64,000 bases of DNA from Halobacteria archaeon AArc-dxtr1 (GTDB taxonomy: Archaea > Halobacteriota > Halobacteria > Halobacteriales > Natrialbaceae). Where the stretch lies: positions 124,001-188,000 of the forward strand of contig JAOPJY010000002.1 of the NCBI GenBank assembly GCA_025517425.1. Direction: 5' to 3'. The translations under genes and the position numbers were made by a program. Numbering within the stretch: the first letter of the stretch is position 1; each line of letters opens with the position of its first letter. Below are positions 1-64,000 of the stretch, piece after piece. The notes under the pieces are model-generated. The model did no database searches and had not been told where the DNA came from. It saw only the letters and a program-made list of their open reading frames with translations.

Positions 1-74
1 GGCATCGGTCCGAGGGACGCACGGATCGGCCCTAAATGCAGCGCTCGATGGGCGAAGACCGGCGACCGTCGCGC

Positions 75-1160
75 TCACTCGATCGGGCCTTGCCAGCCCT
101 CGGCCAGCGAGCGGTACGTCTCGAAACAGCGCTCGAGAACGGCGATCGAGACGCTCTCGTCGTCGGTGTGAGCCTCGCCGGGTTCGGCGGCGCCGTAGAT
201 GACGCACTCGGTTCCGGACGCGGCGAGCCAGCCGGCGTCGGTCGCGTGGGGTTTCGTCACGAATTCGGGCACGGCGGGCTGGGCGGCGTTGGCCGCCGCG
301 AGCACCAGCTCGGCGAAGGCGTCGTCGGTACACCGCATCGGCGGCAAGTCCTGGTCGACGCGCCACTCGACGTCCGCCACGTCGGCAACGCGCTCTACGG
401 GCGCGCGTTCGCTCGGCACCGTTCGCTCGTCGACGGTGACCGTACACTGATCCGGAACGACGTTCCAGGCCGAGCCGCCCTCGATCTCGGTAACGACGAG
501 CGAGCCGGCGAGGCGCTCGCCGGCGACCGACACGGTCGGTGGCTCGATCTCCCGGAGCAGATCGACGGCGTCAGTGGCCCGGTAAATTGCGTTCTCGCCG
601 GCACCCGGGTTGCTGGCGTGGGCGGCCGAACCGCGAGCGAGGATCGTACTCCCGCGGCGACCCTTGTGGGCGACGGCGACGTCGGTCACGTCGTCTCCCG
701 AATAGTTCGTCGAGCCCTCGCCGACGACGGCGTAGTCGGGGGCGAAGCCGTCCTCGATCGCGGCCTGGACGCCGACACCGCCCTGTTCCTCGCCCGCGAA
801 GCTGGCGAAGACGAGTTCGGCGTCGGGGTCGGCGTCCCGAAAGGCGAGCAGCATGGCCGCCAGCGCGCCCTTCATGTCGGCGGTGCCGCGGCCGTAGAGG
901 CGGCCATCGCGCTCCTCGAGGTGGTAGGCGTCGCCGTCGAGCTGCGAATCGGCCGGCGGAACGACGTCGTGGTGGCCGACGAGCGCGAGCGTCGGAGCGC
1001 CCTCGCCCGTGCGAGCGATGACGTTTCCAGCGTCGTCACGGACGACTGCCGCGTCGGTTTCGCGTTCGAGCCACGAGACCAGGAATCGGCCGGCTGCAGC
1101 CTCGTCTTCGTGACTCGGGATCGAGACGAGTTCGCGGGTCAGTTCGGTGACCGTCGTCAT
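75..1160 (-). CDS. M20 family metallopeptidase (ArgE/DapE/ACY1/CPG2 type)
   Basis: Probable cytosolic zinc-dependent amidohydrolase or peptidase of 361 residues. Visible family motifs are the GHHDVVPP metal-binding segment near residue 62, GRGTADMKG near 95 (bridging Asp), a GEEQ general-base/metal motif near 125, and a late PHATDAGW segment typical of the last metal ligand. The length fits M20 enzymes with a catalytic domain and an inserted dimerisation lid. Members deacylate acetyl-ornithine, succinyl-diaminopimelate or small peptides. The LysK/ArgE partners are not visible next to it, so the substrate is unassigned. The gene stands alone, with a long spacer to the divergent regulator. The family call is firm and the substrate is not. 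Confidence 0.85.
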   Translation of the reverse strand: MTTVTELTRELVSIPSHEDEAAAGRFLVSWLERETDAAVVRDDAGNVIARTGEGAPTLALVGHHDVVPPADSQLDGDAYHLEERDGRLYGRGTADMKGALAAMLLAFRDADPDAELVFASFAGEEQGGVGVQAAIEDGFAPDYAVVGEGSTNYSGDDVTDVAVAHKGRRGSTILARGSAAHASNPGAGENAIYRATDAVDLLREIEPPTVSVAGERLAGSLVVTEIEGGSAWNVVPDQCTVTVDERTVPSERAPVERVADVADVEWRVDQDLPPMRCTDDAFAELVLAAANAAQPAVPEFVTKPHATDAGWLAASGTECVIYGAAEPGEAHTDDESVSIAVLERCFETYRSLAEGWQGPIE

Positions 1161-1581
1161 GGGCGAGTGTTGGGTCCCAGCGTCGTGAGTGCACCGGTGG
1201 CGGTCACGGACCCGGCGTTGGAGGGTCAGCTGACGAGTGTCTATGCTACGCAGGTGCTAAACAGCGCAGAAAGCGGGCGGCTCTGTGAGTACCGCCCACC
1301 GAAGTGTCAGAGGCACACGACAGCGACCGAGGACCACGGGCGTGAGACGCTGTGGAGCGGTGGCTGCCGCAATGCAACAGCCAGTTCGCCGGTTTCGGTC
1401 CTTACCTTACCGTCTGTATCCGCGTACAGTCACTGAACAGTAGCAGCGATCAGAACAGGGTGTGAAACAGCGCTAAATCGGATATATTCGGGATAGAGAT
1501 CCGCTTGTAGCCGATATCGACGAATAGCCACGTCATTCTCGACGGAAGTACTAAGAGGGGTCGGGAGACAAGTCGTCGATA
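1161..1581. other. 421-bp divergent intergenic region without a convincing gene
   Basis: This spacer lies between the M20 peptidase and a divergent HTH regulator. No open frame in it has haloarchaeal codon character or a recognisable product. An AT-rich stretch at about 1549-1555 (tactaag) lies roughly 30 nt above the ATG at 1582 and could be the TATA element of a leaderless transcript. Nothing else is distinctive. Confidence 0.5.
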
Positions 1582-2361
1582 ATGGGGTACGAGTGGGGAA
1601 CACAGCTGTTTCGGTCGCCACATCGACGCACGCTTCTGCGAGAACTTCGCTCAGAGCCGGGAGACACGCAGGCGCTCGTCGAACGAGTCTCGGTCTCGCG
1701 AGTAACCGTCCAGCGACACCTCCACCAGTGCTCAGAGCTCGGCTGGGTCCAGAAGGTCGACGGTCGCTACGAGCTCACGCCGGTTGGCGAGTTCGTTTGT
1801 GAGGCCACAACGGCCTTTGTAGACCGACTGTCGGTGCTCGAAGCGCACGGGGACATCATCGACGAACTCGCTGCCATCGACGACGAGTTCGACCCGCTCT
1901 TACTCGAGGACGTAACCGTCTCCGTAGCCAATGAGACGAATCCCCACGAGCCGCTCAGCCACTACCGAAACAGCATACTCGAGGAGTCGACGGAGACGGT
2001 CCGGGGAATCTCACCGGTGTTCAGTGAACTGTTCGTCGAAACGCACGAGCAGTTGCTCGCAGCGGGAGTCGAAACGGAGCTCATTACACCGCGATCGGTA
2101 CTCGAGGTGGCACCGACACCGATGGAAGCGATTCCGACCTCGCTGTTTACTATTTTCGCGCTCGACCAGCCAATCGAGTTCGGGATGACGGTAACCGACG
2201 AGACCGCGTTCGTCGGCGTCTACGACGAGGGCGTGTTCGTCGCGTGCATCGAGAGCCAGGAGCCGGCGTTTTACGAGTGGGCAGTCGACGCCTATGAAAG
2301 CTACCGAGAGCAGGCGACCCGCGTTCCGCTCGAGGAATCCGCCGCTGGGGACGGGAACTGA
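1582..2361 (+). CDS. Winged-helix transcriptional regulator with FilR1-like C-terminal domain
   Basis: A 259-residue regulator. Residues about 15-75 form a winged helix (LLRELRSEPGDTQALVERVS, then VTVQRHLHQCSELGWVQKV and a wing-like turn YELTPVGEFV). The C-terminal half, from about residue 130, resembles the methanogenesis-type FilR1/DUF1724 sensor fold found in many haloarchaeal regulators. No membrane segment is seen, so it should act in the cytoplasm. It starts with ATG about 30 nt below an AT-rich box. It faces away from the M20 peptidase and could control either neighbour. The ligand is unknown. Confidence 0.8.
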   Translation: MGYEWGTQLFRSPHRRTLLRELRSEPGDTQALVERVSVSRVTVQRHLHQCSELGWVQKVDGRYELTPVGEFVCEATTAFVDRLSVLEAHGDIIDELAAIDDEFDPLLLEDVTVSVANETNPHEPLSHYRNSILEESTETVRGISPVFSELFVETHEQLLAAGVETELITPRSVLEVAPTPMEAIPTSLFTIFALDQPIEFGMTVTDETAFVGVYDEGVFVACIESQEPAFYEWAVDAYESYREQATRVPLEESAAGDGN

Positions 2362-2413
2362 CCACCGTCCGGTGTCCCGCAGCCTTTTATTTACGAAGGT
2401 CGAACCATACGAC

Positions 2414-4294
2414 ATGAACGTCGTGCCGGATACGAGCGTGGTCATCGACGGCCGCGTCTCGGCGCAGGTCGAAGACGGGGAGTTCGCAGACGCGACGATC
2501 TTGGTACCGGAGGCCGTCGTCGCCGAGCTCGAAGCACAGGCCAACGACGGCTACGACAGCGGCTGGGACGGGCTCTCGGAGCTCCAGCGACTCGCCGAAC
2601 TGGCAGACGAGGGGACGATCACCCTCGAGTACGTCGGCGACCGCCCCAGCGCGATCGAGCGCGGCCACGCCTCGGAGGGCGAGGTCGACGCCCTGATCCG
2701 GGATCTGGCCGAGGAACTCGACGCCACGTTCGTCACCAGCGACATCGTCCAGGCAGAGGTCGCCCAGGCGAAGGGGCTCGACGTCTCCTACGTCTCCCCC
2801 GAAGTGCGGGAAGTCGGCACGCTCGCCGTCGAGGACTACTTCGACGAGCAGACGATGAGTGTCCACCTGAAAAGCGGCGCCGTCCCGATGGCCAAACGCG
2901 GCGCTTTGGGTGAGATGCGCTACGAGGAGACCGCCGACGAGCCGCTCGACGAGGAGACGATCGACGAGTACGCCCGCGAGGTCGTCGACGGCGCCAAGGA
3001 GGCAAGCGAGGGATTCATCGAGCTCTCGGAGCCAGGGATGAAGATCGTCCAGTTCCGGGACTACCGGATCGCGATCGCCCGGCCGCCCTTCTCGGATGGC
3101 ATCGAGATCACGGCCGTCCGACCGATCGCCCAGACCGACATCGAAGACTACGAACACGCCGACGAGCTGCGAGAGCGTCTCCTGGAGCACCAGCGCGGTG
3201 TCCTGATCTCTGGCGCGCCGGGGGCAGGCAAGTCGACGTTCGCCCAGGCGGTTGCCCGGTTCATCTCGAGTCACGACTACTCGGTCAAGACGATGGAAAA
3301 GCCCCGGGACCTCCAGGTCGGCCCCGAGATTACCCAGTACACCGAACTCGGCGGCGAGATGGCCAAGACGGCCGACGCCCTGCTGATGGTCCGGCCCGAC
3401 TACACCATCTACGACGAGGTCAGAAAGACCGACGACTTCGAGGTCTTCGCGGACATGCGCCTGGCCGGCGTTGGCATGATCGGTGTCGTCCACGCCACCC
3501 GCGCGATCGACGCCCTCCAGCGCCTGGTCGGCCGGGTCGAACTCGGAATGATCCCGCAGGTCGTCGACACCGTCGTCTACATCGAGGCCGGCGAGGTCGC
3601 GAAGGTCTACGACGTGAAAACCGAGGTCAAGGTGCCCGCCGGGCTGACCGAGGAGGACCTGGCTCGTCCGGTCATCCTCATCACCGACTTCCAGACCGGC
3701 AAGCCCGAGTACGAGATCTACACGTTCAACCGCCAGGTCGTCACCGTCCCCCTCACCGACGAGGATAGTGGCCCCGGCGCCGAAACCGGCGTCGACCGCA
3801 TCGCGAAAGGCGAGATCGAACGCGAGATCCGATCGGTCGCCCGCGGTTACGTCGATGTCGAACTGAAGGGGCAGAATACGGCCGTCGTCTACGTCGAAGA
3901 CGACGACATCTCGAGTGTCATCGGGAAGGGTGGCGGGCGGATCACCGACATCGAGAACCGTTTGGGCATCGACATCGACGTGCGGACCCACGACGAGAAC
4001 CCCCACTACGGGAACAGCGGCGGCGGTGGCAGTTCCGGCGGGGCGAGTGCGGCGGGATCGACCGGTGGCGGCGCCGGCCAGCGCGTCCAGCCCGAGATCA
4101 CCTCCCGACACGTCGTGATTCCGGTCGACGGTAACCACGGCGAGACCGTCGAGGTGCAGGCCGGCGGCGAGTACCTGTTCACGGCGACGGTGAGTCGCGG
4201 GGGCGAAATACAGGTCTCGCGAGGGAGTGCGATCGCCGACGAGCTAGAGCAAGCGATCGATCGGACCCAGGCGATTACCGTCGTTCCCTCGTAG
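2414..4294 (+). CDS. PIN domain - secretion-type ATPase - KH domain protein
   Basis: A 626-residue protein with three modules. An N-terminal PIN-type nuclease fold begins VVPDTSVVIDGRV (acidic residue Asp6). A central RecA/VirB11-like ATPase carries Walker A GAPGAGKST at residues 267-275. A C-terminal KH-like RNA-binding segment (VIGKGGGRITDIENRLG, about 502-518) is followed by a Gly/Ser-rich linker and a final beta-rich tail. The ATG at 2414 was preferred over an earlier in-frame start because the PIN domain begins immediately after it and an AT-rich box (ttttattta) lies upstream. The family is widespread in archaea and its role is not established. The domains suggest ATP-driven RNA processing or remodelling, which is an inference. 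Confidence 0.88.
   Translation: MNVVPDTSVVIDGRVSAQVEDGEFADATILVPEAVVAELEAQANDGYDSGWDGLSELQRLAELADEGTITLEYVGDRPSAIERGHASEGEVDALIRDLAEELDATFVTSDIVQAEVAQAKGLDVSYVSPEVREVGTLAVEDYFDEQTMSVHLKSGAVPMAKRGALGEMRYEETADEPLDEETIDEYAREVVDGAKEASEGFIELSEPGMKIVQFRDYRIAIARPPFSDGIEITAVRPIAQTDIEDYEHADELRERLLEHQRGVLISGAPGAGKSTFAQAVARFISSHDYSVKTMEKPRDLQVGPEITQYTELGGEMAKTADALLMVRPDYTIYDEVRKTDDFEVFADMRLAGVGMIGVVHATRAIDALQRLVGRVELGMIPQVVDTVVYIEAGEVAKVYDVKTEVKVPAGLTEEDLARPVILITDFQTGKPEYEIYTFNRQVVTVPLTDEDSGPGAETGVDRIAKGEIEREIRSVARGYVDVELKGQNTAVVYVEDDDISSVIGKGGGRITDIENRLGIDIDVRTHDENPHYGNSGGGGSSGGASAAGSTGGGAGQRVQPEITSRHVVIPVDGNHGETVEVQAGGEYLFTATVSRGGEIQVSRGSAIADELEQAIDRTQAITVVPS
4205..4294 (+). repeat. Copy 1 of a tandem 90-bp repeat (true 3' end of the PIN-ATPase-KH gene)
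   Basis: The last 29 codons plus stop of the upstream gene recur at 4402-4491. The two copies differ at nine codons including the stop, and every difference is synonymous. Both copies keep the same frame. Confidence 0.95.
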
Positions 4295-4301
4295 GGAATC
4301 G

Positions 4302-4378
4302 CACTGCGAGCGAACGCAGTGAATTGAGCAGCGTTTTTGGTGCAGATTTTTGCGCGAGTGGTGCGCCAGCGGCGCACC
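4302..4378. terminator. Two stem-loops between the repeat copies
   Basis: CACTGCG (4302-4308) pairs with CGCAGTG (4315-4321) across a 6-nt loop. GGTGCGCC (4360-4367) pairs with GGCGCACC (4371-4378) across 3 nt. T-rich runs follow the first stem (gcgtttttgg, atttttgcg), so it may end transcription of the gene just upstream. Similar palindromes are common between haloarchaeal genes, so a terminator role is plausible but unproven. Confidence 0.45.
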
Positions 4379-4401
4379 CGAGTGGAAAAAGGTGCGTGTG
4401 T

Positions 4402-4491
4402 GAGATTCAGGTCTCGCGAGGGAGCGCGATCGCTGACGAGTTAGAGCAGGCGATCGATCGGACCCAGGCGATTACCGTCGTTCCGTCCTAA
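4402..4491 (+). pseudogene. Orphan second copy of the 3' end of the PIN-ATPase-KH gene
   Basis: Ninety bases encode the same 29 C-terminal residues (EIQVSRGS... to ...ITVVPS) followed by a TAA stop, with no start codon or upstream domains. Compared with the intact end at 4205-4294, nine codons differ and all differences are silent. This is what an allele of the same gene from a related strain would look like, so I read it as a relic of homologous recombination or imperfect gene replacement rather than a recent slippage duplication. It is not expected to be expressed as a protein. Confidence 0.85.
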
Positions 4492-4522
4492 ATAGGCAGA
4501 GATTGCAGCCTTCCTGCCGAGC

Positions 4523-5728
4523 TCAGTGCACTGAGAGTCGAGGACCGGGCTCTCGTCTGATCCCGTACAGACTGTCCTCACCGACCCCGACCAGCCGGTC
4601 GTCGACGACGAAGAGATCGAACGAACAGCCGAGTTCCGCGAGCGACGGGACGGCCCACCGGCGCTCGCCGCTGGTCGAGAACGCCGTGAGTTCGCAGCCG
4701 GCGGAATCCGTCGCGTTCACCACACCATAGATGCCGTCGGAGTCGGCAACGGGGCCTGTCCGGAAGGAGATATCGCGCACCCACGCCACCGCACCGTCCT
4801 CGGTGTCGACGGCCGTGAGGGTGTCGCTACCGGCGTGGTAGAGGCGGTCCTGCGACGGGACGGCTGCGGGCGTTCCGGTGACGTCGATTTCGGTAGCGAG
4901 CGTCCGATCACCGTCCGGATCGACGGTCCAAAGTTCGTCGTCGACCGAAAGGACCGCGGCGGCGTCGGTCGCAGTCAGCCACCTGCCTGTCGCCGGAAGC
5001 GATCGCTCCACGCCGACGGTTCCGTCAGGATCCAGACCGAACAGTTCGTCCCCGGCGAGGAGCCACGTTCGACCGCCAGCGACGGCGACATCGTCGACTC
5101 CAGCAGGACCGAGGCCGTCCGAGAACGAGAGCGTGAACCGCTCGTCGCCCGTGGTCGCCTCGTATCCCACTGCCTGGTCGTCGTTCGTGCCGACGAGGAG
5201 GTCGCCGTCGGTAACTAACGAGAGCGGCGGTCCGTCGTACCGGGTTCGCCAGTCGACGGCGCCGTCGTCGCCACGCGAGAAGTCGATCTCGCCGTCTTCG
5301 GTTGCGGTATCGTCCGGGCCGTCGGCGTCCGCTGTCGACTCGGCGTGTTCGAACGCGACTATCGACCCATCCTCGAGCGAGAGGAAGACTCGCCCGTCTG
5401 CGACGGCTGGACGCCCCTCGTAGAAGCGTTCGTCACCGACGCTCCAGACGGTGTCAGCGCGCGCGTCGGAGACGGTCACCGCAGTACCGTCGTCGGCGAA
5501 CATCACGTTCGACCGGTTTCGGATCCTGTAGAGGGAGGTGCCGTCGCTGCGCCACGCCAGGTCGTCGACCGACCCGAAGCCCTGAGTCTCGTGTACTGAG
5601 CCGTCGGCGTCAGCAACCCAGTCGAGTTCGCCGCCAGCGGGCTGGTAGCCACAGCCGGCGACCAAGGCCGACACTCCGGTCCCGACGGATGCGAGTAACC
5701 GCCGGCGTGAGAACCGATTGCCGGTCAT
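4523..5728 (-). CDS. Tat-exported PQQ-like beta-propeller lipoprotein
   Basis: A 401-residue secreted protein. The N-terminus has a twin-arginine motif (SRRRLLA, residues 7-13) and a lipobox LVAGC around residue 26, so it should be exported folded and lipid-anchored on the outer face of the membrane. The remainder has repeated short strands of the PQQ/WD-like type (for example DGRVFLSLEDGSIVAFE and DDELWTVDPDGD), suggesting a beta-propeller. The start codon overlaps the stop of the upstream HtpX-like protease by 4 nt (ATGA type), so the two are probably co-translated. The ligand or partner is unknown. An assembly or quality-control role near the protease is only a suggestion. Confidence 0.82.
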   Translation of the reverse strand: MTGNRFSRRRLLASVGTGVSALVAGCGYQPAGGELDWVADADGSVHETQGFGSVDDLAWRSDGTSLYRIRNRSNVMFADDGTAVTVSDARADTVWSVGDERFYEGRPAVADGRVFLSLEDGSIVAFEHAESTADADGPDDTATEDGEIDFSRGDDGAVDWRTRYDGPPLSLVTDGDLLVGTNDDQAVGYEATTGDERFTLSFSDGLGPAGVDDVAVAGGRTWLLAGDELFGLDPDGTVGVERSLPATGRWLTATDAAAVLSVDDELWTVDPDGDRTLATEIDVTGTPAAVPSQDRLYHAGSDTLTAVDTEDGAVAWVRDISFRTGPVADSDGIYGVVNATDSAGCELTAFSTSGERRWAVPSLAELGCSFDLFVVDDRLVGVGEDSLYGIRREPGPRLSVH

Positions 5729-6771
5729 ATTCCCTCGCGAGCGAGCTCTCGCAGGTGGTCGATTCGCGCTTCCGTCGGCGGATGGGTGTCGGGGAAGATA
5801 TCGGTACTGAGCAGCTCGTGGGAGCCGAACGACCGGGGCTCGAGGGGTGCGAGATAGAGCGCCTCCGCCCCACCGTCGTACCGTCTGAGGTCCTCGTCGG
5901 GAACCGCCGGCATCGTCTCGTCGATCGTCTCGAGCGCGCTCGCGAGCGCCGCCGGCGAGCCGGTGATCGTCGCTGCGGCCCGGTCGGCCGCGTACTCCCG
6001 GTGTCGGGAGAGGACGCGATAGAACAGAACGCTCGCGATCCAGAACATCGCGGACACTGCGAGGGTGAGAATCGAACAGATCACGATGACCGCCAGTGCA
6101 ACGACGATCCCCCGACCATCGCTATCGCCCCCGCCTCTCGTCCCCGCGCTGAACCGAAGAACGCGCGCCAGCCCGTAGAGGACGAAAAAGGCCGCAATCG
6201 CGAGATAGTAGGTGATCGTCGGCAAGAGCCACGCGACCGTCATCAGGCTTGCATCGCGGTTTTTCAGGTGTGCGAGCTCGTGGGCGAGCACCGCGTCGCG
6301 TTCGTCGCCGTCGAGACGGTCGAGCAGTCCCGTCGTGACGACGACCGCGCGGTCGCCGCCGCCGTCGACGGCAAACGCGTTCGGAAGCTGGGTGTCGATC
6401 ACGGCCACGTCCGGCTTCGCAACGTCGGCCTGCGCGGCGAGTCGGGTGACCGCCGCGTGGAGATCAGGATGCTGTTCGGCCGTCACCCGTCGAGCGTCGA
6501 CGGAGCCGAGAACGGCTCGCGACCCGTACCGGTACTGGACCGCCAGTCCGCCGAGGACGACGACGGTGAGCAAGACCGGGTCGACGTAGAACTCGCCGTG
6601 ATAGGGCCGGTCGTTGGCCCACTCGAGCAGGGCGATTCCGACGGTGTTCGCGAGGAAGAGGAACGTGTAGACGAAGGCGAACGGGAGAGCGACCACGAGA
6701 GCGAGCGCGAGCACCATCCGAACGCGGAACTCACGGTCGGGGTCGAATCGAGAGCCGGGGAGAGCAGACAT
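5725..6771 (-). CDS. htpX: HtpX-like M48 family membrane metalloprotease
   Basis: An integral-membrane zinc protease of 348 residues. Two hydrophobic segments occupy about residues 18-46 and 66-80. The zinc motif HELAH is at 164-168, followed by a second hydrophobic hairpin. A downstream HREYAADRAA segment supplies the third ligand Glu. HtpX/Ste24-type proteases degrade misfolded membrane proteins. The gene is first in a two-gene unit with the PQQ-like lipoprotein, overlapping it by 4 nt. The family call is secure. Haloarchaea carry several HtpX paralogues, so the symbol is used in the family sense. Confidence 0.9.
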   Translation of the reverse strand: MSALPGSRFDPDREFRVRMVLALALVVALPFAFVYTFLFLANTVGIALLEWANDRPYHGEFYVDPVLLTVVVLGGLAVQYRYGSRAVLGSVDARRVTAEQHPDLHAAVTRLAAQADVAKPDVAVIDTQLPNAFAVDGGGDRAVVVTTGLLDRLDGDERDAVLAHELAHLKNRDASLMTVAWLLPTITYYLAIAAFFVLYGLARVLRFSAGTRGGGDSDGRGIVVALAVIVICSILTLAVSAMFWIASVLFYRVLSRHREYAADRAAATITGSPAALASALETIDETMPAVPDEDLRRYDGGAEALYLAPLEPRSFGSHELLSTDIFPDTHPPTEARIDHLRELAREGI

Positions 6772-6889
6772 GTAGCGGGATCGTACAGACGGATGGCACC
6801 AACATGTTATAACCCTGTCGCGTCATCTCGGAACCGGACGCTGCCTCTCGCTCGTCGAGGAAGGCCCGCCTTGCGAGAGTCGCCGTCGG

Positions 6890-7297
6890 CTACGAGCCGG
6901 CACCGTACAGATCGGGGTTTCGCCAGTAGAACAGTACCCAGGCGGTGGCGAAGCCGGCGATCATCGCGAGGAGTTCGCGAGGAAGCTGGGAGAGACCGCG
7001 ATCGAGGCCGATCGAGATCACCAGCGCGGAGACGGTGACGGCGCCGACGAGGACGAACGTCACGTCGCCGAACATCGCCGCCTTCGGGCGCTCCCAGTAG
7101 GCTGATCGTTCTTCGTTGTACCAGACGCCCAGATAGATGACGACCAGCGACATGCTCGAGATGAGAATCACGACAAGGTAGTCAGGCGAGAGGCCGATCG
7201 GCTCGAGAACGGAGATGTAGATGGTGTTCGCGACGAGCGCGGTCACGAACAGGCCCAGTAGTAGCCAGGCCCACTGTGGGAGTCGCTCCTTGTCCAT
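6890..7297 (-). CDS. Small four-helix membrane protein of unknown function
   Basis: About 135 residues from ATG 7297; a GTG at 7312 would add five residues. Four hydrophobic segments are visible: WAWLLLGLFVTALVANTIYI, YLVVILISSMSLVVIYLGV, VTFVLVGAVTVSALVISIGL and LLAMIAGFATAWVLFYW. There are short charged loops and no catalytic or metal motif. It lies between the protease unit and a small winged-helix protein, all on the same strand but with spacers of about 50-120 nt. I do not recognise a named family. It is conserved-looking and reads as a real gene by codon use. Confidence 0.75.
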   Translation of the reverse strand: MDKERLPQWAWLLLGLFVTALVANTIYISVLEPIGLSPDYLVVILISSMSLVVIYLGVWYNEERSAYWERPKAAMFGDVTFVLVGAVTVSALVISIGLDRGLSQLPRELLAMIAGFATAWVLFYWRNPDLYGAGS

Positions 7298-7353
7298 AGT
7301 CGAGAGCGACACCGACGGAAAATAATCCTACCGCTCTCGAACGGCGAGAGCCG

Positions 7354-7647
7354 TTATTCGGCGCAGCAGGCGTCCTTTTTGGCTCCGGAGTCGTCGACAC
7401 CGCCGTCGGCCGTCATGGGCTCTTCGATCCGGTAGAGACTCTGGCGAGCGTCGGCGAAGTAGATATCCTCATCGACGATGCCGATCCCCTCGAGGCGCTC
7501 GAGTGCGTACCGGACCGTCCGGGCCGAGAGCATCGACTCCTGGACGATCTGTTTTTGCGTTAGTGGCCCGTCGTACTCGAGGACCTTGAATACGAGCTTG
7601 GCGCTCGGGGGGAGATCTTCGATCTCCTCGCCGTCAGTCTCTTCCAT
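7354..7647 (-). CDS. Small MarR/TrmB-like winged-helix protein with Cys-rich tail
   Basis: A 97-residue DNA-binding protein. Residues 10-70 form a winged helix: PPSAKLVFKVLEYDGPLTQK, a recognition-helix region SARTVRYALERLEGIGIV, and a wing DIYFADARQSLYRI. It ends in an acidic stretch closing with ACCAE. The adjacent cysteines could bind metal or sense redox state, which is speculation. Proteins of this size and pattern are common haloarchaeal transcription regulators. The ATG at 7647 is the only good start. It is co-directional with the membrane protein downstream. Confidence 0.82.
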   Translation of the reverse strand: MEETDGEEIEDLPPSAKLVFKVLEYDGPLTQKQIVQESMLSARTVRYALERLEGIGIVDEDIYFADARQSLYRIEEPMTADGGVDDSGAKKDACCAE

Positions 7648-7814
7648 GTGTCGTTTCGAACGCAGCCAGCAGCATAAAAGTTGAGCCTTACCACGGCCCG
7701 AAGAGTCATTATTGGCACAACAAGTCGATCGGAAATTGACTCGAGGGAGTCAGACGACGGGAACGCAAGGTGAGCGAACGAAGAGGGCAACGATTGTCCC
7801 GGATCGATCACCGG

Positions 7815-9035
7815 TCAGAACTGCTGCCAGACGTCATCGTCATCGAATTCCTCGTCGTCCCCGTCGTCGAACTCCTCGAGATCGAGATCGTCAGGTCTGA
7901 ACGCAACGGAGTCGTCACCGTCGGTCGGCGATCCGTCAGCGCTGTCGAACGGGAGCGGTGAGTCCTCGGACGGCGGACCCGCTTCGCCCTGAGCGGCGGC
8001 GGGAATGTTCATCTCCGGCCACGCAGTCTCCTCCCAGAGACCGCGCTCGCTGTAGTAGTAGACGACGCCGTCGTCGACGACGGCGAAGAGGCCTCGCTGA
8101 CGGTCGTTGACGACTCGCTCGTTGGTGTCGATTGCGACGTCGACGACATCCTCTAAGGTATCGAGCGAGACGTGGTGCTCTCCGACCCACATCGGGAGCG
8201 ATCCCCGGGAGATCCACTCGGCGTAGCGCTGCTCGTGGACGGCGCGGCGCGCGGCCTCCTCGTCGGTGTCCGACCGCGAGGAGACGAGCGCGGCGAGCCC
8301 GAACGCGAGCACGGCGATGAGTCCGAGGCCGGCGACGAGCCCCGAACTGCGCGGCTCGCTGACCTCGACGGTCTGTGTCTGGCTGTGCGTCTCCGACGCC
8401 GAGAGCGAGTCCGGCAGCCAGTAGGTCTCGTTGGTGATCTCGACCGGCGTCGACGCCTGCTGTTCGTCGATGTACGTCCCGGTATCGTACTCGGTCGTGA
8501 CGACGATAGAGACCGAGACCGAACCCATCCCGGCGAGTGACTCCTCAATGCTAAAGTACTCTTCGTGCATCTCGGGTGCATCGATCGTCGCGTTGGTGGT
8601 AGCCTCGCCGTCAGCAACGGCAGGGTCGGCCCGAACGACGGTCTGCGTCGTCCCGATAGCGGGAATCTCGTCGCCGTCGCGATCGGCCTCGTAGACGAGT
8701 TCGACCGTGTGGGTGACGTTCGTCTCCTCAGTTGGCACCGATGTGGTAACGTCGAGTGTTAGCTCCGGGGTGTCGTCGAACCGGTAGATGGGGCTGTCCG
8801 TAAGCTCGGTTCCGGCCTCCCAGGCCCCGTCCTGAACGACGGTCGCACCGTGAGTGACGTCAGTCGAGACGGTCTGTTCGTTGGCGTCCTCCGTCGTCGT
8901 CGAGGTCGAGGGGGTGGCGAACACCCAGCCAGTTGTAAGGAGCGCCAGCAGTCCGATCGCGATCAGCGCGATAAACAGCGTTCGCCCGTGCTTTGCGACC
9001 AGCAGATCGAATCGCGGGCTATCGATCACGTCCAC
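7815..9035 (-). CDS. DUF5305 family membrane protein
   Basis: A 406-residue protein with GTG start. A signal-anchor helix (TLFIALIAIGLLALLTTGWVF) occupies about 18-38. A long extracellular beta-rich domain (residues 45-255) contains repeated TH/NVTHTVELVYE type strands. A second helix (GLVAGLGLIAVLAFGLAALV, about 260-280) is followed by a cytoplasmic region and a highly acidic tail (EEFDDGDDEEFDDDD). This layout is that of haloarchaeal DUF5305. The gene lies downstream of a signal peptidase I on the same strand. DUF5305 genes commonly sit beside SipW-like peptidases, suggesting a role in maturing or assembling secreted proteins. The biochemical function is unknown. Confidence 0.82.
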   Translation of the reverse strand: MDVIDSPRFDLLVAKHGRTLFIALIAIGLLALLTTGWVFATPSTSTTTEDANEQTVSTDVTHGATVVQDGAWEAGTELTDSPIYRFDDTPELTLDVTTSVPTEETNVTHTVELVYEADRDGDEIPAIGTTQTVVRADPAVADGEATTNATIDAPEMHEEYFSIEESLAGMGSVSVSIVVTTEYDTGTYIDEQQASTPVEITNETYWLPDSLSASETHSQTQTVEVSEPRSSGLVAGLGLIAVLAFGLAALVSSRSDTDEEAARRAVHEQRYAEWISRGSLPMWVGEHHVSLDTLEDVVDVAIDTNERVVNDRQRGLFAVVDDGVVYYYSERGLWEETAWPEMNIPAAAQGEAGPPSEDSPLPFDSADGSPTDGDDSVAFRPDDLDLEEFDDGDDEEFDDDDVWQQF

Positions 9036-9192
9036 GCACCTCTCGGAACTGAGCCGCCGACCGAACCGTCTGGGAAGTGGTCAGCCGAGAGATACTGCAT
9101 ACTGAACGTCAGGCAATCGATCATATTAAGATCACCGGCTCCAGGGTTGCCGCCGACCGCAGGCGATTACGGAGGGTTCGGCCGGGGATCGA

Positions 9193-10350
9193 TTACCGGA
9201 ACTTGCGGGCGAGTCGCGTCGAGAGCGGAACGTTCCCACCGGGACGACGCAACCGGAAGTCGCCGCTGCCAAACAGCAGGAGGAAGACGCTGACGACGAC
9301 GCCGACCAGCACGGCGTTGACGGCGCCGATCGCGACGAGTGGATGAAGATCGTGAAGTGCAACGAGCAACGACGGGGGAAGCACCATGAGATATCGGTGT
9401 TCACCGATCGTGTAGGCGTACTCGCCCGTCTCGTCGGGCGTCAGGATCGTGATCGTCGTCTCACCCTCGCTTCGAATGCCGACCGTCTGGTCGGGCGGCT
9501 GGATCGCGACGCCATCGCTTTGGACGTCGTGGGCGACGACGACGGGGACGAATCCGGCGTTCTCGACAGTACGTGTGAGTTCGACGGTCGTCCCGGGTTC
9601 GACGATCTGGGGATTTTCGGAGGGAGACTCGGTGGCTCTGACTTCGTACTCGTGAGTCCCGGAGGGGACGACCATCGCCGCGGTCGCGAACGTTACGACG
9701 AGTAACAACAGCAGACCGACGACCGTTACGAAGGCGAGCACGTTCTGTCGCGACCGCGTCCGCGAGGTCCCGCGGGCGGCAACACCCGTCCGGTCGAGCA
9801 AGAGCCCGAACCCGAACAGGGCGACACCGACGCCGACGACCAGTGCACCCAGGCTCTCTCCGTCGGGTGTCGACGTGGCGCCAACGGCGCCGCCGACCGA
9901 ACTCGAGACCGATTCGGCCAGATTCTGGAACGTCATCAGCGCCGTTCCGAGATGGGGAATCGTGACGACTTGGCCGTTTACTTGCCACGCCGTCGCGACG
10001 ATCTGGCCCTCCGTCACGGGCGGTTCGTCTCCATCCTGGTCAGTGAAGGGGTTCGCATCTCCCTTGGTGATATATCCCTCGTCCGTCTCACCGACGATTC
10101 GGTGCGTGGTCAACTCACCGCCGTGAAGCTCCCGCGCCTGGAAGACGACCACGTCACCCTCGGATGGCGATCCCGAGACGGCGCTCGGGATAGCGACGAA
10201 CCCGTCTCCGGCGTCCATCTCCGGTTCCATACTCCCCGTCGCGACGTACCCCAGCAGTATGGGCTGGCCGAGCAGCTGCCCGACGATGAGGGCGACGACG
10301 ACCAACACGAGAACGGACGTCCCGACGCGGACGAGGAGAGATCGGATCAT
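9193..10350 (-). CDS. Archaeal signal peptidase I with an extra C-terminal ectodomain
   Basis: A 385-residue S26 peptidase. After one membrane helix (residues 8-30), the catalytic serine lies in the SMEP box (Ser40). A histidine replaces the bacterial lysine (THRIV, His83), and KGDAN/D...D (98-104) gives the acidic residue, as in archaeal Sec11/SipW-type enzymes. Normal archaeal enzymes are about 200-300 residues. Here a second helix near 170-190, a third near 205-230, and a beta-sandwich-like domain containing VPSGTHEYEVRA and PGTTVELTRTVENAGFVPVVV precede a final helix and basic end. The ATG at 10350 begins exactly at the membrane anchor. It is co-directional with the DUF5305 gene and divergent from a DUF7344 regulator. 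Confidence 0.88.
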   Translation of the reverse strand: MIRSLLVRVGTSVLVLVVVALIVGQLLGQPILLGYVATGSMEPEMDAGDGFVAIPSAVSGSPSEGDVVVFQARELHGGELTTHRIVGETDEGYITKGDANPFTDQDGDEPPVTEGQIVATAWQVNGQVVTIPHLGTALMTFQNLAESVSSSVGGAVGATSTPDGESLGALVVGVGVALFGFGLLLDRTGVAARGTSRTRSRQNVLAFVTVVGLLLLLVVTFATAAMVVPSGTHEYEVRATESPSENPQIVEPGTTVELTRTVENAGFVPVVVAHDVQSDGVAIQPPDQTVGIRSEGETTITILTPDETGEYAYTIGEHRYLMVLPPSLLVALHDLHPLVAIGAVNAVLVGVVVSVFLLLFGSGDFRLRRPGGNVPLSTRLARKFR

Positions 10351-10482
10351 ACGAGAGTGTAACGACCGATATCCGCTCGGATAGGAGCCGTTTCGGGCGA
10401 CGAGAATTATACCTTTCGACGATTGTCGCCTGTGCGTGACAAGGTTCGGCGACCGTGGCAACAAGCATTATGTGCAGGTAGT

Positions 10483-10490
10483 AAATATAT
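10483..10490 (+). promoter_or_regulatory. TATA-like element for the DUF7344 regulator
   Basis: The run aaatatat at 10483-10490 is the only strongly AT-rich octamer in the divergent spacer. Its centre lies about 22 nt above the ATG at 10509, roughly the position expected for a leaderless or near-leaderless haloarchaeal transcript. Confidence 0.5.
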
Positions 10491-10508
10491 TTTCGCGAGA
10501 GCGTTCGT

Positions 10509-11180
10509 ATGGCAATACAACGGGGGACGGGGGATCACGATGGTGATAGTGGGGATGGGGAAGATAGAAACGGAGACACGGCAGCTGTAGCAGCCGATGC
10601 GAGCGACGGCGAACGGTCGGCCGACGATCACGACGCGGTCGAGAGTTCCGCCGGACGCGCCAGCGGACCGAGCCGTGGCGACGTGTTCGAACTGTTGAGT
10701 AACCACCGGCGTCGGTACGCGGTCCACTACTGCAAACGGGAGGACAGCCCCGTCGAGCTCGGTACGCTTGCGGAGTACGTCGCCGCCTGGGAGCTTGGAA
10801 AGGACGTCGACGCAGTGACCTCCGCGGAGCGAAAGCGCGTCTACACCTCCTTACAGCAGACACATTTGCCGACGCTCGAGCGTGCCGGCATGATCGAGTT
10901 CGACGACCGACGGATCGAGCTGACCGAGAACGCACAGGCACTCGAAGTCTACCTCGACGTCGTTCCCGAAAACTCGGTCCCCTGGGGAGTCTACTACCTC
11001 GGACTCGCGGCGCTGTCCGGCGTCGTAATCACGGGGCTCTGGCTCGAGTGGCTCCCGACGGGAACGGTCCCCGACCTCGGCTGGGCGACGCTCATCGTGG
11101 GGCTCTTTGCGATTTCGGCTGCCATCCACGTCTGGCAGACCCGCCGACTGCGCCTCGGCGAGATAGAACAGCCGCCGTAG
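10509..11180 (+). CDS. DUF7344 winged-helix domain with two C-terminal membrane helices
   Basis: A 223-residue protein. An acidic disordered N-terminus (about 1-55) leads into a DUF7344-type winged helix: DVFELLSNHRRRYAVHYC, then TLAEYVAAWE, RVYTSLQQTHLPTLERAGMI and EFDDRRIELT. Two membrane helices (WGVYYLGLAALSGVVITGLW and WATLIVGLFAISAAIHVW) end in a short basic tail. The predicted topology puts the DNA-binding part in the cytoplasm, tethered to the membrane. It is divergent from the signal peptidase/DUF5305 pair and is a good candidate for their regulator. A strong AT-rich promoter element precedes it. Confidence 0.82.
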   Translation: MAIQRGTGDHDGDSGDGEDRNGDTAAVAADASDGERSADDHDAVESSAGRASGPSRGDVFELLSNHRRRYAVHYCKREDSPVELGTLAEYVAAWELGKDVDAVTSAERKRVYTSLQQTHLPTLERAGMIEFDDRRIELTENAQALEVYLDVVPENSVPWGVYYLGLAALSGVVITGLWLEWLPTGTVPDLGWATLIVGLFAISAAIHVWQTRRLRLGEIEQPP

Positions 11181-11231
11181 CCGTAGCACGAACCCGAACC
11201 CCTTTTGGCTGACGGCCACAGAGACTCTGGC

Positions 11232-11558
11232 ATGTCGACCGAATCGATCAGCGACCGACGCGAGCACATCCGCTCGATCGGCGTGACGGCGCTTGCCGCG
11301 CTGGCGGGCGTGGGTGCGGCACTCGCGTCGGCGGCGGTCACCGGCGACGCGGCAACGGTGGACGACGCCGCGAGTGATCAGCTCGCGCTGTTTATCGTCG
11401 TCGCGGCGATCGTCGTCCAGTTCCCACTGATCCAGCTGTCGGGGATCTACGGCGAGGACGAGTTCGGCGCCAAACACTACCTGTTTATTGCGTTCATCAC
11501 GTTCTCCCTGTGGTTTCTGACCTGGGGAATCATCCTCACCTCGGAGGCGACGTTTTAA
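11232..11558 (+). CDS. EMC6-like small membrane protein (tentative)
   Basis: A 108-residue protein with three hydrophobic segments (VTALAALAGVGAALASAAV, LALFIVVAAIVVQFPLIQL and YLFIAFITFSLWFLTWGIIL) and a conserved-looking YGEDEFGAKHYLF loop. Haloarchaeal proteins of this pattern are annotated as EMC6-like, a membrane-insertase partner, but I rely on general resemblance. The stop codon directly abuts the start of abce1 with no spacing, so the pair is surely one transcript. The ATG at 11232 was preferred to an upstream TTG. The link to ribosome recycling is by position only. Confidence 0.7.
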   Translation: MSTESISDRREHIRSIGVTALAALAGVGAALASAAVTGDAATVDDAASDQLALFIVVAAIVVQFPLIQLSGIYGEDEFGAKHYLFIAFITFSLWFLTWGIILTSEATF

Positions 11559-13373
11559 ATGGCCGACGACAGCATCGCCGTCGTAGACTTAGATCGGTGC
11601 CAGCCCGATCGCTGTAACTACGAGTGTAAGAACTACTGTCCACCCAACCGCACGGGCAAAGAGTGTATCACGCTCCGGGGCGAGGACGCCGATCAGGGCC
11701 AGCCCGAGCAGGTTCACATCTCCGAGGAGATCTGTCTGGGCGAAACCTGTGGTATCTGCGTCGAGAAGTGCCCGTTCGACGCTATCGAGATCATCAACCT
11801 CCCCCAGGAGCTCCAGGACGACCCGGCCCACCGCTACGGCGAGAACGCCTTCTCGCTGTACGGCTTGCCCGCACCCCAGGAGGGGAAAGTAACTGGCATT
11901 CTCGGTCCGAACGGGATCGGGAAGACGACGGCCGTTCGCATCCTCGCAGGCGAACTCGAGCCCAACCTCGGACGGTTCGAGGATCCGCCGGACTGGGACG
12001 ACGTGCTCGAAGCCTACCGCGGCACCGAACTGCAAGATTACATCGCCGACGTCCGCGACGGTGACGTTACCATCGCGCGCAAACCCCAGTACGTCGACCA
12101 GATTCCCAAGAGCTTCGACGGCAACACCCGTGAGCTCTTAGCACAGACGGACGAGCGTGGGGCACTCGACGACCTCGTCGAGCGACTCTCGATCGGTCCC
12201 GTCATGGACCAGGCGATCGACGATCTCTCCGGCGGCGAACTCCAGCGGGTCGCGCTCGCAGCCACGCTCGCCCGAGACACCGATTTCTACTTCCTGGACG
12301 AGATCACGCCGTATCTGGACATCGGCCAGCGCGTGACCGCGGCCCGACTGATCCGGGAACTCGCCGAGGAGGGCGACCGGTCGATGCTCGTCGTCGAGCA
12401 CGACCTGGCTATTCTTGACCTGCTCGCGGATACGATCCACGTCGCCTACGGTGAGCCCGGCGCCTACGGTGTCGTCACGGCGCCAAAGTCGGTGCGAAAC
12501 GGGATCAACGAGTATCTGTCGGGCTACCTCGAGAACGAGAACATGCGGATTCGGCCGAACGAGATCGCCTTCGAGGAGCACGCTCCCCGGACCGCGACCC
12601 GAAGCGACGTCTTAGTCGAGTACCCCGACCTCACGAAGAGCTACGGAGAGGGCGAGTTCACGCTCGAGGTCGAGGGCGGAAAGATCCGCAAGAACGAGGT
12701 GCTCGGCATCGTCGGTCCGAACGGAATCGGGAAGTCGACGTTCGCGAAGCTCCTGACCGGCGCGCTCGAACCCGAAGAGGGAGACGCCGACCTGGATCTC
12801 GACATCTCCTACAAACCGCAGTACGTGACCATCGACCAGCACATGCGGGTCGACGCCTTCCTCTCGTCGATCACGGACCAGTTCGGCTCCTCGTACTGGA
12901 ACACCGAGATCGCGGGGCCGCTGCAACTCGAGCGCATCATGGAGCAAAATCTCTCGGATCTCTCCGGCGGGGAGCGCCAGCGGGTCGCGATCGCTGCGTG
13001 TCTCTCGGATTCGGCGGATCTGTACTTACTCGACGAGCCCTCTGCCCACCTGGACGTCGAACAGCGGGTGCAGGCGACGAGTGCGATCCGACGCTACGCC
13101 GAACAGCAGGACGCGACGGTGCTGGTAATCGACCACGACATCTACATGATGGACCTGCTGGCCGATCGGCTGATGGTCTTCGACGGTGAGCCCGCGGTTC
13201 GCGGTCGCGCCGGGACACCACAGCCCATGCGTGAGGGGATGAACGAGTTCCTCGCGAACTTGGACGTAACCTTCCGCCGGGACGAGCGCACCTCGCGCCC
13301 GCGGATCAACAAGCCCGGTTCGCAGCTCGATCGGGAGCAACAGAGCGCAGGCGAGTACTACTACGCGCCCTGA
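11559..13373 (+). CDS. abce1: ABCE1/RLI ribosome-recycling ATPase
   Basis: A 604-residue soluble twin-ATPase that splits post-termination and stalled ribosomes into subunits together with aRF1/Pelota. The N-terminus holds two [4Fe-4S] cysteine clusters (CQPDRCNYECKNYCP..., and CLGETCGICVEKCP at about 56-69). The first ATPase domain has Walker A GPNGIGKTT near residue 122, signature LSGGE and Walker B FLDE. The second has GPNGIGKST near 386, a second LSGGE and LLDEP. A hinge region with basic residues closes the protein. The length matches the family. Translation is probably coupled to the abutting EMC6-like gene. Confidence 0.97.
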   Translation: MADDSIAVVDLDRCQPDRCNYECKNYCPPNRTGKECITLRGEDADQGQPEQVHISEEICLGETCGICVEKCPFDAIEIINLPQELQDDPAHRYGENAFSLYGLPAPQEGKVTGILGPNGIGKTTAVRILAGELEPNLGRFEDPPDWDDVLEAYRGTELQDYIADVRDGDVTIARKPQYVDQIPKSFDGNTRELLAQTDERGALDDLVERLSIGPVMDQAIDDLSGGELQRVALAATLARDTDFYFLDEITPYLDIGQRVTAARLIRELAEEGDRSMLVVEHDLAILDLLADTIHVAYGEPGAYGVVTAPKSVRNGINEYLSGYLENENMRIRPNEIAFEEHAPRTATRSDVLVEYPDLTKSYGEGEFTLEVEGGKIRKNEVLGIVGPNGIGKSTFAKLLTGALEPEEGDADLDLDISYKPQYVTIDQHMRVDAFLSSITDQFGSSYWNTEIAGPLQLERIMEQNLSDLSGGERQRVAIAACLSDSADLYLLDEPSAHLDVEQRVQATSAIRRYAEQQDATVLVIDHDIYMMDLLADRLMVFDGEPAVRGRAGTPQPMREGMNEFLANLDVTFRRDERTSRPRINKPGSQLDREQQSAGEYYYAP

Positions 13374-13386
13374 GCGGGCGCTTTTT
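13365..13386 (+). terminator. Stem-loop with T-tract at the end of abce1
   Basis: GCGCCC (13365-13370) pairs with GGGCGC (13376-13381) across a 5-nt loop and is followed by TTTTT (13382-13386). The abce1 stop codon lies in the loop. This looks like an intrinsic-type terminator for abce1, placed just before the end of the convergent membrane-protein gene. Confidence 0.7.
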
Positions 13387-13391
13387 AGCAC

Positions 13392-14123
13392 TTATACCGT
13401 TTCGAGAGCGCGCTCGTAGAGCACCGCAAGCCCGACGAGCGCGATCACCAGGCCGGGAAGCGCATAGAGGACGGCCGCGACCGGCACGGTAAGCGCGCCG
13501 GTCGCGCCCACGACTGCACCCGCCGCGGCGGTCAGAGCGCCGAGCGCGACGGCGACGGCTGCCACAGCCGCGATGGAGCGTTCGGAATCGGTCTCTTCGT
13601 CGGGATCCGGGAGTTCACGCGGGTCGACGAGCCGCCAGGTTGGCCCCGTCTCGGGCTCACCGAACCGACCGCCGAGGAGGGCGGTTGCCGCCCGAACCGG
13701 CTCCCGGAGATCGGCCCACGTCCCGCCGTCTTCCTCCTCGAGATCTGTGCGGGCGACGTAGACCGTCTCGCCGACGACGTGGTCGACGGAGGCGGCGTCG
13801 TAGCCGAGGTGTTCGACGAGTCGTGCGAACAGAAAGTCCCGGGACCAGGGAATCGGTTTCGCGAGGGCGAACACAGCCGACCGTCCGTGAGGAAGTGCTA
13901 CGACGAGCCGGACGGTCGTCGCGTCGACCGGTTCGAGATCGGTTATCCGGCCTCGGACGTACCCCTCCGGCGTCGACTGGATAGAGATGCGACCGAGTTC
14001 GTCTGCGAGGTCGCTATCTCGGCCTCTGGGTCGGCCGGGAGTCGTCCGCGAGCGATCCCGGTCGGCGTCGTCGCTTCCGGGCTCGATCTCGACCTCGACC
14101 TCCTCGTCGTCTCGTCGGTCCAT
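13392..14123 (-). CDS. Hypothetical membrane-anchored protein
   Basis: A 243-residue protein of unknown family. It starts with a charged, disordered stretch (DRRDDEEVEVEIEPGSDDAD). A globular region follows at about 45-165, with the pattern GRISIQSTPEGYVRGRITDL and PWSRDFLFARLVEHLGYDAASVD. At the C-terminus are two helices rich in Ala/Val (SIAAVAAVAVALGALTAAAG and VAAVLYALPGLVIALVGLAV). The soluble part should face the cytoplasm if the helices form a tail hairpin. It is convergent with abce1 and monocistronic. No catalytic motif is visible. Confidence 0.72.
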   Translation of the reverse strand: MDRRDDEEVEVEIEPGSDDADRDRSRTTPGRPRGRDSDLADELGRISIQSTPEGYVRGRITDLEPVDATTVRLVVALPHGRSAVFALAKPIPWSRDFLFARLVEHLGYDAASVDHVVGETVYVARTDLEEEDGGTWADLREPVRAATALLGGRFGEPETGPTWRLVDPRELPDPDEETDSERSIAAVAAVAVALGALTAAAGAVVGATGALTVPVAAVLYALPGLVIALVGLAVLYERALETV

Positions 14124-14396
14124 TCGACGTCAGGGGTACGCCGTCGGGAGGGATAAATCGTCGCTCTGTCCCCGTTCGGCGTTCGACGAGTCGGAATATT
14201 TATTCGGCCGCCACGGGTAGAGCGGCCCATGGCGAGAGGCCACAACGGACGCGGCGAAACGGACCGGCACCCGACTCCGAGCTCGGTTCGCCGTTTTACA
14301 CGGGCGGTTGCCCGCTTCTAACACCTCCCTCTCTCCCACCGCGTCGAACGCTTTCGAACAGCGACGTGGCCACCACAGCGATCCACACCCCAACCC

Positions 14397-16343
14397 ATGT
14401 CAGAATCAGAGTCAGATTCGATAACGGTCGTACTGCCAGACGGCTCCGAACTCGCGGTTTCCGAGGGAGCCACGGTCGAGGACTGCGCCTACGAGATCGG
14501 GCCCGGGCTCGGCCGCGACACGGTCGCCGGCAAACTCGACGGCGATCTCGTCGCCAAAGAGGAGCCGGCCTACGACGGTGCCGAACTCGAGATCATCACC
14601 GAGGGCTCCGATGAGTCCCTGCGCGTGATGCGCCACTCGGCCTCTCACTGCTTAGCCCAGGCGGTCGAGCGGCTGTTCGACGCCGAGGAGGTCAAACTGG
14701 CAATCGGTCCGCCGACCGACGAGGGCTTTTATTATGACTTCGACAACTTAGACGTCGACGAGGCGGACCTCGCGGACCTCGAACGCGAGATCGAAGAGAT
14801 CGTCGCCGCCGACTACGAGATCGAGCGCGAGGACGTCTCGATCGCCGAGGCAAAAGAGCGGCTGGCCGACGAACCCTACAAGCTCGAGTTACTCGAGGAG
14901 CTGGCCGAGGAGGGCGACACTGTCTCCTTCTACAGCCAGGGCGAGTGGGAAGACCTCTGTGCCGGCCCCCACGTCGACTCGACCGGCGAGATCGGCCCCG
15001 TCAAGCTCTTGGAGATCGCCGGGGCCTACTGGCGCGGCGACGAGGAGAACACGATGCAGACCCGGATTTACGGCACCGCCTTCGCAGAGGAGAGCGACCT
15101 GGAGGCGTTCATAGAGCGCAAACAGGAAGCCCAGAAGCGCGATCACCGGAAGATCGGCAACGAGATGGATCTCTTCTCGATCCAGGACGTGACGGGTCCG
15201 GGACTGCCGCTCTATCACCCAGCGGGGAAGACGGTTCTGAAGGAACTGGAGGATTTCGTCGAAGAGCTGAACACGGAGGCGGGCTACGACTACGTCGAGA
15301 CGCCCCACGTCTTCAAGACAGACCTCTGGCACCGGTCTGGCCACTACGAGAACTACGCCGACGACATGTTCATCTTCGACGTCGGTGACGACGAGTTCGG
15401 CCTGAAACCGATGAACTGCCCCGGCCACGCCGCCATCTTCCAGGACCACTCCTGGAGCTACCGCGACCTCCCGATCCGGTACGCCGAGAACGGGAAGGTC
15501 TACCGCAAAGAACAGCGTGGCGAACTCTCCGGTCTCTCCCGGGTTTGGGCGTTCACGATCGACGACGGCCACCTGTTCGTCACACCAGAGGGGATCGAAC
15601 GCGAGGTTGAAGAGATCATGGACATGATCACGGACGTCTTGGAGACGTTCGATCTAGAGTACGAGATGGCGCTTGCGACCCGCCCCGAGAAGTCGGTCGG
15701 GAGCGACGAAATCTGGGAGCACGCCGAGGAACAACTGGAGTCGGTGCTCGAAAAGCGCAACGCAGAGTACGAACTCGAGGAGGGTGACGGCGCCTTCTAC
15801 GGCCCGAAGATCGACTTCGCCTTCGAGGACGCGATCGGGCGTAGCTGGGACGGGCCGACGGTCCAACTCGACTTCAACATGCCAGAGCGCTTCGACCTCT
15901 CCTACGTCGGCGAGGACAACGAAGAGCACCGGCCGGTGATGATCCACCGCGCGCTGTACGGGTCCTACGAGCGGTTCTTCATGATGCTGATCGAGCACTA
16001 CGAGGGTCGATTTCCACTCTGGCTTGCCCCCGAACAGGTCCGTGTGCTGCCAATTTCGGACAGCAATCTCGGCTATGCCCACCGCGTCGCAAACGAGTTC
16101 GACGAGTTCCGCGTCGAGGTCGACGGTCGTGACTCCACGCTCGAACGCAAGATCCGCGCCGCCCACGACGACCGCGTCCCCTACCAGATCATCGTCGGCG
16201 ACAACGAAGAGGAAGCGGGCAACATCTCGGTCCGAGACCGCTTCGAAGACCAGGAGTACGACGTCGAAATCGCGGCGTTCCGAACCCACCTCGAAGCCGA
16301 ACGCAACGAGCAACGGACGGAACCGGACTTCCTCCAGGACTGA
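14397..16343 (+). CDS. thrS: Threonyl-tRNA synthetase
   Basis: A 648-residue class II aminoacyl-tRNA synthetase that charges tRNA-Thr. The order is an N-terminal TGS domain (about 8-68), then the N2 editing domain with the HxxxH signature HSASH at 80-84. The catalytic core follows, with motif 2 region [20 protein letters not shown]..., the zinc Cys in PMNCPGHAA, and His ligands further on. An anticodon-binding domain ([21 protein letters not shown]...) closes the protein. The N2 domain is the bacterial type rather than the DTD-like domain of many archaea. An AT-rich box (atatttattc, about 14197-14206) lies well upstream. The gene is monocistronic. Confidence 0.96.
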
Positions 16344-16452
16344 GCCGACCGCGACCGCAGTTGGGGACGACGTACTGTTCATCCACGAGTATGCAGACTT
16401 TTCGCAGATATTCGATCGGAATATCCATACTTGTGGAATCGTGAGTATCGGT

Positions 16453-17172
16453 ATGAATCGAGCAGAGAAGGCTGCCCTCCAACTTCGCGCCGTCGACGTC
16501 CTGCGGATGCTAAAGCAGACGCGGACGTACGAGGAGCTCGCCGCGAAGACGGGACTGCCGGCCGGCGACTTAAATCGGTACGTCAACGGACACGTTCTCC
16601 CCGGACCGGAGCGCGCCCGCGAAGTCGTCGAGGATCTCGGTCAGGAGGCCCTCGTCACCGAACTCGAAGCTCGGATCGACGTCGACGAGGAGGGGTACGT
16701 CGACAACTCGGGCGTCGTCTTCGATCAGCCGTTTCTCGACCTCGTCGCGCCCGTGGTCGCCGATAGCTTCGACTTCGAGCGCCCCGACGTCGTGCTCACA
16801 GCGGCGACCGACGGAATCACGCTCGCCGCCTCGCTTGCGAGTTACTACGGCGTGCGCTGTGCGTACGCAAAGAAACAAAAGGAGACGGCCGTCGAGGAGT
16901 TCTTCGAAGCCCGCGAACGTCTCCAGTCGGGGATCGAACTCACCTACTACCTGCCTGCCTCGGCGATCGCCCCCGATGAGTCGGTACTGGTCGTCGACGA
17001 CCTGATCCGGTCCGGGGAGACGCAGGCACTGCTGTTGGATATCGTCGAACGGGCGGACGCCGACGTCGCCGGCGTCTTCGCGCTAATCGCCGCCGGAGAC
17101 GAAGGCATCGACCGTGCGCGGGACCGAACCGACGCGGCGGTCGACGCGCTGACGACGGTCACATCGCGGTAA
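16453..17172 (+). CDS. gfcR: GfcR, PRTase-fold transcriptional regulator of sugar catabolism
   Basis: A 239-residue protein. The N-terminus is a helix-turn-helix (residues about 5-60: KAALQLRAVDVLRMLKQTRT, YEELAAKTGLPAGDLNRYVN). The remainder is a phosphoribosyltransferase-like fold with the PRPP-loop-like VLVVDDLIRSGETQALL at about 178-194. Haloarchaeal GfcR, once called PyrE-like, activates genes of the semi-phosphorylative Entner-Doudoroff pathway and lower glycolysis. The ATG at 16453 was chosen; an in-frame GTG at 16441 would add four residues. KDG kinase, KDG aldolase and a ROK kinase occur elsewhere in the window and are plausible targets. Confidence 0.88.
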   Translation: MNRAEKAALQLRAVDVLRMLKQTRTYEELAAKTGLPAGDLNRYVNGHVLPGPERAREVVEDLGQEALVTELEARIDVDEEGYVDNSGVVFDQPFLDLVAPVVADSFDFERPDVVLTAATDGITLAASLASYYGVRCAYAKKQKETAVEEFFEARERLQSGIELTYYLPASAIAPDESVLVVDDLIRSGETQALLLDIVERADADVAGVFALIAAGDEGIDRARDRTDAAVDALTTVTSR

Positions 17173-17183
17173 GTCAACCACCG

Positions 17184-17624
17184 CTACCGGACGACAGTAA
17201 CGGGGACCGGCGAGCGCCGAACCACGGTTTCGGCGACGCTCCCGAGTAAGATGCGACTCGCACCGCGGCGACCGTGACTGCCAATCACGATGTGATCGAC
17301 GTCCTGCTTGTCGGTGTAGTCGACGATCGACCGAGAGACGCCGCCGATAACGCGTTCGGTATTGATCTCGACGCCGAGATCGGCTGCGCGATCGACGGCG
17401 TCCTCGATGACGGTGTCGGCCCTGGCTTCGTTGTGTTCTTGAATCCGGTCGTAGTTGGCCATCGCGCCGCCTTCGATCCCCGTCGCGGCGTAGAAGTCGC
17501 CGGGATCGAGGACGTGCAACGCGGTGATCGTGTCGTCTGGATACTCCCGACACGCGAACTCGAGTGCCTCCATAGACTGTGCCGAGTCGTCGATCGGAAC
17601 GAGAACGTGTCGTGCCATACTCAT
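17184..17624 (-). CDS. Universal stress protein (UspA family)
   Basis: A cytosolic alpha/beta protein of about 146 residues. It begins ARHVLVPIDDSAQSMEALEF and contains the ATP-binding signature G-x2-G-x9-G-S (GSHGRRGASRILLGS), so it is probably an ATP-binding Usp. It ends in the typical VVRRSPVPVTVV strand. ATG codons at 17624 and 17618 are both possible; the second would lose only two residues. It is convergent with gfcR, leaving about 10 nt between the stops. The stress it responds to cannot be told from sequence. Confidence 0.9.
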   Translation of the reverse strand: MSMARHVLVPIDDSAQSMEALEFACREYPDDTITALHVLDPGDFYAATGIEGGAMANYDRIQEHNEARADTVIEDAVDRAADLGVEINTERVIGGVSRSIVDYTDKQDVDHIVIGSHGRRGASRILLGSVAETVVRRSPVPVTVVR

Positions 17625-17681
17625 GGCTACGACAGGGGAGGAAATAAGTCTCGGCCACGACAAGCCGAGTCGAAAAGCCGG

Positions 17682-18257
17682 TTAGTCGCCGTTGTTCGAC
17701 GGTCGGACCTTCTCGGTGCCCTTGCCGCGGTTCTGGAGGCCGCGATTGGATTTCCCAGCGTTGGTGAGTCCACGGAAGGCGCGGTTCGTCTGGGAGTCGT
17801 CACAGATCCAGTTGAGATCGTCGTCGTTCTGGATGGCGGGGTGGTTCGGATCGACGAGGATCACTTCGAACCACTTCTGGGAGCCGTCTTCGCCGACCCA
17901 GTAACTGTTGAGGACCTCGAGGTTCGGATACTTGCGCCCGACGCGTTCCTCGCCGATGCGCTGGATATTCTTGCGCCGACCGATGCGGTTGACGCCCTGG
18001 CGCTTGGTTCGGCGACCGGCCTTGTGACGCTGTTTTCGCGCGGTCCCCTTCCGGACGGCGACGCGGGCGAGAACGACGCCCTGCTTTGCCTTGTAGCCGA
18101 GCTCGCGAGCCTTATCGAGTCGAGTCGGGCGCTCGATGCGCTCGATGGCGCCTTGCTTGCGCCACTCTTGCTTTCGCTGCCACTGCAGCTCCCCGAGTTT
18201 ACCGTCGCCCGGGGTCTTCCATGCCTCCTTGATGTGGGAGTAGAAACTTCGTGCCAT
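17682..18257 (-). CDS. rpl15e: 50S ribosomal protein L15e
   Basis: A strongly basic 191-residue ribosomal protein, unusual among the acidic neighbours. It begins MARSFYSHIKEAWKTP and contains the family's RKQEWRKQGAIERIERPTRL, GRRTKRQGVNRIGRRKN and LNSYWVGEDGSQKWFEVILVD segments, ending GKGTEKVRPSNN. L15e is an archaeal/eukaryotic large-subunit protein near the exit-tunnel side. The ATG at 18257 matches the conserved N-terminus. It stands alone downstream of a large spacer and upstream of the co-directional usp gene. Confidence 0.97.
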   Translation of the reverse strand: MARSFYSHIKEAWKTPGDGKLGELQWQRKQEWRKQGAIERIERPTRLDKARELGYKAKQGVVLARVAVRKGTARKQRHKAGRRTKRQGVNRIGRRKNIQRIGEERVGRKYPNLEVLNSYWVGEDGSQKWFEVILVDPNHPAIQNDDDLNWICDDSQTNRAFRGLTNAGKSNRGLQNRGKGTEKVRPSNNGD

Positions 18258-18596
18258 CGTGTTCACCTGCGGGCGTTGTCCGGTTCAGAACGCCTCCGGC
18301 GTTCCACATTCCGACCCGTGGCGGTGCCGAACGGGTGCCCGCTGCTGCCCGCGAGTCAGCGAGTCGCCCGAAGCTACCTGTCTGGCGAGTATAAGCGCTT
18401 CGAACCGTAGGCCACCCCGGGCCGAGAGCATCGATCGAAAGAGGACGAGTTCACTAGCTTTCGCTCATTTCATTAGATCATAATGATTCTGCACGATTCC
18501 TAACTCATATCGCACCCCTTGAGAGAGGGTGACCTGCCTGGTAGCGCTACGTTCTTGATCACTTGTAATGACAAATAAGTACGCGTCATAACATAT
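18258..18596. other. 339-bp spacer, left edge of an AT-richer accessory patch
   Basis: The left part (to about 18420) is GC-rich and holds the presumed rpl15e promoter on the minus strand. From about 18450 the composition shifts to AT-rich. Two AT boxes, aaataagt (18573-18580) and atatat (18593-18598), precede the toxin-antitoxin genes. The second lies about 29 nt above the ATG at 18624, as expected for a leaderless transcript. No gene is seen. Confidence 0.55.
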
Positions 18597-18623
18597 ATGC
18601 CTCTCCACGTCGAACGTCAATGT

Positions 18624-18950
18624 ATGAGCGGATCAAGCTACGACAAGACGATTCAGTTCCGTGCCGGAGCCGAAAAAGAGGCCGCGGAGCTCCTCGATGA
18701 GATTCACATCGGTGGCGTCAACGTGAGCGAACTCGCCCGCGTCGGCCTGGTCGAAATGCTCCGACAGTCATTAGATGAACAAGACAAGATTGCGGTGTAC
18801 GAACGATACAGTCGTGGTGAGATCGGTGAGGACGTGGCCCGTGTCCTTCTCGGTGAGAAACTCGATAGGATGGAAGAGGAGAAAGAGTCGTTCGAGGCGG
18901 CTATGGAACGAGATACGTCCGAATTCTTGACGGGCAGCGATGGCGAGTGA
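18624..18950 (+). CDS. Putative antitoxin of a PIN toxin-antitoxin pair
   Basis: A 108-residue acidic protein. The N-terminal strand YDKTIQFRAGAEKEAAELL and following NVSELARVGLVEMLRQSL resemble a ribbon-helix-helix or similar DNA-binding fold. The long charged helix DRMEEEKESFEAAMERDTSE could wrap a toxin. The ATG at 18624 is favoured by an AT-rich box about 29 nt upstream; an in-frame ATG at 18597 would add nine residues. Its last 11 nt overlap the following PIN gene. Base composition is lower in GC than the chromosome around it. Antitoxin status is inferred from pairing, size and overlap. Confidence 0.7.
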   Translation: MSGSSYDKTIQFRAGAEKEAAELLDEIHIGGVNVSELARVGLVEMLRQSLDEQDKIAVYERYSRGEIGEDVARVLLGEKLDRMEEEKESFEAAMERDTSEFLTGSDGE

Positions 18951-19554
18951 GGCTCGCTATCCGATACTGGCTGATACGAGTTCCTTGATCGCGGTTGCGA
19001 ACACCACTCAGTGGGAACGACTGAAAGACGCGATCCATCTTACAACGACGAACGTCTGCAAGCACGAACTTCAAAACCACGTCAACTTGAACAAATACCC
19101 GCCTGAGGGCAGCCGTGAGCACTACTTGAAACGAGGGAGCCACCGTGTTCTTGAACATCTAGACGAGGATTCGTCGCCGTGGTCGTGCGTAACTGTCGTT
19201 CCCCGCCCGCATGGACCAGATGCAGGCGAGCAATCGCTCAAGCAGGAACTTTCTGAACACGGTTCGTCGTATCAGATCGTCTCGATTCTTGACTCAGCTG
19301 CGAGAAGGTCACTTCGGCGTCTCATTGACGATAGCGCGTACGACATTGATGTTGTCGGACCACCGTATCTCCTCTACATCCTGCTTGACAACGACCTCAT
19401 CTCAAAGCCTGAATTCTGCGAGGCAACCGTGGAGATGATTCGGACGGAAGGGTGGACTGGGTACGAGGTTGTGAAGAACGCATGGACTAGTATCCCTGTC
19501 GATTGTTCCGAAATCCTTGACGGCGAATATGGTGACGCCCTTCCACCGAAATAA
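18940..19554 (+). CDS. PIN-domain toxin-like ribonuclease
   Basis: A 204-residue protein with the acidic PIN pattern: Asp12 in LADTSSLIAV, Glu43 in CKHELQNH, the GPDAGEQSLKQEL block (Asp94, Glu97) and Asp118 in ILDSAARRSLRRL. A VVGPPYLLYILL strand follows, like the Gly-Thr-x-Gly block of VapC enzymes. PIN toxins cleave tRNA, rRNA or mRNA. It overlaps the preceding small gene by 11 nt, a usual sign of translational coupling in VapBC modules. It is longer than typical VapC (about 130 residues). The catalytic residues look intact. Confidence 0.72.
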   Translation: MASEARYPILADTSSLIAVANTTQWERLKDAIHLTTTNVCKHELQNHVNLNKYPPEGSREHYLKRGSHRVLEHLDEDSSPWSCVTVVPRPHGPDAGEQSLKQELSEHGSSYQIVSILDSAARRSLRRLIDDSAYDIDVVGPPYLLYILLDNDLISKPEFCEATVEMIRTEGWTGYEVVKNAWTSIPVDCSEILDGEYGDALPPK

Positions 19555-19751
19555 TCTGGCTTAAACTGCCAATCTGATCAGTAAAGCCTCAGATGTTTTC
19601 AAGCGAGGGTTAGCTGAAAAGCGTGTCCGAGTTTTCCTCTAATCTCGGGCGACCGTGATTTGATCTGTTGGGGTTGAAAATCCCACATTTAGAAGTTCTT
19701 GTGATAATCTAATTATATACTAATACAAATAGATAAACCATATAAATTTGC
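19555..19751. other. AT-rich spacer before the transposase fragment
   Basis: About 200 nt of AT-rich sequence (including tctaattatatactaatac near 19708) carry neither the rest of the toxin operon nor the 5' part of the transposase. The transposase was therefore truncated before or at this point. Confidence 0.5.
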
Positions 19752-20015
19752 ATGAGAATAAACTATCGGTGGGGGATTGAGAACGGATTCAAGCAGATCA
19801 AGAGTTTCCGTGTCCGTACCACGTCGATGAACCACGAGTACCGGTTCTTCAACTTCCTGTACGCGTGTACGCTGTACAATGTGTGGCGACTCACCGATCT
19901 ACTGGTGAAGTTGGAGCTACGGGCTGAGTCCGAGTTCCGATATGAACCACTCGTGACAGCGGATCTGTTCCTAACGATTGCGAAGGATTACGTCGGATTA
20001 GATCCCCCCGACTGA
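19752..20015 (+). pseudogene. C-terminal fragment of an IS4-type DDE transposase
   Basis: Only 87 residues remain. The frame begins RINYRWGIENGFKQIKSFRV, which carries the R-x3-E-x6-K part of the IS4-family YREK signature including the last catalytic Glu. It continues HEYRFFNFLYACTLYNVWRL, typical of haloarchaeal transposase C-termini. The N-terminal two thirds, with the first two catalytic Asp residues, are absent from the upstream sequence. No clear terminal inverted repeats were found. It is a decayed insertion-sequence relic next to the toxin-antitoxin genes and supports the mobile character of this patch. Confidence 0.82.
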
Positions 20016-20243
20016 CGTTTTCGGTTCCGGGTATTCCCCTTCGTTAGTGGCAACACTACTGTGTAATCGCTGTTTTCCGGGTTTTCTTCTCTGAACTACC
20101 GGCTGGTAGTGGTGATCTTTCCATCGACCATAATTTCAGCCAGTTTTTGGTGTTAGAATACAGCTGTATTCGACGTTTTACCCTCTATCTTGTGAAATTC
20201 CCCAACGTCAGAAAGAGGATTCAGTATCGCACAATACAGTTTA

Positions 20244-21152
20244 TCAGGTCAATAGCTCGACCGAATCGAACGATCCGTCGGCGATTGCCGTGGCGATCGC
20301 GTCGCTCTCGAGGTCGTCTGGCACCTGGTTTGGGTACTTTCGACGGAAGTACCCCAGGAGATTGTCTAGGTCACGCCGGAGGAACTCGTCTGCGTGATCG
20401 TGGTCGACTGAAACGGCCTGGGGCCAGTCGAAGATCGTCACGCCGCCGTCGTCGACGAAGACGTTGTATTCGCTCATATCCGCGTGGACGTACCCCAGTT
20501 CGTACGCACGCGTGAGTTCCCGACAGAGGAGATCGAGGACGCCAAGCACTTGCTCGTCTGCGAGTTTCGTCCGGGAGAGTTCGACGCCGTCCATCTTCTC
20601 CATGACGATGGCGTGGCGGTTCTGGTCGATCGGACGCGGCACCGAGACGTCGGGATACAGCGACTCGATAGTGTCGTACTCGCGCTCGGCGGCCTTTCTG
20701 GCCGTGTACATCCAGGAGACGTGGCGATTCTCGGCAGTGTAATCGCGTTCGCGATTGACCTCCCGGAAGTTCGTATAGCCCTCGCGGTGGTATTTGAGCG
20801 CGAGCGGTTTGTACGAGCGCACCTCGTAGACGTCGCTTTCCTTGCCGACACCAAGCGGAGCGCCGAACTCAGAGATCGTCTCGCGCTCGACGAGCGAGCG
20901 CAACGCGAGTGCGTCGTACCCCTCGAACTGGAGGGTGTATCCCTCGTACTGGATCGTCTTTTTCTCGACTAGTCCTCGCTTGAGACACCGTTCGAGGCGG
21001 TAGTCGACTTCTTCCTCGGTCAGACTTGAAAAGGAAGTGAGCTTCCCCCGGTTGACCCACTCTGAAAAGCGCATCCCCTGTTCGACGCCCGAGAGGAGGT
21101 AGAAGTCCTCGTCTTCGAGTTCAGTCAGGAGAGAGGCGACGTTCCGCACCAT
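20244..21152 (-). CDS. rio2: RIO2-type serine/threonine protein kinase
   Basis: A 302-residue atypical kinase. The N-terminal winged helix (about 1-90) begins VRNVASLLTELEDEDFYLLS. The kinase core has a P-loop-like GAPLGVGKESDVYEV, a catalytic loop YVHADMSEYNVFVD and metal-binding IFDWPQAV, as in Rio2. Rio2 acts in final maturation of the small ribosomal subunit in archaea and eukaryotes. The ATG at 21152 begins the conserved N-terminus; upstream in-frame codons lie over the spacer and the opposite nfo gene. It is divergent from nfo. The AT-rich accessory patch ends just past its 3' end. Confidence 0.94.
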   Translation of the reverse strand: MVRNVASLLTELEDEDFYLLSGVEQGMRFSEWVNRGKLTSFSSLTEEEVDYRLERCLKRGLVEKKTIQYEGYTLQFEGYDALALRSLVERETISEFGAPLGVGKESDVYEVRSYKPLALKYHREGYTNFREVNRERDYTAENRHVSWMYTARKAAEREYDTIESLYPDVSVPRPIDQNRHAIVMEKMDGVELSRTKLADEQVLGVLDLLCRELTRAYELGYVHADMSEYNVFVDDGGVTIFDWPQAVSVDHDHADEFLRRDLDNLLGYFRRKYPNQVPDDLESDAIATAIADGSFDSVELLT

Positions 21153-21306
21153 AGCGGAGGTACCCGCCGCGGACGTAAAAGCGTCGTGACGTCGCGGCGA
21201 GCGGCCCACGCTGCAGCGATAAATGAAATAGCGCAATATCAAACATCGCTCGACCGCAATGGACGGCTTCGAAGTACCTTTCACCGCACGGTACCGACAG
21301 GTATCC

Positions 21307-22173
21307 ATGAAGGTTGGCGCACACGTTTCGATCTCCGGGTCGCGCGTCTCCTCGGACGAGGAGACCCCACCGTACGACGACGTTCGCAACGCGGTCCACC
21401 GGCAGGTGGCGTTCGGCGGCAACTGCGGACAGATTTTCACGACCTCGCCGCAGGTCTGGGCCCAGCCCGAGATTGGTGAGGAGGCAGCTGAGGGATTCCA
21501 GGCGGAGACCGACGAGTTGCTCGAGGGACCGTGGGTAATCCACTCTGCGTACCTGGTCAATCTCTGTACGCCAAAGGAGGATCTGCGTCGGAAGTCGATA
21601 GAGAGCATGCAGGCCGAACTCGACGCCGCCGCGCGGTTGGGAATCCCATACGTCAACGTCCACCTCGGTGCCCACACCGGTGCGGGCGTCGAGGGCGGCT
21701 TAGACAACGCAGCGGGCGTCATCGACGACTTAGACGTCCCCGAAGATGTGACGATCCTGATCGAGTCCGACGCCGGCTCGGGAACGAAACTCGGCGGCGA
21801 GTTCTCCCACCTCGCGGGTATCGTCGAGCGAACCGAGACCGACATCGGCATCTGCATCGACACGGCCCACACGCTCGCGGCGGGGAACGATCTGACCACC
21901 CCCGAAGCGGTCGACGAAACGATCGGCCGGTTCGACGACGAGGTCGGCTTAGAGTACCTCGAGTACATCCATCTGAACGACTCGAAACACGACGTCGGCA
22001 CGCACAAAGACGAGCACGCTCACATCGGGGAAGGCTACATCGGTGAAGACGGGATGCGCGCGATCGTCAACCACCCCGATCTCCGAGAGCTGCCGTTCGC
22101 CCTCGAGACGCCGACCGAGAACGGTCGCGGCTTCGCCTGGAACATCCAGAAGGTCAGAGAGTTGCGGGCCTAA
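21307..22173 (+). CDS. nfo: Endonuclease IV (AP endonuclease)
   Basis: A 288-residue TIM-barrel enzyme that cleaves DNA 5' to abasic sites in base-excision repair. Family landmarks are the start [12 protein letters not shown], the zinc-binding [40 protein letters not shown] and [24 protein letters not shown] motifs, and a final [11 protein letters not shown]. All expected His, Glu and Asp ligands appear present. The ATG at 21307 fits the conserved N-terminus. It is monocistronic, divergent from rio2 and followed by a methyltransferase after about 55 nt. Confidence 0.96.
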
Positions 22174-22229
22174 CCCCCGGCCTCAGGGCAATCGACCTGC
22201 TTTTATTTCCGACGACAATACCCCTGCTC

Positions 22230-23033
22230 GTGCGCGAATTCTCCGCTGACTACCTGGACCGCACGCGTGAGGGCATGTGGGAGGACTCGCGGGCGGCCCT
22301 CGACCCGCTCGCACTCGACTCCCGGGAGCGAATCCTCGATGTCGGCTGCGGGACCGGCGAACTGAGCGCGGTTCTTGCAGCGGAGTCGCCCGGGGAGGTC
22401 GTTGGCTGTGACGCGGATCCGACGCTGCTCGCGGCGGTCGACGAGCACGTCCCGACTGTCGCGGGCGACGCCCTCCGGCTGCCGTTTGCCGACGACAGCT
22501 TCGATCTCGTGGTCTGTCAGGCGCTGTTGATCAACCTCCCCACTCCCACCAAGGCACTCGCGGAGTTCGCTCGCGTCTCGCGGGACCTCGTCGCCGCCGT
22601 CGAACCGAACAACGCCGCCGTCGGCATCGAGTCGACGGTAGCGTCGGAAGAATCCCTCGAGCAGCACGCCCGTCGGGCGTACATCGACGGCGTCGGAACG
22701 GACGTCTCGCTCGGCCGGGATCTGGCCGCAGCGTTCGAGGGAGCCGGAATCACACCGACGGCGAGAGAGCGGTACGACCACGTACGCACCATCGCACCAC
22801 CGTACGGTGATCGGGCGCTCACGGTCGCCCGGCGGAAGGCTACCGGGGCAGGGCTGGCCGACGACCGGGAGACCATTCTCGAAAGCGCGGTGACCGTTGA
22901 AGAGTACGACGCACTCCGCAGCGCGTGGCGCGAGATGGGGCGAGACGTTATCGAACAGATGCGAGACGGTCGGTACCGGCGAGAAGAGACCGTGCCGTTT
23001 CACGTGACGGTCGGTCGCGTTGGCGATAACTGA
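22230..23033 (+). CDS. SAM-dependent class I methyltransferase
   Basis: A 267-residue cytosolic enzyme with GTG start. Motif I ILDVGCGTGELSAVLA is near residues 36-51, the acidic SAM-ribose ligand follows in VVGCDADPTLL, and FDLVVCQALLINLP is a motif IV-like strand. The C-terminal half (after about 180) has no recognisable substrate motif. Proteins of this kind methylate small molecules, lipids or proteins, and the substrate is unknown. It is co-directional with nfo but separate. The GTG is the first start preceding the conserved helix REFSADYLDRTREGMW. Confidence 0.85.
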   Translation: MREFSADYLDRTREGMWEDSRAALDPLALDSRERILDVGCGTGELSAVLAAESPGEVVGCDADPTLLAAVDEHVPTVAGDALRLPFADDSFDLVVCQALLINLPTPTKALAEFARVSRDLVAAVEPNNAAVGIESTVASEESLEQHARRAYIDGVGTDVSLGRDLAAAFEGAGITPTARERYDHVRTIAPPYGDRALTVARRKATGAGLADDRETILESAVTVEEYDALRSAWREMGRDVIEQMRDGRYRREETVPFHVTVGRVGDN

Positions 23034-23082
23034 CAGGTTGGATCAGAGGTGTGACAGTTCGGAGGACCACCAGGACGCGGGC

Positions 23083-23280
23083 TCACGACCGACGAGATTC
23101 GAGCAGTACGACCGAGGCACCGAGGGCGCCGGTGAGCACGATCACCACCCCGACGAGGGTATCGACGAGGTTCAGCAGACCGAGAACCGATCCTGCGAAG
23201 ACGAGCCCGAGGTTCGCCAGCAGTGCCGCTCGCGGTGTAAACACGCGCTCGGAAAGGGAGGAATCCCGTCTAGTAGACAT
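23083..23280 (-). CDS. Small two-helix membrane protein
   Basis: A 65-residue protein with two hydrophobic helices (AALLANLGLVFAGSVLGLLN and VGVVIVLTGALGASVVLLE) joined by a short turn, after a basic-polar N-terminus STRRDSSLSERVFTPR. The ATG at 23280 was chosen because upstream codons run into the neighbouring gene. It sits between a convergent methyltransferase and a co-directional DUF7095-like gene. The function is unknown. Its size and clean hydrophobic pattern make a real gene likely. Confidence 0.65.
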   Translation of the reverse strand: MSTRRDSSLSERVFTPRAALLANLGLVFAGSVLGLLNLVDTLVGVVIVLTGALGASVVLLESRRS

Positions 23281-23357
23281 AGGGGTACGTTTAGCCAAGC
23301 AGATCAAAGGCGTTTCGGCGATCGGAGACGGCGGTGAACGAGCGACCGCCTCGCCGG

Positions 23358-24032
23358 TCAGACGACGTCGCCGCGAACCGTGACGCCGTCCCGGTTCTCG
23401 CGCCACGCGTGGACTTCCTTGGCGGCCGTCTCTGCCTCCTCGTCGTCCATGCCGAGCATCTCGAGGGCTGCCGACAGCGTCGGGAGCGCGAACTCGCTCT
23501 CGCGAAGCTTGCGAAACGCCTCGTCGCTTCGGGTGCCGTCGACCCAGAGACAGACTCCCCGCGGATCGAGAAGCTGACTGTAATCCTCCCGCAGGCGGGC
23601 ACCGCGCAGCCGCTGGGTCACGTTCTGCTCGAACGAGGTGTTACAGACCTCCAGGTGGACCGGCTCGTCCGAGTCGAGTAAGTGCGCAGCAAGACACTGC
23701 TCCGGGGCCGCGTGGCCGTTCTGATTCGCGCGCAGCGCCTCGGGATAACGGCTGGCCCACTCGGCGCTGACCGACTGGCCGACGCCGGCGACGCCGTGTG
23801 AGTCACGAAAGACCGCGTCGGGATCCTCGTCATCGCTCCCGCTGTCGTCCCGAAGGAGAACGTCCTTGGTGAGGTAGACGTCGAGTCGCTCGACCGGGTC
23901 GACTCCGAGTGCGACGTCACCGAACGCCCAGACCTCTCGGACGGGGACGGGCATCAGCTCGGTCTCGACGGCGTCGACGATCTCCGAGAGCCGTTTGACG
24001 GCCCGATCACGAGAGAGTGTGGTGTCGGCCAT
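23358..24032 (-). CDS. Haloarchaeal conserved protein (DUF7095-like)
   Basis: A 224-residue soluble protein. Recognisable blocks are RAVKRLSEIVDAVETELMPV, REVWAFGDVALGVDPVERLD, a central VHLEVCNTSFEQNVTQRLRG, and a C-terminal FALPTLSAALEMLGMDDEEA. The pattern of conserved charged blocks matches a family that is widespread in haloarchaea and unknown elsewhere; I associate it with DUF7095 from memory. The first block and the DVYLTKDVLL strand are faintly reminiscent of nucleotidyltransferase folds, but no catalytic motif is complete. The ATG at 24032 is chosen over one nine residues upstream. Confidence 0.7.
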   Translation of the reverse strand: MADTTLSRDRAVKRLSEIVDAVETELMPVPVREVWAFGDVALGVDPVERLDVYLTKDVLLRDDSGSDDEDPDAVFRDSHGVAGVGQSVSAEWASRYPEALRANQNGHAAPEQCLAAHLLDSDEPVHLEVCNTSFEQNVTQRLRGARLREDYSQLLDPRGVCLWVDGTRSDEAFRKLRESEFALPTLSAALEMLGMDDEEAETAAKEVHAWRENRDGVTVRGDVV

Positions 24033-24166
24033 AAGCGTCGCTTGGGAATCGAGGCGCAAAACCGTTTCTCAGCAGTGACAACGACCGAACGAGCGCTCTC
24101 TCACGACGACTCTTGAGTACCTGTCACGAGAGGGGATTTTTGGTCTGTCACGACGAACGGTCGAGT

Positions 24167-24937
24167 ATGAGACATCGCATCTTCGAGGACGGCGGCGAGG
24201 ACGACCTGGTCTTCCTGATGGACTGGGGCAACCGTTGGACCCACGAGAACGTGAGCTGGCTGATCGGGCGGCTCACCGACGCCGGCTTCCGGGTTCACGC
24301 CTTCGAGTTGCCGACGGCCATCGAGGACTTCAAAGCCGACTGGTTAGAGCCCGTCGCCGAGTACGTCGTCGATCTGGACGGCTACCAGCTGCTCGGCCAC
24401 GGTGCCGGGGCGCTGGTCGGCCAGGCGTTAGATGGGGCGGAAAATCACGTCTACCTGAGCCCACTCTGGGGCGTCAGCGAGGCCTACCCCGATCTCCTCC
24501 TTGAGGCGATCGCGGCGGTTCCGGCGACGCTTCCGTTCGTTCCGGTCGGCGAGCCCGACCGGGAGACGGTGGGCTCGCGAGCGACCGATCACCAGCTCGC
24601 GACGACGCCGCGGTGGATCTCGCCGACGCTCGTCCGAGAGATTCGGCGCGCACAGCAAGAGCTGTTGACGATCGACCACGACGCCGTCGTCTTCTGCTCG
24701 CTTCGCGACCGTCGAATCAGCCACGAGGCGATCGGCAAGCGCGTCCCGGCAGCCCACGTCGTCTGCTACGACGGGGGCCACGAACTGTTCTCCTCGCAGG
24801 CACGAGACCGATACGTCGGGACGGTTATCGACGCGCTTCGGGAGGGTGCGGCGGCCGTCGAGGATCGGCCGACGGTTCCCACCACGGAGCCGTCGGACGC
24901 AGCGACGGCGGCCCCGGAGTCGGCAGACGCCGAGTAG
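24167..24937 (+). CDS. Alpha/beta-hydrolase-fold protein lacking the nucleophile serine
   Basis: A 256-residue cytosolic protein. The strand-turn YQLLGHGAGALVGQAL sits where the hydrolase nucleophile elbow G-x-S-x-G should be, but the central residue is Gly. A late YDGGHELF supplies a possible catalytic-like His, and VVFCSLRDRRISHEA fits the acid region. An early MDWGNRWTHENVSWLIGRL resembles the oxyanion-side strand. The C-terminus is a Thr/Ala-rich acidic tail. Without a nucleophile it is probably not a classical esterase and may be a binding or regulatory pseudo-enzyme. It lies upstream of ncsA on the same strand, about 80 nt away. The fold assignment is by motif, not by search. Confidence 0.65.
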   Translation: MRHRIFEDGGEDDLVFLMDWGNRWTHENVSWLIGRLTDAGFRVHAFELPTAIEDFKADWLEPVAEYVVDLDGYQLLGHGAGALVGQALDGAENHVYLSPLWGVSEAYPDLLLEAIAAVPATLPFVPVGEPDRETVGSRATDHQLATTPRWISPTLVREIRRAQQELLTIDHDAVVFCSLRDRRISHEAIGKRVPAAHVVCYDGGHELFSSQARDRYVGTVIDALREGAAAVEDRPTVPTTEPSDAATAAPESADAE

Positions 24938-25016
24938 CCCGCTTGGCTCCAGCGCGTCGAACCGAGGCGTCGCGGAGGCGAAACGGACATACGTTCCGGT
25001 CGGCTATCCGGGATCG

Positions 25017-25976
25017 ATGGAGTGTACCCGGTGCGATCAGCCGGCCGTGATGCACGCCGCCTACTCGGGCGCCCACCTCTGTGAGGACCACCTCTGTGCG
25101 TCCGTCGAGAAGCGCGTGCGGCGTCGCGTCCGCCGGGACGACCTCGTGCCACGCGAGGCGACGCCGGAGAACCCACAGCGGTGGGTGATCGGGCTCTCGG
25201 GTGGGAAAGATAGCGTCGTCCTCACCCGCGTCTTACACGACACCTTCAACGAGGACCCACGCATCGAGCTGATCGGCCTGACGATTCACGAGGGGATCGA
25301 GGGGTACCGCGACAAGAGCGTCGACGCCTGCGTCGAGCTGGCAGACGACCTCGAGATTCGCCACGAACTCGTCAGCTACGCCGAGGAGTTCGGGATTCGG
25401 ATGGACGAGGTCGTCGAGGACGACCCGGAGAACATGGCCGCCTGTGCCTACTGCGGCGTCTTCCGACGAGACGTGCTCTCGCGGTACGCCGAGAAGCTAG
25501 ACGCCGACCTGTTACTGACCGGGCACAATCTGGACGACGAGGCACAAACCGCGCTGATGAACGTCTTGGAGGGCGACGTCGCCCAGATCGCGAAGCACTT
25601 CGACGCGAGCCTCGGCCCCCTCTCAGAGCGAACCGATCAGGAGGGGTTCGTTCCCCGCGCGAAACCGCTTCGGGACGTTCCTGAGAAAGAAGTCGCCCTC
25701 TACGCCCACCTCCAGGACCTGCCGGCACACATCACGGAGTGTCCTCACTCGAGTGAGGCCTACCGCGGCGAGATTCAGCAACTGTTGTACGAGTTAGAGG
25801 AGAACCACCCTGGAACGCGCCATTCGATTATTTCGGGATACGAGGAACTCGGCGGGATCGTCTCCGACCGCTATCGGGGCGAAGAGAGTGCCGATCTTCG
25901 CGACTGCGCCGAGTGCGGTGCGACGACAACTCGCGAACGCTGTCGGAAGTGTTCGTTACTCGAAGCGCTCGCGTAA
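25017..25976 (+). CDS. ncsA: NcsA/Ctu1-type tRNA thiolation ATPase
   Basis: A 319-residue PP-loop ATPase that makes 2-thiouridine at the wobble base of tRNAs with the SAMP2/Elsa sulfur relay. The N-terminal zinc finger is CTRCDQPAVMH...HLCEDHLC. The PP-loop GLSGGKDSVV is at about 61-70, active-site cysteines lie in ACAYCGVFRR, and the GHNLDDEAQTALMN block follows. A C-terminal zinc finger (CAECGATTTRERCRKC) closes the protein. It is convergent with ftsZ2, the same neighbourhood as in Haloferax volcanii, which supports orthology. The ATG at 25017 begins at the zinc finger. Confidence 0.93.
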   Translation: MECTRCDQPAVMHAAYSGAHLCEDHLCASVEKRVRRRVRRDDLVPREATPENPQRWVIGLSGGKDSVVLTRVLHDTFNEDPRIELIGLTIHEGIEGYRDKSVDACVELADDLEIRHELVSYAEEFGIRMDEVVEDDPENMAACAYCGVFRRDVLSRYAEKLDADLLLTGHNLDDEAQTALMNVLEGDVAQIAKHFDASLGPLSERTDQEGFVPRAKPLRDVPEKEVALYAHLQDLPAHITECPHSSEAYRGEIQQLLYELEENHPGTRHSIISGYEELGGIVSDRYRGEESADLRDCAECGATTTRERCRKCSLLEALA

Positions 25977-26078
25977 GACGAGCGCTGTAGCGTGTCCGTC
26001 TCTGGGGCGATCGCTCGGAAGAGTGTGACAAGCAGCCGCCGTAGAATCGTCGACGGGTCCGTCGCGGTGCCGGCGTCG

Positions 26079-27260
26079 TTATCGGATGACGTCGACGCCG
26101 TTTTCGCGCTCTACTTCGTCGCGGCCGCCATCGCTCTGTGCGCTGAAGCCGCTGTTCTCGACGTTCTGACTCGCGTCGAAGTCGGCGTCGTTGAGTCCCT
26201 CGATACTCGCACGGGACTTGTCGGCTTGCTTCTGGGTCGTCGGACCGAGCACCTGGGCGCTCTGGACGCCAGTCATGATCGCCATGACGCGCACTTTGCC
26301 CTTATACGACTCCTGAATGCGTGCACCCCAGATGACGTTCGCGGAAGCCTCTAAGCGCTCCGTGATGTTGTCGGCGATCCCCTCAGCCTCTTTGAGCGTG
26401 AGATCCGGCCCGCCAGTAATGTGGACCAGTCCGCCGGAGGCGCCGCGGTAGTCGACGTCCAGTAGCGGGTGGTTCATCGCGTCGTTGACGACTTCGGAGG
26501 TCTTGTTTTTGTCCTGTGTCTCGCCGACGAGCATCACCGCGACGCCACCCTGATTCATGATTGTGGACATGTCCGCGTAGTCCAGATTGATGAGGGAGGG
26601 TTGGGTGATCGTCTCGGAGATCCCTTTGACGGTCTCGGCGATGATCTGGTCCATCACCGAGAACGCCTTGCCGATCGGGAGATTTGGGACGTAGTCGAGC
26701 AGTCGGTTGTTGTCGAGGACGATGATCGAGTCGGCCTGCTCACGCAGTTTCTCGAGCCCTTCTTCGGCCTTGACGGTACGGGCACGCTCGACGTTAAACG
26801 GCGTCGAGACCATCCCGACGACGATTGCGCCCTGCTCTTTGGCAATCTTCGAGACGACGGGTGCCGCACCGGTACCGGTGCCGCCGCCCATACCCGCCGT
26901 AACGAAGACGAGATCGGCTTCGCCAAGGACCTCCTTGATCGTCCCCTGGGCCATCTCGGTGGCGCGCTCGCCCATCGACGGATCGCCGCCGGCGCCAAGC
27001 CCGCTCGTGAGCGATTTGCCGACGAGAATCTTCGTGTCGGCTTCGATCATCTTCAGATGCTGTTTGTCGGTGTTGATGGCGATCGTATCTGCGCCGTCGA
27101 CACCAATGTTGTACAGCCGGTTGATCGTGTTGTTCCCAGCCCCACCACAGCCGACGATCACGATTCGCGGATCGCCGAAATCCTCGTCGTCGAGCGAGGC
27201 GTCCATCTCGCGGGCCTCTTCCTCTGCGTTGTCGAGTGCCTCTTGTACGATATCTTGCAT
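26079..27260 (-). CDS. ftsZ2: Cell-division tubulin homologue FtsZ2
   Basis: A 393-residue GTPase forming the division ring. The glycine-rich tubulin signature [20 protein letters not shown], the start of the nucleotide fold [20 protein letters not shown], and the T7-loop NLDYADM needed for GTP hydrolysis are all present. The tail is acidic and disordered. FtsZ2 rather than FtsZ1 is indicated by the N-terminus [20 protein letters not shown] and by the adjacent cdrS, three bases away. In Haloferax, FtsZ2 drives constriction. Expression is probably set by the inverted-repeat array upstream of cdrS. Confidence 0.95.
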
Positions 27261-27263
27261 CAG

Positions 27264-27443
27264 TTACACCTTCGCCCAGTGGCGGTTTCCGGTGCGGTCG
27301 TTCCGTCCGGTCTGCTGTTCGTTGATCATCTCACGGACGGCCGACCGGATCGCTTCGCTCCGGTTCGGAAACTCACCCGAGTCGACGAGCTGTTCGACCT
27401 CCTCGATCTGCTGTTCTGGAATCCGCAGTGTCACACGCTCCAT
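27264..27443 (-). CDS. cdrS: CdrS, ribbon-helix-helix regulator of cell division
   Basis: A 59-residue ribbon-helix-helix protein: strand [10 protein letters not shown], then helices [11 protein letters not shown] and [15 protein letters not shown]. In haloarchaea CdrS is a short RHH regulator co-transcribed with ftsZ2 and required for normal division. Here its stop is 3 nt before the ftsZ2 start, confirming one operon. The ATG at 27443 fits the conserved strand. The spacer upstream contains three GTAAGAC inverted-repeat pairs. Because RHH dimers bind short inverted or direct repeats, CdrS itself or CdrL is the natural candidate to bind them. Confidence 0.93.
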
Positions 27444-27461
27444 GATTGTATTCCCGTTGGG

Positions 27462-27628
27462 GTAAGACGGTTGCGCCCTGTCGCGCAAACGTCTTACACC
27501 ACGAATCCACCGCCATCTGCCGTTTGTAGCGATGTTTTACGTGGTGTAAGACGATCGTCTTACGCGGTTCTATCCATGTTTTCCCCTACTAATAAGCATT
27601 TTGTAAGATGAAATACAGAATGTCTTAC
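27462..27628. promoter_or_regulatory. Array of three GTAAGAC inverted-repeat pairs before cdrS-ftsZ2
   Basis: Six copies of the heptamer GTAAGAC/GTCTTAC lie in the cdrL-cdrS spacer. Pair A: 27462-27468 and 27491-27497, extended to 15-nt arms with one mismatch around a 6-nt centre (27462-27497). Pair B: a perfect 18-bp palindrome GTAAGACGATCGTCTTAC at 27546-27563. Pair C: 27603-27609 (one mismatch, GTAAGAT) and 27622-27628. The last copy overlaps the cdrL stop codon (27625-27627). An AT-rich stretch (ctaataagca, near 27589) lies between pairs B and C. This looks like an operator array for an RHH regulator controlling cdrS-ftsZ2. Confidence 0.8.
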
Positions 27629-28179
27629 GCGTCTCCGGAGGGGCCGCGGCCCGAGTCAAGGACGTCGGCCGCCGGTGTTCGGCGACCGCAGCCCGGGCAG
27701 AACGCCCAGTCCGATCGAACTTCGTCACCGCAATCACAGAACAGTCGCTGTACCGCCTTCTGTCCGCAGTTCGGACAGTAGACGTGGTCTTCGTCGACAG
27801 TCGAACCACACTGCGCACACTGCGTGTCAGACGACGAGTCAATGGCTGGCTCCGTCTGGGGATGTTCGCGCTCCGTCTCGACGTCCCACAGTTCGGAATC
27901 AGTCTCGGAAACGCCGTCGTCGAGTGAGACCGTCACGGAGATTTCAGAAGATCGGCGGTCGGGTGAGCGACCGAGCCGTTCGGCGAGCAGTTCGTCCACT
28001 CGAGCCCGGATGAGATCGTCGACGGAACCAGTACGGGTCTGGTCGACGTCGTCGGACCGTGGTCCGCGTTCGTCGAGGAACGTGCGAAGCGCTTCACGCA
28101 TCACCTCACTTTTCGAGGCGTCGAACGCCTCCAGTTCGTCGACGAGGTCGTCGTCTGCTCGGAACGTTATCTTGCTCAT
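27625..28179 (-). CDS. cdrL: CdrL, RHH protein with C-terminal zinc ribbons
   Basis: A 184-residue protein. An N-terminal ribbon-helix-helix (SKITFRADDDLVDELEAFDA, KSEVMREALRTFLDERG) is followed by a charged linker. Two zinc-ribbon-like cysteine groups then appear (CAQCG...YCPNCG and FCDCGDE...FCPGCG, about 122-168). The name CdrL is used for the longer RHH protein encoded next to cdrS-ftsZ2 in haloarchaea, where it takes part in the division regulatory network. An AT-rich gatatagg lies about 35-42 nt upstream of the ATG at 28179 on this strand. The gene is co-directional with cdrS, with a 181-nt operator-rich spacer between them. Confidence 0.88.
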   Translation of the reverse strand: MSKITFRADDDLVDELEAFDASKSEVMREALRTFLDERGPRSDDVDQTRTGSVDDLIRARVDELLAERLGRSPDRRSSEISVTVSLDDGVSETDSELWDVETEREHPQTEPAIDSSSDTQCAQCGSTVDEDHVYCPNCGQKAVQRLFCDCGDEVRSDWAFCPGCGRRTPAADVLDSGRGPSGDA

Positions 28180-28277
28180 GAGCGCGTCTCTGAGGAGGTG
28201 TTGTGATCCATCCTATATCAAGCCATGCCCTCTGTCCGACATGTGTCACACGGGAGAGGCCGATTCCGAATGGCAAC

Positions 28278-28285
28278 CCTTATGT
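28278..28285 (+). promoter_or_regulatory. Probable TATA box of the tRNA-Tyr gene
   Basis: The sequence ccttatgt lies about 30 nt upstream of the mature tRNA 5' end at 28312 and is the most AT-rich site in this spacer. The position suits an archaeal tRNA promoter. Confidence 0.4.
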
Positions 28286-28311
28286 CCGACTCGTCTGCTA
28301 CATACGAGTGC

Positions 28312-28385
28312 CCGCCCTTAGCTCAGACTGGTAGAGCAGTCGACTGTAGATCGACTTGCCCCCCGTTCAAATCGGGGAGGGCGGA
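28312..28385 (+). tRNA. tRNA-Tyr (anticodon GTA)
   Basis: A complete 74-nt cloverleaf without intron. Acceptor CCGCCCT (28312-28318) pairs with AGGGCGG (28378-28384), with discriminator A at 28385. The D-stem is GCTC/GAGC. The anticodon stem GTCGA/TCGAC encloses CTGTAGA with anticodon GTA at 28346-28348. The variable loop has 5 nt. The T-arm is CCCCG-TTCAAAT-CGGGG. The C1-G72 pair with A73 is the archaeal/eukaryotic tyrosine identity set. CCA is not encoded. No duplicated 3' end that would mark an integrated element was seen nearby. Confidence 0.97.
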
Positions 28386-28565
28386 CTTCTCTCCAAGTCG
28401 ATTCGTGATAGAGAAGACGAGCAACGGGTGTAGAACAGTGGTTGGAGAAGAGAACAACACCTACGACTGGCTCCGATGTATTACTCCGTATCCACGTCGA
28501 CGGGGTAGGCGTCGCAGTTGTCGACTCTTCTCGGTCGGGACCTGCCGCCTCCGATGTCGTTCAGA

Positions 28566-29621
28566 TCAGTTCGCGGCGATCTTATCGAGCCCGGCCGACT
28601 CGATGTCGGTGCCGTCAACCGACGAGCGGAGCGCGTCCATCCCGTCGTCGCGGTCGATCTCGAAATTCGTCTCGTACAGCTGAGCGACGCGTTCCATCTC
28701 CTCGTCGGAGAGTTTCGGCACGTCGCTCGCAGCCGCCCACTCGTCGATGTCGTCGGTCGTCCGGAACGTCGGCGTGACGGTGGCGACGGGATCGTGGCTG
28801 AGGAGCCACGCGATGGCGGCCTGGGCCATCGTCCGCTCGCCATCGCGTTCCAAAAATCGCAGCTTCTCGATCTTCTCCCAGCCGGTCTCGTACCAGGCAT
28901 CGGGGCGGAAGCCGCGATGGTCGCCCTCGCCGAGTTCGGTCTCGGGTGTGACCTGCTCGTTCAAGATACCCGAGGAGTGTGGAACGCGGGGGATCAGGCT
29001 GGTCGACGAGCCCGTCTCTTCGACCGTCTCTAAGAAGTGGTTCCCGACTTCCTGCTCTAAGACGTTCCAGACGAGCTGAACAGAGTCGAACTCTTCTTCG
29101 ATCGCGAGGTCACCTTCGGCGAGCCAGCCGATCGAGGGACCGAGCGCCAGCCCTGTCGCCTGGATCGTCCCCTCCTCTTCGAGTTCGTCGAAGACTTCGA
29201 GCACATCGGGCGTGATCTCGGAGACGTTGGCATTGTGGAGCTGGAGAACGTCGACGGAGTCCATTTCGAGCCGGTCGAGGCTCTTCTCGACAGCCTCGCG
29301 GAGGTAGTCCGGATCCATCTCCTTGGGAAGTTCGCCGTGGCCCGCCTGTGGGTTGTTGTAGAAGTCGTAGCCGACCTTGGTGGCGATCGTGACCTCGTCG
29401 CGGACCTCGGCCAGCGCCCGCCCAAGCAGTTCCTCGCTGCGGCCGTGACCGTAGACGTCGCCGGTGTCGAAGTAGGTGATCCCCTGATCGACGGCGTGGT
29501 GAATCATCTCGATGGCGTCGTCTTCAGAGCGGTCGCCCCACCAGTCGGTGCCGACGACCCACGCGCCGAAGCCGACCTCGCTGACCTCGATGCCGGAGTC
29601 GCCGAGTTCACGAGCGTACAT
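28566..29621 (-). CDS. Aldo/keto reductase
   Basis: A 351-residue NADPH-dependent oxidoreductase with a TIM-barrel fold. The catalytic tetrad is visible: Asp and Tyr in TYFDTGDVYGHGRSEELLG (about 49-67), Lys in TIATKVGYDF and His in VLQLHNANVSE. The C-terminal part includes MAQAAIAWLLSHDPVATVTP, the usual cofactor strand region. The length is typical of the YdjG/YajO-like group. Substrates are aldehydes or sugars and cannot be fixed from sequence. It is monocistronic, ending close to the end of the tRNA transcript on the other strand. Confidence 0.92.
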   Translation of the reverse strand: MYARELGDSGIEVSEVGFGAWVVGTDWWGDRSEDDAIEMIHHAVDQGITYFDTGDVYGHGRSEELLGRALAEVRDEVTIATKVGYDFYNNPQAGHGELPKEMDPDYLREAVEKSLDRLEMDSVDVLQLHNANVSEITPDVLEVFDELEEEGTIQATGLALGPSIGWLAEGDLAIEEEFDSVQLVWNVLEQEVGNHFLETVEETGSSTSLIPRVPHSSGILNEQVTPETELGEGDHRGFRPDAWYETGWEKIEKLRFLERDGERTMAQAAIAWLLSHDPVATVTPTFRTTDDIDEWAAASDVPKLSDEEMERVAQLYETNFEIDRDDGMDALRSSVDGTDIESAGLDKIAAN

Positions 29622-29818
29622 ACTCCGGGGTTGGGAGTCGGGGAACTTAGGGTGTGCGGAAGCTCCCGAGTCGCGGGAGGATGGGGTGAAACTGTTCGCG
29701 GTGGCTATGGGCCATCTGAGACGGTCAGGGACGCAAAATCGCAGGACAGTCGTCGGGCGATCGGTGGAGGCGGCGAAGTGTCAGGGGGAGTTGACCGACC
29801 CCATATCTGAGAACCGAT

Positions 29819-30970
29819 CTAGCGGAGTCGGGCACCCATCGCGCTCAGGAGCGCGAGGACGGTCACGCCGACGCCGAACCCGGAGACGTCGTCGAGTCCG
29901 CCGTCACCGCCGCTGTCGGCGCTCTCGACGGCCACGTCTCGCTCTGAGAAGTGATTCACTGCGACGAGGACGTCCGCGGAGCCGTCAGCGGACTGCTGGA
30001 CCATATAGGCCGACTCCTCGCCCCCGATAGCGGCTTCGAGGTCGCTCTGCGAGGAGGCTTCCGCGGCGACCTCGCCGTCGACGGTGGCGACGAGCTCCTC
30101 GGCCGAGCCGGCCGCCTCGACGGCGGCTTCGGAGACGGTCGTGATGACGATCGTGCCCTCGTGCTGGGCGCGTTCGACAGTCATCTCGACGCGCTCTTCG
30201 CTCTCGCCGTGGGCGTCGACGGCGACGTCGTGGCCGTAGGTGGCGACGTCGGCGACGCGCTCGCCGTTTCGCTCCTCGACGTAAATCTCGGCAGTCGCGG
30301 TGCCGTCGGCGATCAGCTGCTCTTGTTCTTTTGCGTCGTCGTCGCGCTCGCCGTCGTCGTACGAGCGGAAGACGAGCGTCGAGTCACCGTCGAGATCGGC
30401 GGTGACGTTTCCGTCGTCGGAGACGGTGACCTCGCCGTCGCCGGCGACGACGAACGCTCCGGTTCGGTTCTCGCTGTCGACGACGACGACGTCGCCGTCG
30501 GCTTCGGCCTCGCTCTCGTTAGCGAGGGCGACCTCGACGTACTGGCTCTCGCCGCCGGCGTCGACGGTGAGGATGCCGCGGTCGGTGTCGTGAGCGGCGA
30601 TCGAGGCCGAGCCCTCGGTTGCGACATCGGCCCGGGTCTCGGATTCGGCCGCGAGTTCGAGGCCGAGACCGGAGAGATTCGCGACAGCGTCGAGCGAGAG
30701 GCCGCCGCCGGCCTCGGCGTGGTGGTCGCTCTGGGAGGCGACGGTTACGTTCTCGAACTGTCGGTCGCCGTCGATTTCGTAATCGGTCAGGGCGTCACCG
30801 GAGGCGCTAAAGGCGACGTGAGCGCCCGCGTAGCCGTCGGATTCGGCCGCGGTCTCGGTCGTCGCGTTCGTCGAAGGGTCGGTCGCAGCCGCGCCAGCGC
30901 CGACGATCGCGACCGAGAGGGTTGCGATCGTGAGCACCGCCGTGAGTGCGAGGGCAGTGAGTCGTGACAT
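29819..30970 (-). CDS. Secreted acidic surface protein with C-terminal anchor
   Basis: A 383-residue exported protein. A signal peptide (LTALALTAVLTIATLSVAIV, cleaved near AGAAA) is followed by a long Asp/Glu/Ala-rich beta domain with many N-x-T sites. The end is GLDDVSGFGVGVTVLALLSA plus a basic MGARLR. The C-terminal tripartite end resembles the haloarchaeal PGF-CTERM sorting signal processed by archaeosortase, but the motif is SGFG rather than PGFG. Function is unknown; related proteins are surface or S-layer associated. The ATG at 30970 precedes the signal peptide. The gene is monocistronic. Confidence 0.78.
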   Translation of the reverse strand: MSRLTALALTAVLTIATLSVAIVGAGAAATDPSTNATTETAAESDGYAGAHVAFSASGDALTDYEIDGDRQFENVTVASQSDHHAEAGGGLSLDAVANLSGLGLELAAESETRADVATEGSASIAAHDTDRGILTVDAGGESQYVEVALANESEAEADGDVVVVDSENRTGAFVVAGDGEVTVSDDGNVTADLDGDSTLVFRSYDDGERDDDAKEQEQLIADGTATAEIYVEERNGERVADVATYGHDVAVDAHGESEERVEMTVERAQHEGTIVITTVSEAAVEAAGSAEELVATVDGEVAAEASSQSDLEAAIGGEESAYMVQQSADGSADVLVAVNHFSERDVAVESADSGGDGGLDDVSGFGVGVTVLALLSAMGARLR

Positions 30971-31110
30971 TGCACTCGGTCCTTCCGACGGGGTCGTAAA
31001 ACAGATTCTGACAAACCCGTCCAAATGTGGGACTCAGCCTCACGAGAGAGCGTCGCGCGAGCAGGACGGACGCGTGTCGCTGCAGCGAGATCAGAGCGCA
31101 GTGAGGTGAG

Positions 31111-32064
31111 CTACCGCGAGATTTCCTCGGCGCCGTGAGAGACGACTGACTCGACCTCGTCGGCGGTGATCAGCGCGACGTCGCCGGGGATCGTCCGCTT
31201 CAGTGCGGCCGTCGCCGCGGCGTACTCTAAGGCCGCCGGGACGTCGTCGCCGGCAGCCCGCCGGGCCAGATAGCCGCCGGTGAAGGCGTCGCCCGTTCCG
31301 ATCGGGTCGTGCGTGTCGGTGTCGTAGGCACCCTGATCGTGGATGGCGCCGTCGTGCCAGGCGGAGACGCCCTCGCCGCCGCGGGTGAGGACGACGGTGT
31401 CGAAGCTGTACTCGTCGCCGAGCGTCTCGGCGAGACCGTGGGCGTCGCCGTCAAGGCCGAGAACGTTCCGGGCGTCTCGAGCTGCGATGACGATCACGTC
31501 GATCGCGGGGAACAACGCGGAGAGGGCCTCGCCAGCCGTCTCGGGGTCCCAGAGCTTTCGCCGGTAGTTGAAGTCGAAGGCGGTTCGCGTCCCGCTGTCC
31601 TGGGCGAGTTCGAGCAGGTCACCGGTCGTTTCCCGGAGCGTCGGGGAGAGCGCGGGCGTGATGCCGGTCGTGAAGAAGACGTCGGCGTCCGCGACGATGT
31701 CCTCGGGAATCTCGGCCGTCTCGGCGGTCGACACCGCCGAGTTCGCCCGGTCGTAGATGACGTTCGCGCCGCGGGGCTTGCCGGCCTGTTCCAGGTAGTA
31801 CGTCCCCTGTCGACCCTCCTCGCTCCAGACGATCTCGGTGTCGATCCCGTACCCCTCGAGCTCGCGGGCGACCTTCCGGCCGGGCGCCGAGTCGGGCACC
31901 TTCGAGAGCCAGGTGGCAGAGAGTCCGAGGCGCTGGGCGGCGACGGCGACGTTACTCTCGGCGCCGGCAGCGCGCACTTCCAGTTCGCTCGCGGCTTCCA
32001 AGCGCTCGTGGCCGGGCGGGGAGAGCCGCAACATCGTCTCGCCGAAGGTGACGAGGTCGCTCAC
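31111..32064 (-). CDS. kdgK: 2-keto-3-deoxygluconate kinase (PfkB family)
   Basis: A 317-residue ribokinase-family enzyme phosphorylating KDG in the semi-phosphorylative Entner-Doudoroff pathway. The start SDLVTFGETMLRLSPP is characteristic. The second PfkB signature DTDTHDPIGTGDAFTGGYLA near 250 contains the catalytic Asp in the GTGD motif. AFDFNYRRKLWD matches the sugar-acid kinase subgroup. The GTG at 32064 is chosen as start because upstream codons have no homology-like content. A KDG/KDPG-type aldolase is encoded about 2.5 kb upstream on the same strand beyond mutL. GfcR is the likely regulator by analogy with Haloferax. Confidence 0.9.
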   Translation of the reverse strand: MSDLVTFGETMLRLSPPGHERLEAASELEVRAAGAESNVAVAAQRLGLSATWLSKVPDSAPGRKVARELEGYGIDTEIVWSEEGRQGTYYLEQAGKPRGANVIYDRANSAVSTAETAEIPEDIVADADVFFTTGITPALSPTLRETTGDLLELAQDSGTRTAFDFNYRRKLWDPETAGEALSALFPAIDVIVIAARDARNVLGLDGDAHGLAETLGDEYSFDTVVLTRGGEGVSAWHDGAIHDQGAYDTDTHDPIGTGDAFTGGYLARRAAGDDVPAALEYAAATAALKRTIPGDVALITADEVESVVSHGAEEISR

Positions 32065-32231
32065 ACTACTACCCTCCGCGGATCGACCGTAGCCTGTGAA
32101 TGTGTCATACGTCGGCAGACGGACGGATCCGCCTAAGATGTATCGTTGCGGAGTCGGGCAGAATGGGTCACAGCTCGCGATTCGCAACTCACCGGGCTAC
32201 TCGCCATTGTCCGGGAGTGCAATTCACCGGG

Positions 32232-34436
32232 CTAGCCGCCGTGACCCGGATAGTCGCGCTCGAACCGATCCTCGATCTCGGCCGCGTCGAACGAGACGAT
32301 GACGGGGCGCCCGTGCGGGCAGGCGTAGGGATTCTCGCAGTCGTCTAACGCCTCGAGCAGGTCGAGCACCGATCCCTCCGTCAGTGAGGTGTTGCCGGTG
32401 ATCGAGGGGTAGCAGGCCAGGTCGCCGAGAAAGGCGTCGGCCAGCGCGTCGACCGTCTCCGCGCCCGCCTCGCGGTCGCCGCCGACGAACGAGGCGAGCA
32501 CGTCGCGCAGCCGGTCGGGCTCGATTGTCTTCGCAAACACTGCGGGAACGGTCGTGACGGAAACCGTTCGGTCGTCGACCCGGTCGGCGTAGAAGCCGAG
32601 CCGGGAGAGCGCCTCGCGGTAGTCCTCGAAGGCCGCGGCCTCCGCGGCGGTGAGCTCGAGTTCGACGGGGTCGGCGAGGGCCTGGGCGGCCGGATCGGTG
32701 GCGAATGCCTCCCGGAGGCGCTCGTAGTTGACGCGCTCGTCGGCGGCGTGCTGGTCGACGAGTGCGAGCCCGTCGTCGGTCTCGCAGACCAGGTAGGTGT
32801 CCCGGAGCTGACCGAGCACGCGCAGTCGTGGGAGCGAATCGAACGCGGCCTCCTCGCCGATCGCGGGCTCGTCGTCGAGCGTTCGCTGCTCAGTGCCGCC
32901 GCCGAACTTGCGGTCGGGATCAGAGGGTGTTCTCGTGATGTCGGAGTCGGGTTCGGTTCCGGTGTCGCGGTTGGAGTCAGTTTCAGCGTCGCGACTCGGG
33001 CCCGCCTCGTCACGGCGGCCCGGGCGCGCGTCGGAGCCACCCGTGGCCGGATTCGTGTCGGGCGTGGTCGGCCGGCTTCCGGAGGCGTCGACCGCCGAGC
33101 TGGCGGTCGCACCCGAAACGGAGGCCGGATTCGACTCGGCGTCCGGTTCGGACGCGCTCGAGTCGCCAGCCGAGTTCGACGCTCCCGCCCATGTGTCGCG
33201 AGGCGGGTCCGCAGACCGTGAATTGACGTCGGATTCGTGGGAGGATGACGGATCGGAGCCGGAACCGTCGAGACTGCTCTCGGATCGTGCCGCCTTGGGC
33301 TCGGAGCCCTTCCCAGCAGCGCCGGGCTCGACGCGCGCCTCGCCGGGAGCAGATCGCCCGCGAGGCGCCGACGACCGCAGGAGCCCGTGGTCGAGCAGCG
33401 CCCGCTCGACCGCGGCGTCGACCTGCCGGCGCACCGCGTCGTCGTCGTCGAACCGGACCTCCCGCTTGCGAGGATGGACGTTGACGTCGACCGCATCGCC
33501 GGGCACCTCCAGAAAAAGGACGACGAAGGGGTACCGGTCGCTGCCGAGTTGGGCCCCGTAGGCGCCCATGATCCCCTCGCGAACCGCGTCGGCGGTGACG
33601 GCGCGGTCGTTGACGTACGTCGCGAGATACTCGCGACTCGAGCGGTTCGTCTCGGGATGGGAGATGAGCCCGGAGACGGACTCGAGGGGGCCGGGCGGAA
33701 GGGCGTCGCCGTCGGCCTCGACCTCGATCATCGACTGGGCGACCTCACGGCCGTAGACCGAGAGGACGGCGGCCTGGAGGTCACCCTGACCGGTCGTCGC
33801 GAACACCTCCCGGCCGTCGTGGGTCAAGGAGACGGCGACGTCCGGATTCGCGAGCGCGTAGCGCGTCACGACCCGGCTGACGTGGGCGAACTCGGTAGCA
33901 GTCGTCTTCAGAAACTTGCGGCGCGCGGGGGTGTTATAGAAGAGGTCTGCGACCTCGACGGTCGTCCCCTCGGGACAGCCCGCGGGCTCGACGCTCGTCA
34001 CCTCGCCGCCCTCGTAGACGAGTTCGGTGCCGACCGCGTCCTGGGCGTTCTCGACGCTGTCGGTCCGCGGCCGCGTCCGGATCGTCAGCCGTGAGACGGA
34101 GCCGATCGTGTGCAGTGCCTCCCCGCGGAAGCCGAGGGTGGCGACCCCCGACTCCAGGTCGTCGAGACCCGCGATCTTGCTCGTCGTGTGCTGGCGGACC
34201 GCGGCTCGAGCGTCGGCCTCGGTCATCCCCCGGCCGTCGTCCGCGACTCGGATCAGCTCCGTGCCGCCGTCCTCGATGATGACGTCGATCCGGGAGGCGC
34301 CGGCGTCGATGGCGTTCTCGACGAGCTCCTTGACTGCGCTCGCGGGGCGCTCGACGACCTCGCCCGCGGCGATGCGGGCGACGGTGTCCTCATCCAGCTG
34401 GCGAATCTCGGTGGGCTCGGTAGTGTCGTCGCTCAT
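32232..34436 (-). CDS. mutL: DNA mismatch repair protein MutL
   Basis: A 734-residue protein. The N-terminal GHKL ATPase has motifs VARIAAGEVVERPASAVKEL, ENAIDAGAS and VADDGRGM, and GFRGEALHTIGSV. The C-terminal dimerisation domain carries the endonuclease motif DQHAADERVNYE (DQHA-x2-E-x4-E, about 555-566) and the CPHGRP metal-site motif near the end. It should therefore nick DNA itself, as expected without MutH. A linker of about 165 residues (roughly 355-520) is made almost only of Ser, Asp, Gly, Pro, Thr and Arg. It acts with the MutS encoded 4 kb away. It is flanked by kdgK and kdgA on the same strand. Confidence 0.96.
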   Translation of the reverse strand: MSDDTTEPTEIRQLDEDTVARIAAGEVVERPASAVKELVENAIDAGASRIDVIIEDGGTELIRVADDGRGMTEADARAAVRQHTTSKIAGLDDLESGVATLGFRGEALHTIGSVSRLTIRTRPRTDSVENAQDAVGTELVYEGGEVTSVEPAGCPEGTTVEVADLFYNTPARRKFLKTTATEFAHVSRVVTRYALANPDVAVSLTHDGREVFATTGQGDLQAAVLSVYGREVAQSMIEVEADGDALPPGPLESVSGLISHPETNRSSREYLATYVNDRAVTADAVREGIMGAYGAQLGSDRYPFVVLFLEVPGDAVDVNVHPRKREVRFDDDDAVRRQVDAAVERALLDHGLLRSSAPRGRSAPGEARVEPGAAGKGSEPKAARSESSLDGSGSDPSSSHESDVNSRSADPPRDTWAGASNSAGDSSASEPDAESNPASVSGATASSAVDASGSRPTTPDTNPATGGSDARPGRRDEAGPSRDAETDSNRDTGTEPDSDITRTPSDPDRKFGGGTEQRTLDDEPAIGEEAAFDSLPRLRVLGQLRDTYLVCETDDGLALVDQHAADERVNYERLREAFATDPAAQALADPVELELTAAEAAAFEDYREALSRLGFYADRVDDRTVSVTTVPAVFAKTIEPDRLRDVLASFVGGDREAGAETVDALADAFLGDLACYPSITGNTSLTEGSVLDLLEALDDCENPYACPHGRPVIVSFDAAEIEDRFERDYPGHGG

Positions 34437-34588
34437 AGCGTGCAGAGTAGACGCAGGGCAGAACCGGGTCGCACGTTCGGCCGCCGGTTCCGGTGGGTCA
34501 TCTGCGCCGTGGTTTCGGGCGGCGCTCAATAGGTGTTACGCGAGGCCGATCTACGGGATAACACGCCGGGAAGAGAGTGACCGTCGGA

Positions 34589-35503
34589 TCAGGCCTCGAG
34601 CAAGGCGTCGAGGCGCGAGCCGATCGTCTCCCGCCCCGTCCCGGGAACCGGAACGAGCGGCGGTCGAACCGCGTCGGAGGGGATGGTCCCCCGGTAGGCG
34701 AGCGCGGCTTTCGCGGCTGGCGCGAAGCCGTAGGTCGCGGTCGTCTCGAACAGCGGTGCGATCGCGTCCTGAAGCCGACGTCCGCGCCGTTCGTCGGCCG
34801 TCTCGAACAGCTCGGCGTAGACCGCGGGCGCCACGTTCGAGAGCCCGTTGACGCCGCCGTCGGCGCCCATCCGGAGCGACGGGACGAGCAGGGAGTCGAA
34901 CCCCTGGAGCGTGAGAAAGTCCGCGGGCGTCCGCCGGATCGCCGAGAGGAAGTACTCGAAGTCGCCGCCGGAGTCTTTGAGTCCGAGCACGTTCTCGTGG
35001 GTCGCGACCGCCTCGAGCGTGTCGAGATCGATCGGGTCGCCGGAACACTGCGGGATGTTGTAGAGCAAGAGCGGCAGGGGCGACTCGTCGGCGACCGCTT
35101 CGAAGAAGCGCCGGTTTCCGGCCGGATCGTTCGCAGTGTGAAAGTATGGCGGGACGACGACGGCGGCGTCGGCGCCGACATCGACCGCGGCGTGGACGTG
35201 CCCCAGTGTCTCGGAGACGGAGGTGGCGGCTGCACCGGCGACGACCGGCACCGCGCCGTCGGCGCGGGAAACGGTGAGTTCGGTGACCCGACGCCGTTCC
35301 TCGGCGGAGAGGCTCGCGAACTCGCCGGCCGTGCCGCAGGGAAAGAGCGCGTCGATGCCGCCCTGGATGAGAGAGTCGACCAGCGATTCGAGGGCGGCCT
35401 CGTCGATCGGTATCGGATCCGAGCTGTCGATGTCCGCCGGGTCCGGCTCGAACGGCGTGACGATCGGACACGTGATTCCCGCGAGTTCGGTCCGGAAGTC
35501 CAT
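34589..35503 (-). CDS. kdgA: 2-keto-3-deoxy-(6-phospho)gluconate aldolase, DapA superfamily
   Basis: A 304-residue TIM-barrel Schiff-base lyase. The class motif FPCGTAGEFASLSAEERRRV holds the carboxylate-binding Gly-Thr region. The catalytic Tyr lies in LLLYNIPQCSG and the Schiff-base Lys in NVLGLKDSGGD. In haloarchaea this subgroup cleaves KD(P)G into pyruvate and glyceraldehyde (phosphate) in the semi-phosphorylative Entner-Doudoroff route. Dihydrodipicolinate synthase is the main alternative. Co-orientation with KDG kinase on the other side of mutL favours the sugar-acid role. The ATG at 35503 fits the conserved ITCPIVTPF strand. Confidence 0.85.
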   Translation of the reverse strand: MDFRTELAGITCPIVTPFEPDPADIDSSDPIPIDEAALESLVDSLIQGGIDALFPCGTAGEFASLSAEERRRVTELTVSRADGAVPVVAGAAATSVSETLGHVHAAVDVGADAAVVVPPYFHTANDPAGNRRFFEAVADESPLPLLLYNIPQCSGDPIDLDTLEAVATHENVLGLKDSGGDFEYFLSAIRRTPADFLTLQGFDSLLVPSLRMGADGGVNGLSNVAPAVYAELFETADERRGRRLQDAIAPLFETTATYGFAPAAKAALAYRGTIPSDAVRPPLVPVPGTGRETIGSRLDALLEA

Positions 35504-35612
35504 ACGCAGTCGTGTCTGGGCGGTTGCAAAAGCGTACCTACTCGGGACGGGGCCGGCGCCCGATGGCGGTTGCCGGCGGGGCGCTTTTCGACCTGCGGGT
35601 CGTTCACCGGCT

Positions 35613-36440
35613 ATGGACCTGCGACGGGGCTACTCCGTCGCCCGGACGGTCGTCGACGTCGTGCGCGAGCACAACGTGACGTTCATGGCGGGTAGCATCG
35701 CCCACGCCGCGTTCCTCTCGATCCTCCCGTTGCTCCTCTTACTGTTCATCGTCGTCGGCGCGGTCGGCAACGAGTTCCTGACCGAGCAGATCACCGCGCT
35801 GGCGCGCGATCACCTCAGCCCGGCGGGAGAGGGGCTCGTCTTCGAGGCGCTGACCGACGCCTCAGATCGCGCCGGTGCCTCGCTGATCGGCGTCGCGTCG
35901 CTGCTGTGGGGAATGCTGCGCATCTTCCGAGGGATCAGCACCGCGTTCGACGAACTCTACGAGGGCGAGGACCGCTCCGCAAGCGGGCGGGTGATCGACG
36001 GGCTCGTCGTCTTCGTCGCCATCCTGCTGGCCACCGTCGGCGCCGGGTTCGGGGCGACCGTCCTGGCCGCGGTCGATCACGCGGTCGTCGAAGTGCTGAC
36101 GCCGGTCGCGCTGTTCGTCGGGCTGACGGCCGCGTTCTTTCCGATGTACTACGTCTTCCCGAACGCAGACGTCGGCCCGCGGGAGGCCCTGCCGGGGGCG
36201 CTGGTCGCTGCCGCCGGCTGGGTCGTCCTCGAGGCGGTCTTCGGCATCTACGCCGGACTGGTCGACACCGTCGGCACCTACGAGACCCTCGGCGCCGTGA
36301 TCCTGCTACTCGTCTGGCTCTACGGCACGGCCCTTGTCCTGCTGGTCGGCGCGGCGCTCAACGTCGTCGTCGGCGGCCACCACGTCGAGGATGCAGACGA
36401 GCGCGACGAGGCGCCGTCGACGGGCGCGGTTGGGACGTAA
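35613..36440 (+). CDS. YihY/UPF0761 (BrkB-like) membrane protein
   Basis: A 275-residue polytopic membrane protein with about six helices. Family features are FMAGSIAHAAFLSILPLLLLL near the start, the helix LIGVASLLWGMLRIFRGISTAF and AAFFPMYYVFPNADVGPREALPGAL, which joins two helices. The function is unsettled despite the older RNase BN label. The ATG at 35613 begins just before the first conserved block. A paralogue lies at 47078. It is divergent from kdgA, with about 110 nt between the starts. Confidence 0.88.
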   Translation: MDLRRGYSVARTVVDVVREHNVTFMAGSIAHAAFLSILPLLLLLFIVVGAVGNEFLTEQITALARDHLSPAGEGLVFEALTDASDRAGASLIGVASLLWGMLRIFRGISTAFDELYEGEDRSASGRVIDGLVVFVAILLATVGAGFGATVLAAVDHAVVEVLTPVALFVGLTAAFFPMYYVFPNADVGPREALPGALVAAAGWVVLEAVFGIYAGLVDTVGTYETLGAVILLLVWLYGTALVLLVGAALNVVVGGHHVEDADERDEAPSTGAVGT

Positions 36441-36582
36441 CGCCGTCAGTCATGGTCGGGGCGTAAACGCCGGCAGCGGACGCAGCAGGTGCGTGAACAA
36501 GCGTGAACGGCACTGGTAGCTGACGCGAGGTGGGCTTCCGAAAACGGACGACAGGTGAAACCGCGATTTGAAGCGCGTACTC

Positions 36583-37146
36583 TCAGCGGTCGGGTGAGGC
36601 AGCCTGAATTGTAGTCGTATCATCTACCGTACCGACAACGAGGGTTGCTTGTTCGGGGGCTGAAGCGAGAGCCACGGTCGCAGCGTAGGAGACAGTGATG
36701 TGATACGAGGCTGGCTCTCTGTCGAGTTCGTACCAGCAACCGTACATCGTAATCGTGTGGTCATCTGGCTGCGTAATCTCACGGACATCCACAGCACGGT
36801 CCTGTTGTGGAGGTTGAAGATACCACTCTTTCTCCCAGACGAGAACCACCTGTTCTGAAAAGTCGACATCTTCTAAGAGACGTCCCTCATCAGCATCGTG
36901 TTCCACCTCTGAAGCGGGAAAGACGGTTTCGATCTGGTCACGGTCTGTGAGCAGTACAAACGGCGCGTACTCACTCCGCAACGATGGAACCGCATTTCGG
37001 GACAACTCGTACGACACGGTATTGCTGTCGTCTGGAACGTGCGAACACGCTTCTTGTTCTGGGTCCGGAGAGGTATTGTCAGCACACCCTGCCGTCCCAA
37101 GAAGGAGGGTGGCGCCGCCCACAGCGATGAACGTCCGTCGATCCAT
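36583..37146 (-). CDS. Small Tat-type lipoprotein of unknown function
   Basis: A 187-residue exported protein. The N-terminus MDRRTFIAVGGATLLLGTAG combines a twin-arginine and a lipobox ending at Cys21. The mature part is beta-rich with an internal Cys in TMYGCWYELDREPASYHITV and no recognisable domain. The base composition is lower in GC than most neighbours, hinting at later acquisition. The ATG at 37146 is chosen because it starts the signal peptide. It stands alone between the YihY gene and rnhA. Confidence 0.75.
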   Translation of the reverse strand: MDRRTFIAVGGATLLLGTAGCADNTSPDPEQEACSHVPDDSNTVSYELSRNAVPSLRSEYAPFVLLTDRDQIETVFPASEVEHDADEGRLLEDVDFSEQVVLVWEKEWYLQPPQQDRAVDVREITQPDDHTITMYGCWYELDREPASYHITVSYAATVALASAPEQATLVVGTVDDTTTIQAASPDR

Positions 37147-37481
37147 GCCACCAAAGATGTCATGGGGATAAAAAAAGTACCCCGGCGCAAAACTGGCAAC
37201 CGGCTCGTCGGAGGACAGCAGTTCCCGAGCGTGAGGGGCGGGTGTCGCCGCAAACCGCGTATCAGCATTGCTCGACCGACCCGTGAGCTGTCGCTTCCCG
37301 TTCAGACGGTTCGAACTCTCCAGGCGGAGAGTGTATCCACTGTCTGCACCACCACCGGCCACCTGAAGAAATATCACGCTGGGTTACCGAGGGCCGGTAT
37401 GAAGCGGTGTGACCAGCCACCGAGCCCGTCCGGGAGCGAAGGTATGCGGAGCTGGAACCCAATCTCGAGAGGGCGAGTAGC

Positions 37482-38135
37482 GTGACCAACGAGCCCCTCC
37501 CGGCCGAGCACCTCTCGCCGCTCGCTGCGCTCGTCGACGAGGTGCTCGCGGGCGTCGGCTACGATGTGGCGGCCACCATCGACGCCGTCGACGACGCCGT
37601 CCCCGGCTACGGCGGGCTCTTCGATCCCGAGACCAGCCGGGACGAGTTGCGTCGCGCGCTCGAGAGCCTGCTCGCGTCGGAACGTAGCCGGCCGCCCGTC
37701 CCCGAGCCGGCAAGCGACGCGTTCGTCCTCTACGTCGACGGCAGTTCCCGCGGCAACCCTGGCCCCGCAGGTGCGGGCGCCGTCATCGTGGACGCTACGG
37801 GAGACGAACTCGCCCGGCTCGGCCGACCCGTCGGCTCCCGGACGGGGAACAACACGGCCGAATACGTCGCCCTCCAGCTCGGCCTCGCTGAACTGGTAGC
37901 TCGCTACGAGCCCCGAAGGCTAGAGGTGCGCATCGATTCGATGACCGTCATCCGAGACGTCTGGGGTGGCAACGATCCGACAGAGCCGGGCGTCGAGACC
38001 TACAGCGAAGCCGTTGCGGCGACGCTGTCGGACATTCCGACCCACCAGTACACGCACCTGGCCGACAGCGACCCGAACCCCGCCGACGCGCTGGCGACGG
38101 TTGGAGCCGATATTGCAGCCCTCGGACCCGGATAG
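37482..38135 (+). CDS. rnhA: Ribonuclease HI, archaeal type
   Basis: A 217-residue enzyme that cleaves RNA in RNA/DNA hybrids. The RNase H core begins at about residue 80 with LYVDGSSRGNPGPAGAGAVI (first catalytic Asp). It continues through GNNTAEYVALQLGL (catalytic Glu) and the EVRIDSMTVI strand (third Asp), and ends with DPNPADALA carrying the last acidic residue. The basic protrusion of the E. coli enzyme is absent. The first about 75 residues form a helical extension of the kind found in other haloarchaeal RNase HI. The start is GTG. It is convergent with mutS, with about 30 nt between the ends. Confidence 0.92.
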   Translation: MTNEPLPAEHLSPLAALVDEVLAGVGYDVAATIDAVDDAVPGYGGLFDPETSRDELRRALESLLASERSRPPVPEPASDAFVLYVDGSSRGNPGPAGAGAVIVDATGDELARLGRPVGSRTGNNTAEYVALQLGLAELVARYEPRRLEVRIDSMTVIRDVWGGNDPTEPGVETYSEAVAATLSDIPTHQYTHLADSDPNPADALATVGADIAALGPG

Positions 38136-38164
38136 GAGAGCGCCGCCGGTTCAAAGACGTCGTA

Positions 38165-40924
38165 CTACTCCGTGTCCTCGAGCCGGCGCTGGAGATCCTG
38201 CACCTCGGAGAGGAGTTCGACCGGCGCCGTCGCGTTCACGTCGATCGACTGGAGATCCGAGAGGACGGCCTCCGTCTCCGGGTCGAGCGCCGAATCCGGT
38301 TTCGAATCGCCCCCCGCCGATCCGCCGCCGGCCGTCGCTCCGGGTGAGCCACCAGCGGCCCCACCGTCGGCGTTCGCCGGCCCGCGGAACTCGCCGCTGC
38401 CGACGTCGAAGACGGTCTGGACCGGTTCGCTCGCGCCGCCTTTCGCCTCGATAGCCTTCTCCTCGCGCAGCCGGGAGAGGACGTCTCGCGCCCGGTCGAC
38501 GACGGGTTCGGGGACGCCTGCGAGGTCGGCGACGTGGATCCCGTAGGAGCGGTCGGTGGGCCCCTCTCGCACCGTCCGGAGGAAGGTGACGTCGCCGTCG
38601 CGCTCGTCCGCCGCGACGTGGACGTTCGCGACCCGCGGGAGGTGCTCGGCGAGCCCGGTCAGCTCGTGGTAGTGGGTCGCAAAGAGCGTCTTCGCGCGCA
38701 CCTCGTTGTGGAGGTACTCCGTGGCGGCCCAGGCGATCGAGATGCCGTCGTAGGTCGCGGTGCCGCGGCCGACTTCGTCCAGAATGACGAGCGACTCGTC
38801 GGTCGCGGCGTGGAGGATGTTCGAGAGCTCGCTCATCTCGACCATGAACGTCGAGCGTCCCTGGGCGAGCTCGTCGAGCGCGCCGACACGGGTGAAGATG
38901 CCGTCGACGAGGCCGATCTCGGCCTCGCGGGCGGGGACGAAGCTCCCGATCTGGGCTAAGAGGACGATACAGGCGACCTGGCGCATGTACGTCGACTTCC
39001 CGGACATGTTGGGGCCAGTGACGACGAGGAACTCGCGACCAGCGTCGCGATCCGACGCGGCGGCGCCGGGGTCGTCCCCCAGCCGGACGCCGTTCGGGAC
39101 GAACTCCGTGGTCTGCTCGACGACCGGGTGGCGGCCCTGCTCGATTCTGATCGCATCCCCCTGGTGAAGCTCGGGGGCGACCCAGCCGTTCTCGGCGGCG
39201 TGGGTCGCGAGGCTCGCGAGCGCGTCGGCGGTTGCGAGCGCCCGGCCGACGTCCTGGAGGAGCTCGGCGCTGTCGGCGACGGCCTCGCGAAGCTCGGCGA
39301 AGAGTTCGTACTCGAGATCGCCGCGTTCTTCCTCTAAGCGGAGGATCTCGCGTTCTTTGTCCTCGAGCTCGTCGGTCGTAAAGCGCTTCGAGTTCTTGAG
39401 CGTCTTCACTTCCTCGTAGTGGTCGGGGACGCCGTCAGCGGCGGACTTGCCGACCTGGATGTAGTAGCCGTCGGTCCGATTGCGGTCGACGGTGACGTGG
39501 GAGAGGCCATGGGCACGTTTCTCACGGTCGGCGAGGGTCGCGAACCACTCCTCAAGTTCCTCGTGGCGGTCGATCACCGTATCCAGTTCCTCGCGGTAGC
39601 CCCGCTGAAGCAGCCCGCCCTGAGTCACCGTCGAGGGGGGCTCCTCGGCCACCGCCTCGGCCAGCGTCTCGCGCAGGTCCGCGGCAGCCTCGCGGTCGGG
39701 CCGGTCGAGGATCTCGGGAAGCGGGGAGTCGGCGAGTTCCGGGTTCGAGGCGACGGCGTCAGCTACTCGCGGGAGCACGGCGAGGGTGTCCCGCACGGCG
39801 AGCAGGTCCCTGGCGTCGGCGCTGCCGTGGGTCGATCGCGAGGCCAGCCGCGCCAAGTCGGCCGCCTCGCCGAGAACGTCCCGGATCTCGTCGCGAGCGA
39901 GGGCAGCACTCGAAAGCGCGGCGACGCTCTCCCGGCGCTCCCGGAGGACGGGCAACGAACGTCGGGGACGCTGGAGCCACTCCTTCAACAGCCGGGCCCC
40001 GGCGCTCGTCTCCGTGTGGTCGATCGTCGCGAACAGCGAGCCCTCGCGCTCGCCGGCCATCGTCTCGGTCAGCTCGAGGTTGCGTTGGGTCGTGCCGTCT
40101 AAGGTGACGTGGTCGTCGCCGTGGTGGGCCGCGATCCGGGTCATCGAGGCCAGCACGCCGGCGCCGGTCTCTTCGACGTACGAGAGGACCGCCCCGGCGG
40201 CCGCAATCGCGGTATCGGGGACCGCGAGCCCCTCGACCGGCTCGCGGCCGAAGTGCTCGCGGGCTCGGTGGCCGGCACGTTTGGGGGCGAACGCCTCGGC
40301 GTCGTGCAGCGTGAGGGTGGCGTCGGTGTGGTCGCGAATCCGAGAGAGGAGGGCGTCGTCGTTTCGCACCGCGGGGCCGGGGAGGATCTCCACCGGTGCG
40401 AACCGGTAGAGTTCGGTCAGCGTCGCCTCGGCGTCGGCGGCGCTGGCGACGAGAAAGCGCCCGGTGGTGACGTCGGCGAACGCGAGGCCGTAGCCGGCGT
40501 CGGCGGAACCGCCACCCGATCCGCCGGCGGCTGACGTGCCCGCGCCGTCTACAATTGCTGCGAGGTACTGGGCGTCGGCGTCGCCTGTCTCGAGCAGCGT
40601 CCCCGGCGTCACCACGCGGACGATCTCGCGAGCGTGGCCGCCGTCGGTCTCGTACTGGTCGGCGACGGCGACCCGGTGGCCGCGCTCGACGAGCGCCTTG
40701 AGATAGGGAGTGAGGTCGTCGAGGGGAACGCCCGCCATCGGGTAGGACTGGCCCTGGGAGGACTTCGAGGTCACCTTCAGGTCGAGCTCCTCGCCAACGC
40801 GTTCGGCGTCCTCGCCGAAGAACTCGTAGAAGTCACCACACTGCATCGCCAGCAGATCCGCGTCCGTCCCCGCTTTGAGCGAGAGAAACTCGCCGACGAT
40901 CCCCGTCGGCTCGGCGTCGGTCAT
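38165..40924 (-). CDS. mutS: DNA mismatch repair protein MutS
   Basis: A 919-residue mismatch sensor. The N-terminal mismatch-binding motif F-x-E is in QCGDFYEFFGEDA near residue 30. Connector, lever and clamp domains follow. The ATPase has Walker A GPNMSGKSTYMRQ near 627, and Walker B/signature LDEVGRGTATYDG near 703. A Gly/Ala-rich linker (about 845-880) precedes a C-terminal helical clamp. It works with MutL, encoded 4 kb away on the same strand. The ATG at 40924 was preferred to one seven residues upstream, since the conserved GIVGEFLSLK lies just inside. All core motifs are intact. Confidence 0.97.
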   Translation of the reverse strand: MTDAEPTGIVGEFLSLKAGTDADLLAMQCGDFYEFFGEDAERVGEELDLKVTSKSSQGQSYPMAGVPLDDLTPYLKALVERGHRVAVADQYETDGGHAREIVRVVTPGTLLETGDADAQYLAAIVDGAGTSAAGGSGGGSADAGYGLAFADVTTGRFLVASAADAEATLTELYRFAPVEILPGPAVRNDDALLSRIRDHTDATLTLHDAEAFAPKRAGHRAREHFGREPVEGLAVPDTAIAAAGAVLSYVEETGAGVLASMTRIAAHHGDDHVTLDGTTQRNLELTETMAGEREGSLFATIDHTETSAGARLLKEWLQRPRRSLPVLRERRESVAALSSAALARDEIRDVLGEAADLARLASRSTHGSADARDLLAVRDTLAVLPRVADAVASNPELADSPLPEILDRPDREAAADLRETLAEAVAEEPPSTVTQGGLLQRGYREELDTVIDRHEELEEWFATLADREKRAHGLSHVTVDRNRTDGYYIQVGKSAADGVPDHYEEVKTLKNSKRFTTDELEDKEREILRLEEERGDLEYELFAELREAVADSAELLQDVGRALATADALASLATHAAENGWVAPELHQGDAIRIEQGRHPVVEQTTEFVPNGVRLGDDPGAAASDRDAGREFLVVTGPNMSGKSTYMRQVACIVLLAQIGSFVPAREAEIGLVDGIFTRVGALDELAQGRSTFMVEMSELSNILHAATDESLVILDEVGRGTATYDGISIAWAATEYLHNEVRAKTLFATHYHELTGLAEHLPRVANVHVAADERDGDVTFLRTVREGPTDRSYGIHVADLAGVPEPVVDRARDVLSRLREEKAIEAKGGASEPVQTVFDVGSGEFRGPANADGGAAGGSPGATAGGGSAGGDSKPDSALDPETEAVLSDLQSIDVNATAPVELLSEVQDLQRRLEDTE

Positions 40925-41036
40925 ACCCGGTGACAGTCGTGCCATCGCTAAAATCGTGTGGGTTCGAGTGAGGACGTGTCGACGACAGAGACGGTTCGTG
41001 GGAACTGCCAGCAGCCTTACTTAGCTCGGTCTCGAA

Positions 41037-41891
41037 ATGGACCGTATGACCTCCCAAGAGGAGGAGATCGTTCGCCTGCTGTCCCAAAAGCGCAATCGGA
41101 GGGCGCTGGAGATCCTCCACGAGGAGGGGACCTGTTCGCTCCGGGAGCTGGCTGTGGGGATCGCCGACAAGGCGGAGGGAGCGTCCGGTGGTGCCGACGA
41201 GCGGGCGGCATCAGTTGACCGGATCACGATCGAACTCCACCATCGAATTCTCCCGGCGCTCACGTCGGCCGAGTTGGTGTCGTACAATCGCGAGAACGCT
41301 ACCGTTTCGACGGCAACGCAGACGGACCTCGAGGCGGAGTGGCTCGACGTCGAACTGTTCGACGAGCTGCAGTCGTACTTCGGCACCCACCACGACCGAG
41401 AGGAGGGAATCGGCGTCGTACAGGGGAGCGAGCAGGTCTACGAGCACGCGCGACAGATGGCAGACGAGGCCGACGAAGAGCTGTTTCTCATCTACGTCTC
41501 CGACGAGTTGCTCACCGTCGACTGCCTGCCCCAGGCCCAACGCGCCATCGACCGGGACGTCGAGTTCGCCGTCGGCTCCGAGGACGGCGGGGTTCACGAC
41601 TTCTTTCACGAGCACCTGCCGGAGGCGACGCTCTGGGAACCCCAGCGCGACTGGGGTGCGAGCCGAACGCAGTATCCCCGGATAAACCGCGTCATCGTCG
41701 CGGACCGCCAACAGGTCGTCGTCGGACTGCTCGACGAAACCGAGGACGGAGGGCTGGAGGAAACGGCGATAATCGGCGAGGGGGCGACGAATCCGCTGGT
41801 CGTCCTCGTCCGCGAACTCCTTGGACCGCGTCTCGACCATCTCGACTACCAGAGCGAGGACTTTCTGGAGAGCCTCCCGTTCGACGGGTGA
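41037..41891 (+). CDS. Winged-helix regulator with C-terminal sensor-like domain
   Basis: A 284-residue cytosolic protein. The N-terminus is a winged helix (QEEEIVRLLSQKRNRRALEI, SLRELAVGIAD, then IELHHRILPALTSAELVSYN) like that of DUF7344-type regulators. From about residue 115 an alpha/beta domain appears: EGIGVVQGSEQVYEHARQMA, EELFLIYVSDELLTVDC and INRVIVADRQQVVVGLLDE. It resembles the phospholipase-D-like sensor part of TrmB-type or DICT-type regulators but cannot be named. The ATG at 41037 or 41046 may be used. It is divergent from mutS, with a short shared promoter region, and is followed by convergent thiD. Confidence 0.75.
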   Translation: MDRMTSQEEEIVRLLSQKRNRRALEILHEEGTCSLRELAVGIADKAEGASGGADERAASVDRITIELHHRILPALTSAELVSYNRENATVSTATQTDLEAEWLDVELFDELQSYFGTHHDREEGIGVVQGSEQVYEHARQMADEADEELFLIYVSDELLTVDCLPQAQRAIDRDVEFAVGSEDGGVHDFFHEHLPEATLWEPQRDWGASRTQYPRINRVIVADRQQVVVGLLDETEDGGLEETAIIGEGATNPLVVLVRELLGPRLDHLDYQSEDFLESLPFDG

Positions 41892-41903
41892 GGAGACGGC
41901 TAC

Positions 41904-42710
41904 TCAGCGGTCGGCGTCGACGCCGTGATTGACCGCACCGGGCCCCTCGCCGACGTCGTAGTGGCGTCGCACTGCTTCGGCCAGGAAGTCGGTCGCCCCG
42001 GAGACGGCGTCCTCAAGCGATTCACCGCGAGCGAGGCGGGCCGTGACGGCGGCCGAGAGCGTACAGCCCGATCCGTGGGTCGCCTGGGTGTCGACGCGCG
42101 GGTGCTCGAACGTCGTCGTGCCGTCGGCGGTGACGAGGACGTCCTGGATCGTCTCCCCCGGCAGGTGCCCGCCGGTGACGAGCGCCGCCTCGACCCCCAT
42201 ATCGCGGAGGCGTTCGCCGGCCTCGACGGCGTCGGTTGCGTCCTCGATATCGACGTCCGTCAGCACCGTCGCCTCGTCGACATTGGGCGTGACGAGGGCG
42301 GCCTCGGCCAGGAGGCGCTCGTAGGCGCGCTCAGCGTCGGGATCTAACAGCCGATCTCCGGAGGTGGCGACCATGACGGGGTCGACGACGATCGGAAAGT
42401 CGACGTCGGCGGCGCGGTCGGCGACCAACTCGACAAGTTCGGCAGTCGCGAGCATTCCGGTCTTGGCCGCACCGACAGCGAAGTCGCTGGTGACGGCGTC
42501 GAACTGGGCGTCGACCTCCGCGGTCGGGAGGGTGAACGAACGCTCGACTCCGCGGGTGTGCTGGGCGGTGACAGCAGTGATGACGCTTGTCCCGTAGACG
42601 CCGTGGCTGGCCATCGTCGCGAGGTCTGCCTGGATCCCGGCGCCACCGCCGGAGTCACTGCCGGCGACGGTGAGCGCGACGGGCGGTCGGTGGGGGTCTG
42701 GTGAGATCAT
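41904..42710 (-). CDS. thiD: Hydroxymethylpyrimidine/phosphomethylpyrimidine kinase
   Basis: A 268-residue ribokinase-fold enzyme that phosphorylates HMP and HMP-P in thiamine biosynthesis. The signature PVALTVAGSDSGGGAGIQAD opens the protein. Further landmarks are GAAKTGML, DPVMVATSGDRLLD, LVTGGHLPG and the catalytic THGSGCTLSAAVTARLARG. The length shows a stand-alone kinase without the ThiN domain that many archaea fuse to it. No TPP riboswitch-like element was recognised upstream. It is convergent with the winged-helix regulator. Confidence 0.95.
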   Translation of the reverse strand: MISPDPHRPPVALTVAGSDSGGGAGIQADLATMASHGVYGTSVITAVTAQHTRGVERSFTLPTAEVDAQFDAVTSDFAVGAAKTGMLATAELVELVADRAADVDFPIVVDPVMVATSGDRLLDPDAERAYERLLAEAALVTPNVDEATVLTDVDIEDATDAVEAGERLRDMGVEAALVTGGHLPGETIQDVLVTADGTTTFEHPRVDTQATHGSGCTLSAAVTARLARGESLEDAVSGATDFLAEAVRRHYDVGEGPGAVNHGVDADR

Positions 42711-42900
42711 ACGCGAATGTATTCTCCGGTTTTACAAAGCGCTGATGGTCGCGTTACCAGTAGTTGGTAGCACGGTTTTGGTATTCAGGGAGGTGCGTGA
42801 AAATCGCGCTCGATACAGAGAATGAAGACGACGAACAATACATATTCGTACAATACGGCTGATTTAGGTCGAACGGAGGAGAAGTCGATCCGATATACTG

Positions 42901-43308
42901 TTACTCGTAGGCCTCGTACGGCTCGACCAACGTCAGGAGATCTTGTTCCAGTTCACTGCCAACAAACCGGACGTGCCCCGTTTCAGCCTCGTAGTCGATT
43001 ATCCGAGCCTCCTCCAGTTTTGGAAGATGAGTATGGTGAAGTGCGATTCGGACGCGTTGTTGGTGTTCGTCTGACTCCCGTCTCGGGTCTTCGTTCCGAA
43101 CCCGGTCTGCAACGCGATCTACGAGCGCATCGTATTCCAGTGTCTTCTCAGAAGCGTTGTCCAATGCGTTGAGGGTGGCGCGTCGGTGTTCGTTCGCTAC
43201 TGCCGACAGAATCGTATCGGGGGAGAGCGATCTCTCACGACCCGAAGAACCGGTACCCTCATCAATTGACTGTATATCACGTGTCCCCAGTTCTCGACTC
43301 TCATCCAT
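42901..43308 (-). CDS. DUF7344 winged-helix regulator
   Basis: A 135-residue soluble protein. A polar N-terminus is followed by the DUF7344 pattern: DTILSAVANEHRRATLNALD, YDALVDRVADRV, then RVRIALHHTHLPKLEEARII and a wing TGHVRFVG. It lacks membrane helices, unlike the protein at 10509. The ATG at 43308 was preferred to upstream codons that overlap the neighbouring gene. It follows the Bat-like regulator at 43367 on the same strand after about 60 nt, so the two may be co-transcribed. The target genes are unknown. Confidence 0.82.
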   Translation of the reverse strand: MDESRELGTRDIQSIDEGTGSSGRERSLSPDTILSAVANEHRRATLNALDNASEKTLEYDALVDRVADRVRNEDPRRESDEHQQRVRIALHHTHLPKLEEARIIDYEAETGHVRFVGSELEQDLLTLVEPYEAYE

Positions 43309-43366
43309 ACTCACATAGCGTAGTCCCATCTGCCTGGCTCTGTCCCATGGTGCATAATGGAACCAG

Positions 43367-44032
43367 TCAGTCCATTTCCGCCGCTGACTCGGGCGTGAGA
43401 AGTGTGTACCTCCCGAACGTCCCAATGGCACGACGCAGTCGCTCCGTCACTGCTTGATCGGAAATTCCGAGTTCGTCAGCTAACTCTGCGGTCGTACACC
43501 CTCGTGGAATGTCGTAGTATCCCCTTCGAATGGCAAGCGTCAACGCTTCTCGTTGGGGCTCACTCAGGCCGTACCACGGACCGGCCTCAGGGTCCGTCGG
43601 ATTATATATGCGGGTTAGCTCCAGAGAGATGTGCGCGTCCTCACAACAGGTCTGGCACTGACTCAATGTCTCGCGGTCTGAAAACCGTATCTCGAAATTC
43701 CACCCTTCCGACGATCCAGTCGCACCCAGTATCTGCCCGTCGTGTTCCAAGATGCACTGAAAAAGGTGGTCCTGGCTCGCATCCCAGTCGATCCTGATTA
43801 GCGTCCTGTCGTCGAACACGTCCACCTCTGTGACGGTGTTGACAGTTGGATAGCGTTCGACGGCTTCGAGAAAGCCGTTTTCGACCGGTTCGTAGACCCA
43901 GAAGAGCGGCACGGTCACGTCCCCACTCGGGACGAGCGTTTCGAGTTCGATTGCCGACGCATCCTCGAGACTGAGGATTTGCCCGAGTTCAAAAGCATCG
44001 GATGGGATGCGAATCTCCGTTATTACACTCAT
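43367..44032 (-). CDS. Bat-like HTH-10 transcriptional regulator (copy 1)
   Basis: A 221-residue regulator of the bacterio-opsin-activator-like group. The N-terminal domain (SVITEIRIPSDAFELGQILS...) is the usual beta-rich sensor. It contains a CQTCCEDAHISLEL segment, with cysteines that could sense redox state or metal. The C-terminal HTH-10 domain reads LSEPQREALTLAIRRGYYDI, TTAELADELGISDQAVTERL. The ATG at 44032 was chosen because the conserved N-terminus starts there. It is divergent from a paralogue at 44224 and shares a 191-bp promoter region with mirror-image repeats. Confidence 0.88.
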   Translation of the reverse strand: MSVITEIRIPSDAFELGQILSLEDASAIELETLVPSGDVTVPLFWVYEPVENGFLEAVERYPTVNTVTEVDVFDDRTLIRIDWDASQDHLFQCILEHDGQILGATGSSEGWNFEIRFSDRETLSQCQTCCEDAHISLELTRIYNPTDPEAGPWYGLSEPQREALTLAIRRGYYDIPRGCTTAELADELGISDQAVTERLRRAIGTFGRYTLLTPESAAEMD

Positions 44033-44078
44033 GCTCGCTTGTGCAACTAGATTGCCCGGTTGTACAAAAGGAGCTGAC

Positions 44079-44183
44079 ATGGTGTACCATGGCTTTCCGG
44101 GTATCAAACGGACTCCCCGCTTGCAGCATACACTATCCCGGCCAACAACTGTGCGTTGGCTCGTCTCGAAGCCATGATACACC
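44079..44183. promoter_or_regulatory. Mirror-image operator candidates between two divergent regulators
   Basis: GGTGTACCATGGCT at 44081-44094 and AGCCATGATACACC at 44170-44183 are inverted copies with a single mismatch, placed almost symmetrically in the 191-bp spacer. The left copy is itself centred on an imperfect palindrome, CATGGT-GT-ACCATG (44079-44092). This arrangement fits two operator sites serving two divergent promoters. Binding by either Bat-like protein is an inference. Confidence 0.6.
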
Positions 44184-44223
44184 ACCCATGCCGGTTATTT
44201 GTCTGCTAGGCGAAAGGTTCCGC

Positions 44224-44868
44224 ATGGCGACTGTGATGGAGTTTACGAGTCCGACAGCGGAGTTCCCGCTGGGGAGTGTGTTCAAAAACTTGCCGGGTGT
44301 GACGGTCGAACTGGAGCGGCTGATTCCACACCAGACGCTGATTATCCCCTACTTCTGGGTACGCGATGTGGAAACGGAGGACATCGAAGCTGAGTTCGAA
44401 CAACACGCCGGCGTGAGCAACATCCAAATGGTCGATAGCATCGAAGACGAGTATCTCATGCGTGCCGAGTGGGAACAAGAGTACTTCGGCATCCTGAGCG
44501 CGCTGGCCAAGGCCAACGTCGTCGTGCTCTCCGGAATCGGTACGAAAGACGAGTGGCGATTCGAGGTGCGCGGCGAGAGTCAGGAGACAATCGGCGAGTT
44601 TCGAGAGTACTGCCAGGAAAACGACATTCCGATAACAATCACCGCCGTCCACGCAATGCTCCCGATCCAGGGCGAGGGCTACGAGTTAACCGAGACCCAA
44701 CGTGAGGCGCTGGTACTAGCCTACGAACGGGGCTACTTCGACTCCCCACGCGAGTCGTCGCTCGAAGAGATCGCCGACGAGCTCGGCATCACCCAGCAAT
44801 CACTTTCTTCACGACTCCGACGCGGGCATCGACGTCTCATTGGAGCGACGCTCAGCAGTTCGGTGTGA
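44224..44868 (+). CDS. Bat-like HTH-10 transcriptional regulator (copy 2)
   Basis: A 214-residue paralogue of the divergent gene. The sensor-like N-terminus is ATVMEFTSPTAEFPLGSVFK..., and the HTH-10 domain is LTETQREALVLAYERGYFDS, SLEEIADELGITQQSLSSRL. It lacks the double-cysteine segment of copy 1, having an EYCQEND turn instead, so the two may sense different signals. The start ATG at 44224 lies below AT-rich ggttattt. It is followed, about 85 nt downstream, by a HalOD1 protein on the same strand that has its own AT-rich box (ttataaac, near 44890). Confidence 0.88.
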   Translation: MATVMEFTSPTAEFPLGSVFKNLPGVTVELERLIPHQTLIIPYFWVRDVETEDIEAEFEQHAGVSNIQMVDSIEDEYLMRAEWEQEYFGILSALAKANVVVLSGIGTKDEWRFEVRGESQETIGEFREYCQENDIPITITAVHAMLPIQGEGYELTETQREALVLAYERGYFDSPRESSLEEIADELGITQQSLSSRLRRGHRRLIGATLSSSV

Positions 44869-44952
44869 TCGTTCGGAGTATGACTTCCTTATAAACCTGC
44901 TGTATTATCAGTATCCCTGTTGAACCGACTCAGACGGCTAGAATCAGGCTAG

Positions 44953-45303
44953 ATGGGTACAACGATATCTGGGGTTGGAGTCGAAGCGGTCGAGTACGCT
45001 CAGGAATCTGGGACTGTCCGCACGCAGTTTGATCAGGAGAAGACACCCGCGAGCATGGCTGTTGTCGCAACGCTGGCGGACGTAATGGACACTGATCCGG
45101 TAGAACTGGACCCGCTCCATTCCACTGTTGACGCCGACGAATTAGATGCGCTCGTCCACGTTCGCAACGGGACGAACGGAGACACCCACGTTGCATTCAC
45201 GCACGAGGGGCACGCAATAACCGTACACAGCTACGGTGTGATCATCATCACACCAGAACACGAACTCACAGTGGAGAAACACGAAGGGGGCGAGGCAAGA
45301 TGA
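44953..45303 (+). CDS. HalOD1 output-domain protein
   Basis: A 116-residue soluble protein composed almost only of the haloarchaeal output domain 1. The recognisable run is SMAVVATLADVMDTDPVELD, PLHSTVDADELDALV and a beta-rich HVAFTHEGHAITVHSYGVII end. HalOD1 is usually attached to two-component or regulatory proteins and its molecular role is unknown. The stop overlaps the next gene by 4 nt, so the two are translationally coupled. It belongs to the regulator-rich block between thiD and msrB. Confidence 0.85.
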   Translation: MGTTISGVGVEAVEYAQESGTVRTQFDQEKTPASMAVVATLADVMDTDPVELDPLHSTVDADELDALVHVRNGTNGDTHVAFTHEGHAITVHSYGVIIITPEHELTVEKHEGGEAR

Positions 45304-45485
45304 CGTCTGAGGAGACCTCGCTTGCGTCGAAGGAAGAATTAAACGCGGAGCTGAAAGCCCTCCTTCGCAGGGCCTACGAGAGTGGAATCGATGTGGAAGG
45401 CGGATTCGAATGTCGGAATGGGGTCGAACATCCTGACTGGGACGTGATCGTCACCGAAGTCGAAAAGAACGAGCATTCGGAGTGA
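45300..45485 (+). CDS. Small protein translationally coupled to HalOD1
   Basis: A 61-residue acidic protein: a helical half (SKEELNAELKALLRRAYESG) and a short beta-rich half (GIDVEGGFECRNGVEHPDWD, VIVTEVEK). It overlaps the HalOD1 gene by 4 nt (ATGA), the strongest evidence that it is real. Similar small proteins accompany HalOD1 genes in haloarchaea, as I recall. It may form a complex with HalOD1, which is an inference. Confidence 0.7.
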   Translation: MTSEETSLASKEELNAELKALLRRAYESGIDVEGGFECRNGVEHPDWDVIVTEVEKNEHSE

Positions 45486-45527
45486 ACGACTACGAGCGTG
45501 GCCGGATCGGTAGCAACTACTTGACCT

Positions 45528-45809
45528 GTGAGTGACGAACGCTGTAACCAAGATTGCATCAAACGGGTACTCTCAGCGCAACAACGGCGAGTATTACGTG
45601 CGCTCCTCGACGAGAGTTCGATATCTGCTGACCCGATTCTTCGTAAGGGAGAGACGCTCAACTCCGGGGAGTACCTCACGATTTGTTACGAACTCCATCA
45701 CGTCCTACTTCCCGAATTATCGGATAAGGGGTTCGTCGAGTTCGACAGGTTCGAAGACAAGGTACGGCGAGGAATGAAATTCGACGAGGTATGTCGGTTT
45801 CATGAATAG
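45528..45809 (+). CDS. Small DUF7344-like winged-helix protein
   Basis: A 93-residue protein with a GTG start. The pattern CIKRVLSAQQRRVLRALLDE, ICYELHHVLLPELSDKGFVE and FDRFEDKVRRG matches the DUF7344 winged helix, reduced to the DNA-binding part. Two cysteines sit near the N-terminus (CNQDC). It is the third such protein in the window and follows the HalOD1 pair after about 40 nt, so the three genes may form one transcript. Composition is lower in GC than flanking housekeeping genes. The exact start is uncertain. Confidence 0.72.
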   Translation: MSDERCNQDCIKRVLSAQQRRVLRALLDESSISADPILRKGETLNSGEYLTICYELHHVLLPELSDKGFVEFDRFEDKVRRGMKFDEVCRFHE

Positions 45810-46130
45810 ATCGATGACGACCATGACGAGTAACCTGGTCCTGTAATCGATTTGCTGCTGAATGCGCACTTTGGGTTTGCACGACTACTTGAACAACTAT
45901 CAGAATTGGTAGAACCCTCAGCGATCGATACGCACACGTAGGTGGCGAACCGCCTGATTCAGTTTCAGGTACGAGACTCAATAACGAAACTGCGCTACTA
46001 TCGACTGTTACGCGCAGCAGAACGAGGGCTGTCGAAGACACCACCCACAGGCTCGCTGCGTAGTCACTCGACCCGACAGTCAGGTTCGTCCGTAAAAATT
46101 CCTATGCTCAGTGGTATCGTACCACGACAC
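45810..46130. other. 321-bp spacer with a possible decayed coding remnant
   Basis: No intact gene is seen. The third frame from 45843 reads a protein-like run (VIDLLLNAHFGFARLLEQLS, then ELVEPSAIDTHT) to a stop at about 45940. The same frame then continues with GTG at 45942, a plausible helical stretch (SITKLRYYRLLRAAERGLSK) that fades before 46131. This could be a broken small regulator or transposase piece. The family was not recognised. The last 50 nt hold a likely promoter for the zinc-ribbon gene (ccgtaaaaattcc). Confidence 0.4.
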
Positions 46131-46292
46131 ATGGCCAGCAACTCGCAGACGGTCGGCCGATCGCGCTGTCTAAACTGTGGCTTCAAGGCGGACGGCGGTT
46201 CGGCGGAGTGGCTCCGACTGGAGGTCCCCGGAATCGGTCGAATGACGCAGTGTCCAGACTGTGGAAGCACCAACGTGATCGCCGGTCGGTAG
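46131..46292 (+). CDS. Small zinc-ribbon protein
   Basis: A 53-residue protein with two CxxC knuckles: CLNCGFKADGG and CPDCGSTNVI, about 30 residues apart, forming a single zinc ribbon. The intervening AEWLRLEVPGIGRMTQ is a typical short beta segment. The ATG at 46131 is preferred, with ATG 46104 as alternative. An AT-rich box (gtaaaaattc) lies some 35 nt upstream. Haloarchaea encode many such one-domain zinc fingers, and some were shown to affect motility or biofilms, but this one has no assigned role. Confidence 0.78.
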   Translation: MASNSQTVGRSRCLNCGFKADGGSAEWLRLEVPGIGRMTQCPDCGSTNVIAGR

Positions 46293-46369
46293 TCGCGTTC
46301 CGGCGGCAGCCAAACCGGGCGAGCACGGCGTGCGGACAGACTCTTGTGTCGGTGTGCCCTAGGACAGAT

Positions 46370-46771
46370 ATGGTCAATCAGCCCGAAGAGCTTCCCCAGA
46401 GCGATGCAGAGTGGCGCGAGAAGCTGACTGACGAACAGTATCGCATTCTCCGCGAGGGGGGAACCGAAACGCCGGGAAGCGGCGAGTACATCGACCACAA
46501 AGAGGACGGAAGCTACGCCTGTGCCGGCTGCGGGGCGACACTGTTCGACTCGGAGACGAAGTTCGGGTCGGGGACCGGCTGGCCGAGTTTCTTCGACGCT
46601 GCGGAAGACCGGGTCGAAACCCGGCTCGATACGAGCCACGGGATGCGCCGGACGGAAGTGCTCTGTGCGACCTGTGGGGGCCACCTCGGACACGTCTTCG
46701 ACGACGGTCCGGAGCCGACCGGCAAGCGCTACTGTATCAACTCCGTCGCCCTCGAGTTCGACGAGGAGTGA
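46370..46771 (+). CDS. msrB: Peptide methionine-(R)-S-oxide reductase MsrB
   Basis: A 133-residue repair enzyme that reduces methionine-R-sulfoxide in proteins. The catalytic Cys is in KRYCINSVALEF. Zinc ligands are in two pairs, CAGCGATLF and CATCGGHLGH. The GSGTGWPSFFDA block forms the substrate pocket. The length is typical. The ATG at 46370 gives the standard N-terminus (LPQSDAEWREKLTDEQYRIL). It is co-directional with the small downstream genes but has its own spacer. Confidence 0.95.
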   Translation: MVNQPEELPQSDAEWREKLTDEQYRILREGGTETPGSGEYIDHKEDGSYACAGCGATLFDSETKFGSGTGWPSFFDAAEDRVETRLDTSHGMRRTEVLCATCGGHLGHVFDDGPEPTGKRYCINSVALEFDEE

Positions 46772-46834
46772 CGTCCGCCAGCGAACGCATCTGCAGGCAC
46801 ACCGCTTTTCGACACGAGTGACGGACATCGGTCC

Positions 46835-47041
46835 ATGTCGAACAACCGACCGACCGCCGACGAGCTGCGCCAAGGGATGACCGTCGAGATCGTCCAAGAG
46901 GACGCAACCGTCGAGTCTGCAGACGAGGAACCGATCGTCGGCGAGGTGGCGACGATCTACGGCGACGAACCCGATGGGCCACACGTCGAGCTCAAGACGG
47001 GCGTCGTGGGACACGTCCAGTCGGTCGTCGCCGACGAGTAG
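46835..47041 (+). CDS. YwbE/DUF2196-like small protein
   Basis: A 68-residue soluble protein. The pattern TADELRQGMTVEIVQEDATV, GEVATIYGDEPDGPHVELKT and GVVGHVQSVV resembles the YwbE family, a small beta-barrel-like domain of unknown function. The start is ATG at 46835, after msrB. Its stop is followed within a few bases by the next gene, so they probably share a transcript. The function is unknown. Confidence 0.75.
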   Translation: MSNNRPTADELRQGMTVEIVQEDATVESADEEPIVGEVATIYGDEPDGPHVELKTGVVGHVQSVVADE

Positions 47042-47077
47042 GCGCATGTGTCCAAACCGGCACGCACGACGAGGACG

Positions 47078-47941
47078 ATGAGCGCCGGTGACTCCGATCC
47101 CGCCACGCTGGTACGGGACGTCGCCGCCGTCGCTCGCGAGCGACAGCTGAGCGCGAAGTCGGCAGCACTGGCCTACCACGGGTTCAACACGCTCGTCCCG
47201 CTGGTCGTGTTGTTGCTGGTCGGCGTGGCGATCGCAGACGGCTTCGCGGTCGTTCTCGACGCGATCGAGACGGCGACTGGCCTCGAGGAGACGGTGAGCC
47301 GCGACGCCCTCGATCAGGCAACGGGAGACGGCGGCGCCGATCTGGGCCGGGCTGCACTACTAGCGACCGCCATCCTTCTGTGGAGTGCCGCACGGTTATT
47401 CCAGGCGGTAAACAGCGCGTTCACAGCCGTTTACGGCTCCCGGAAGTCACAGTCGTACCTACGTGCGGCGCTTACGACCTCGGCGGTGACTATCGGCAAC
47501 GCCGTCTTGCTGACCGCGACCGTCGCCGTCGGCGTCGCTCTGGTCAGCGTTCTCGGCGTGAGTATCTCGGTTGTTGTCGACGGGAGATGGGCTGGTATCG
47601 CGAGCACGGCTGCGCTCGCACTCTTGCTGTTTCTCCTCTTCGTGCCGATGTACTACCTCTTTCCCGAGGCAGACGTCTCCGTGCGAGAGGTGCTACCGGG
47701 AACCGCGCTCGCGGCGGGATCGTGGACGCTCCTGGCGCTTGGCTTTCGCGTCTACGTGGTGACTTCCGAGAGTGTGGCGCTTTTCGGGATCGCCGGCGCC
47801 GTCCTGTTGGTCCTGACGTGGGTCTACCTCGGCGCACTCTGTCTGTTGCTCGGGGCCGTCTGTAACGCCGTCCTCGCCGGTCGCGTCGAGGCGGACGAGG
47901 GATGGGTCCCCGTCGACGAACAGCTGTTCGAGCGCGGTTAA
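47078..47941 (+). CDS. YihY/UPF0761 (BrkB-like) membrane protein, second copy
   Basis: About 287 residues with roughly six membrane helices. It shares with the protein at 35613 the opening block (SAKSAALAYHGFNTLVPLVV), the central WSAARLFQAVNSAFTAVYGS, and FVPMYYLFPEADVSVREVLP. The two are paralogues rather than a recent duplication, since most other positions differ. A GTG at 47048 would add ten residues and leave only 6 nt to the preceding gene. ATG 47078 was chosen as it directly precedes the conserved part. The molecular function is unknown. Confidence 0.87.
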   Translation: MSAGDSDPATLVRDVAAVARERQLSAKSAALAYHGFNTLVPLVVLLLVGVAIADGFAVVLDAIETATGLEETVSRDALDQATGDGGADLGRAALLATAILLWSAARLFQAVNSAFTAVYGSRKSQSYLRAALTTSAVTIGNAVLLTATVAVGVALVSVLGVSISVVVDGRWAGIASTAALALLLFLLFVPMYYLFPEADVSVREVLPGTALAAGSWTLLALGFRVYVVTSESVALFGIAGAVLLVLTWVYLGALCLLLGAVCNAVLAGRVEADEGWVPVDEQLFERG

Positions 47942-47985
47942 GACGTCAGTCGACACTCGGGATCCCAGACGGCTGGCCGGGCTCC

Positions 47986-48381
47986 TCAGGCAGTTGCGGA
48001 CGTCGAACGGGACTGCAGCCGCCAGCTACTGACGACCGTGTAGGCCGATAGCAGCGCTGCGAGCGCCCCGGAGACGACCATCGTCCAGAAGACGAGTTCG
48101 TTCGCGACGCCGAGGAGGAGTGGCGCGGCGGCGCCGGCGACCGCCAACAGCGTCACGAGAGCCGAGATGGTGAGCAGCGGCAGCGCTCCGGTCCCGACAC
48201 GGTAGAGATTCACTGCGACGAGCAAGACGATCGTCCCCCCTAGAAGAGGGCCGGCGAGGAGGATCCACCCCGAGGCGGTAAACAGCGTCGGCGCCCAGAA
48301 GAGCAGAGCCGCGAAGACTGCAACGAGGCCGCTCGCTCGCCTGACACGGGGAGAGGCTGACGGGTGGGTTGGATCGGACAT
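47986..48381 (-). CDS. Small four-helix membrane protein
   Basis: A 131-residue hydrophobic protein of unknown family. The segments are SGLVAVFAALLFWAPTLFTA, WILLAGPLLGGTIVLLVAVN, ALPLLTISALVTLLAVAGAA and LVFWTMVVSGALAALLSAYT, with short polar ends. The ATG at 48381 was chosen over one five codons upstream. It is convergent with the second YihY gene. No motif suggests an activity. Confidence 0.72.
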   Translation of the reverse strand: MSDPTHPSASPRVRRASGLVAVFAALLFWAPTLFTASGWILLAGPLLGGTIVLLVAVNLYRVGTGALPLLTISALVTLLAVAGAAAPLLLGVANELVFWTMVVSGALAALLSAYTVVSSWRLQSRSTSATA

Positions 48382-48500
48382 GGGCGGCCGTACCACGACC
48401 GGACACGTAAAGCTGGGGCGGGAACCTGCACCGCTTCGAGATCACAGCCCTCGTCGGTGGGTAGTACAGACAGGTATCTCGCCGATGAGAAACTACGAGC

Positions 48501-48779
48501 TCAGTCGTCGTCGACGATAACCTCGACCGGTTCGTCGTCGGCCGACTCGTCGGCCTCGGAAGAGCCGGTCTCTTGCTGGTAGAGGAGGGCCCCGGCGACG
48601 GCGACGACGATCCACGAGCGCCAGTTGGCCATGTTCAGGGTGTAGCCGACGCCAAACGGTTTCTCGACGAGCATCCCCTCGCCGGGCTGCCAGTACGCCG
48701 AGAGCATCCGTCCGAAGCTCGGGCGGTCGAAGTTGTACGGCACGCCAAAGATCTCACCGGAAGTCGGTTTGTCAACCAT
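48501..48779 (-). CDS. DUF5808 family protein
   Basis: A 92-residue protein. The N-terminal block SGEIFGVPYNFDRPSFGRML, SAYWQPGEGMLVEKPFGVGY and TLNMANW is the DUF5808 motif, found in bacteria and haloarchaea. A single membrane helix (SWIVVAVAGALLYQQ) and an acidic tail ending DDEPVEVIVDDD follow. It is probably anchored with the motif facing the cytoplasm. The ATG at 48779 starts the conserved block. It lies downstream of kae1-bud32 on the same strand, with about 100 nt between. The function is unknown. Confidence 0.83.
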   Translation of the reverse strand: MVDKPTSGEIFGVPYNFDRPSFGRMLSAYWQPGEGMLVEKPFGVGYTLNMANWRSWIVVAVAGALLYQQETGSSEADESADDEPVEVIVDDD

Positions 48780-48878
48780 GCGAGAACGTACGGCGTCGCC
48801 CGATAAAACCGTTATGTGCTCGTCTCGCGCGCCGAGGGAGCGCACAGAGCGATGCGCCCCGAAGTGCTTGGCGCGCTC

Positions 48879-50705
48879 TCACTCCGAGACGTATCGGCCG
48901 CGAGCCTCGACGTCGTGCAGGCGCTCTAAGACCCGTTCGTCGCCGACCTCACGGTATCCCTCACGGACCGCCTCGCGCAGCGGTTCGGGGTCGCTCGCTG
49001 TGCCGACCAGACTCTGATCGAAGACGTGGAGATCCATCGCGTAGTCCTCGACGTGGTCGGTGTGGTAGCCGAGGCCGAAGTCGATGAGAGCGGTTCGGTC
49101 GCTATCGTGCTCACGGGCGTCGTCCGTTCGCTCGTTCGGCGGCGCGTGGCGCTGCTCGCGGTCTACGCCCGCTCGCCGATTTCGGGACGCGTCGCGTCCC
49201 GCTCGCCCGACCCGAACGTTGCGCGTCGTCGGGTCGCCGTGGACGAAGCCGGCAGTGTGTAATCGCGCGAGGTGGCGACCGACGTCGCGGACGCGATCCG
49301 CGGAGAGCGCGTCCCGGAGATCCGACTCGCCGACGTACGCGAACTCGAGGCGCGCCTCGCGGGGGTCGACGTCCGAGAGGACCGGCGTCGGGACCCCCTC
49401 GCGCCTGGCGAGACTCGTCAGTCGCGCCTCGATCCGGGTCCGTTCCGTTCGAAGGCGATCGTCTAACTGAGGGTGACGGTAGCGCTTCTCCCGGCGGCGC
49501 TTGGTCACGCGTCCGGCGTCGGGCTCGAGGTCGACGACGGCTTCGGCGCCCTGGACGGGATCCTCGTTGCGGCCGAGCGTCAGATCCGGTTCGTCGGTGC
49601 GTTCGCGGCTCCGTTCGTCACCGCTCGGGGTTCCGAGGTCCTCGCTTCGCTCGGACCTTCCGCGCCAGGTCACGGGCACTTGATCGGGTCGGAAGTCCGG
49701 ATTCACCCGAGAGTCCTCGATCGCGAGCGTGTCGCCGGCGTCGTACATCTTCGCGCCCAGCACGGCGATCATGCCCGCGTTGTCCCGCAGAAATCGAGGC
49801 TCGGGGGCGTGGAAGCTGGCCCCGCGTTGCTCGCACATCTCCCCGAGCATCTCCCGGAGGCGAGCGTTCTGGCCGACGCCGCCGCCCAGCACGAGTTCGT
49901 CGCTGCCAGTCAGCGAGAGCGCGCGCTCTGAAACCTCGGTGAGCATCCCGAAGATGTTCTCCTGTAGCGAGAAGCAGACGTCTGCAACCGGCACGCCGTC
50001 GTCGTAGGCCTGCTTGGCCGCCGACATGATCCCCGAGAAGGAGAAGTCCATCCCCTTGACGACGTAGGGGAGGTCGACGTACTCGCCGTCTTTCGCCGCC
50101 GTTTCGACCTTTGGGCCACCAGGGTGAGACCAGCCGACGTGACGCGTGAACTTGTCGATGGCATTGCCGACACCGGTGTCCATCGTCTCGCCGAGCACCT
50201 GGTAGCGACCGTTTCGGTACGCAAGCAGGTGGGCGTTCGCCCCACTCGCGTTCAGACAGACCGGCGAGTCGAAGCCGGAGGTGTGGCGGCCGATCTCGAG
50301 GTGGGCGACCATGTGATTTACCCCCACGAGAGGTACGTCCAACGCCTGGGAGAGCGCCCGGGCGGCGGTGCCGACGACGCGCAGGCAGGGGCCGAGACCG
50401 GGGCCGCGGGAGAAGGCGACGGCGTCGACAGGCGCCGCCTGGTGGCCCGACGAGTGCTGCTCGTCGCCGTCCTGTGGTGGCTCGTCGGCGGCGAACGTCT
50501 CGCGGGCGTGCTCGAGTGCCGTTTCGACGACGCGAGGGATCGCGTCGTGCATGTGCTCGGCAGCCTCGCGAGGATGAATGCCGCCGCTATCGGGCTCGTA
50601 GGCGTCGGTCTCGATAAAAACGTCGTCGGTTTCGGAATCGTACACCGCGGCGCTTGCCGCCCAGGCAGTGCCCTCGATTCCGAGAATTCGAGTGCGGGTG
50701 CTCAC
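48879..50705 (-). CDS. kae1-bud32: Kae1-Bud32 fusion (KEOPS complex, t6A synthesis)
   Basis: A 608-residue bifunctional KEOPS subunit that transfers threonylcarbamoyl to A37 of ANN-decoding tRNAs. The Kae1 part (1-330) has iron-binding His131 and His135 (HMVAH) and the nucleotide segment VLGGGVGQNARLREM. The Bud32 part (from about 400) is a small atypical kinase with the catalytic loop VHGDPTTRNV and metal-binding LIDFGLGY. Two Arg/Asp-rich insertions are unusual: residues about 72-92, and an insert of about 40 residues between the catalytic loop and the DFG-like motif. The fusion is typical of haloarchaea. It is last in a rps24e-rps27ae-kae1 order. Confidence 0.95.
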   Translation of the reverse strand: MSTRTRILGIEGTAWAASAAVYDSETDDVFIETDAYEPDSGGIHPREAAEHMHDAIPRVVETALEHARETFAADEPPQDGDEQHSSGHQAAPVDAVAFSRGPGLGPCLRVVGTAARALSQALDVPLVGVNHMVAHLEIGRHTSGFDSPVCLNASGANAHLLAYRNGRYQVLGETMDTGVGNAIDKFTRHVGWSHPGGPKVETAAKDGEYVDLPYVVKGMDFSFSGIMSAAKQAYDDGVPVADVCFSLQENIFGMLTEVSERALSLTGSDELVLGGGVGQNARLREMLGEMCEQRGASFHAPEPRFLRDNAGMIAVLGAKMYDAGDTLAIEDSRVNPDFRPDQVPVTWRGRSERSEDLGTPSGDERSRERTDEPDLTLGRNEDPVQGAEAVVDLEPDAGRVTKRRREKRYRHPQLDDRLRTERTRIEARLTSLARREGVPTPVLSDVDPREARLEFAYVGESDLRDALSADRVRDVGRHLARLHTAGFVHGDPTTRNVRVGRAGRDASRNRRAGVDREQRHAPPNERTDDAREHDSDRTALIDFGLGYHTDHVEDYAMDLHVFDQSLVGTASDPEPLREAVREGYREVGDERVLERLHDVEARGRYVSE

Positions 50706-50785
50706 GGGTTGGAGACCGCCCGCTCACGGGTCGTCGTACTCCCCGTTCGCGTGTCTCGAGGCATCTCGCTACGCTCGATACCTCG

Positions 50786-50920
50786 CTACTCCCACTCAGT
50801 GTAGCCGCACTTGCCGCAGTGCTGGCGGTCGCCGTGGTCGGCGAGGAAGGAGTCGCCACAGCGAGGACACGCCTCGCGCTCGGCGGCGCCGTCGTCGCCG
50901 TAGATCTCGTAGTGCGCCAT
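50786..50920 (-). CDS. rps27ae: 30S ribosomal protein S27ae
   Basis: A 44-residue zinc-ribbon ribosomal protein, easily missed for its size. The translation starts [20 protein letters not shown] and continues [20 protein letters not shown], ending TEWE. Four Cys in two CxxC knuckles bind zinc. Archaeal S27ae lacks the ubiquitin fusion of eukaryotes. Its ATG directly follows the rps24e stop (no gap), so they form an operon that may continue into kae1-bud32 about 80 nt downstream. Confidence 0.95.
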
Positions 50921-51235
50921 TTAGGCCTCCTCCGCTTCGGGCTCGGCTTCCTCGCCGGCGCCGATCTTGTTTCGCTCTAGCATGTGCTCCTGTTCGACGT
51001 CGCGGGCGAAGTCGGCCGTCTCGTAGACCTTCGCGTGGCCGACGGTCGTTCGCATCCCGAACTTGGTGTCGAGCTTTCGGATGACGACCTCGTCTGCGTC
51101 CTTGTTCAACATTGCCGCGAGGCTGTCGCGGACCTGCAGACGGGAGGGTGTAGCTTCCTCGTGGGTTAGTTCGAATGTAACGTCCGTTCGGTGCAACATG
51201 GGATTCTCGTCTTCCGAGAGGATGTCGACGTCCAT
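50921..51235 (-). CDS. rps24e: 30S ribosomal protein S24e
   Basis: A 104-residue small-subunit protein. The family pattern MDVDILSEDENPMLHRTDVT, FELTHEEATPSRLQVRDSLA and VIRKLDTKFGMRTTVGHAKV is complete, followed by an acidic tail typical of halophiles. The ATG at 51235 fits. It is the first gene of the rps24e-rps27ae group. A weak AT-rich box (agtatccc, near 51255) lies upstream. S24e/S27ae neighbours are conserved in archaea. Confidence 0.96.
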   Translation of the reverse strand: MDVDILSEDENPMLHRTDVTFELTHEEATPSRLQVRDSLAAMLNKDADEVVIRKLDTKFGMRTTVGHAKVYETADFARDVEQEHMLERNKIGAGEEAEPEAEEA

Positions 51236-51422
51236 GATATCACTCAGTTGCTCTAGTATCCCCCTGTAGCGCCTAAAAGGATTTCGAAGCGACTGGTCGG
51301 CGTCTCCGGGTCGTCAGTCCTCGTTCGGCGGTTCACCAGCGTCGAGGGTGGAGTGACCCCGGGTTGCGCGCGTCGGCGTGGAGCGTCGCGTCTCCAAACT
51401 GTCGGACTCGTCTTCCGCGACG

Positions 51423-52448
51423 CTAGCTGTCGTGTTCTCCGTCCGTGACGGTCAGTCCCCGTGGTGTCCGTCTCTCGAACTCGTCGTCCCAGTCGATTTC
51501 GAGAGGGTTCCAGGAGTCGCCGAAGTCAGCCGAACGAAACAGGCCGCGGTTGGTCGCACCGTAGACGACTGCTGGTTGATCGGTGGTCACGAACTCGGCT
51601 CTGACAACGCCCTCACCGGTCGGGAGCCCGCCGCCGTCGAGGCGTTTCCAGGGCTCGTCGCCCGCTCGGCAGTAAACGTAGGCGTCGGCGGAGTCGGCTC
51701 GGTGGGCCGTCGAGGCACCGGTCGCACTCGAGACGAGGACTCGGTCGGGGTTGCCGGGGTCTGGGACAACCGACCAGCAGTAGCGGTGGTCGAGCCCTTT
51801 CTGGGGGCGCTCCCACGACTCGCCACCGTCTTCCGAGGCAGCGAAGCCGTCTCCCGCGGCCGTGTAGACGAGCCCCTCGCGGTCGGGGTGAGTCGCCAGG
51901 CTGTGGTTGTCCCGGCGGGATCCGGGTGGGCGCTCCTGCCAGGTGTCGCCGCCATCCGTACTGAACACGAACGCGCCTGCCTCGATCCCGACGTAGAGCC
52001 GGTCGGGGTCGAAGGGGTCGACCTCGATCCACCGGACATGGTGGGTGTCTGGCCTCGGCGGGAAGTACCACTCCGGCTCAGAGGGAAGGTCGGTGATCCC
52101 GTCGAGGTGAGTCCAGGAGTTGCCCCCATCCGTCGAGCGATAGACGCGACTCGGCTCCGTGCCGGCGTAGACGACGTCGGCGTCGTGGGGGCTGATCGCA
52201 AGGGCGGTGACGGCGTTGGGCTCGAAGTCCGTCTCGAGGCGCTCGAAGGTATCGCCGCCGTCGGCAGAGCGGTAAAGACCGGACTCGAAGGTGCCGGCGA
52301 AGACGCGTTCGGGCGCGTCGGACGAGACGGTGACGCACTCCAGTCGGTGCCCCTCGAGACGGTCGGCTCGGTTCCAATGCTCGGTATCGTCCGGATCACC
52401 CGTACAGACGAGTAGTCGGTCGGGTAGGGCGAGGGAGACGAAGGCCAT
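51423..52448 (-). CDS. BNR-repeat beta-propeller protein (Ycf48/sortilin-like)
   Basis: A 341-residue soluble protein made of repeated sialidase-type motifs: GLYRSADGGDTFERLE, RVYRSTDGGNSWTHLD, FVFSTDGGDTWQERPP, ASEDGGESWERPQKG and LFRSADFGDSWNPLE, each with the S-x-D-x-G-x-T/S-W core. These build a beta-propeller of about six blades, as in exo-sialidase-like and photosystem-assembly Ycf48 proteins. No signal peptide is seen, so it is probably cytosolic. Catalytic residues of true sialidases are not identifiable. The role is unknown and could be protein-protein scaffolding. Confidence 0.82.
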   Translation of the reverse strand: MAFVSLALPDRLLVCTGDPDDTEHWNRADRLEGHRLECVTVSSDAPERVFAGTFESGLYRSADGGDTFERLETDFEPNAVTALAISPHDADVVYAGTEPSRVYRSTDGGNSWTHLDGITDLPSEPEWYFPPRPDTHHVRWIEVDPFDPDRLYVGIEAGAFVFSTDGGDTWQERPPGSRRDNHSLATHPDREGLVYTAAGDGFAASEDGGESWERPQKGLDHRYCWSVVPDPGNPDRVLVSSATGASTAHRADSADAYVYCRAGDEPWKRLDGGGLPTGEGVVRAEFVTTDQPAVVYGATNRGLFRSADFGDSWNPLEIDWDDEFERRTPRGLTVTDGEHDS

Positions 52449-52515
52449 GCTAGAACGGACGGCGGGATCGAACAGAAAGGTTCGCCCGGCGTGAGAGAGA
52501 CACCAACGCGGTAAC

Positions 52516-52926
52516 TCAGTCGGCGGCGAACAGTTCGCGGTCCATATACTTCCCGCCGACCCAGCACTCGGCGGCGAGCCAGACGACGAAGACTGCCATG
52601 GGCACCAGCAGCAGGTCCCAGACGACGCCCGGTCCCGAAATCTCGAGAACGCTCACCACCGCGCTGGTGGTGAGAAAGAGTCCGAGCACGGCGAGGGGGA
52701 GGGCCGCGAGTCGGTTCCACGGAATCGCCACCGGGCCGACGGAGAGCCGATTTCGAGTGCCAGCGAGGAGGAATGTGACGCCGACGAGCGCGAACAGACC
52801 GGCGACCGCGATACCCTCCAACGTCTCCGGCGCCGCGAACAGCACGGCGAGCAGTACCAGTGCAGCGAGCATCGCGACGCCGCCGGCTGCGAGTCCGTGT
52901 CGGAACGTCTCTCGCTGATCGCTCAT
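52516..52926 (-). CDS. Small four-helix membrane protein
   Basis: A 136-residue protein with hydrophobic segments GVAMLAALVLLAVLFAA, GIAVAGLFALVGVTFLLAG, LPLAVLGLFLTTSAVVSVL and DLLLVPMAVFVVWLAAECWV, and a short polar N-terminus. No known motif is visible. The ATG at 52926 was preferred over one five codons upstream. It sits upstream of the beta-propeller gene on the same strand after a spacer of about 65 nt and could be its partner in one transcript, but there is no direct evidence. Confidence 0.7.
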   Translation of the reverse strand: MSDQRETFRHGLAAGGVAMLAALVLLAVLFAAPETLEGIAVAGLFALVGVTFLLAGTRNRLSVGPVAIPWNRLAALPLAVLGLFLTTSAVVSVLEISGPGVVWDLLLVPMAVFVVWLAAECWVGGKYMDRELFAAD

Positions 52927-53058
52927 ACCAGAACCGAACACGTCAGCCGGAATAGTTGTTTCGAGTGCGTCGGCGTCTCGGGCACGCAGCCGAGGTGATC
53001 GGCCGTCGAGGCGAGGGAAGATGTCCGCCGAGGAGAGGGGAGTTGGCCGTTGGACTGA

Positions 53059-56022
53059 TCAGTCGTCGTCCATCGGCGCCGTCACCGGCTCGACGCGCTG
53101 ACCGCGTGGCCCCTCAAGGTCGACGTCGGGGAGCAGGTCCCGGAGATACTGGCCCGTGTACGACACATTGTGCGCAGCGATTTCCTCGGGGGTGCCGGTC
53201 GCAACGATCTGGCCGCCGTTCTCGCCGCCCTCGGGGCCGAGGTCGATGACGTGGTCTGCGTTCTTGACGAGGTCGAGTTCGTGCTCGATGACGACGACGG
53301 AGTTGCCGCCGTCGACGAGCCGGTGGAGGACGTCGATCAGTTTGCGCTCGTCTGCAGAGTGGAGGCCCGTGGTGGGTTCGTCGAGCAGGTACAGCGTCTC
53401 GCCGGTGTCTTTCTTGCCCAGTTCCTCGGCGAGTTTGACCCGTTGGGCCTCTCCGCCCGAGAGCGTCGTCGAGGGCTGGCCGAGGGTCATGTAGTCGAGC
53501 CCGACGTCTTTCAACAGCTTCAATCGGCGGCGGATCTGGGAGTTCGCCTCGAAAAAGTCGTAGGCCTCGCCGACCTCCATCTCGAGGACGTCGGCGATCG
53601 TTTTGCCCTTGTAGGTGACGTCAAGCGTGGCGTCGTTGTACCGGGCGCCCCCGCACTCCTCGCAGGGGACGTAGACGTCCGAGAGGAAGTTCATGTCAAT
53701 TTTGACCGTCCCCTGGCCGCCACACTCCTCGCAACGCCCACCCTTGACGTTAAAGGAGAATCGGCCCTTCTCGTAGCCCCGTTGTTTCGAGAGTTTCGTC
53801 TGGGCGAACAGCTCGCGGACGTAGTCGAAGACGCCGGTGTAGGTGGCCGGGTTCGAGCGCGGCGTGCGTCCGATTGGACTCTGGTCGATCAGGCGAACGG
53901 TCTCGATCTGGTCGAGCCCCGCTAACTCGTCGTAGTCGCCCGGAATGACGGAGGTGTTGTCGTTCATCTCACGAGCAAGTCCCTTGTAGAGCACCTCGTG
54001 CATGAGCGTCGACTTGCCCGAGCCCGAGACGCCCGTGATCGCGGTGAAACAGCCAAGCGGAATCTCGACGTCCAGATCGGTGAGATTGTGCTGGCGAGCG
54101 CCGTGGATGCCGAGTGTGCCGTCGGCGTCCCGACGATCACCGGGAACCGGGATTTGCCGTCGCCCGGAGAGGTAGTCGCCGGTGACCGACTCCTCGCAGG
54201 CTTTGATCTCCTCGACGGGGCCGTTGACGACGACCTCACCGCCGCGCTTGCCGGGGCCGGGCCCCATGTCGACGACGGTGTCGGCGCGGCGCATCGTCTC
54301 CTCGTCGTGCTCGACGACGATGAGGGTGTTTCCGAGGTCGCGAAGCTCTTCTAGGGTGTCGAGCAGCCGATCGTTGTCGCGCTGGTGGAGCCCGATCGAA
54401 GGCTCGTCTAACACGTAGAGGACGCCGACGAGCCCGGAGCCGATCTGGGTCGCGAGTCGGATGCGCTGGCTCTCACCACCCGAGAGCGTCGCGGCTTCGC
54501 GGTCGAGCGTGAGGTACTCGAGCCCGACCTCGTCCATGAAGCCCAGACGCGCGCGGATCTCTTTGAGGATCTCCTCGGCGATCACCTTCTCGCGCTCGGT
54601 CAGGTCAGCCTCCATGGACTCGAAGTGTGCGAGTGCGTCGCCGATGCTCATCGCGTTGATCTCGGTGATCGCGGTGTCGTCGACGAGCACCGCCCGGGAG
54701 GCGGCCCTGAGGCGGGTGCCGTCACAGGCGGGACACGCCGTCGCGGACATGTAGTCCTCGATGTGCTCGCGCGTGGAGTCGGAGTCCGTCTCGAGGTAGC
54801 GACGCTCCAGATTGGGGATGACGCCCTCGAAGCGCTTTCGCTTGCGCCGGGTGCCGTTTTTCGTGTGGCGTTCGAACAGCACCTGGTCGCTGGTGCCATA
54901 GAGAAACGCCTGCTGGATGTCCTCGTCCAGTTCCTCGAACGGCGTCGACAGCGAGACGTCAAAATGTTCGGCGACGGCGTCGAGGCGGGTCCGGTAGTAC
55001 GATCGGCTGTAGCTCCAGGGTTCGAATACCTTCTTTAAGGGCTTCGAGGCGTCTTGAATCACGAGATCCTCGTCGACCTCTTTGGTCTCGCCTAAGCCCT
55101 CACACTCCGGACAGGCGCCGTGTGGGGAGTTAAACGAGAAACTGCGAGTCTCGATCTCGGGGACGTCGATCCCGCAGTGCGTACAGGCCAGATCCTTCGA
55201 GAACTCGACGACGAACCGGTCATCGGCCTCGTACTCGTCGCCGAGTGCGCCGGTCCGGCGGGCCTGCTCGCCCAGCTCGCTCGCGACGTCCTCGGGGGCG
55301 TCGGGAAGGATGACCTTGAGGACGCCTTCTGCCTCCTCGAGGGCGGTCTCGACGCTGTCGATGATCCGCGGTCGTGCTTCCGTCGAAACCGAAATCCGGT
55401 CGACGACGACGTCGATCGTGTGATCGAAGTTCTCGTCTAAGTCGGGCGTATCGAGCGTGAGGTCATGTTCCTCGCCGTCGACTTCCACCCGAGAGTACCC
55501 CTCCGAGACCAGCTCGTCGAACAAATCCTCGAAGGCACCCTTCTGGTCGCGAACGACGGGGGCGGCGAGCTTCGACTTCGTTCCCTCGGGGAGTTCGAGA
55601 ATGCGCTCGACCATGTTCTGGGCGGACTGCTCGCCGACCTCGCGGCCACAGTCGGGACAGTGAGGCGTGCCAACGCGGGCGTAGAGCAGTCGAAGGTAGT
55701 CGTGTAACTCGGTGACAGTTCCCACAGTCGAGCGGGGGTTGTTCGCGGCGTTCTTCTGATCGATCGAGATCGCCGGGGAGAGCCCGTCAACGGACTCGAC
55801 CTGCGGCTTGTCCATCTGCCCGAGGAAGTTTCGCGCGTACGCGGAAAGACTCTCGATATATCGGCGCTGGCCCTCGGCGTAGATCGTCTCGAACGCCAGC
55901 GAGGACTTGCCCGATCCCGAGAGTCCCGTGACGACGGTAAAGGACTCCCGAGGAATCGAGACGTCGAGGTCCTTCAGATTGTGCTCTTCTGCCCCCCGAA
56001 CCTCGATATGCTCCGAACTCAT
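53059..56022 (-). CDS. uvrA: Excinuclease ABC subunit A (UvrA)
   Basis: A 987-residue nucleotide-excision-repair damage sensor with two ABC ATPase modules. The first Walker A GLSGSGKSSLAFETIYAEGQ is near 33, and the second GVSGSGKSTLMHEVLYKG near 660. Signature motifs LSGGESQRIRLATQ and LSGGEAQRVKLAEE, with Walker B LDEPSIGLH and LDEPTTGLH, are present. Zinc knuckles include CPDCGR, CPECEGLG, and CEECGGQG...CEECGGARY. The length is slightly above the bacterial average. UvrB and UvrC are not in this window. The gene is monocistronic; ATG 56022 fits the conserved N-terminus. Confidence 0.97.
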   Translation of the reverse strand: MSSEHIEVRGAEEHNLKDLDVSIPRESFTVVTGLSGSGKSSLAFETIYAEGQRRYIESLSAYARNFLGQMDKPQVESVDGLSPAISIDQKNAANNPRSTVGTVTELHDYLRLLYARVGTPHCPDCGREVGEQSAQNMVERILELPEGTKSKLAAPVVRDQKGAFEDLFDELVSEGYSRVEVDGEEHDLTLDTPDLDENFDHTIDVVVDRISVSTEARPRIIDSVETALEEAEGVLKVILPDAPEDVASELGEQARRTGALGDEYEADDRFVVEFSKDLACTHCGIDVPEIETRSFSFNSPHGACPECEGLGETKEVDEDLVIQDASKPLKKVFEPWSYSRSYYRTRLDAVAEHFDVSLSTPFEELDEDIQQAFLYGTSDQVLFERHTKNGTRRKRKRFEGVIPNLERRYLETDSDSTREHIEDYMSATACPACDGTRLRAASRAVLVDDTAITEINAMSIGDALAHFESMEADLTEREKVIAEEILKEIRARLGFMDEVGLEYLTLDREAATLSGGESQRIRLATQIGSGLVGVLYVLDEPSIGLHQRDNDRLLDTLEELRDLGNTLIVVEHDEETMRRADTVVDMGPGPGKRGGEVVVNGPVEEIKACEESVTGDYLSGRRQIPVPGDRRDADGTLGIHGARQHNLTDLDVEIPLGCFTAITGVSGSGKSTLMHEVLYKGLAREMNDNTSVIPGDYDELAGLDQIETVRLIDQSPIGRTPRSNPATYTGVFDYVRELFAQTKLSKQRGYEKGRFSFNVKGGRCEECGGQGTVKIDMNFLSDVYVPCEECGGARYNDATLDVTYKGKTIADVLEMEVGEAYDFFEANSQIRRRLKLLKDVGLDYMTLGQPSTTLSGGEAQRVKLAEELGKKDTGETLYLLDEPTTGLHSADERKLIDVLHRLVDGGNSVVVIEHELDLVKNADHVIDLGPEGGENGGQIVATGTPEEIAAHNVSYTGQYLRDLLPDVDLEGPRGQRVEPVTAPMDDD

Positions 56023-56142
56023 CTAGCCACAGCCAGCGGCCGCACAAATGAAGGGCTGTCGGTTGGGAGATCGCGCGAGGTGAAAGTGAACGGGCACGCA
56101 GGGAAACTAACCGGGAACGGAGGAGATCGCACTCGAGTGCGT

Positions 56143-56382
56143 TCAGATCGTCCCCCGAAGGACGACCTCGTCGTCGATGCGGTCGAGCATGTCCTCTCTG
56201 ATCGTGTACGCCTCGTCGTCGGATCGATCCCAGCCAACTTTCGCCAGTGCGGTGTCGAGGAGGCTCGGATTTGGATCGACCGAGGCGGCGTCTCCGTCGA
56301 CGTTCGAGACGACTCCCAGTTCCTTGCCGTTGGCGTCGACGACCGTCTTGCCGACGTCGTCGTCGGTGAGCGAGGCAGCCAT
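56143..56382 (-). CDS. PRC-barrel-like small protein
   Basis: A 79-residue protein. The segment TDDDVGKTVVDANGKELGVV, SNVDGDAASVDPNP is a PRC-barrel-type beta strand pattern, followed by a helical region DTALAKVGWDRSDDEAYTIR. Such small barrels bind RNA, protein or membranes and are very common in haloarchaea. The ATG at 56382 precedes the barrel. It lies between uvrA and a convergent-spaced usp gene, all on the minus strand. The function is unknown. Confidence 0.78.
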   Translation of the reverse strand: MAASLTDDDVGKTVVDANGKELGVVSNVDGDAASVDPNPSLLDTALAKVGWDRSDDEAYTIREDMLDRIDDEVVLRGTI

Positions 56383-56482
56383 GGGGTCGGCTACCAGCGA
56401 CCCACACATAACCGTTTGGCCGTCGATCTCCGGTTTCCTTGAATCGGGAGGGTTTTCGCGTTCGTTATCAAGCTGATCAGAC

Positions 56483-56526
56483 CGTCGGCCTCAGTCGGAG
56501 TGATCGTCGGCCTCAGTCGGAGTGAT
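56483..56526. repeat. Tandem 22-nt repeat spanning the usp stop codon
   Basis: The unit CGTCGGCCTCAGTCGGAGTGAT occurs exactly twice (56483-56504 and 56505-56526), with a degenerate third start at 56527. On the coding strand the right copy encodes the last residues (HSD) and the stop of the stress protein. The left copy lies just beyond the stop. It looks like a replication-slippage duplication. Confidence 0.9.
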
Positions 56527-56950
56527 CGTCGGTCTCACCCGGAACGATCGTCACCGGAATCGTGGCGGTCCTGGCGAGTCGATCGGCGGTGCTCCCAATG
56601 ACCGCCCCCGAGAGTCCGCTGGTTCCGCGCTGGCCGACGAAGATTGCGTCGGCATCGATCTCGTCGGCGTAGTCGAGGATCGTCTCGGCGGGCTGGCCGC
56701 GACGAACCTCGGCGTGGATCTCGACGGTGTGGTCTCGGTAGGCGTCTCTCGCGTCCTCCACTAGCCGCCGTGCTGCCTGATTGAGTTCGTCGACCTCGGC
56801 GACGCCGAAGGTAAGTGTGGATCGGCTCGGCTCGACCACCGTGATTGCGTGGACGTCGGCATCGCAGGCTGCAGCGAGTGCGACGGCGCGGTCGAGCGCG
56901 GTCTGGGCTGTGTCGCTGTCGTCGACGGCGACCAGCAACCTATCGGTCAT
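56513..56950 (-). CDS. Universal stress protein (UspA family)
   Basis: A 145-residue cytosolic protein. It starts MTDRLLVAVDDSDTAQTALD and carries the nucleotide-binding signature GQRGTSGLSGAVIGSTADRL, ending ATIPVTIVP plus a short acidic tail. It is the second Usp in the window and only distantly similar to the one at 17184. The ATG at 56950 suits the conserved N-terminus. A 22-bp tandem repeat overlaps its stop codon. The physiological trigger is unknown. Confidence 0.9.
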   Translation of the reverse strand: MTDRLLVAVDDSDTAQTALDRAVALAAACDADVHAITVVEPSRSTLTFGVAEVDELNQAARRLVEDARDAYRDHTVEIHAEVRRGQPAETILDYADEIDADAIFVGQRGTSGLSGAVIGSTADRLARTATIPVTIVPGETDDHSD

Positions 56951-57340
56951 AGGAGACAGTATGGCGCTCTCAGGAATAAACGGTCGCATGCGAATCGATG
57001 TGCGCTGTGGGAGTCGGAGGGAGAGGTGAGTAGTGCGAACAATATCGATATCTACTGTCGAATATACCGTGACGACTACACGGGCACGATGGACGACGTG
57101 TGGGTCAACGGTGGCGGGTGAGTCGAGGTCACGGTCTCAGGCGGCGCTTGGCAGTTCGGTCATCATGAGAACGAGAGGTGTCAAGAGGAGCAGGCAGTCG
57201 GCAAGATGGCACCGGCCAGAATTTTAAGATGATACGCGTCCGAGAGCCACTCTAGTGACACCTCACCGGAGATTAACCGCGATTTCGGGTGGAGATCCAA
57301 ACGGGGTATACTCTTTGTCATCGAGTACAGTCGGTCTAGT
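56951..57340. other. 390-bp divergent spacer without a convincing gene
   Basis: Short open frames here have no coding character. The region holds an AT-rich block (acaatatcgatatctactg, near 57040) and a TATA-like gtatactc at about 57305-57313, some 30 nt above the start of the flavoprotein gene at 57341. That element is its probable promoter. Another AT-rich run (agaattttaagatgat, near 57216) has no assigned role. Confidence 0.5.
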
Positions 57341-58573
57341 ATGACAGATGAGTTCGACGTGGTGATCGCCGGGGCCGGTCCCGCGGGCGCCCAGTGTGCA
57401 CGGGATCTCGCGGCCCGGGACTACGACGTCGTCGTCCTCGAGACGGAGGCCGAATCGGTGTTCCCGAAGACGAGCAACAAGTCCACTGCAGGGACGTTCT
57501 ACTCGATGATGACGGCGTTCGGAGTGCCCGACGACGTGGTGATGAACTACACCGACAACGTGGTCCTCGAGTCGCCGAACAACCACTACGTCCAGGAGCA
57601 TCCGGGTGCCGTACTCGAGTTCGCAGACTTCAAGCGGTGGCTGGTCGCCGAAGGACGCGAGGAGGGCGCGGAGTACCGGTTTGACTCCCACGTCCGGGAG
57701 CCGATCCTCGAAGGCGACGAGCCCGTCGGCGTCCGGTACAACGGCGACGAAGAGGTCTACGGCGAGATCGTCGTCGACGCGACGGGGCCGAGCGCGCCGC
57801 TGGCGAAGAATCTCGGCGTGAGCGATCTCAAGAGCAAGAACCACGCTATCGGTATCGAGTACGAGTTCGAGGGCGTCGACGTCGACCACCCCGATTTCGC
57901 GGACTTGACCGACGGGATGATGCTCCGACTCGATCACGACCTCGCGCCTGGGGGCTACTCCTGGATCTTCCACACCGGCGGCGACACCGCGAAGGTCGGT
58001 CTCTGTTACATCCGCAACGAAGACTATCACCGGCACGGACGAGACGACTTCAGCATCGACGACTACCTCGAGTACTGGACGGATACCGACCCGCGATTTG
58101 CTAACGCGACGCGCCTCGACGAGAAGATGCACCGCGGCTCGGCGCACATCCAGCCGCCTGGAACGATGCACACGGACCGGTTCATGGCCATCGGCGACAC
58201 CGTCCCGACCGTCGACCCGCTCTGGGGCGAGGGGATCAACACGTGTATGCGATCCGGGCGTGCGGCCGCGATCGCCGCCGACTACTGCATGGGCCACGAG
58301 AACACGCCGCCGACCGCCGAGAACCTCGAGATCTACGACACGCTCTGGCACCGTGACGCCGCTCCGAACATGCAGTCGCGACTCTGGATGACGAAGCTGC
58401 TCTATTTCGCCTCGAACGAGCGCTACGACCAGCTGATGGCCGACCTCTCGAAGATGGACGAAGACGCCCTCGCGAAGGCGAACAACGGGAGCGTCCGCGG
58501 CGTTCTGAAGCTATTACACCTGCGAGATCTGCCGATGCTGGCGAAGTTCGCTCGGTATCAGCTCACCCGGTAA
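57341..58573 (+). CDS. Geranylgeranyl reductase family flavoprotein
   Basis: A 410-residue FAD-dependent oxidoreductase. The FAD dinucleotide fold is FDVVIAGAGPAGAQCARDLA near residues 5-24. A family substrate-side motif PLWGEGINTCMRSGRAAAIA (about 290-310) corresponds to the YxWxFPx8GxG-type and late FAD region of geranylgeranyl reductases. The closest role is saturation of geranylgeranyl chains in archaeal lipids (digeranylgeranylglycerophospholipid reductase). Haloarchaea have several paralogues, so the substrate is uncertain. A good TATA-like box sits about 30 nt upstream. It is monocistronic. Confidence 0.8.
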   Translation: MTDEFDVVIAGAGPAGAQCARDLAARDYDVVVLETEAESVFPKTSNKSTAGTFYSMMTAFGVPDDVVMNYTDNVVLESPNNHYVQEHPGAVLEFADFKRWLVAEGREEGAEYRFDSHVREPILEGDEPVGVRYNGDEEVYGEIVVDATGPSAPLAKNLGVSDLKSKNHAIGIEYEFEGVDVDHPDFADLTDGMMLRLDHDLAPGGYSWIFHTGGDTAKVGLCYIRNEDYHRHGRDDFSIDDYLEYWTDTDPRFANATRLDEKMHRGSAHIQPPGTMHTDRFMAIGDTVPTVDPLWGEGINTCMRSGRAAAIAADYCMGHENTPPTAENLEIYDTLWHRDAAPNMQSRLWMTKLLYFASNERYDQLMADLSKMDEDALAKANNGSVRGVLKLLHLRDLPMLAKFARYQLTR

Positions 58574-58623
58574 GCTGGGGCCGAGACGGTACGTGTGTCG
58601 AACGGGAACGCGATCTGTGCCGA

Positions 58624-59364
58624 TCAGACGTCCTCAGGGAGCCAGCCGCCGTCGACTTCGATATTCTCCCCGCTCGTGTACGTGTTTTCGGGATCGAGGA
58701 AGAACAGCAGGGGACGAACCAGATCGTCGAAGCTGGCCGGGCGACCGCGCGGGAGCTCGTCGGGGAACTCGTCTGAGTTTTCGACCACGTACGGAGAGAC
58801 GGCGTTGACCGTGATTCCGTCGTCGGCCGTATCGGCGGCGAGCATCCGGGTGAACTGGATGACGCCGGCCTTGGCGAGAAAGTACGGGAAGTTCTTGGGG
58901 TTGACGAGGCCCTTCTCCGCGGAGGCGTAGCCAATATTCACGATTCGACCGTACCCCCGCTCGCGCATTCCGGGCAGAACGCGCTTCGAGCAGAGGTAGG
59001 TTCCGTTGACGTTCGTCTCGATGACGCGGTTCCAGGTCTCGACGTCGAGTGCTTCCCAGTGGGCGGGCGCGAAGTCGCCGACGTTGTTGACGAGGACGTC
59101 GACGCCGCCGAGATCGGCCTCGATCGCAGACACGAGCCCGTCAACACTCTCCGGATCGGTGACGTCGCCCTGGACGGTGATCGCGTCGCCGGCGCCCCGG
59201 TCTGCCGCCTCGGCTGCGACCTCGCGGGCGGCGTCGGCGCTCGTGTGGTAGTGGACGGCGACGTTCGCACCACAGTCGGCCGTCGAAAGCAGCAGCTCGC
59301 GGCCGACGCCGCGTCCGCTGCCGGTGACGAGGACGGTCTGACCCGTGAGATCCGGCTGGTACAT
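58624..59364 (-). CDS. Short-chain dehydrogenase/reductase
   Basis: A 246-residue Rossmann oxidoreductase. The cofactor loop is TGSGRGVGRELL. Classical SDR motifs NNVGDFAP (N-N-x-G), Ser in GRIVNIGYASAEKG, and the catalytic Y-x3-K in PYFLAKAGVIQFTRML follow. The C-terminal DPENTYTSGENIEVDGGWLP is typical of FabG-like enzymes. NADP(H) preference is suggested by the acidic-poor second strand but not certain. It is close to the flavoprotein (convergent) and divergent from a ROK kinase; a shared pathway is possible but unproven. The substrate is unknown. Confidence 0.92.
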   Translation of the reverse strand: MYQPDLTGQTVLVTGSGRGVGRELLLSTADCGANVAVHYHTSADAAREVAAEAADRGAGDAITVQGDVTDPESVDGLVSAIEADLGGVDVLVNNVGDFAPAHWEALDVETWNRVIETNVNGTYLCSKRVLPGMRERGYGRIVNIGYASAEKGLVNPKNFPYFLAKAGVIQFTRMLAADTADDGITVNAVSPYVVENSDEFPDELPRGRPASFDDLVRPLLFFLDPENTYTSGENIEVDGGWLPEDV

Positions 59365-59564
59365 ACCTCGCCGTCGGACAGCCGGCGGGTTAGGTCTTTA
59401 GTTCACCCCGCCGCAGGACCGGTTTCGACGTTCAGTGGCGGCCGAACGGGGCTGTAAGCGTCAGCTACCGGGGTTCCGACCGGAACGAGTCAACGGGGGC
59501 CGGATCGCCGCGGCTGAGTACAATATGTGTAGTTAAGTATGGCGACGGCAGTCCCTAGGGTAGG

Positions 59565-60542
59565 ATGGACTACTATGCGGGCGTCGATCTCGGCGCGACC
59601 AACGTCCGTGCGCTCGTCGCCGAGGACGATGGGACGACGGTTGGCACGAGCCGTCGCGCGACGCCGCACGGCCCGACCGGAATCGACGTGACGGAAGGCG
59701 TCCTCCTGACGCTGCGGGAGGCCTGCGACGACGCCGGAATCGACCCCACCAAAGTCGTAGCCGCGGGCATCGGCTCGATCGGCCCGTTCGACCTGGCGGA
59801 GGGGATGGTGATCGATCCGGCGAACCTGCCCGATACGATCGATCGGATCCCCCTGACCGGCCCCATCGAGAAGTTGATCGATAGCGAGGAGGTGTACCTT
59901 CATAACGACACCACCGCGGGCGTGATCGGCGAGCGGTTCCACGCCGCCCGCAATCCCGACGACATGGTGTACGTGACGATTTCCTCGGGGATCGGCGCCG
60001 GTGTCTGCTGTGACGGCGAGATCTTAGACGGATGGGACGGGAACGTCGGTGAGATCGGCCACTGGCTCGTCGATCCTCGCGAACGCCTCCAGTGTGGCTG
60101 TGGACACGCCGGCCACTGGGAGGCCTACTGTTCGGGCAACGGGATCCCGAACTACGTACGAATGATCGCAGAAGACGATCCGACGATCGACACCGATCTG
60201 CCCCTCGAGGACCCCGACTTCACGGCCAAAGATGTCTTCGAACACGCCGGCTCGGACGAGTTGGCCGACTACGCGATCGAGCAGGTCGCCTACTGGAACG
60301 CGCTTGGAATCGCAAACGTGGTCCACGCGTTTGCCCCCATTCTCGTCTCCGTCGGGGGCGCCGTCGCGATCCACAACGAGGAACTGGTCGTCGATCCGAT
60401 CGCCGAGCGCGTCTCGGAGATGGTGATGGCGAACGTCCCCGAGATCCGGCTGACGACACTGGGTGACGATGTCGTTCTGGAAGGCGCACTCGCGAGCGCG
60501 CTCACCGCTGGGACGGGCGATCGGCGGTACCTCGACCACTGA
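59565..60542 (+). CDS. glk: ROK family sugar kinase (glucokinase-like)
   Basis: A 325-residue cytosolic kinase. The N-terminal ATP motif DYYAGVDLGATNVRALVAED and the catalytic-Asp segment EEVYLHNDTTAGVIGE are clear. The glucose-binding region is GEIGHWLVDP. The ROK zinc site appears as CGCGHAGHWEAYC: the last Cys of the usual C-x-C-G-x2-G-C is replaced by His. Archaeal ROK kinases of this type act on glucose, but other hexoses cannot be excluded. An AT-rich tagttaagtatgg precedes the ATG at about -35. A perfect stem-loop follows the stop. Confidence 0.82.
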   Translation: MDYYAGVDLGATNVRALVAEDDGTTVGTSRRATPHGPTGIDVTEGVLLTLREACDDAGIDPTKVVAAGIGSIGPFDLAEGMVIDPANLPDTIDRIPLTGPIEKLIDSEEVYLHNDTTAGVIGERFHAARNPDDMVYVTISSGIGAGVCCDGEILDGWDGNVGEIGHWLVDPRERLQCGCGHAGHWEAYCSGNGIPNYVRMIAEDDPTIDTDLPLEDPDFTAKDVFEHAGSDELADYAIEQVAYWNALGIANVVHAFAPILVSVGGAVAIHNEELVVDPIAERVSEMVMANVPEIRLTTLGDDVVLEGALASALTAGTGDRRYLDH

Positions 60543-60553
60543 GCTATACAGGT

Positions 60554-60572
60554 CGGGCGGCGATGCCGCCCG
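60554..60572 (+). terminator. Perfect stem-loop after the ROK kinase gene
   Basis: CGGGCGGC (60554-60561) pairs with GCCGCCCG (60565-60572) across a 3-nt loop, 11 nt past the ROK kinase stop. The nearest T run (gtttctt) is 20 nt further on, so termination is plausible rather than clear. Confidence 0.4.
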
Positions 60573-60618
60573 CGAGAGCGACCGGGCGTTTCTTATCCAG
60601 CGCTGACGTGGCGAGCGT

Positions 60619-61974
60619 ATGCGCCGGCGAACGGCGATTCGGGCGATCGGTGCCACCGGAGCGGCCGCACTGGGGACGAGCGTCGCCGGCTGCACCGACG
60701 CCGCACCAAATGGGAGCAACGGCGAGAACGGGAGCGACGAGAACGGCGAGGACGGACCGTACGAGCCCCTGGGGTCGGTCTCGCTAGAAGGCGCCGCGGA
60801 GGCGGTCGTCGGCGATGGCGGAGAGACCGCCTACGTCGCGGGTATCGACGGCATCGCCACCGTCGACGTCGTGGATCCGGCATCGCCGACCGTGCTCACC
60901 GAGCGAACCGACCTGCTCGGCGACTGGAACGAGGACGGAACGTTCACCGACATCTTGGACGTGAAAGTCGACGGCGACCGACTCGCCGTCCCGGGCCCGG
61001 CGAATCAGCAGGGGAGCAGCGTCTTTCACGGATTCGTGCTGTACGACGTGAGCGATCCCGCCGATCCCGAGCCGGTCGGCGAGCCCTACGAGACCGAGTA
61101 CCCCATCCACAACTGCTTCCTCCGAGACGAGCGGCTCTACGTCGTTGCGAACGACGAGGAGGGCAATCCACTGGTGATCTTCGACGTCAGCGGCGACGAA
61201 ATCGAGGAGATCGGGCGCTGGTCGCTGCTCGACGTCGACCCCGACTGGGCCGACGTCCACTGGCTGTTGCGCTACCTCCACGACGTCTACGTCCACGACG
61301 ATCTGGCGGTGCTTGCCTACTGGAACGCGGGGACGATCCTCCTCGACGTGAGCGATCCCACCGAGCCGGCGTTCGTCTCGCGGCTCTCCGAGACGGATCT
61401 CGAGACCCAACGCGACCGCAGCGGAAACCGGGAGGCCGTCCGGACCGCACAGCTCGGCTTACCCGGCAACGACCACTACTCCGCGGTCGACGAGACGGGC
61501 GAACTACTGGCGATCGGCCGGGAGGCCTGGGTGACGAACCAGAGCGCGGCCGATCGGCCCGGCGGGATCGATCTCTACGACCTGACGGATTCCGCCGAGC
61601 CGGAGTATCGGTCCACGATCGAGGCGCCCCGCGGAGCCGACGAGCGCTACGATAGCGAGCCGTGGACGACGGCGCACAACTTCGAACTCCGTGACGACGT
61701 CCTCCACGCCTCGTGGTACCAGGGCGGCGTGACGCTGCACGACGTGAGCGATCCCGCCGACCCCACAGAGCGTGCCCAATGGCACGAGCCGCTCTCGGCG
61801 TCGTTCTGGACCGCACGCGTCGCCCAGCCCGGCGAGACGTTCGTCGCCAGCTCGACCGGCTATACGAACGCCGACCGACCGGAAAGCGCGCTGTACACGT
61901 TCCCGATTCGCGACGGCGAACAGGCAGATCCGGTCGCACTCGACGATCCAGCCGTCTTCGAGGACGACGACTGA
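60619..61974 (+). CDS. LVIVD-repeat Tat lipoprotein
   Basis: A 451-residue exported protein. The N-terminus MRRRTAIRAIGATGAAALGT, with lipobox VAGC at about 23-26, shows Tat export and lipid anchoring. An Asn/Gly/Glu-rich spacer follows. The body contains at least five LVIVD-type motifs (ATVDVVDPASPTVL, VLYDVSDPADPEPV, LLDVSDPTEPAF, DLYDLTDSAEPEY, LHDVSDPADPTE), which build a beta-propeller on the cell surface. The LVIVD family has no defined enzymatic activity. It follows the ROK kinase, but the stem-loop and about 75 nt suggest a separate promoter (tttcttatcc). Confidence 0.88.
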   Translation: MRRRTAIRAIGATGAAALGTSVAGCTDAAPNGSNGENGSDENGEDGPYEPLGSVSLEGAAEAVVGDGGETAYVAGIDGIATVDVVDPASPTVLTERTDLLGDWNEDGTFTDILDVKVDGDRLAVPGPANQQGSSVFHGFVLYDVSDPADPEPVGEPYETEYPIHNCFLRDERLYVVANDEEGNPLVIFDVSGDEIEEIGRWSLLDVDPDWADVHWLLRYLHDVYVHDDLAVLAYWNAGTILLDVSDPTEPAFVSRLSETDLETQRDRSGNREAVRTAQLGLPGNDHYSAVDETGELLAIGREAWVTNQSAADRPGGIDLYDLTDSAEPEYRSTIEAPRGADERYDSEPWTTAHNFELRDDVLHASWYQGGVTLHDVSDPADPTERAQWHEPLSASFWTARVAQPGETFVASSTGYTNADRPESALYTFPIRDGEQADPVALDDPAVFEDDD

Positions 61975-62125
61975 GCGAGAGCGGCGGATATCGACACAGA
62001 ACCGGCGACGCTGACGTTGACACCGGACTCAGCGACGCTGACGTCACCTCCCGTATGTGCCAGATTGTCACGAACGTTCGGACGCAGCGCAACCTATTCT
62101 TTTCTCGAGCCCGAAACCCCCGATA

Positions 62126-62494
62126 ATGAGCGAGTCAGAGGTCGAGGGGGCGACGCTTCGCGAGCGCGTCGAGAAGTGGATGGCCCGAGAGATGCCGATC
62201 ATCCAGATGCACGGCGGGACGAGTGCGGTCCGCGAGGCCAACCCCGAGACTGGCGAGGTGATCATCGAACTCGGGGGCGGCTGTAGCGGCTGCTCCGTGA
62301 GCGACGTCACCACGGGCAACATCGAAGCGGAGCTGTTGCAGTGGCCCGAAATCGACGAGATCACGGTCCGCGTTCCAGACGCGCGCGAGGATCTCGGCGG
62401 TCCTGACCAGCCCGAATCGATCATGGGCGTCGACAGAACCGAAGGCGGGCGCGGCGACTGGGGCTCGTCGAATCCCGGCAAGGACCACCTCTGA
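62126..62494 (+). CDS. NifU C-terminal-type Fe-S scaffold protein
   Basis: A 122-residue protein. The Nfu domain (about 8-90) has the GGGCSGCSVSDVTTGNIEAE block with the CxxC pair that holds a bridging [4Fe-4S] cluster between two subunits. The final 30 residues (GGPDQPESIMGVDRTEGGRG, then DWGSSNPGKDHL) are a polar tail common to haloarchaeal versions. It should transfer Fe-S clusters to apo-proteins, working with the SUF system elsewhere in the genome. The ATG at 62126 suits the domain start. An AT-rich box (acctattcttttc) lies about 30 nt upstream. Confidence 0.9.
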   Translation: MSESEVEGATLRERVEKWMAREMPIIQMHGGTSAVREANPETGEVIIELGGGCSGCSVSDVTTGNIEAELLQWPEIDEITVRVPDAREDLGGPDQPESIMGVDRTEGGRGDWGSSNPGKDHL

Positions 62495-62618
62495 GAGACA
62501 GGTTACCTGGGGCCGACGACGTTCGGACGGACGCGAGTGCTGTCTCCGAGCCACTGTGTGACACGGGCGGCCAGTTTTGGGAACGCCTATACGCGTTTAG
62601 TCACCTATTGTTCAGGTA

Positions 62619-62672
62619 ATGACCACGACGACGAGCCAACGCCCGGCGGCAGGGGGTGGCCAGAATGGCTGA
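62619..62672 (+). CDS. Putative 17-residue Thr-rich leader peptide before the ACT/hom operon
   Basis: ATG at 62619 opens a short frame encoding MTTTTSQRPAAGGGQNG and stopping with TGA at 62670-62672. It lies about 29 nt below a TATA-like cctata (62586-62591), so its ATG could be the 5' end of a leaderless mRNA. Its stop overlaps the start of the downstream ACT gene, whose ATG is at 62665, and a Shine-Dalgarno-like GGGGGTG (62652-62658) lies inside it. Four consecutive Thr codons before a threonine-pathway operon recall bacterial leader peptides. Translation is unproven. Confidence 0.35.
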   Translation: MTTTTSQRPAAGGGQNG

Positions 62673-63312
62673 GGAACCGCTCCCCAGCGCGACGGTCGGC
62701 ACCGACGCGGTGGCGACGGACGGTGGCGAACGCGAGAACGACACCGGACACGACGAAGCGGACGACGAACACGAGGGTGACGAGCCCGAGACGGACGGCG
62801 GCGTGCGCGCGTACACCGTCCGTCTGGAGCTCGTCGACGAGCCCGGCGAGCTGCTGCGAGCGCTCCATCCGATCGCTGACAACGGCGGAAACCTGCTCTC
62901 GATCCACCACGAGCGCGGGAATATTACGCCACGAGGGCACATCCCCGTCGAGGTCGACGTGGAATGTCCGCCGGATCGGTTCGACGGGATCGTCGAGGCG
63001 CTTCGAGATGCCGGCGTCAACGTCATTCAGGCCGGCGAGGAGCGCTACGGCGATGAGTTGAGCGTCGTCCTCTCGGGCCAGCTCGTCGACACCGATCTCT
63101 CGGATACGCTCTCTGCGATCGAAGACGAGGCGGGTGCCGTCGTCCTCGACCTCTCGCTTGCCGCACCGGAAGGAACGAACGGTGTCGCCAGTGCTCGGAT
63201 CCGGCTGGCAATCGGCTCCGGACGCACTGAGGCGGTGCTGTCGGCGATCCGCGAGTTGGGCGAGCGAAAGGGACTCACCGTCGTCGAACCGCTGCCAGGG
63301 GGTGAGGCCTGA
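62665..63312 (+). CDS. ACT-domain regulatory protein linked to homoserine dehydrogenase
   Basis: A 215-residue soluble protein. After an acidic disordered N-terminus (about 1-45), an ACT-type amino-acid-binding domain begins VRAYTVRLELVDEPGELLRA, LHPIADNGGNLLSIHHERGN. A second, weaker alpha/beta unit (YGDELSVVLSGQLVDTDLSD ... TVVEPLPGG) follows. ACT domains sense amino acids, here most likely threonine, isoleucine or methionine. Its TGA overlaps the ATG of hom by one base (TGATG), so the two are co-translated. ATG 62665 has a Shine-Dalgarno-like GGGGGTG six bases upstream. A GTG at 62656 is an alternative. Confidence 0.85.
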   Translation: MAEEPLPSATVGTDAVATDGGERENDTGHDEADDEHEGDEPETDGGVRAYTVRLELVDEPGELLRALHPIADNGGNLLSIHHERGNITPRGHIPVEVDVECPPDRFDGIVEALRDAGVNVIQAGEERYGDELSVVLSGQLVDTDLSDTLSAIEDEAGAVVLDLSLAAPEGTNGVASARIRLAIGSGRTEAVLSAIRELGERKGLTVVEPLPGGEA

Positions 63313-64000
63313 TGCGACTGGCCATCCTGGGTGCCGGCTCCGTCGGCACGTCCGTCGCGGAGCTGGCCGGCGAGTACGGCCACGAGGTCGTCGCGTTCGC
63401 AGATTCGAGCAGCGCTGCGGTCGACGACAACGGGATCGATGTCGAGCGCGCACTCGAGCGAAAGGCAGGCGGTGAAGACGTCGGCTCTGCCGACCCAGAA
63501 TCGGCGTTCGACGCCGACTACGACGTGCTCGTAGAGGTGACGCCGACGACCTTGGGCGACGCCGAGCCCGGCTTCTCTCACGTGAAGCGAGCGCTCGCTG
63601 ACGACAAACACGTCGTGCTCGCGAACAAGGGTCCCGTCGCCGAACGATACGAAGAGCTTCGTGAACTCGAGGCCGAGAGTGCGGGCTCGATCCGGTTCGA
63701 GGCGACCGTCGGCGGCGCGATTCCGATCCTCTCGACGATCGAGGACACGACGCCAGAAGCCGTGACCGCGGTTCGTGGCGTCCTGAACGGAACGGCAAAC
63801 TTCATCCTGACGCGGATGGCCGCGGAGGGACTAGACTACGAGCACGTCCTTGCAGAGGCCCAGGACCTGGGCGTGGCGGAAGCCGATCCGACGTTCGACG
63901 TCGACGGCACCGACGCCGCACTCAAGTTCGTGATCTTAGCGAACGTCCTCGCCGACGGCGGTTTCGCGCTCGAAGACGCCACCGTCGACGGGATCGAAAC
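63312..64000 (+). CDS. hom: Homoserine dehydrogenase (5' part, runs off the window)
   Basis: About 229 codons are visible, reading open to the right edge. The enzyme reduces aspartate semialdehyde to homoserine for threonine and methionine synthesis. The NAD(P)-binding fold begins MRLAILGAGSVGTSVAELAG. The family signatures VLANKGPVAERYEEL, GGAIPIL and GVLNGTANFILTRM, and the catalytic region EADPTFDVDGTDAALKFVIL, are all intact. The ATG overlaps the stop of the ACT-domain gene, implying strict co-expression and possibly a regulatory subunit role for that protein. The C-terminus cannot be judged. Confidence 0.95.
   Translation, partial: MRLAILGAGSVGTSVAELAGEYGHEVVAFADSSSAAVDDNGIDVERALERKAGGEDVGSADPESAFDADYDVLVEVTPTTLGDAEPGFSHVKRALADDKHVVLANKGPVAERYEELRELEAESAGSIRFEATVGGAIPILSTIEDTTPEAVTAVRGVLNGTANFILTRMAAEGLDYEHVLAEAQDLGVAEADPTFDVDGTDAALKFVILANVLADGGFALEDATVDGIE

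Follow-up and report, generated by a model that had tools for sequence, protein, structure and literature searches.

A candidate composite DNA operator and RNA leader module precedes cdrS-ftsZ2 across Halobacteriales

The region upstream of the cdrS-ftsZ2 operon contains a palindrome, P, for which the single copy per genome, the position, the conservation across the order Halobacteriales, the folding of the surrounding leader and the covariation of its stems were all demonstrated computationally. With moderate confidence, the region is interpreted as a composite cis-regulatory module, found throughout Halobacteriales, that combines a DNA operator with an RNA leader.

Results

Heptamer array and promoter architecture of the cdrL-cdrS spacer

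The window, which denotes the whole 64-kb stretch of DNA that was analysed, carries cdrL, cdrS and ftsZ2 on the minus strand, and these gene calls of the original prediction are correct. The features of the locus are as follows.

27625..28179, minus strand: cdrL, with an RHH N-terminus and a double zinc ribbon C-terminus
27603..27628, minus strand: U, the upstream half-site(s), which is also spacer pair 3 (GTAAGAT...GTCTTAC, one mismatch); exact GTAAGAC (sense) at 27628-27622, mismatched partner at 27603-27609
27590..27596, minus strand: TATA-like box CTTATTA, starting ~32 nt upstream of P
27546..27563, minus strand: P (GTAAGAC-N4-GTCTTAC), which is also spacer pair 2 (GTAAGACGATCGTCTTAC, a perfect 18-bp palindrome), predicted to span the first mRNA bases together with the transcription start; in the cdrS sense, P-left is 27563-27557 and P-right is 27552-27546
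27444..27566, minus strand: structured 5' leader RNA with a three-way junction, predicted by folding
27563-27556 with 27469-27462, minus strand: predicted stem P1 (P-left with D3)
27553-27540 with 27503-27490, minus strand: predicted stem P2 (P-right with D5)
27488-27483 with 27476-27471, minus strand: predicted hairpin P3, between D5 and D3
27462-27497: spacer pair 1 (GTAAGACGGTTGCGC / GCGCAAACGTCTTAC), 15-nt arms with one mismatch
27491..27497, minus strand: D5 (GTAAGAC), a leader half-site 66 nt from the P start
27462..27468, minus strand: D3 (GTCTTAC, sense), a leader half-site 18 nt before the cdrS ATG
27449..27456, minus strand: purine-rich, ribosome-site-like GGGAAUAC, just 3' of the leader junction
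27264..27443, minus strand: cdrS, encoding a 59 aa RHH regulator (NCBIfam NF058555)
26079..27260, minus strand: ftsZ2, encoding an FtsZ GTPase, the operon partner of cdrS

Direct reading of the sequence bears out the three inverted-repeat pairs that had been described in the spacer, with gaps of 22, 4 and 12 nt between the heptamers of pairs 1, 2 and 3. The predicted overlap of the last half-site with the cdrL stop codon is likewise seen: the TAA on the minus strand, at 27625-27627, lies inside this half-site. The count of six heptamers must be amended to five exact copies of GTAAGAC and one with a mismatch. In addition, the heptamer had been regarded as not obvious elsewhere in the window, which in fact holds two further exact copies, at 25230-25236 and 25973-25979. 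Over the whole window, the seven exact copies are near chance (shuffle mean 4.4), and five fall within 167 bp of the spacer, where ~0.01 would be expected from the shuffled density; the heptamer excess is therefore entirely local. Inverted pairs separated by 0-30 nt occur at two places in the 2.8-Mb genome, both in the cdrL-cdrS spacer, and the reversed control pattern at none. A tRNA-Tyr gene (window positions 28312-28386, plus strand) adjoins cdrL on the opposite strand, and other families also have a tRNA close to the cdrL-cdrS locus.

The arrangement of these elements is shared by related leaders. In 63 of 72 leaders, the TATA-like box starts at −31 to −34, counted from the P start; from this spacing, transcription of cdrS-ftsZ2 is predicted to begin at P or a few bases before it. 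For Haloferax cdrS, a 5' UTR is marked in Fig. 2 of PMC8406309. A half-site upstream of P is present in 60/72 leaders (2 expected from shuffles), and the U positions cluster at −65 (plus orientation) or −52 (minus orientation) from the P start. On the downstream side, D5 lies at +62 to +68 from the P start, D3 ends 13-24 nt before the ATG (present in 65/72 leaders versus 0.4 in shuffles) and a GGGGAAUAC-like stretch before cdrS is conserved. All four elements, U, P, D5 and D3, are exact in the Haloferax relatives L193, L200 and L201. The spacing between D5 and D3 mostly varies, from 26 to 38, unlike that of a fixed cooperative pair, and three independent operators with graded gaps were thus rejected.

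Conservation of the palindrome across Halobacteriales

For comparison of the locus, cdrS loci were collected from 60 relatives, and genomes were searched for GTAAGAC-N2-8-GTCTTAC with the reversed pattern as control. P is found exactly once in 53 of 61 relatives, including 49/49 good-quality genomes. In a wider sample of Halobacteriales (completeness of at least 90%), it is present in 288 of 293 genomes and 77 of 78 genera, never more than once per genome; since these genomes share ancestry, such frequencies are not independent. Among 157 Halobacteriota genomes from outside the order, 3 contain a match, which is not above the reversed-pattern control and corresponds to chance level. P precedes the cdrS start by 74-117 nt in every one of the 104 loci checked. 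Conservation of the heptamer in orthologous spacers had been named beforehand as a check, and it is passed overwhelmingly. Together with a CdrL ChIP-seq peak in this region (PMC7439475), these counts uphold the central claim that cdrS-ftsZ2 has a conserved regulatory array specific to this locus.

The pairs had also been read as three operators with different gaps that load cooperatively. The constant unit is instead the palindrome with a 4-nt gap, which accounts for 92/104 loci (N2-N6 in the remainder) and for 60/77 named loci. The overall interpretation is thus supported as to the conserved cdrS-ftsZ2 regulatory array and unsupported as to three simple, cooperatively loading operators. The half-sites of P are inverted and 11 bp apart, start to start, as is the spacing of RHH operators. 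Genomes that lack P mostly keep one-base or one-arm variants: among the five Halobacteriales exceptions, G158 differs at a single base, one arm reads GTCATAC in G403 and G446, and G139 retains a single arm; G405 yielded no convincing cdrS.

Two lineage-specific arrangements were observed in addition. In Haloquadratum and a relative (L109, L166, L171), direct tandem half-sites in 10-nt steps replace the palindrome ~118 nt before cdrS; in L166 and L171, the tandem reads GTATGAC-tgc-GTAAGAC-ggt-GTATGAC. In small-genome lineages, a different long hairpin follows the palindrome in the cdrS leader (GCGTGTGACACTGGGTCAAGTCACGCG in L056 and L058, with a similar one in L050).

Predicted fold of the leader RNA

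Folding was computed at 37 °C with standard parameters, not for molar KCl. The leader of this genome, taken from P-left through D3, has a folding energy of −56.4 kcal/mol (z −6.66), and the predicted junction ends just before GGGAAUAC and the ATG. Over 140 leaders, the mean folding z is −4.9, compared with −0.18 (sd 1.1) for random windows. Because four complementary heptamers would fold alone, the heptamers were held fixed while the rest of each leader was shuffled; the mean z was then −3.6, with 70/70 negative. P-left is predicted to pair with D3 in 105/105 genomes and P-right with D5 in 103/105. The 22-nt pair had been taken for a plain operator. It lies in the predicted leader, and its halves are predicted to pair preferentially with the halves of P, so this pair is probably at least partly an RNA feature. 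Local hairpins were rejected as the main fold, as the minimum folds nearly always nest. For H. salinarum, which has a mutated P, the local alternative is predicted as the minimum fold.

The heptamer pairs never vary, and no covariation can therefore come from the heptamers themselves. In contrast, the flanks between them differ by lineage and remain self-complementary. RNAalifold, applied to a 52-row alignment of all families, recovered the local P hairpin only; because the P2 interiors cannot be aligned, this approach is uninformative and was replaced by permutation of the stem halves among dissimilar leaders, a choice that also lessens the effect of kinship. For the P2 halves of 35 dissimilar leaders, complementarity within a genome beats all re-pairings (0/10,000 permutations as good), and for the halves of P3, the D hairpin, 4/10,000 permutations are as good. 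When the heptamers are excluded, the P2 interior of 40 dissimilar clusters has a mean dinucleotide z of −1.93 (control −0.19), with 38 negative. Within genera, explicit double changes are few; in Halorubrum, most changes preserve wobble pairing and double changes occur at one pair. In leaders that have lost the exact D5 heptamer, the pairing is often preserved by other bases.

The predicted fold leaves the ribosome site unsequestered, and a translational switch is therefore not obvious. Comparison with Rfam families gave no match to the leader. No conserved unpaired sequence that could form a ligand pocket was seen in it; the clamp heptamers alone are invariant. In H. salinarum, mRNA and ribosome occupancy of cdrS-ftsZ2 are reported to be uncoupled (PMC8303175), which is consistent with a function of the leader.

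CdrL as a candidate reader

By ChIP-seq in Halobacterium salinarum, the region upstream of cdrS-ftsZ2 is the only reproducible site of CdrL (Darnell 2020, PMC7439475). The presence of one P per genome agrees with this single-site result. At the H. salinarum locus (L127), U, D5 and D3 are exact and P has one mismatch. The CdrL RHH strand (MSKITFRADDDLV) is near-invariant across families, and the middle region of the protein is very variable in length. When the CdrL RHH domain was searched against the PDB, no useful match resulted.

That CdrL is the only reader of the array is contradicted by the distribution of the protein. In the 293-genome sample, 10 Halobacteriales are without a match to CdrL and G282 has only a marginal one (7e-4); six of the CdrL-less genomes were rechecked with the RHH domain alone. 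P is kept in 9 of the 10 and in G282, and the tenth, G405, is without P as well. D3 is likewise retained, in 9/9 distinct leaders without CdrL (G282 counted among the nine) and in 119/131 leaders with it. Since P and D3 are retained in complete genomes that lack CdrL, the protein alone is insufficient as an explanation and was rejected as the sole reader. Sites are thus not confined to genomes that have CdrL, and the D5 heptamer alone tracks the protein: it is exact in 113/131 leaders with CdrL versus 1/9 without, the one being G282. As proof that CdrL binds there, this correlation is weakened: D5 doubles as a pairing partner, and in CdrL-less genomes its pairing is often kept by other bases. 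The base that follows the heptamer also differs among the sites, being G in P-left (97%) and D3 (98%) and mostly A in D5 (86%) and U (70-74%). CdrL has been described as universal in sequenced Halobacteria; in contrast, it is undetectable in nine nearly complete genomes from four families (G039, G047, G060, G105, G186, G249, G351, G380 and G433).

A probable CdrS box and its relation to P

CdrS ChIP-seq in Haloferax volcanii identified 18 sites and a symmetric motif that is shown in a figure only (Liao 2021, PMC8406309). These sites lie mostly 41-110 nt upstream of the starts of other genes, such as ftsZ1, dacZ and proteasome genes; the targets include ftsZ1 and a PRC-domain gene, and the cdrS promoter is absent from the list (PMC8406309). 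From these two kinds of target gene, a probable CdrS box was derived in the present analysis. GTCWGAC-N4-GTCWGAC or near variants precede ftsZ1 in relatives, and the box is found at ftsZ1 in many genomes as well as before a PRC-domain gene (L247). The pattern occurs 0-4 times per genome, with zero matches to the control. P has the same N4 gap and 11-bp geometry with one base changed per half-site, and does not match the consensus of the box itself. This shared geometry makes CdrS a serious candidate reader of P, either as an autoregulator or together with CdrL. CdrS aligns with the RHH domains of NikR.

Further occurrences of the probable box were noted. One lies at G000:C1:987546-987563 (L227), upstream of ftsZ1. 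In many haloarchaea (also L223, L230, L233, L237 and L242), the box at ftsZ1 is ~12 nt upstream of a TATA-like GGTAATTA. In several Natrialbaceae (L225, L232, L240), a CdrS-type box with extra GTCAGAC half-sites adjoins a gene for a membrane protein. From its sequence, this protein may be an HtpX-like peptidase; its gene is a possible new CdrS target.

Discussion

The heptamers are best accounted for if they are both read as sequence and needed for pairing: their invariance calls for a reader of the letters, and the divergent, self-complementary flanks call for a fold of RNA, or at least of a single strand. We infer the exact start site, the assignment of proteins to sites, the direction of regulation and the function of the RNA fold as follows. 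At the DNA level, P would coincide with the predicted start of transcription, with U a short way before the TATA box. Dimers of the RHH protein CdrL, and plausibly of CdrS, would bind the heptamers, and an occupied P would block initiation. U, which is placed about as the probable CdrS box is at ftsZ1, could assist the block or binding at P. At the RNA level, the heptamers would clamp a three-way junction and tie the 5' end of the mRNA into an outer stem before the ribosome site, and this junction may determine how stable the division mRNA is, or how it is processed or translated. Neither layer is universal, with some lineages being without D5/D3 and some without P-right. P occurs without the D half-sites in L050, L051 and L056, and P-left with D3 outlasts P-right in the Haloquadratum-type loci (L109, L166, L171) and in L053 and L055, which suggests that the DNA and RNA layers are separable. 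Since the four segments also permit a local fold, a switch is conceivable. Tentatively, and with less probability than the composite module, the leader could be a two-state RNA switch between the nested pairing (P-left with D3 and P-right with D5) and a local one (P-left with P-right and D5 with D3), the DNA copy of the local P pair serving as the RHH operator.

Several simpler accounts were weighed against the composite module. That the heptamers cluster by chance in a GC-rich spacer is practically inconceivable: the heptamer is not rare over the whole window, but one copy per genome at one location in 288/293 genomes refutes it. It is unlikely that the region is a DNA operator array only, in which CdrL dimers on the heptamers control cdrS-ftsZ2 and RNA pairing is a by-product of the inverted repeats. 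The CdrL ChIP peak (PMC7439475), the single-copy palindrome that suits a one-site regulon, the position of U outside the leader and the co-occurrence of the D5 heptamer with CdrL all favor such an array, but operators need no lineage-divergent yet self-complementary sequences between their half-sites, and the retention of P and D3 in complete genomes without CdrL also speaks against it. The converse, in which P and D have no operator role and are stems of a structured leader recognized by an RNA-binding protein or a nuclease, is more doubtful still. The strong folding and covariation across the order, the survival of P-left::D3 after loss of the DNA palindrome and the apparent post-transcriptional regulation of the operon (PMC8303175) agree with this account. 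However, the heptamers are invariant with no compensatory change, so their letters are read; L050, L051 and L056 keep the palindrome without D; CdrL binds the region in vivo (PMC7439475); and U precedes the TATA box.

A further proposal concerns the DNA layer of the composite module, with which it is compatible as a refinement. In this proposal, P would be a variant CdrS box (C3 to A) that is conserved by CdrS itself, with CdrL added through the A-flanked D5 and U. Identical geometry with a single base difference per half-site, the position-8 G that P-left and D3 share with the surroundings of many CdrS boxes (mostly A in D5 and U), and the retention of P and D3 in genomes lacking CdrL are in its favor. 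The cdrS promoter is nevertheless not among the 18 Haloferax ChIP-seq sites (PMC8406309), and the outer GTA bases are retained exactly, with no drift to GTC. CdrS autoregulation of this kind is considered somewhat improbable.

For the control of the division tubulin level in archaea, the composite module offers a precise, single-copy target throughout the order. With it, the one-site CdrL ChIP result would gain a binding motif and CdrS a sister motif, and the uncoupling reported between cdrS-ftsZ2 mRNA and translation would have a physical basis. There are two candidate readers, CdrL and CdrS, definite bases to mutate and a predicted RNA fold that is absent from Rfam, and genetic tools exist for both Haloferax volcanii and Halobacterium salinarum. 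If the two-state switch were true, one dual-code element would join the start of transcription to the fate of the mRNA and set the supply of division protein in haloarchaea, and a structured leader would control an archaeal FtsZ across the order.

The searchable literature holds no sequence-level description of operator or RNA-clamp roles for the heptamer (subscription papers and the primary aCcr1 papers lay outside its scope), and in a search with the heptamer string, all of the matches listed looked unrelated. The closest precedent is the CdrL-bound region of H. salinarum, which involves the same genes, the same intergenic region and a genome-unique peak; no motif, palindrome, inverted repeat or leader structure is given for it in the text of PMC7439475. 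The CdrS sites of Haloferax volcanii (PMC8406309) also involve an RHH regulator and a symmetric motif, and the box derived at two targets shares the 11-bp geometry of P, but P differs from that box by one base per half-site and overlaps a predicted start. With structured 5' leaders and riboswitches, the region shares a conserved RNA of several stems immediately ahead of the ribosome site and a possible mutually exclusive fold; unlike riboswitches and Rfam leaders, it has neither an Rfam match nor a ligand-pocket sequence. Like CdrL, aCcr1 of Sulfolobales is an RHH cell-cycle regulator; the similarity of the CdrL N-terminus to its family (NF053762) is weak and below the cut-off (E 2.4e-4, 20.9 bits, cut-off 60). 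aCcr1 has several targets and controls cdvA of the ESCRT-type division machinery. The half-site of NikR, GTATGA, resembles GTAWGAC. In operators of the MetJ/Arc/NikR type, half-sites lie about one helical turn apart, as in P, a spacing that suits two side-by-side RHH dimers; unlike those operators, the element described here is also part of a predicted leader RNA, with CdrL and CdrS as its putative readers.
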